From a virus, in IMG/VR virus record IMGVR_UViG_3300033571_006807, positions 1-21,242 of that record: DNA of 21,242 nt. One strand, 5' to 3'. Within the stretch, counting starts at the first letter, position 1, and every line of letters starts with the position of its first letter. The notes below the pieces were generated by a model. It ran no database searches, was not told where the DNA came from, and was given only the letters and a program-made list of their open reading frames with translations. This document shows, one piece after another, positions 1 to 21,242 of the stretch. Both the position numbers and the translations under genes were made by a program.

Positions 1-53
1 CTCACACCATTGGGCCTCGCAGTCCGCGCAGCACTCGCACAGGAGACGCAGCC

Positions 54-272
54 CTAGCGCGGACAGTCGTTGTCGCAGACGCAAGCCCACTTGCTGTTGT
101 GCGTCTCTATCTCTTTCACCGTCTCTGCGGTGTCCGTCTTGCTATCGTAGCTGATCGGCTTGGCGATGCGGCAGTAATCACCGACGAGCGCGGTCGAACC
201 TGTCACGCAGCCGGTCAAGACGAGCGGGATCATCAACGTCCATAGCGGCTTCAGCCTTGGCAACGTTAGCAT
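54..272 (-). CDS. o-spanin, Rz1-like outer-membrane lipoprotein
   Basis: Outer-membrane half of the spanin pair, which fuses the inner and outer membranes in the last step of Gram-negative lysis. The 72-residue product begins with a signal peptide (basic residues, then WTLMIPLVLTGC) whose lipobox LTGC places the lipidated Cys at residue 22. The mature part is short and polar and ends with a Cys-rich tail (WACVCDNDCPR). I chose the ATG at 272 over the in-frame ATG at 290 because an AGGAGG lies six bases before it and none precedes the other. The first third is nested in another frame inside the i-spanin gene, as in lambda and T7 Rz/Rz1 pairs. Family assignment rests on lipobox, size and position. 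Confidence 0.85.
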   Translation of the reverse strand: MLTLPRLKPLWTLMIPLVLTGCVTGSTALVGDYCRIAKPISYDSKTDTAETVKEIETHNSKWACVCDNDCPR

Positions 273-378
273 CGAGTGCCTCCTGTGCATCCTTACGGCC
301 CTCTTGCTTTGCGCGGGATCGAACCCACTCGCTCACCAACAGCGAGAGCAGAGACAAGAGAGCCGTAAAGATTCTCAT
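178..378 (-). CDS. i-spanin, Rz-like inner-membrane lysis protein
   Basis: Inner-membrane half of the spanin pair. The 66-residue protein has one N-terminal membrane segment (about residues 3-17, FTALLSLLSLLVSEW) followed by a charged, Ala- and Arg-rich helical periplasmic part that is predicted to form a coiled coil and meet the o-spanin. It is short compared with lambda Rz (153 residues). Its ATG at 378 overlaps the holin stop in an ATGA, so translation is probably coupled. The o-spanin gene begins inside it. The call rests on topology and cassette position rather than a strong sequence signature. Confidence 0.75.
   Translation of the reverse strand: MRIFTALLSLLSLLVSEWVRSRAKQEGRKDAQEALDANVAKAEAAMDVDDPARLDRLRDRFDRARR
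279..284 (-). promoter_or_regulatory. ribosome binding site deciding the o-spanin start
   Basis: AGGAGG on the minus strand, six bases before the ATG at 272-270. It lies inside the i-spanin coding sequence and supports the shorter o-spanin start. Confidence 0.7.
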
Positions 379-536
379 TTCTTAGAGGCTACCGACCAGA
401 TAGCCACCGTGATCGTAGCCACGGCACCAGCAACGCCCTCGACAAGTGACGCATCGAGGTAGCCCTTGCCCGCCAGAAACCCTGCAACCGCCGCAACAAC
501 CGTGCGCACGATGCCAAACACCTGGTCCTTATTCAT
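375..536 (-). CDS. small two-helix holin, Pam3-gp28-like
   Basis: A 53-residue protein starting MNKDQVFGIVRTVVAAVAGF. It has two hydrophobic segments, about residues 8-22 and 33-49, separated by a short loop (KGYLDASLVEG), and ends in SVASKK. This pattern resembles the short holins annotated as the Pam3-gp28 family, as far as I recall that family; I could not run a search. Holins time lysis by making lesions in the inner membrane. AAGGAG sits six bases before the ATG and overlaps the endolysin stop codon at 547-549. Its stop overlaps the i-spanin ATG (ATGA). The order endolysin, holin, i-spanin, o-spanin is a compact lysis cassette. It is easily missed because it is shorter than 60 codons. 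Confidence 0.8.
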   Translation of the reverse strand: MNKDQVFGIVRTVVAAVAGFLAGKGYLDASLVEGVAGAVATITVAIWSVASKK

Positions 537-546
537 CTCAGTCTCC

Positions 547-1050
547 TTACGCTTCGCCGTTGGTATCGATCACCGCAGACCTCGCCCATGGTGCAGGTGG
601 AGCCACCGGCACACCCTTTGGCCATCTTAATGCAATCAGCCTGTCTCGTGCAAACCGGCGCACGTTCACTGCATCCCCCTGATTGCCGCCCAAAATGTTC
701 AACGAGCCGTCAGCGTTCACGCTATCGACAAAGCCCACATGCCCACCGCCAGCGCGAGAGAACACAGCAATGGTGCCCAATGGTGGACGCGTTGCAGTCG
801 TGCCAATGAAGTTGCCCCACGTTGCCCAGGCCTTTGCACGGATGGCGATAGACGGTGGCTTCAAGCCAGCTTGCGTAACGCAATGCGCCGCAAACAGGCC
901 GCACCAGGGAGTCGAATCCCCAACATACCTAATGCCAAGCACAAGCGCGCCAAGACGGTTGCCCCATGACATGATGACTGGGTTGCTAGCAGCACCAGGT
1001 ACTTCGGTTGTCCCGATCAGGCGATACGCCTCAGTCATCCAGCGTGTCAT
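547..1050 (-). CDS. endolysin, TIGR02594-like CHAP/NlpC-type cysteine peptidase
   Basis: A peptidoglycan-cleaving lysis enzyme of 167 residues. Visible landmarks fit the papain-like CHAP/NlpC-P60 fold: STPWCGLFAAHC with the presumed nucleophile Cys50, GGGHVGFV with His104, and LGGNQGD with Asn123 as the likely third catalytic residue. This arrangement (WCG..., GHVGFV, GGNQ) is typical of proteins annotated as TIGR02594 in phages. No signal peptide is visible, so export would depend on the holin. I chose ATG at 1050 rather than the GTG at 1068: GGAG lies six bases before it, and it overlaps the metallophosphoesterase stop as ATGA. The C-terminus is a short Pro/Ala-rich extension. Confidence 0.85.
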   Translation of the reverse strand: MTRWMTEAYRLIGTTEVPGAASNPVIMSWGNRLGALVLGIRYVGDSTPWCGLFAAHCVTQAGLKPPSIAIRAKAWATWGNFIGTTATRPPLGTIAVFSRAGGGHVGFVDSVNADGSLNILGGNQGDAVNVRRFARDRLIALRWPKGVPVAPPAPWARSAVIDTNGEA

Positions 1051-2099
1051 AGTTTGCTCCGTTTCCACTTGAGGTATTCCACACCCTCAAATGGATCAAG
1101 GAAACACTGCACTGCGTTAGGCTTGTCTGCATCAGGATCGACCACGACCAGGCCAGACGCACCAAACTGGTGATCGCCAAAGCCATGCAGCTCCGCGTAA
1201 TCATCCATGAACTTGTAGCCACGTACCCGCATCAGCCAGTAGCAAAACTGCCGGTGTGGATTCTCGCCCTGCCTCAGACCAGTATCGTGATGGTGGCCAG
1301 CAACATACAGGTGCGCCCAATCCTGCATCTGCGCGGTTCGCTCGAGGCCATGCATGTTGTTCCAGATCGAGGTGCCTTTAAAGTTGTGCGCTGCCCACAC
1401 TCGGAAGTCGAAGCCGTTCGGAGAGCGCAGCGTAAACTTGGCTTGCCAGTCATCCATCTGCACATGATGCGGCTTGATAGCATTGAACCAGCTAGTGCTT
1501 ACCGGTCCATCCCACATGTCATGGTTGCCATGCAGCCAGATGAACCACGGCACACCGCTATCATGCAGCAACCACTTGGCCATCTTGCGCGCAGTGCTGG
1601 CTGACGTGTCTTGATTGGCCCACAGTTTGGCCAGCCTGCCTACCCAGTTGTTAGTCGTGTCGCCAATGTTGATAGCGTAAAGCCCTTCGGTATCGCGGGC
1701 TAGCTCACAGTGCTTTTGCAGCAGTGGCCAGTGACAGCCGTTGTCGTCAACGTGCGGATCACCAAAGAACATGAGGGCATAGGGGCCAGCAATCGGCACA
1801 TTAAACTGCCGCCACTGCTTTGCCTTCTTGTGCTCGAGCGCCTTCTCAAAGCGCCGCGATTGTAGTGCAATCACTTCCTCAATCGGCACGTCATCGTCAG
1901 GCAAATCAGATGCAGTGGGCAAGGATGCTATAGCTACCTGGGCAACGCGCGCCTGGTGCCGCTTTGCAGCAGAGATAATGGCTGATCTGCCGCCATGTGT
2001 GCCCTCTCGGGCTAATGCTCGTGCGCTGCCTGCTTGCTGCATTGCTGTAAAAATCTCAGCGTCACGCGCTGGATCAATGTCATATGCGTTTGTTGCCAT
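1047..2099 (-). CDS. calcineurin-like metallophosphoesterase
   Basis: A 350-residue protein with a full set of metallophosphoesterase metal-binding motifs in order: GDPHVD (113-118), IGDTTNN (145-151), LHGNHD (189-194), a His in AAHN (238) and AGHHHD (267-272). This family uses two metal ions to hydrolyse phosphomono- or diesters; the substrate cannot be read from the sequence. Residues about 10-50 are a separate helical N-terminus (AGSARALAREGTHGGRSAII) that could be a small helix-turn-helix, which would suit a nucleic-acid substrate; that is inference. It sits between a small membrane protein and the endolysin, overlapping both (TGATG before, ATGA after), so it is made with the lysis proteins. 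Phage phosphoesterases are known, but their role in this position is unclear to me. Confidence 0.85.
   Translation of the reverse strand: MATNAYDIDPARDAEIFTAMQQAGSARALAREGTHGGRSAIISAAKRHQARVAQVAIASLPTASDLPDDDVPIEEVIALQSRRFEKALEHKKAKQWRQFNVPIAGPYALMFFGDPHVDDNGCHWPLLQKHCELARDTEGLYAINIGDTTNNWVGRLAKLWANQDTSASTARKMAKWLLHDSGVPWFIWLHGNHDMWDGPVSTSWFNAIKPHHVQMDDWQAKFTLRSPNGFDFRVWAAHNFKGTSIWNNMHGLERTAQMQDWAHLYVAGHHHDTGLRQGENPHRQFCYWLMRVRGYKFMDDYAELHGFGDHQFGASGLVVVDPDADKPNAVQCFLDPFEGVEYLKWKRSKL
1057..1061 (-). promoter_or_regulatory. ribosome binding site deciding the endolysin start
   Basis: CGGAG on the minus strand, six bases before the ATG at 1050-1048. It lies in the last codons of the upstream gene and favours this start over the upstream GTG at 1068. 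Confidence 0.65.
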
Positions 2100-2293
2100 C
2101 AGTCAGACTTGCGGCCAAGCCATCGCTGAATCGTGTCCATCTCGTAGACGCGCAGCACAAGCCAGATTGCCGAGAGTATTTGCAGGATCACGGGGAACAG
2201 CTCTACGCTCACCCATGAAACAATCCCCACCCCAGCGGCAGCAGTATCCATCAGGGTTTTGGCCAAAGTGGTGAACTCTTGATCGCTACTCAT
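2099..2293 (-). CDS. small membrane protein, possible second holin
   Basis: A 64-residue protein with a polar N-terminus, a Gly/Ala-rich hydrophobic stretch (about 17-27) and a strong membrane segment (about 30-49, including LFPVILQILSAIWLVLRVYE), ending in a basic tail (QRWLGRKSD). Size and position directly after the tail fibre block match T7 gene 17.5, the type II holin. However, a more convincing short holin lies next to the endolysin, so this one could be a second holin, an antiholin or another membrane factor. It starts with an ATGA overlap with the Ig-like gene and ends in a TGATG overlap with the metallophosphoesterase. No clear Shine-Dalgarno is visible, so it probably depends on coupling. 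Confidence 0.55.
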   Translation of the reverse strand: MSSDQEFTTLAKTLMDTAAAGVGIVSWVSVELFPVILQILSAIWLVLRVYEMDTIQRWLGRKSD

Positions 2294-2661
2294 GGAGGCG
2301 TCCCAGTAAAGCTGGCGGAAATTGCAACAGTGACCGTAATCGTGCGCCCATTGGACGTGTCAGTAATCAAGCAAGAACCGGTAGCAGAGCCGGTGTCTAC
2401 GCCAGCAACCCCAGTGCAGTTAAACACAGTACTTGCACTAGAAGGGCTGTTAGCGCTGCAACCCGACATTCCGCTTCTACCAGAAACCGACCACGAGTAG
2501 GTGTACGGCCCAGTACCGCCCGAGACAATGCTTGCCGTAGTTGATCCTGTTGACATGTCCTGAGACACGGAGCTTGTCGCGCTCACCGTGCTTGGCAATG
2601 CCTGTCCCACAAGCGGCACGATGTTGCGAGCGCCCAGCATGACGCACATAACGCCCGTCAT
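2290..2661 (-). CDS. small Ig-like fold protein downstream of the tail fibre
   Basis: A 123-residue protein. Residues about 26-118 look like one beta-sandwich domain of the bacterial Ig/PKD kind: a GGTGPYTYSW motif at 48-57, alternating Ser/Thr/Val strands, and an NGRTITVTVAIS final strand near 104-115. Four Cys (6, 68, 82, 97) are present; Cys68, Cys82 and Cys97 could form a disulfide. I chose ATG at 2661, which overlaps the tail-fibre stop (ATGA), over the in-frame GTG at 2685. A role as an accessory adhesin or fibre tip is inferred from the fold and from being directly behind the fibre gene. No enzyme motif is visible. Confidence 0.6.
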   Translation of the reverse strand: MTGVMCVMLGARNIVPLVGQALPSTVSATSSVSQDMSTGSTTASIVSGGTGPYTYSWSVSGRSGMSGCSANSPSSASTVFNCTGVAGVDTGSATGSCLITDTSNGRTITVTVAISASFTGTPP

Positions 2662-4052
2662 GTAACGCTGCCCGTGATAACCCACTCGGTCGTGCCAACT
2701 TTAAGTAACGTAGCTAGTCCGCGCAGAGCAAGAGTGCGCGCCCCAGTGTTTGAGGTTCCGGCCAATCGCAGCGTGTCAGTGACAGAAGCTACAAATTGAA
2801 TAGTTTGCGAGGTGTCGCTGCTATTATAAATTGCAATGGTTGTGCCTACTGGAAACGCCACAGGCCCAGAGCCGGTAGTGTTGCCAGGAATACGAATGCC
2901 GCCGGCTGAAATGCTAACATGCTTGCCAGAATCGGCCAAGACTAGCGTGTAAGCTGCACCCTGTGAGTTCTGCGGAGTGCCACGAAAGCCAAGAGTGGTG
3001 GAGTCAATCGATCCAGTCTGATTAATTGCGCATGCCTGAACCAAGGACGTAATGTCAGCGTTAGCCCCACTTGCAGCCGCGCTGAGATTAGTGCGCGCAT
3101 CCCCAGCCGTAGTTGCACCAGTGCCGCCATTGGCAACAGCAAGTGCGGTCCCGCTCCAGTTGCCGTTGTTAACAGTGTTTGCAACTGCCAAGTTGCCCAG
3201 CCCAAGGGTGGTGCGCTGTGCAGTTGCGCTTGCGTCATCAAGCAACGCCTTGCCAGCAGCCGTGATGTCTACGCCTAGCTTAGCAGTGCTCACCGAGCCG
3301 TCAGGCAACACACCCTGCGGCAGCGATTGGAAGTAGCGCACCAAAATCTTGGCAGCTAAAGCCGGTGCGGTCGTGAACGTGATTGTAAGCGGGGCACCGC
3401 TTGTCCAGGTAAAGTCAGTACCAGGAATCAGAGCAAGGCCGTTGACCGTGACATACAGGTTGTTAAGCGCGGCGGGGTTCTGCGTCAGCGTGAATGCTGT
3501 CAGCGATCCATTGCCGGTAAAGATATCCGAGATGGAGTCGCCAAAGGCCACGGCAGTTGCAAGCTGTTGTGCTGCAATGATGGTGGGCTGGCCGTCGTTG
3601 TCCCAGTAAAACACGCCGTTGCGGCGCTGCGAAAGAACCGGAACTGGGTTAAGCACGTTAGGCTGGTCAGCGTCCGTCAGCGTAATGACGCGCCCACTTA
3701 CGGCAGTATTCAACTCCTGCGTCATGGCAGTAAGCTGGTCAAGCTGCAGGTTCAGAGCGTCAATGTTGAACGGACCAGACAGCGGGAAGTCAGTCACGCG
3801 CTTAACCGGAATCTCACGCACGATGGTGATGACATCGTTCAGGGTCACGCCGCTTGTGAACGTAACCGTGCCACCACCAGTCACACCCGCACCTGTTACA
3901 GTGTACTGGGTCGTAATCGTCTGCAGTGTGCTGTTGCGATAGACCTTGAGATCGCTATTCCCGAAGAACTCGAACGGCACGACAAAGGCAGTCTGCCCAC
4001 TGGTAGCAGTGTATTGAACTCGGGCAGTGTTGTCGTTGATCAGGATGGCCAT
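2658..4052 (-). CDS. tail fibre protein
   Basis: A receptor-binding fibre of 464 residues. The N-terminus (about 1-120) is a beta-rich attachment module of the kind seen at the start of many podovirus fibres and tailspikes (SGQTAFVVPFEFFGNSDLKV). A second related beta module appears at about 175-245. Residues about 250-345 contain the common fibre-shaft pattern AVANGGTGATTAGDARTNL. The C-terminus (about 365-464) is a Thr/Ser/Val-rich domain ending LATLLKVGTTEWVITGSVT, a pattern common at phage fibre tips. The ATG is preceded by AGGAG six bases away. No nearby reverse transcriptase or template repeat suggests a diversity-generating system. Host specificity cannot be inferred. Confidence 0.85.
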   Translation of the reverse strand: MAILINDNTARVQYTATSGQTAFVVPFEFFGNSDLKVYRNSTLQTITTQYTVTGAGVTGGGTVTFTSGVTLNDVITIVREIPVKRVTDFPLSGPFNIDALNLQLDQLTAMTQELNTAVSGRVITLTDADQPNVLNPVPVLSQRRNGVFYWDNDGQPTIIAAQQLATAVAFGDSISDIFTGNGSLTAFTLTQNPAALNNLYVTVNGLALIPGTDFTWTSGAPLTITFTTAPALAAKILVRYFQSLPQGVLPDGSVSTAKLGVDITAAGKALLDDASATAQRTTLGLGNLAVANTVNNGNWSGTALAVANGGTGATTAGDARTNLSAAASGANADITSLVQACAINQTGSIDSTTLGFRGTPQNSQGAAYTLVLADSGKHVSISAGGIRIPGNTTGSGPVAFPVGTTIAIYNSSDTSQTIQFVASVTDTLRLAGTSNTGARTLALRGLATLLKVGTTEWVITGSVT

Positions 4053-4094
4053 CTAAATCTCCTATTGCGTCATCACGGCAAAGAGCCCGCTGCT

Positions 4095-4104
4095 CAATGG
4101 ACTA
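4095..4104 (-). repeat. TAGTCCATTG element, copy 3 (ahead of the tail fibre)
   Basis: Exact 10-mer on the minus strand. Its TAG is the stop codon of the gp16-like gene. It is followed by a weak hairpin, GAGC...GCTC then TTT. It lies about 40 bases before the tail-fibre start. Identical 10-mers occur at 16434-16443 and 19719-19728. Confidence 0.5.
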
Positions 4105-7100
4105 GCTTTCCATGTCGGAAACCACGAACACACGAGAGCCGCGCATCTTGCTTACGTTAGGGGCAATGTGACGCTCGAACACTTCACGGCTGGCAGTGAT
4201 GCAGCCAAAGGTAATGCGGCGATCCTCTGCCCCCTTTGCTGATTGCAATTCGGCAAGCCGTGCCGAGCCCTTCGGATACGTATGAATTGCCACGTTTCCA
4301 ACGAGGTTGCCCGTCTTGGGATCAGCCAAGAACAGTGCGGTTCTTGCAGTTGTGTCACCCTCAGGCGCGGCAGTGTTTGTGCCAGGGCGAATAATGAACT
4401 CGCCTGATGGGGTAACTCGCTGCTCTTGTGCAAAGCCTGCACTATAGGGTGACGACTTGGAGGTAGTAGATCGAGCAGCGGTCGCACGAGTATCAAGGGT
4501 GTCGCTAATAGCCGCACCCATTAGAGACTCGAATGAAGCAGCCGACGTGCCATCTGAGTTGAAGATGTGCGTCATGCCAGAAGGCTTATCAACAATGATG
4601 AATGGCGCGCTCGAGTCCTTGCCAGTCTTTGCGTAGGCTTCATATGCAGCCAGTGCCTTGCCCGACATCTTGCCGCGCACGTCCTCTGGCAATTTATCTT
4701 GCGCGCTGACCATTGCGTCGTCAGCAAACGGTGCTGTCACAAGCTTACGCATTGTGGCTGCCGTCTCGCCCACCAGATCGGTAAGGTTAAATGCAGGCAC
4801 GGCCTTCGTTAGCTGCTCCGCCTTCTCTGCTACGTCACCAGAAAACTTTGACGCTGCGTTTTTGGCGGAGGAAAAAAGATAGGAAAAGATCGACGGAGAT
4901 TCCTGTGGAGTAATAGTTGGCGCTTGAGTTGCTGGCATAGAGACAGGACTCACAGCCTCCACAGCGGGTTCGTCTCCATCAATATCAGGCTCAGGCTCCA
5001 CAAACTCTTCGATCAAGCCAGCATCAACCATCATCTTGTTGAAGTCCTTCATGAAGAAATCAAACTCCATCAGGCTGGCAAGGGGGATTGCGCGGCGGAT
5101 CATACCGGCGCGCTGATACTCATTAATGTTGGGATTGGTATTCGTGAACGCCTCGAGCACACCCGTAATAACACCAGCAAATGGGCCGCCAATTGCACCA
5201 ACTTTTTGGCTAATCAAATCCTCTCCATAGGGCTCAATGCCAGCAGCGCTTCTCATGCCATATCCGGTTAGCATTTCTGTTTTTTTAAGAACGTCGCCCA
5301 TCCAGCCCATGATGCCAGAACTTTCAAAGGCGCTCACAAAGCGCTCTTTCCAGTCCATGCGTTCCCAGCGGTCGCCAGCCCGCAACCAAGTGCTGATGTA
5401 GCCACCCATAAGCATAGCGGCCAACGATATGGTTACGCTCCGATCACGCCCAGTTGCCGCAGCATGGTTAAACTTAGCCGAGCTTGATACGGAGAAGGAA
5501 AGCAAACTAAACGGCAGCGAAAGGAACGGCATTTCCTGGCGCTCCCCATCAAAACGCACCACACCATCCATAATTGGATGACGCTGGTTTGGTCCTGGCG
5601 TAACAACCGCCGATCTAATCTGTCCTTGCGATGCAGCACGGAAAACATCTGCCGCCTCAGAGCCTAGCTTTCCTGACCAGGCATCAATGTTAGGCAGAAT
5701 CAAACCGCTGTCTGTCGTTTTTTCCCAAGGCATTTCTGCAATCACTCGAGCCATACGAGGATTAATGCCAAAGCTGCTTAGTCTTGCAGCCGTTTGCATT
5801 TCCGCCTTGGTCAAAGTTTCTGCCGTGCGCCCTTCGTTGAACGCCTTTGCAATCGAAAGGCTATCCTCGATCAAGCGATGATTGCCGATCATGCCAACAG
5901 TTTGTTTCCAAACAACAGTGAACGGGTTCATCAAGTTGGCACGGAAAAGCCAAGGCTGAGATGCAGCAAGGCCGCGCTCAAATGCCGTTTGCTTTGTCAC
6001 CATAAGCGCAGAATCGTTCTCGATCATGCGAGACATCGAGGATGACATTGCAAGCTCAAGAGCTTCGCCAAATTGTTGAGCATTTGCACCGCGAACAAGC
6101 GACTTAAACTGTCCGTCCCATGCAGTGCTAAGTGCAGCAAAAACAGGACGATAGCCAATCTGAGCTAACGCTTTGGTAACATCGGTTGTCTGTGAATACA
6201 GGCCGCTGCCCATCAATTGAAGGCGCTCAAGGTTTTTAATCGCACGAACAGTGCGATTACTCCAACTCATTGCGTCTTTGCCGTGAAACCTATTCAGCGT
6301 TTTGTCGCGTGAATCCTCGACAAGTTGAATAGCCTTTTCAATCTGGTCAGTCTTGTAGCCCTCGGAGATTAGGGTGGTCCTAAGCTCATCAAGTTGCTCT
6401 TCCAGATCAAGGGAACCATAGCGACCTTGCATCTCGATTGCTGGGCCCATGCGACGAGCATAGATGCCCATAACCGCATCTGAATCCCACACGATGAAGT
6501 CAGCTAGTTCTTCATTGGTCAGGTCAAGTTGGCGTCCCCGTGTGTTTTTGGGACTGCCAATGCCATCGCTAGGCAAGAACTCTTCGCCGCCATTGCCAAT
6601 GATTCGATTAGCCACGTCTCTTGCTCGGCCAAAAGCTGCTTCGTCGCCGCCGAACGATTCAGCAATGCGCTTTACGAAGGCGTCAAAGTTGTCCGTGATC
6701 TTCTGAATGTCGAAGAAACGAGGGAAATAATACTTCTCACGGGCTGGCTTAACCGGAGTCGCATTGAGAGTCTGCTCCAGATCGACAAGCTCGAGCAATC
6801 TATCAATGTGCTTCTGGTTCTGCGCCTTTAAGAAAGGCACCATGCGTTCAGCATACCCCTTAGCCCTCGTTGACAAGGCAGGCGGTGCGCGCGGTGTTCC
6901 GTCAGGCATAAGGCCGGGATCGTAGGGAGGCTTGCCAGCAAGACGCTCTTTCTCGGCAAGTTCGGCAACCTTGCCCATCTCCTTGCCAAATATTTCAGCC
7001 TTCTCGCTCGTAGTCAGACGGCGACCGAGCTCTGCTTCTCGGGCCTTAGCGTCATTGAGCTTGCCTTCCAGTTCAATCAGATACTCAAGGTTCCGATCAA

Positions 7101-9702
7101 GCGCGGCATTACGCCATGCAGTTTCTCGCTTAAGAGATTTCTGACCATCGAACAGTTCGGCTGCACGAGAACCTTCCTCAAAGTCAGCAAGGCTTTTGCG
7201 AATTTGATCACCAGCCTTGCGCACAAAAGACATTTCCTTTGGCGTCAGGCTTATGCCGTTCATCGTAAAATCTTCGTCGGTATTTGCAGCCCGACCAGTG
7301 AACTCACGAAACTGAGGAAAGGTCATTTTGTTTCCGCGAATAGCCCGCCCAATCAAGGGGATCTCGGAAACAAGTGTTTGAGTTGATGCCGAAAGTTGAG
7401 GACGCGGTTTGGGCGTTTCACCGCGAAGATAGTTTATGTAAGCCTGTTCGTTTGCATCTTTCACAAAGGCAACGTGACGCTGCCACATAAGCGATTTCAT
7501 AAACACAGAACCACCTGGAGTGGTTGCGCGAAGCACTTGGTTGGCTAGTGTCATGCTCTGATAGTCGCCGCCGATCCCCTCAAAGAGCTCGTATGCAGCG
7601 CGATGCTTTTGACCCAGCAAAGATACTAGTTGGCCCGTTGGAATAACGGCCAGCCAGCTTCTAGCAAGCTTACCACCAGCTGCAGCCAATGGAGCGCGCT
7701 CACTCTTAACTTCCTCAAGAGCGATCTGGCTGATTCGATTTTCAAATGCAGCATCAGTTTCAGTTGCCAGTTTTGCAGTGATGTTGCGATTGGCTTCCTT
7801 CAACATAAGGAAGTCCAGCCACTCTGCGGGGGTGCGGAAAGCATCATCAGGCAACGGAGCTACACCCTCCATCGAGGGACGGGTCCACGGTTTAGCAGGG
7901 AACTCTGCGATAGCAGCAGAGCTATCGATCACAATGGAGTCGTCATCAATAGTTGAGCGCAGAGGCGTAGGCGTAAGCAATTCAGTAATCTGATTGCCAG
8001 CATGCATATTGCTATAAGCTTCAAAGCCGGGAACATCATCTGCTAATTGCCACAACTCCAATGGGGCACGTCCTACAGCAGGCTCTGAATAAATAGAAAT
8101 GTCTCGAGAACTTGGAGTGGTTCCCCACTTATTGGCTTTAGGATTCCATGTAAGCAGCGTAGCCTTGCCATCTTTAATAGCTACTCGTGCACCTTTCTCA
8201 CCCAATCCTTGCAAACCAGCAGCGCTTAAAGCGGCAGCCTGTTCTGCGGATTCAACATAAACAGTTTTTGCCGAAGTTGCTTTAGGGCCAAAGTCGCCTT
8301 CATGACCGGGATCATTGCGCTTTGCTTTTACGCGGGTTGTGCGACCTTCATTATCGAGCGTGTAAGTTGAACCCTTGGCCGTTTTAAAACCGTTAGGAGC
8401 AGGCACATCATCTGCACCAATGCGAACATTCAAGGGCTCCCCAGTCATGGCGTCCGTCAAGCGCCACTTGCCAGCAGGAATAATCACATCCCCGTCTGTG
8501 TAGATCGCAGCCTCACCCATAGCCTCGCGCTTTAGGCCAGGCACGGCGTCAGCCTCGACCTCGAATACTACGGAGTTGCGGGCGGATCGATCACCACCAG
8601 GAATACGGGTAGCGTAGTCGGTTGCCACCTGCCGCTGCACACCGAAGGAAACGCCAGACAGGCCAAAATTTTCACCGGGCCTGAGTGTCAGGTTTCCATT
8701 GCCATCGACAAAAGAGTCCACGTTATCAGGCGACACTCTGGTCCCATGATACACGGTCGGACCAATGGGCGCGTCAATGTCGTACTCAAAAGCGTTTGGC
8801 TTAGAGAGTTCCTCTTGCAGCAACTCATCGGCACTCTTGGCTCCCACGGGAACCTCATCAATCGTAACTCGAGCGCCTACTGCGTTAGTCTCGCTTGCAG
8901 ATCGGAAGGAGGCAAACTGATAGCCCCCATTGGCATCGTACTTGCCAGTGTTGCCATCGACAACTTTGAAGCCCTTACCGCCCATGTCAAAAGACGACAG
9001 CGGAGAAATGTTATCGCCAACAGAAGCGGCCTCATCAAAGCGAGCAGCCAGCGAGTTAACCGCGTCCTGCTCCAAACCATCCAGCGGCACAGGCTGACGA
9101 TTGCGTAGCGCGTGACCAATAGCCCCAGAGAAGAGGCCACCAAGCAGGATGCCAGCGCCAATGTTTACCGCTGTTTCTGCGCTCGTACTTGTTGGATCAA
9201 GCTCATGTCGAAGCACTTCTTGCCCAGTGTTGATTGCGCCAATAGCAGCACCGCCACGCAGTGCCGCTTTGACAAAGCCAATCCCCGCCAAGCCAGGAAC
9301 AGGAATCAGGTTCACCGGGTCAACAAGGCCAGCAACAAAGCCAGACAGCAGGTTTGTACTCAGGTCGTATTCCGACAATCGATTGCGCGCCGCATTGTTC
9401 TCATCAATGTTGCGGGTAATTACGTCCGCTTCTTCAGCATTGCGGGCATAAGCATACTCTCGAGCGTACTTCTCGTAGCCACGAGGAATGTTGTCCAGCC
9501 CGTCAAAGGTCGCATCAATGCCAGCGCCTCGAGCATACAGCCGCTCTCCAAGGTCCTTGATCTGTCCATAGACGCCAAGCGCCATCTGGTTTTTGACGGC
9601 ATCAAAAGTTTCGCCAAAGAATCCCCGTTCGGGCTCAGATGGTTGAGCCGGAAGAAGTGGCTGAGGCGAACGCTGACGGATTCCGGGAAGAGGAACTTCC
9701 AT
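4102..9702 (-). CDS. giant gp16-like ejection protein with ART-like and L,D-transpeptidase-like domains
   Basis: At 1866 residues this is larger than T7 gp16 (1318), in the matching position after gp14- and gp15-like genes. Such proteins form the head core and enter the cell with the DNA. Visible parts: hydrophobic Gly/Ala-rich segments at about 119-160 and 178-199; an ADP-ribosyltransferase-like segment at about 315-415 (VYHGT with His319, VSFG at 351-354, ATDYA with Tyr363, VIIPAGKWRL near 406-415); an unassigned Gly-rich module at about 440-550; a long helical central region, including YYFPRFF at 991-997; a Pro/Glu-rich linker; and a C-terminal YkuD-like domain from about 1700, with AIH at 1805-1807 and ITFGC with Cys1834. 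The usual transglycosylase is not seen. The ATG follows the upstream TAA directly. The overall role is confident; the ART call is tentative. Confidence 0.8.
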   Translation of the reverse strand: MEVPLPGIRQRSPQPLLPAQPSEPERGFFGETFDAVKNQMALGVYGQIKDLGERLYARGAGIDATFDGLDNIPRGYEKYAREYAYARNAEEADVITRNIDENNAARNRLSEYDLSTNLLSGFVAGLVDPVNLIPVPGLAGIGFVKAALRGGAAIGAINTGQEVLRHELDPTSTSAETAVNIGAGILLGGLFSGAIGHALRNRQPVPLDGLEQDAVNSLAARFDEAASVGDNISPLSSFDMGGKGFKVVDGNTGKYDANGGYQFASFRSASETNAVGARVTIDEVPVGAKSADELLQEELSKPNAFEYDIDAPIGPTVYHGTRVSPDNVDSFVDGNGNLTLRPGENFGLSGVSFGVQRQVATDYATRIPGGDRSARNSVVFEVEADAVPGLKREAMGEAAIYTDGDVIIPAGKWRLTDAMTGEPLNVRIGADDVPAPNGFKTAKGSTYTLDNEGRTTRVKAKRNDPGHEGDFGPKATSAKTVYVESAEQAAALSAAGLQGLGEKGARVAIKDGKATLLTWNPKANKWGTTPSSRDISIYSEPAVGRAPLELWQLADDVPGFEAYSNMHAGNQITELLTPTPLRSTIDDDSIVIDSSAAIAEFPAKPWTRPSMEGVAPLPDDAFRTPAEWLDFLMLKEANRNITAKLATETDAAFENRISQIALEEVKSERAPLAAAGGKLARSWLAVIPTGQLVSLLGQKHRAAYELFEGIGGDYQSMTLANQVLRATTPGGSVFMKSLMWQRHVAFVKDANEQAYINYLRGETPKPRPQLSASTQTLVSEIPLIGRAIRGNKMTFPQFREFTGRAANTDEDFTMNGISLTPKEMSFVRKAGDQIRKSLADFEEGSRAAELFDGQKSLKRETAWRNAALDRNLEYLIELEGKLNDAKAREAELGRRLTTSEKAEIFGKEMGKVAELAEKERLAGKPPYDPGLMPDGTPRAPPALSTRAKGYAERMVPFLKAQNQKHIDRLLELVDLEQTLNATPVKPAREKYYFPRFFDIQKITDNFDAFVKRIAESFGGDEAAFGRARDVANRIIGNGGEEFLPSDGIGSPKNTRGRQLDLTNEELADFIVWDSDAVMGIYARRMGPAIEMQGRYGSLDLEEQLDELRTTLISEGYKTDQIEKAIQLVEDSRDKTLNRFHGKDAMSWSNRTVRAIKNLERLQLMGSGLYSQTTDVTKALAQIGYRPVFAALSTAWDGQFKSLVRGANAQQFGEALELAMSSSMSRMIENDSALMVTKQTAFERGLAASQPWLFRANLMNPFTVVWKQTVGMIGNHRLIEDSLSIAKAFNEGRTAETLTKAEMQTAARLSSFGINPRMARVIAEMPWEKTTDSGLILPNIDAWSGKLGSEAADVFRAASQGQIRSAVVTPGPNQRHPIMDGVVRFDGERQEMPFLSLPFSLLSFSVSSSAKFNHAAATGRDRSVTISLAAMLMGGYISTWLRAGDRWERMDWKERFVSAFESSGIMGWMGDVLKKTEMLTGYGMRSAAGIEPYGEDLISQKVGAIGGPFAGVITGVLEAFTNTNPNINEYQRAGMIRRAIPLASLMEFDFFMKDFNKMMVDAGLIEEFVEPEPDIDGDEPAVEAVSPVSMPATQAPTITPQESPSIFSYLFSSAKNAASKFSGDVAEKAEQLTKAVPAFNLTDLVGETAATMRKLVTAPFADDAMVSAQDKLPEDVRGKMSGKALAAYEAYAKTGKDSSAPFIIVDKPSGMTHIFNSDGTSAASFESLMGAAISDTLDTRATAARSTTSKSSPYSAGFAQEQRVTPSGEFIIRPGTNTAAPEGDTTARTALFLADPKTGNLVGNVAIHTYPKGSARLAELQSAKGAEDRRITFGCITASREVFERHIAPNVSKMRGSRVFVVSDMES

Positions 9703-11820
9703 TTATTTCACCCACAATGGTTCGCGGTTTCTACGTTCAAAAGCAATCTTGTCTTTCTCGGCCTGAGTTAGAGGCTGAGATACAGGAGGCGTCAATGGCG
9801 CACCTCTAGTTCTTGCCTTCTCTTCACCACGCAAAGCTAGCGCAGCGCCAAGGTCGATAGGAAGCACAGGCAACATAAGCCTGCTCGGGTTGGTAGGATC
9901 GTAAACCTCAATTCGATATGCGCCTACGTCAGCAACGTCGTCATCTGCCGGGACAAACTTGATGTTACCACCTGGACCAACTGTGTGCTTCTTGCCACCG
10001 GGAGCGGCGGTCAGAAACGGCTTGCCCTGGATAGTAAGGTTGCTCACCAGATCGGCAAGCTTCTGGTTTGTAGCCACACGTGTAAGCACGGCAGGGCCAA
10101 TTCCGTTTCTAAACACACTGCTTCTTGTGTACAGGGGAGCCACCTGTCCCAATGCAGCATCGAGCGCGGCCTCTGGATTGCCGGGATGAAGATCAAGGTT
10201 ATCGACAAAAGCCTGATTCACTCGAGAGCGAATATTGGAAGGCACCGTCGAACCCTTAGGCAAGCCAAAGTAAGACGGAGCCTTGCTATCAAGGTCAACG
10301 TCAAAGCTCCTAGTCTTTGATGATCCGCGATTATAGGACCCTCGAGCCTCGTCAAACGTAAAGCCAGTAGATGTTCTAGTCTTGTCAAGCAGGGTTAGCA
10401 CATCGGACGGAGGAGTGCCCATCTCTAGCGCCATAGTGGCACGACGGAACAAGGCGGCAGAACGCGAGTCCATCCTTGCCAGCATTAGATCGCCAACCGC
10501 AGCACCGTTCACACGGGCTTTGCTAACGCTGCTAAACAGATTGACCGCCGTCATCGGATCACTCGAACGGATACGATTATCCATCCATCCGACAACCTCT
10601 TTCGGCACATACTGTGTGTCGCCAATAAAAGCCAGCAACGCATCGCTTCCATTGGGCGCATTAAGCCCTTTGAACCCAATGGTTTTCATAAACTTTTGGC
10701 TTAGATAGGCTTGAGTTTTGGCGTCGTAGTTACCGGTGTAATCCCCGTTCTTTGCTTCAATAAGAGCGTTTTCAATCCGAGCAGTGCGCGCCTCTTCTCT
10801 TGCATCTCTACGCGCCTCAGCCGCTGCAGCGCGGGCTGCGGCTGCCTCTTGGGAAAGCTTTTGCCTGCGATCAGTGGCAATTCCGCGAACGATGCGCTTG
10901 GCAAAATCGCTCAACCCATAAAGCTTTTCAGTTGCAAAGATGGGAAGCTCTTTACGCAGGCTTCCCCCTGAGCTGACATTATCTAGCCGCTGTTCAACTA
11001 TTTGCAGTTCATCACCGGAAAGGCCGAGGATAAAGGGAGTTGCCTCGTTAACAGTACGCATGCTGTTTGCGTTGTTAAGAGCTTCTGCAAGTTCAACCTT
11101 GGTATCTTCCTGCATTGATTCGCCAAGCCTCTTCCCAAGAGTGCCTGCATTTATTGCTGCATCAGTTAGGGTAGTTATTTGAGCTTGGTAATTAGCCACT
11201 TGAGCCACATCGCCCTTCTCGGATGCGGCAGCCATTAGCTTGACAAGCCGAGCATAGTCGTTGTTCAGGCCGGCAATCTGATCCTGCCGTGCGCGCTGGC
11301 CAGCCTCGCCGTAGACAGCGCGAGTGCGCTCCTGTCCTTCACGCCCAAGTGTTTGCTCAAGCATTGGGCGCACACGAGGATCGACAACCTCGAGCATACC
11401 CTCAAGAGTGCCTTGAACAAATGCGCGATACGATTCGGCGTCTAGCTTCTTGCCATTCTCGCCTTTACGCATTGCCTCAATTTCGGCATCAAGCTTTGAC
11501 TGGAAGTCGAGCGAGACGTTGGAAACGTAACGAGCTTGAGCTACTTCGTCAAATGCCTGCTGATACAGTAAGCCTGCACCTTCGGGCGTATTGATAGGAA
11601 GTGCACGACCCTTTTCGTCACGCACAATCTCCACCTTGCCCGCATCAGCCTGCGCTTGCTTTACAGCCTTTGCGCGTAGTGCAGGTTGAGCAGCCTCAAA
11701 TATCTGACCAGCCGCACGAGAGATTGACGGACCAACGTCAGCAATCTGTGGAGCATTACCAGACAGAAGGCTTCCAGGGCTCGAGATACCAATGCGACGA
11801 CGAAAAGGTTCAATGGCCAC
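9703..11820 (-). CDS. internal virion (ejection) protein, gp15-like
   Basis: A 705-residue, mostly helical, Ala/Arg/Glu-rich soluble protein with no signal peptide or membrane segment. It lies between the gp14-like and gp16-like genes and is close in length to T7 gp15 (747). In T7, gp15 and gp16 form the core stack and a periplasmic conduit for the genome; the same role is inferred here. The region around residues 310-350 is an Arg/Ala/Glu-rich helix likely to be a coiled coil. The start is GTG at 11820, supported by GGAGG seven bases before it. The stop TAA is followed directly by the ATG of the gp16-like gene. Assignment relies on synteny, length and composition. Confidence 0.75.
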   Translation of the reverse strand: MAIEPFRRRIGISSPGSLLSGNAPQIADVGPSISRAAGQIFEAAQPALRAKAVKQAQADAGKVEIVRDEKGRALPINTPEGAGLLYQQAFDEVAQARYVSNVSLDFQSKLDAEIEAMRKGENGKKLDAESYRAFVQGTLEGMLEVVDPRVRPMLEQTLGREGQERTRAVYGEAGQRARQDQIAGLNNDYARLVKLMAAASEKGDVAQVANYQAQITTLTDAAINAGTLGKRLGESMQEDTKVELAEALNNANSMRTVNEATPFILGLSGDELQIVEQRLDNVSSGGSLRKELPIFATEKLYGLSDFAKRIVRGIATDRRQKLSQEAAAARAAAAEARRDAREEARTARIENALIEAKNGDYTGNYDAKTQAYLSQKFMKTIGFKGLNAPNGSDALLAFIGDTQYVPKEVVGWMDNRIRSSDPMTAVNLFSSVSKARVNGAAVGDLMLARMDSRSAALFRRATMALEMGTPPSDVLTLLDKTRTSTGFTFDEARGSYNRGSSKTRSFDVDLDSKAPSYFGLPKGSTVPSNIRSRVNQAFVDNLDLHPGNPEAALDAALGQVAPLYTRSSVFRNGIGPAVLTRVATNQKLADLVSNLTIQGKPFLTAAPGGKKHTVGPGGNIKFVPADDDVADVGAYRIEVYDPTNPSRLMLPVLPIDLGAALALRGEEKARTRGAPLTPPVSQPLTQAEKDKIAFERRNREPLWVK

Positions 11821-11823
11821 TAA

Positions 11824-12354
11824 TTAGCCTCCGATTGGTCTAGGTGTTTTAGCTGCTGTTGGCGTCTTGGTTTGGTTATATGCTGATCCAATTTGAGCAA
11901 TGTCACCGGCAAAGCCAGCCACCGCACCGATCTTCTGCATACTAGCATTGTAGCCAGCCACATCACGCGAGAATCGATTAACACGAATCTGCGAAGCAAG
12001 GCGACTCTGCGTAGTGACATCGCCCATACGGATAGCGCCAATGTCTAGGCGAAGTGCGCGTTCCTCGGCAGGCATAACGCCTTGCAGGAAGCTGATGTTT
12101 TCACGCACACCCGAAGCTGCTAGTGCCGCAGCATTGGTAGCTCTTTGCCTACGGAAATCACCAAGGCGCTGAATCTCAGCCTCCTGCGCCTGCAGGCGAG
12201 CAAACTCACGTTCTTCATTCAGTTGCTTACGCTGCTCATCGAGGATCGTTTGCTGCGCCCGCTTGTTAGCATTGGCCGCGCCAATCGAAGCTGCAGTGCC
12301 AACGCCCTTAGCAACAAGAGATGCCGCTGCAACAACGGCTGCCGAGACACACAT
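11824..12354 (-). CDS. internal virion (ejection) protein, gp14-like
   Basis: A 176-residue protein with a hydrophobic Ala/Val N-terminus (about 3-30), a charged helical stretch likely to form a coiled coil (about 35-70, QQTILDEQRKQLNEEREFAR) and a second Gly/Ala hydrophobic segment near 145-160. T7 gp14 has 196 residues and forms the outer-membrane pore during genome ejection; size, topology and order (gp12, gp14, gp15, gp16) all match. The ATG overlaps the tubular protein B stop in TAATG. It ends three bases before the gp15-like GTG, whose ribosome binding site lies within its last codons. Confidence 0.75.
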   Translation of the reverse strand: MCVSAAVVAAASLVAKGVGTAASIGAANANKRAQQTILDEQRKQLNEEREFARLQAQEAEIQRLGDFRRQRATNAAALAASGVRENISFLQGVMPAEERALRLDIGAIRMGDVTTQSRLASQIRVNRFSRDVAGYNASMQKIGAVAGFAGDIAQIGSAYNQTKTPTAAKTPRPIGG

Positions 12355-14531
12355 TAGAAAGACACCTCCATGTTCATCCCCAGCACCCTCAGGGGCAGTG
12401 GCTCGTCCTGATTGATCGTAACCTTTGCCTCCCTGTTGTAGCCCAGCAAGAAGAACTCCTTGATCCCAGTAAAGCGCGCAGGCGCAATAGACAGATCGTC
12501 CGTCACCTGCCGCAGTAACAATCGGTTGCCCGACACAACACAGGACAGTGTGCTGTTCAGGCCCACCAGAACGCGGTTGATCCGCTTCGGCATACCCAAC
12601 AGAGAACCAGTGGGAAGCTGCAAGTGCACGGGCAGGGTGGTAATCTCCACCGGATAGCTAAAGCCCGCAGTCAGGGTTGTTACCGGATCGGGCAGGGTAA
12701 TCACACCAGAGCCGTTGGCCGTGAACGTGCCAAGGTACATGTCGTTCGTAACAACATGGACCACCTTACTGGCATAGTAGGAGCCTAGCGTCCAAGTCGC
12801 ACTAGATGCACCAGTCAGAGTGATCGCGCTGTCGAGCGTCAATGCCTCAGCATCAGAGAAGCGCTCGAGCGTGTAGGTCGAATTGCGCTGCACAACGACA
12901 AAGATCAATTCGCCCAGAGTGCATACCGAACGAAACAAGTTGCTTGTGCTGTCGCCCAAGTCCCACGTTGTCCAGCCTGCCACGTTCTCGGAGCGCGCAG
13001 AGTTGAACACCGCCATCGTGCCGTCAGTGTTTACCAGCAGGGCATACTGCTCACCGCGCACCGTTGATCCAAATAGCACCGCCATGTCAATCGGACTGTT
13101 AATCAGGTGGCTCGAAAGCAGGCTAATGTCCGTCGAGGCATAGCCATTCACGCCATCGTTATAGACATACTCACGCACGGACTTGCCAGACCCCTGCACA
13201 AACAGAGTCGCGCCATCAAAGGGCAAAGGCGTCACGTCACTTGAGCCAAAAGGCGTCTGCCTAGCCACGCGGATAGTCAGGGGAGTAACTGCCTGATTGC
13301 TCGAGCGAGGCACAAAGAACTCACCGCTTGCTGTAAAGATTTGCAAGTCACGGTTCGAGACGATGTGCTTGACGTTCGAGATGTCCTCACTGCCAATGGT
13401 GATCTGGATGCTCTCGTTGTCGAGCCCCTCGCCAACATTGAAGTTGAAAAACTCGCCAATCTTGGAAGCCCACAAACCATCAGGAATTGCACTGCTACCG
13501 CCAAACCAGAGACGGTTCTCATGGAAGGCAACCGCACCAGGATAGCCATTGGCTGGCGAGAACGCCTGCTCAGACCAGTCACGCGTTGCAGTCGTGCTGC
13601 TCGTGTACTTGACCGAAGGCCCGCCGCCATCTTCTGACACGTTTGCATTGTGTCCAGTCGCGTAACTATAGCGATTGTCATCAATCACAGTGATTGAAAA
13701 AGTGCCGTTGATTTGAGCAAAACTAATTCCAGCAAAGCCGTTAGCATTGCTAATCGTCACGCTCTGGCCAGTGGCAAAACCATGCAGTGCATGTGTAACT
13801 TCAACTACGTCGCTAGTGTGCGTAGTACGCAATGGATTAATATCAAGAGAGCCCTCGAGCTTGCCCTTGATGTTGCCCACCAATGTTGTGCTGTTGGTGA
13901 ACGCGGTAATCAGAATCTCAACGTCCTTCCAACGGACGATGGTTCCAACATAGCTAGACGTGAATACGCCAGCAGACGCAGTGATAGTTACGCCAGTGCC
14001 AGTCGTCGCACTTACGCTGATCGTCACGATGTCAGCAGCAAACTTGTAGTAGGGCTGGTATATGCTGTTGGCGTCGAGGCTGGTGTCGAACGCAAACGTG
14101 CTGATGGTAAAGCTGCTTGCGCCTGTGCGACGGATTACCCTCGGAGCCCACGAAGGATGGCAAACGATCATCACGTCAGCAGCCTGAGTGTAGCTGATCT
14201 GGCGAAGCTGTGCGCCGGTCCAGGGCACACCACTCGTGATGGACGTAAGCAGGGTGCCCGTCGTGTTGAACACATCGAGCCGACCATTGCTCAACGCAAA
14301 GACGTAGCGCTCAGTAGAGGAGAACTCGAAAGGCAGGAGTCGGCTATCGCCAAGCAGAGTCGCAACGTAACGGGTGCCCGCCCTACGGCTAACGCCGCCA
14401 GTGTTCAGCATAGAGACGTTACGCAGGCGCGCTGCACCATTCTGGTATGCGCCAGTGTCCACACGCATACGCAGCAGGGGATCAACCTCCCCAGATGAGA
14501 AGTTGGTCTGGACCTGCTTAATGGTGGGCAT
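12354..14531 (-). CDS. tail tubular protein B, gp12-like nozzle
   Basis: A 725-residue protein, similar in length to T7 gp12 (794), which forms the tail nozzle. The N-terminus is diagnostic of this family: NFSSGEVDPLLRMRVDTGAY, then NGAARLRNV and TGGVSRRAGTRYVATL. The rest is beta-rich, Ser/Thr/Val-heavy, as expected of a propeller-type nozzle platform; residues about 338-400 (FHENRLWFGGSSAIPDGLWAS, then DNESIQI) are another commonly conserved block in these proteins. It starts in a TAATG overlap with tubular protein A and ends in a TAATG overlap with the gp14-like gene. Confidence 0.88.
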   Translation of the reverse strand: MPTIKQVQTNFSSGEVDPLLRMRVDTGAYQNGAARLRNVSMLNTGGVSRRAGTRYVATLLGDSRLLPFEFSSTERYVFALSNGRLDVFNTTGTLLTSITSGVPWTGAQLRQISYTQAADVMIVCHPSWAPRVIRRTGASSFTISTFAFDTSLDANSIYQPYYKFAADIVTISVSATTGTGVTITASAGVFTSSYVGTIVRWKDVEILITAFTNSTTLVGNIKGKLEGSLDINPLRTTHTSDVVEVTHALHGFATGQSVTISNANGFAGISFAQINGTFSITVIDDNRYSYATGHNANVSEDGGGPSVKYTSSTTATRDWSEQAFSPANGYPGAVAFHENRLWFGGSSAIPDGLWASKIGEFFNFNVGEGLDNESIQITIGSEDISNVKHIVSNRDLQIFTASGEFFVPRSSNQAVTPLTIRVARQTPFGSSDVTPLPFDGATLFVQGSGKSVREYVYNDGVNGYASTDISLLSSHLINSPIDMAVLFGSTVRGEQYALLVNTDGTMAVFNSARSENVAGWTTWDLGDSTSNLFRSVCTLGELIFVVVQRNSTYTLERFSDAEALTLDSAITLTGASSATWTLGSYYASKVVHVVTNDMYLGTFTANGSGVITLPDPVTTLTAGFSYPVEITTLPVHLQLPTGSLLGMPKRINRVLVGLNSTLSCVVSGNRLLLRQVTDDLSIAPARFTGIKEFFLLGYNREAKVTINQDEPLPLRVLGMNMEVSF

Positions 14532-15112
14532 TAGCGAATTGTCCTACGCGCTTTGTCAAACCGGCTCAGATCGAACCTGCGTGATGTCTGCGCTGTGCTA
14601 TCAATATGACGGGCAAGCGCCATCTGACGCAAGGCTTTCTTCTCCATGAAGTCAGCCGTGTTAATCTGGTTGGCTACCGAATAGGCAAAGATCGAGGCCA
14701 GTTGCAGCTCGATCAGCGTCACAAAGTAAGGCGGCCAAAGATCCTCATCTGCACGGAACGTGTAGTCAGCCACCACCACATCATCAGCCACCGCATCGCA
14801 GTAGACGAGATTCTGATAGCGGTCGTACTCAATTACGTTGTCGTTAACGGTCACGTCATGCAGCAGCAGCAGATCGGCTGGCAGGTTATACGCTGCATCC
14901 CACTTTGATTCAGGCTCTTCCACACGGCGAGAAAGCTGCGCCTGGCCAGAGGCAAAACGCCAGCGGTGGCGAGACATTAGATCGCGCACCGTATCTTCGT
15001 AGAGATTGGCAGCTACCGTGCTCTCAGTGGTGCCATCAGCAAAAGAAGTAATCGGCGCTGCACCGATCAGCACAAGAGCGCGGGAGCAAATGTCGATGTC
15101 GGTAACTGCCAC
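14531..15112 (-). CDS. tail tubular protein A, gp11-like adaptor
   Basis: A 193-residue protein matching T7 gp11 (196) in length and position. In T7, gp11 forms the gatekeeper ring between the portal and the nozzle. The N-terminus, DICSRALVLIGAAPITSFAD then AANLYEDTVRDLMSRHRWRF, is the typical head-completion or adaptor helical pattern. The start is GTG at 15112, supported by AGGAG six bases before it. This is the first gene after the terminator at 15128-15160, so its transcription depends on readthrough or on a promoter I cannot see. It overlaps tubular protein B by one base (TAATG). Confidence 0.85.
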   Translation of the reverse strand: MAVTDIDICSRALVLIGAAPITSFADGTTESTVAANLYEDTVRDLMSRHRWRFASGQAQLSRRVEEPESKWDAAYNLPADLLLLHDVTVNDNVIEYDRYQNLVYCDAVADDVVVADYTFRADEDLWPPYFVTLIELQLASIFAYSVANQINTADFMEKKALRQMALARHIDSTAQTSRRFDLSRFDKARRTIR

Positions 15113-15127
15113 AGTGCGCTCCTAGAG

Positions 15128-15160
15128 AAAAGGCCAGCCCTGCACAAGACAAGGCTGGCC
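15128..15160 (-). terminator. Rho-independent terminator after the head genes
   Basis: On the minus strand, GGCCAGCC (15160-15153) and GGCTGGCC (15139-15132) form a perfect 8-base stem with a 13-base loop, followed at once by TTTTCTCT. It lies in the 83-base gap between the small decoration-like gene and tubular protein A. T7 has its main late terminator T-phi at the equivalent place after capsid gene 10. Partial readthrough would let coat genes be expressed more than tail genes. Confidence 0.85.
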
Positions 15161-15195
15161 CGGGAAAGGTCAAGGGGAGGACCTCTCCCTGTTGC

Positions 15196-15456
15196 TTACG
15201 AGGTGGTGACACCTTCCAAAGCGGTCGTCGTAACGGTCGCCGCGCCAGTCGCACTCGTAACGCAAACTACGTCAATTGTACGGGTGCCGCCGGTCGAACC
15301 CACGCACAGAATGACATCATTCTGCTTAAGGTTGTCCGTCACCGTGTTGAAGTAACCCGAGGCCACAATCGTAGCGATTGCGTCCGTGTTCGAGTAGATG
15401 TGCAAGGACGGTTCAGCGCCGGCCAGCTTGATCAAAGTTGCGGGAGTAAAAGGCAT
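15196..15456 (-). CDS. small virion protein, probable capsid decoration protein
   Basis: An 86-residue, Thr/Val/Ala-rich, predicted beta-strand protein with no signal peptide. The pattern IYSNTDAIATIVASGYFNTV then NDVILCVGSTGGTRTIDVVCV resembles small beta-rich modules found directly after major capsid genes or in fibres of other phages. Position, 12 bases after the coat gene and before the terminator, suggests it is made in large amounts with the coat protein. A head decoration or head-fibre role is inferred, not shown. AAGGAG lies eight bases before the ATG and overlaps the coat stop codon. It ends 36 bases before the terminator stem. Confidence 0.6.
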   Translation of the reverse strand: MPFTPATLIKLAGAEPSLHIYSNTDAIATIVASGYFNTVTDNLKQNDVILCVGSTGGTRTIDVVCVTSATGAATVTTTALEGVTTS

Positions 15457-15468
15457 GTTAGCTGCTCC

Positions 15469-16293
15469 TTAAACGTCGTAGGTCTGGACTTCGTAGGCAC
15501 CGAACGCGTCGATCAGCACCGCACCCTGCGACATCATCGAGGTCGCCAAGTGAGCCGCCTTCTCAGGCACGTAGTTCATTTCCGTCTGGACTTCCGAACC
15601 AGCGGCCATGCCAATCGCAGAGCGGTGATAAGCGAAGTTCTTACGGATGTTCGACGTGATCGGCAGACCAGAGAACGTCATCCACATGAAGCCCATCCAG
15701 CGCTTGGCAACCATGCCGCCCTTGTACGGCAGTTCATCGGGGCCAACGAAGTCAGCACTCGAGAAAGCCGTGATGCCCAGCAGGTCGGTCCATGCGCCCG
15801 GAGAAACCACAAAGTAGCGTTCGCCATCGTCCGGCACATCGTTGTTGCCGAAGTAGTCAAACACCGTGTTGATCTTGGTCTGCGTCAGCAGAGCAGTACC
15901 ACCTTCGGTGATCGTATTGCTGGTCGAATCCAAAGCGGTGACAATCAGGTCGTCGCTCTTACGGCCCATCGCAGCAGCGGCAGACTGCGTAACCACCATG
16001 CGCTCGTCATGATTGATCTTCAGCTCGTCCAGCTTGTCGATGTAATCGGCAGCATAGTAGTCAACCAGCGTGCACTCAACCGGAGTGTGATCGATGGTCA
16101 TCACCGGCACGTTACCGTGACGCGACTTCGTACTTGCCGTGCCCTTGCCAACCTTCTGGAAGGCCGTGCTCGAACCACGGACGTTACCCTTGAAGCGAAT
16201 GGTGTTGCGAAGCTTGGAGCCCATGCGCTGATACGCCATGTGCACTTCGCTCTCGAACTGCTTCACAAAGGCGTCGTTAATATCAATTGCCAT
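15469..16293 (-). CDS. major capsid protein
   Basis: A 274-residue coat protein, expected to have the HK97 fold. It lies after the scaffold and acetyltransferase genes and before the terminator, as coat genes do in podovirus head modules. The sequence MAIDINDAFVKQFESEVHMA, then VPVMTIDHTPVECTLVDYYA and IDKLDELKINHDERMVVTQS, resembles the phage_capsid_2 or N4-gp56-like coat families; which one needs a profile search. I chose ATG at 16293 over the in-frame TTG at 16308 because AAAGGA lies six bases before the ATG. No slippery site or readthrough extension is apparent. A 122-base leader precedes it, the longest gap in the window. Confidence 0.88.
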   Translation of the reverse strand: MAIDINDAFVKQFESEVHMAYQRMGSKLRNTIRFKGNVRGSSTAFQKVGKGTASTKSRHGNVPVMTIDHTPVECTLVDYYAADYIDKLDELKINHDERMVVTQSAAAAMGRKSDDLIVTALDSTSNTITEGGTALLTQTKINTVFDYFGNNDVPDDGERYFVVSPGAWTDLLGITAFSSADFVGPDELPYKGGMVAKRWMGFMWMTFSGLPITSNIRKNFAYHRSAIGMAAGSEVQTEMNYVPEKAAHLATSMMSQGAVLIDAFGAYEVQTYDV

Positions 16294-16415
16294 TGTCGAT
16301 CCTTTCAATCAGGCTTGCGAAAAACTGGTTGTTGCCGGTTATCCGCAAACGTTGCGAAAGGAGTTATCCTGGCGGGCTCCATAGCTAGACCTTGCGGGCC
16401 TGCTTGTGGTGTCTT
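16294..16415 (-). other. 122-base leader ahead of the capsid gene
   Basis: The longest gene-free stretch in the window. It holds a short perfect inverted repeat (CGCAA, three-base loop, TTGCG, at 16356-16344) and a TTGAAA and a TAGCTAT that are too far apart (26 bases) to be a standard sigma-70 promoter. No T-tract terminator is seen. A TAGTCCATTG element lies just upstream, inside the end of the acetyltransferase gene. It may act as an mRNA leader or hold a phage-specific promoter; neither is shown. Confidence 0.45.
16300..16305 (-). promoter_or_regulatory. ribosome binding site deciding the capsid start
   Basis: AAAGGA on the minus strand, six bases before the ATG at 16293-16291. It lies between the TTG at 16308 and the ATG, so it can only serve the ATG. 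Confidence 0.7.
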
Positions 16416-16904
16416 TCAAACAGACTTGTCCAGCAATGGACTAATTGTCTTGGAGTAAAGCGCGCCACTATCGGCGTAACCCATGCGCAACAGGAACCTG
16501 CCAGCTACATCGCCATTGATCCCGGTCGTTACACCGATTCGGATTCGCTTCGACTCTACCATCTCCGACCACGCCTCGAGCAAAGTCAGCATCCTGATGG
16601 CTGCCGACGTGCCACGAAAACCGGGCATGACATAGAAGGCCAAGTCCTCTGTAAACCGATCAGGGCCAAAGAAGGTTTCAATAGCGGCGGCCACAAGAAA
16701 CCCGATCACTCGAGTCTCCCCGTTCACCTCTGTCTCTGCCACAATGGCGCACCAGTGGCGCTCGGAAAGGCAGGCCCAAGCTAAACGCTCGAGCTTGCCC
16801 TCGTCGAATTGGAAGTCTGCATACTCTGGCGCTTCACGGTGCATTACGCTGCCAAGCGTAATCATAGCGGGGATGTCCCGCTCCTCCATAAAGCGGACGA
16901 GCAT
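16416..16904 (-). CDS. GNAT-family N-acetyltransferase
   Basis: A 162-residue protein with GNAT features: an N-terminal strand-helix start (MLVRFMEERDIPAMITL), core strands (WCAIVAETE then TRVIGFLVAAAIE), and the acetyl-CoA loop at 92-100 (VMPGFRGTS, matching R-G-x-x-A after a conserved beta strand), followed by a helix (AAIRMLTLLEAWSEMV) and a late strand (RIRIGVT) plus GRFLLRMGY near 135-143. The family moves an acetyl group from acetyl-CoA to an amine; the target is unknown. It is locked between scaffold (TAATG overlap) and coat genes. Similar genes occur in the head modules of other podoviruses, suggesting modification of a virion or host protein at assembly. Confidence 0.85.
   Translation of the reverse strand: MLVRFMEERDIPAMITLGSVMHREAPEYADFQFDEGKLERLAWACLSERHWCAIVAETEVNGETRVIGFLVAAAIETFFGPDRFTEDLAFYVMPGFRGTSAAIRMLTLLEAWSEMVESKRIRIGVTTGINGDVAGRFLLRMGYADSGALYSKTISPLLDKSV
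16434..16443 (-). repeat. TAGTCCATTG element, copy 2 (ahead of the capsid gene)
   Basis: Exact 10-mer on the minus strand inside the last codons of the acetyltransferase gene, where it reads out of frame with its TAG. It extends into a small hairpin, GTCC-attgct-GGAC. It lies about 140 bases before the capsid ATG. Copies 1 and 3 are at 19719-19728 and 4095-4104. Confidence 0.5.
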
Positions 16905-17644
16905 TAGCTATAGCTCTTGGCGAAGAACTCTTCTACCTGCCGAACAAAGGCAGGGTCACGGTCGGATGGATGCCAGTAACGGCGATCCTGCATCATGTTC
17001 TGAATGTCAGCGCGGGTAAGCTCTGGTTTCTTCTCGAACATGCTGTTGTCAACAATGCCCGTGCCCTTGAGCGCAGACATTACCTTCTCCATTGCAGCCA
17101 CGCCAGCAGCCGTAGTGCAGGCGGCAGAGATTGCACTCTGCTCTTCCTCATTGAAGTAGTTGCCAGCCCACAACTGCACCGCTTCAATACGGGCAGTCGC
17201 GCTCTCGCCTAGCTTCTGGAACTCTCGCTGATAGCCTTCCTCAATCTCTTTTACCTGCAATTCAGCGTAGGTGCTGATTGCAGTCTCAAACTGTTCCTGA
17301 TTGTAGCCCTGCTCGTGGGCAAACTGCCGCCACCACTGGACAACACCGGATGCCTCAAGCTGCTCCTGGTCCAGCTTCTCATGTTCGGGTAGCTTGTAAG
17401 CAGTCGGTGTCTCAGGCCGTGCAGCCAGTCGCTCCGCACTTAGCTCTTCGACAAGCTTCTCACGCAGGGTGCCCCGCATCTTCTCGAGCTCACCGTAGGA
17501 TTGAGCCAGCTTATCGTAGGCAGGCTTACCCTCTACCCAAAACTTCTCAGGCAACCAGTCAGGCCGAGACTCCTCAACGGGCGCTGCGCTTTCAATTGGT
17601 GTGCCACCAGTGTCGCCGCCATTACCTTCGATCATGTCAGTCAC
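16904..17644 (-). CDS. capsid scaffolding protein
   Basis: A 246-residue acidic, helical protein with an N-terminal disordered stretch rich in Gly, Glu and Pro and a conserved early block (RPDWLPEKFWVEGKPAYDKL) typical of T7-like scaffolds. The C-terminus, MQDRRYWHPSDRDPAFVRQV then EEFFAKSYS, matches the pattern of that family's coat-binding end. It would guide procapsid assembly and then leave. The start is GTG at 17644: AGGGGA-like bases lie six bases before it, while the next ATG at 17635 is too far from that site. It overlaps the small gene upstream by eight bases and the acetyltransferase by one (TAATG). Confidence 0.88.
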   Translation of the reverse strand: MTDMIEGNGGDTGGTPIESAAPVEESRPDWLPEKFWVEGKPAYDKLAQSYGELEKMRGTLREKLVEELSAERLAARPETPTAYKLPEHEKLDQEQLEASGVVQWWRQFAHEQGYNQEQFETAISTYAELQVKEIEEGYQREFQKLGESATARIEAVQLWAGNYFNEEEQSAISAACTTAAGVAAMEKVMSALKGTGIVDNSMFEKKPELTRADIQNMMQDRRYWHPSDRDPAFVRQVEEFFAKSYS

Positions 17645-17897
17645 TTTGCTTCCCCTTGTTCACGCGCTGCTCAATGATCGCCACGAGGTAGCGCATACCC
17701 TCACGGTGACGTAGCTCATCTGATGAAATATGCGGGCCAGCTACGGCTTCAATCGTAATCGAACGCAGATACGCCAAGAACTCCTGCCCTCCCTTACTAC
17801 GGAAGGTAGCAGCAGCCAGCTCATTCAGTTTGCGTTCGTCCGCTGGGAGTCGGACTAGCCCATCAGGCCCCAGTAATTTGGCTTGTGTCGATGCCAT
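17637..17897 (-). CDS. small conserved phage protein, possibly Bbp19-like
   Basis: An 86-residue protein. Its core, FRSKGGQEFLAYLRSITIEA then GMRYLVAIIEQRVNKG, follows the short helical pattern (F..x.G...L..L, then G.R.L...I) of small structural proteins named after Bordetella phage Bbp19; this comparison is from memory. It overlaps the portal gene by 35 bases in another frame and the scaffold by eight, so it is fully embedded in the head operon. The ATG at 17897 lies inside the portal end with no strong ribosome binding site, suggesting coupled translation. Its role is probably structural or in assembly. Confidence 0.6.
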   Translation of the reverse strand: MASTQAKLLGPDGLVRLPADERKLNELAAATFRSKGGQEFLAYLRSITIEAVAGPHISSDELRHREGMRYLVAIIEQRVNKGKQSD

Positions 17898-19434
17898 TTT
17901 GCCCCATTTGCGCTATCTGACCAGCAAGTTGTTCCCGTTCCGCCTCATCGCGGATCAGTCTCTCCGGCACACCAAACTTGGCAGCCAGATACTTGGTAGT
18001 CTCGTCGCCCTTTACATACAGGTTGACCATCTGAGGACCAAAGCGGCCCTGCACCATCTCAAGGAAACGGTTGATGGCATTAATATCCTCGAACGCCTGT
18101 GCCTGAGCAAGCGGGCTGGTCGAGCGCACCTTCACTTCGCGGCCATTGATAACCGGAATACTAATGCGCCCCTGCTTCTTGAGGATGTAGACCACCCTGC
18201 GAAGCACAGGGTTCACAAACTCAGCCTGCAAACGGCCAAAGGCGCTGCCAATCTGCCGCGACAGATCAGCCATACGCTGCGCCACCTCGGTTGCAGACAT
18301 CGGCGTTGTGTTCGGGTTGCCAAGCATCTCGTTGTAGAGAGCCTTCTTGATGTTGAGGCGCATGTCGGACAACACCAACTGAGCCACATCAAAGCTACCG
18401 GCACCACCAACAGCGCGAAGGCCAGAGCTACCAGGCGCAATTGGAATGATTGTCCCAGGCACAAGGCGAATCGTGGCTGGGTTCACCACGCCATCATCTT
18501 CTGCGGTGTAGATTCCAGAGATTGCCATCTGAGCGTTCTCGAGGATCATCTGCACAACAAGATTCGTGGTCTTAACGGCAGGCATGGCAGACAGCAGAGG
18601 GCCACGGCCCCACACTTCACCAGCAGCCTTCGACCAGCGGAAGGCCACATAGGGATTAGAGCCAATGCCCTTGTAGGTTTCCGTGAACAACATGTGATTC
18701 CGCGCTGGCAGGAACACGGCCAGCATGTTCACTTCCTCACCGGGAACCGACCAGTCACGATACACGCACTCAACTAGAGACTCAAAGTTGTCCACGCCGG
18801 TAGCCAACTCACGCTCGAGCTCGGCAGGCAGGACCGCCTTAGGGTAGGCAATCTTAATGTTTGACGTGCGGATCGAGCGTTCACGGAAGATCGTGTCCAG
18901 CTTGTCATCCGGCCCAACGTCGAGCGCCAACTGCGGCAGCGGCACAGCAGTAAACATGACAGGATTGAGGGCGTCACCCTCGTCAATCCTCATGCAGGCA
19001 GTGCCAAGCGCAATGTCGAGCAGCGTTTCGTTTGCCTCTTGGGCAAAGTTGCTGTTCTGGATTACCTCGAACACATACTCGGTGATAGCCTCGAGAGCCT
19101 CGTTCACCTCAGAGCGCTCGTCCTCTGCAATTTCGCTACCAGATACAAGCTCTGCCCACCGTGCATAGTTGGGAATCAGACCGGCCTGCAAGCGAGATGC
19201 AAACTCTTGCACACCCACCACAGCAGTCTCGTCAAAAATCTTGTCGGTGCGACTCTGGCCAGCAGCTTGGGCATAGAAGCTTTCGCGGCTGGGCAGCGCA
19301 TACTCGTAGCACTCTTCGTATTCAGACACCCACGGCTCACGCAATTGCTTTGCCCGAGCGTATCGAGCTTGCAGCTTGCCAATCAATCCCGTGTTGGGAG
19401 TGACCGGAGCAACGGGAGTCGTGATCACCGGCAT
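17863..19434 (-). CDS. portal protein, T7 gp8-like head-tail connector
   Basis: A 523-residue protein, close to T7 gp8 (536), which forms the dodecameric ring through which DNA enters and leaves the head. The N-terminal pattern LQARYARAKQLREPWVSEYE, then SRTDKIFDETAVVGVQEFAS and LQAGLIPNYARWAEL, is typical of the Head-tail_con family (PF12236). Further matching blocks are RWSKAAGEVWGRGPLLSAMP and NEMLGNPNTTPMSATEVAQR near residues 365-385, which in this family precede the crown. It starts six bases after the small basic gene and ends with a 35-base overlap with the next gene. Confidence 0.93.
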   Translation of the reverse strand: MPVITTPVAPVTPNTGLIGKLQARYARAKQLREPWVSEYEECYEYALPSRESFYAQAAGQSRTDKIFDETAVVGVQEFASRLQAGLIPNYARWAELVSGSEIAEDERSEVNEALEAITEYVFEVIQNSNFAQEANETLLDIALGTACMRIDEGDALNPVMFTAVPLPQLALDVGPDDKLDTIFRERSIRTSNIKIAYPKAVLPAELERELATGVDNFESLVECVYRDWSVPGEEVNMLAVFLPARNHMLFTETYKGIGSNPYVAFRWSKAAGEVWGRGPLLSAMPAVKTTNLVVQMILENAQMAISGIYTAEDDGVVNPATIRLVPGTIIPIAPGSSGLRAVGGAGSFDVAQLVLSDMRLNIKKALYNEMLGNPNTTPMSATEVAQRMADLSRQIGSAFGRLQAEFVNPVLRRVVYILKKQGRISIPVINGREVKVRSTSPLAQAQAFEDINAINRFLEMVQGRFGPQMVNLYVKGDETTKYLAAKFGVPERLIRDEAEREQLAGQIAQMGQNGIDTSQITGA

Positions 19435-19440
19435 AGTTTG

Positions 19441-19671
19441 TTAGCCCAACATTGAACGGAGGAAACCCTGACCGCCACGGCGACCAGAGATAAGTGAGCG
19501 CATACCAGTGCCACGAGCACGAGAGACTGTCGACTCGAGGCGTTCATCCTTAGCCTCGGCCAAAGAACGGCGACGATCAGCAGCCAATGATTCACGCTGA
19601 ATCTTGGCGTCCTGCTCCATTTGAAGCTCTTCGGCTGTCGGTGCCGGAGGCTTGGGGGTCTTAAAGCACAT
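19441..19671 (-). CDS. small basic protein between terminase and portal
   Basis: A 76-residue protein of unknown function. It begins MCFKTPKPPAPTAEELQMEQ, a Pro-rich start seen in small podovirus proteins next to the portal, continues as a charged helix (DAKIQRESLAADRRRSLAEA) and ends in a Gly/Arg-rich tail (SGRRGGQGFLRSMLG) that could bind nucleic acid or a partner. I chose ATG at 19671 because AAGGAG lies eight bases before it; an in-frame ATG at 19716 has no such site. It is unlikely to be the small terminase subunit, since it lacks a DNA-binding helix-turn-helix and follows, not precedes, the large subunit. Confidence 0.75.
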   Translation of the reverse strand: MCFKTPKPPAPTAEELQMEQDAKIQRESLAADRRRSLAEAKDERLESTVSRARGTGMRSLISGRRGGQGFLRSMLG

Positions 19672-19679
19672 TCCAGAAG

Positions 19680-19685
19680 CTCCTT
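19680..19685 (-). promoter_or_regulatory. ribosome binding site deciding the small basic gene start
   Basis: AAGGAG on the minus strand, eight bases before the ATG at 19671-19669. It favours this start over the ATG at 19716. Confidence 0.7.
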
Positions 19686-19718
19686 GCCAGCCTATTGGGT
19701 AAACTGGCCACGCCATAG

Positions 19719-19728
19719 CAATGGACTA
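19719..19728 (-). repeat. TAGTCCATTG element, copy 1 (after the terminase)
   Basis: Exact 10-mer on the minus strand whose TAG is the terminase stop codon. It extends into a small hairpin, CCAT-tgct-ATGG. It lies about 50 bases before the small basic gene and the portal. The other copies are at 16434-16443 and 4095-4104. Confidence 0.5.
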
Positions 19729-21234
19729 AAAACTAGATCGGCGCACCGTAGGCTGTCTGCGGAACACATCGAACATCGCTCGAGCTACCACAGGCTTCGT
19801 ATCTCCCCTGCCAGTAGTCAGCGTCCGAGATTCGCCACCACCGCACAGAGCGTATTGCAGCGCATCGTGAACGTGGCTGTACTTGTTCTTGTCGGGCTTG
19901 TCCTCATAGCGGCCACCACCAGAGACTTGCAGGCGTCGATACTGGTAGCCACCACGGAAGCCCTTGATAAGATTGACGCATCTCTGGTCAATCATAAAGC
20001 CAGGTTGGCCATCGACCATGCGATTAAGTGGATTGCTCACCGCCTCAATGCGCAAGGCTGGATCATTCGTCGGCGCAACGTAAGCCTTGAGCCCTGCCTG
20101 CCTGAGAATCTGGAACGGTGTGCGCTCGTCAGTTTGTGCGCGATAGTCGCCAGCCGGATCGCCGTAGATTACGAACTGTGCGCCGGGGAATCGCTGCGCC
20201 ATCTCCATGCGGAGTATCTCAGCAAAGCGGACAATGCCCATGTCCTGAGCGACCAGCTCATGTAGGACATACCATCTGCCACGGACATTCTGACAAAACG
20301 CGGCAGCAGGTGTAAGACCAAAGTCGAGGCCAACCAAAATAGGAACGCCGGGTGTAGGAAGGATCGGCTCCTTGGAAATGTGCGCCACTTCATCGAACAT
20401 CTGATAGATCGCTTTCCCATCAGTCAAACTTCCCAGTCTGTTCAGAACATAGACATCGATCCAGCTTTTGGTTTTGCCGGTGATGATGGACGGGTAATAG
20501 TTGGGCGTCAGGTTCTTGAGGTTCTCTGCCTTGGGATTCAGATGGTATCCAGTGACGGTGCCCTCTTGGTCCACCTTAGCCACCATACCACCAGGCTGAG
20601 TAAAGAAGGCCCAGGTGTCTGGCTTGATGAGCATCAGGGATTCTTCCCTGCCAACATGGTCAGGGATGGGGGCCTCGCCTGCCATGATCGGCCACCAGTG
20701 ATCTTCGTCAGGCGCGTTGGTATCGGCAATAACGCCATACCAAGTGGGCCCGCCGTCCTTCATCGAGGGGAAGCGGCCAACACGCATGGTGCAGGCGTCA
20801 ACAATCTGCTTGGGCACTTCGCGCGCTTCGTTGATCCACACTCCGGTAAGCTCGAGCGAGAGCAGCTTCTTCACGTCCTCCGGCCTATCGAGGGCCAAGA
20901 AGATCACCTCCATATCAAGATCGCCCTTCTTGATGTGGTGGGTATATGGCGGCGGATGCCAGAGCATCTTGCCCCAGATGTTCTCGGGGAACCAGTCAAG
21001 CCAAGTCTTGATTGTCGTCGTGCGCAACTGCGGGTTGGTGTTACGCACCACAGCCCATCGTGTGCGGCGTATGCCCTGCTCATTAGGTTCCTGAGCAAGG
21101 GCTCGGCGGAACATCTCAATGGCACAGCAGGCCGACTTGCCACTTCCTACCGGACCACGCAGGCCACGGAAGAAGTGGTCGTCCTTCATGAAAGCCTTAA
21201 GGGTGTCACCACCCGGCTTGTATTTTAAACTCAC
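19726..21234 (-). CDS. terminase large subunit
   Basis: The ATP-driven DNA packaging motor and headful or end-cutting nuclease. At least 502 residues are visible. Walker A is GPVGSGKS at 27-34; Walker B is LTGVWINE at about 129-136 with the catalytic Glu136. The C-terminal RNase H-like nuclease shows its metal-binding Asp residues at 304 (VGLDFGL), 359 (YGDPAGD) and 457 (SHVHDALQYAL). The first codon in view is GTG at 21234; no Shine-Dalgarno fits in the eight bases left, and the frame stays open to the window edge, so the true start may lie further upstream. The small terminase subunit is not in the window. The gene ends with TAG in a repeated 10-mer. Confidence 0.95.
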   Translation of the reverse strand: MSLKYKPGGDTLKAFMKDDHFFRGLRGPVGSGKSACCAIEMFRRALAQEPNEQGIRRTRWAVVRNTNPQLRTTTIKTWLDWFPENIWGKMLWHPPPYTHHIKKGDLDMEVIFLALDRPEDVKKLLSLELTGVWINEAREVPKQIVDACTMRVGRFPSMKDGGPTWYGVIADTNAPDEDHWWPIMAGEAPIPDHVGREESLMLIKPDTWAFFTQPGGMVAKVDQEGTVTGYHLNPKAENLKNLTPNYYPSIITGKTKSWIDVYVLNRLGSLTDGKAIYQMFDEVAHISKEPILPTPGVPILVGLDFGLTPAAAFCQNVRGRWYVLHELVAQDMGIVRFAEILRMEMAQRFPGAQFVIYGDPAGDYRAQTDERTPFQILRQAGLKAYVAPTNDPALRIEAVSNPLNRMVDGQPGFMIDQRCVNLIKGFRGGYQYRRLQVSGGGRYEDKPDKNKYSHVHDALQYALCGGGESRTLTTGRGDTKPVVARAMFDVFRRQPTVRRSSF

Positions 21235-21242
21235 GCAACAAG

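Follow-up and report, generated by a model that had tools for sequence, protein, structure and literature searches.

Does the giant ejection protein of a short-tailed phage carry an ADP-ribosyltransferase (ART), an enzyme that tags other molecules, into the host cell? The question is raised by a 1866-residue open reading frame (ORF) in a 21,242-nucleotide IMG/VR fragment (the whole stretch analysed here, referred to as the window), whose source phage is short-tailed and known from metagenomes only. A first-pass annotation, made from the letters alone, had described an ART-like segment inside this ORF, and the motifs it listed (a His at residue 319, a Tyr at residue 363, VVFEVEADA and VIIPAGKWRL) are all found in the ORF at the places it gave (Table 1). 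The best reading of the analysis below is polyvalent-type effector cargo borne by an ejectosome protein: we consider it somewhat better than an even proposition that residues ∼310–421 are a compact, H-Y-[EDQ]-related member of the ART superfamily, housed in a gp16-type ejection protein and injected as a host modifier.

Table 1. Positions of the features discussed, numbered along the window (residue n of the 1866-residue ORF occupies window positions 9702-3n+1 to 9702-3(n-1)).
Feature	Window position	Strand	Basis
T7 gp16-like ejection (internal virion) protein, 1866 aa	4102..9702	-	PHROG 342; homologues L002-L008 and Pelagibacter phage Hodr
Hydrophobic segments, residues 117-199, putative inner-membrane part	9106..9354	-	Hydropathy scan
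Insertion relative to the Hodr gp16-like protein, residues 222-609	7876..9039	-	Holds the ART-like and second modules
ART-like module, residues 310-421	8440..8775	-	AF2 model, Foldseek neighbours, PolyVal ART profile match
H319, predicted catalytic His, strand 1 (YHGT)	8746..8748	-	Invariant; falls on the YHGT His of the RPP1 vRNAP ART
S352, invariant Ser, strand 2 (GVSFG), place of the classical triad Tyr	8647..8649	-	Alignment, model
Y363 (ATDYA), helix past strand 2	8614..8616	-	Invariant; model helix residues 357-364
E397 (MGEAAIY), candidate third catalytic residue	8512..8514	-	Invariant in near group; hhalign; model
Second cargo module, residues 430-575	7978..8415	-	Common to PBC5 DarB-like protein and a plasmid MobF relaxase
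gp15-position gene, 705 aa	9703..11820	-	Gene order and size only
T7 gp14-like internal virion protein, 176 aa	11824..12354	-	PF24072 (E 0.0016, below the Pfam cut-off); PHROG 418 (E 5.9e-4)
Nozzle / tail protein	12354..14531	-	PF25675 (E 2.4e-14); PHROG 376 (E 2.3e-130)

The carrier protein and its insertion site

By its sequence, the ORF product is a T7 gp16-type ejection protein, as the first-pass annotation had held. In a family scan it matches PHROG 342 (internal virion protein with endolysin domain) at E 3.9e-31, and the same family matches the gp16-like homologues of L004 and of Pelagibacter phage Hodr over most of their length. Upstream of the gene lie the gp15-position gene, the gp14-like gene, and then nozzle and tail genes, giving the gp14-gp15-gp16 order, with gp15 placed by order and size only and its product drawing no family match in the Pfam and PHROG scans. 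The protein thus shares with T7 gp16 both the family match and the place in the gene order, whereas the N-terminal parts (lytic transglycosylase and tape region) are missing from it (the match starts at about profile position 271), and it carries an insertion of ∼390 residues as well as an extension at the C terminus. The extension (residues 1590–1866; window 4105–4935, minus strand), which is not present in the homologues, has an L,D-transpeptidase-like look (IHTYPKG...ITFGCITAS), a likeness unsupported by Pfam and PDB searches. Near the tail genes, a 350-residue protein (window 1047–2099, minus strand) matches PHROG 7339 (DNA repair exonuclease).

Among named phages, Hodr is the nearest by its gp16-like protein, and BLASTP homology to that protein ends at residue 221 and restarts at residue 610, which places the ART-like module within the insertion, shortly after the hydrophobic segments. 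Because PHROG 342 positions 271–416 match residues 74–225 of the window protein, the insertion starts near profile position 416. In the model of T7 gp16, residues 1–228 are periplasmic and residues 411–1118 form a cytoplasmic toroid, with gp16-C assigned to the cytoplasm (PMC8954989). By profile numbering against T7 gp16, the module would face the cytoplasm, and we regard its delivery to that compartment as likely on this analogy. NAD+ is available in the cytoplasm and not in the periplasm.

The insertion also holds a second cargo module. Sinorhizobium phage PBC5 has a matching stretch in its DarB-like protein (63–64% identity), as does a conjugative Paraburkholderia plasmid in a MobF relaxase (58%); both are delivered proteins of the polyvalent kind, a class of multidomain injected proteins whose several effector modules are common to phages and conjugative elements. 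The second module also matches Roseobacter phage CRP-9 at 29%. This second module is not present in L003, L004, or L006–L008, and L003 is otherwise ∼90% identical to the window protein. When the window is compared with L002, the second module has a dS of 0.12 (0.56–0.84 in the flanks), a low value which suggests recent exchange, and in L005 the site is occupied by another insert. Together, the absence from L003, the low dS against L002, and the differing insert of L005 suggest that the gp16-type protein has a hot spot at which cargo is inserted. The L005 insert (gp16-like ORF 7140–11810, after residue ∼430; LFHGYGR...YMSFSKTEAQNFG...DGIDGIVI) has, by eye, the look of a PolyVal ART; as a second ART it is unsupported, with a score of 14.4 and 34 of 300 shuffles as high.

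Relatives and predicted fold of the ART-like module

In all, 11 metagenomic sequences contain the module, and they place it in two unrelated kinds of protein. The near group comprises seven viral contigs in which it is 79–88% identical, and the distant group comprises three copies (L025–L027) at ∼30% identity, which were found by a motif search of both strands of the viral collection and subsequent follow-up. The distant copies reside in an unrelated giant protein of 2243–2282 residues (PHROG 10618, unknown function), whose gene in L026 lies a few genes past a terminase. Profile-profile comparison (hhalign) joins the two groups with a probability of 96.8 and E 2.9e-10. Module relatives were not found in bacterial genomes or named phages (the search of plasmids was made with the L027 version only), and those known are few and metagenomic.

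Compared with L004, the module has an amino acid identity of 0.80 and a dN/dS of 0.08, against 0.43–0.50 and 0.18–0.32 for the other regions compared; across L002–L004 its dN/dS is 0.07–0.08, these ratios being rough because dS is near saturation. Between L025 and L027, protein identity is ∼90% outside the module and 42% within it, and the module therefore behaves as an exchanged unit. On these sequence comparisons, the segment at ∼310–421 is a discrete, real module, beyond chance.

The AF2 model of residues 310–421, computed from an alignment that includes the distant relatives, has a pLDDT of 82.5 and a pTM of 0.78. A first model, built from eight closely related sequences over a longer stretch, had a pLDDT of 52.2, and its Foldseek list held no significant neighbours; the gain came when the three distant relatives were included as registered fragments and the flanks were trimmed, and in the final alignment the distant rows are without the E397 region. 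The predicted model has the split beta-sheet core of the ART fold, and its strand order and residue placement fit an ART. Against the PDB, the best Foldseek match is Tpt1 (prob 0.89, TMq 0.47), and further neighbours include Arr-2, CNFy (which we take to carry an ART-like domain), CARDS, ParT, PARP16, MbcT, PltA, and PARP1. ART folds make up nearly all rows with TMq ≥ 0.30 among the PDB top 50; none of the PDB matches falls under E 0.001, and 0.47 is the best TM-score. Against viral models, the best match has a probability of 1.00 and E 1.7e-3, and the neighbours include a named rifampin ADP-ribosyltransferase, PARPs, and a PolyVal ART.

Scans of the module with Pfam, PHROG, and NCBIfam gave no match to ART family models, and a PDB sequence search returned chance hits only. 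The PolyVal ART model PF18760, run directly, had no match at E ≤ 10 in G000–G007; it does match, at 41 bits, the virion RNA polymerase (vRNAP) of Roseovarius Plymouth podovirus 1 (RPP1; CBX87992.1), the PolyVal ART prototype (PMC5512222). As an independent sequence test, a PolyVal ART profile was built from the RPP1 prototype aligned with three relatives. The merged module profile scored 26.5 against it, a value reached by none of 400 column shuffles (11.4 ± 2.3), and a reversed-profile control scored 12.0; the near-group profile alone was weaker (18.0, with 10 of 400 shuffles as high). The match brings H319 onto the His and Y363 onto the Tyr of the DYA motif, and it spans only the first ∼70 module residues (strands 1–3), with the E397 half outside. 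Both the ART-like fold and the kinship with polyvalent-protein ARTs that had been proposed for this segment are thus upheld, the latter over strands 1–3, and ART-superfamily fold and homology are very probable.

Candidate active-site residues

In a nine-row alignment, H319, S352, Y363, R366, and E381 are all invariant, and the conservation expected of the His and Tyr was therefore observed. H319, in strand 1, occupies the place of the His of the H-Y-[EDQ] clade. The strand-2 Tyr of that clade is replaced by the invariant S352, a position where, in our reading, PARP1 (Y896), diphtheria toxin (Y54), and Arr have their strand-2 Tyr, while Y363 presumably corresponds to the second Tyr (Y907 in PARP1, Y65 in diphtheria toxin); these equivalences also use an ungapped alignment to PolyVal ARTs over that stretch. 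Since S352 occupies the strand-2 triad position, Y363 is probably the second, helix-borne, nicotinamide-stacking Tyr. Of the H-Y-E order suggested by the first-pass annotation, the His and, as a candidate, the Glu can be retained, and the assignment of Y363 as the triad Tyr cannot. The accepted PolyVal member RPP1 has a Phe at the strand-2 position, so this site is not fixed even among accepted members; a Ser is nonetheless unusual there and lowers our confidence in catalysis.

For the third catalytic residue, E397 and D405 had both been put forward. D405 is ruled out, being a Pro in all seven near relatives, and this lack of conservation leaves E397 as the candidate. E397 is invariant across the near group, is paired by hhalign with the Glu of TSEYRV/AEIRV in the distant relatives, and is the first residue of a strand in the AF2 model. 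The assignment draws on hhalign and the model because MAFFT misplaced this region of the distant relatives. E397 is the best candidate for the third residue and most likely supplies the strand-5 Glu/Asp/Gln of the clade, with the alignment less sure in this C-terminal half of the module. Because PF18760 does not match and the strand-2 Tyr is missing, we file the module as a divergent relative of the PolyVal / H-Y-[EDQ] ARTs.

Proposed role, alternatives, and known systems

By analogy with T7 gp16, the carrier protein would be packaged in the virion core and would refold upon ejection, and its hydrophobic N-terminal part would cross the inner membrane, so that the module would come to lie where the cytoplasmic hub begins. 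In this position, it would bind NAD+ via H319 and Y363, use E397 as its catalytic acid, and might transfer ADP-ribose to a host target ahead of phage gene expression. We put the chance that this putative enzyme is active at even or slightly above.

The module could instead retain an ART fold that is catalytically dead or repurposed, serving the ejectosome as a structural or binding domain (e.g., a DNA, peptide, or NAD+ scaffold). A Ser stands at the triad Tyr position in every relative, and the module is the slowest-evolving of the regions compared with L004, as a structural interface could also be. However, H319, Y363, and E397 are retained over ∼30% identity, and the versions in L025 and L027 diverge inside a ∼90% identical protein, as cargo would. 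Moreover, Hodr manages without the module, which is therefore not a needed structural part, and we consider a dead or repurposed domain unlikely, at roughly one chance in a handful. An active enzyme of the superfamily whose target is not a host protein, being an NADase or acting on nucleic acid or a small molecule (as with Tpt1, Arr, and DarT), appears less probable again. The closest solved folds are indeed Tpt1 and Arr-2 and not protein-modifying toxins, and T7 gp16-C binds DNA (PMC8954989), but the statistical sequence link is to the PolyVal ARTs, which are predicted to modify proteins (PMC5512222). That the module is some other alpha/beta fold, with the YHGT...DYA resemblance due to chance, would agree with the weak Foldseek E-values and the lack of family-model hits; it is very improbable given that the high-TM neighbours are nearly all ARTs, that the profile score exceeds all 400 shuffles, and that strand order and residue placement fit an ART.

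The reading as injected effector cargo can be set beside several known systems. Like the ART-PolyVal family (PF18760 / Tox-ART-HYD2 clade), typified by RPP1, the module is a small ART-like unit of H-Y type within a very large protein encoded by a short-tailed phage. The N4-type vRNAP is likewise a virion protein, and the motifs of strands 1–3 align (YHGT, G-x-x-F, A-x-D-Y-A, V-x-E-V). The module differs in having a Ser for the strand-2 aromatic residue and a Glu (E397), not an Asp, as third residue, as well as in escaping the PF18760 model, and its carrier is a T7 gp16-type ejection protein, whereas that of RPP1 is a virion RNA polymerase. The comparison with T4 Alt drawn in the first-pass annotation holds for the proposed logic of a virion-packaged ART injected with the DNA, and it is an analogy only, because Alt belongs to the R-S-E clade (PMC5512222); Alt is also a free head protein, whereas the H-(S)-Y-E module is part of an ejectosome. 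MuF-type proteins similarly fuse an ART to a virion component among head genes, and the L026 carrier gene lies near a terminase; among the proteins scanned, none showed a MuF domain. Injected ARTs are reported to be rare in podoviruses, an ART of any kind being present in ∼3% of siphoviruses and podoviruses (PMC9503650).

Injected ARTs are already known from T4, and others have been predicted, both within the virion RNA polymerases of N4-type phages and in head proteins of the MuF type. We found no earlier report of an ART inside a T7 gp16-type ejection protein in the literature searched, which does not prove absence. More tentatively, the T7-type ejection machine might use an insertion site behind the membrane-crossing part of gp16 to thread interchangeable effectors (the H-S-Y-E ART, the relaxase-shared module, and others) into the cytoplasm prior to gene expression. 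The phage may bring a ready-made host-modifying enzyme before its own genes are read. If the module is active, the DNA-ejection tunnel would itself be an effector delivery device, and the substrate of this small enzyme would reveal what such phages disable or redirect earliest in infection.
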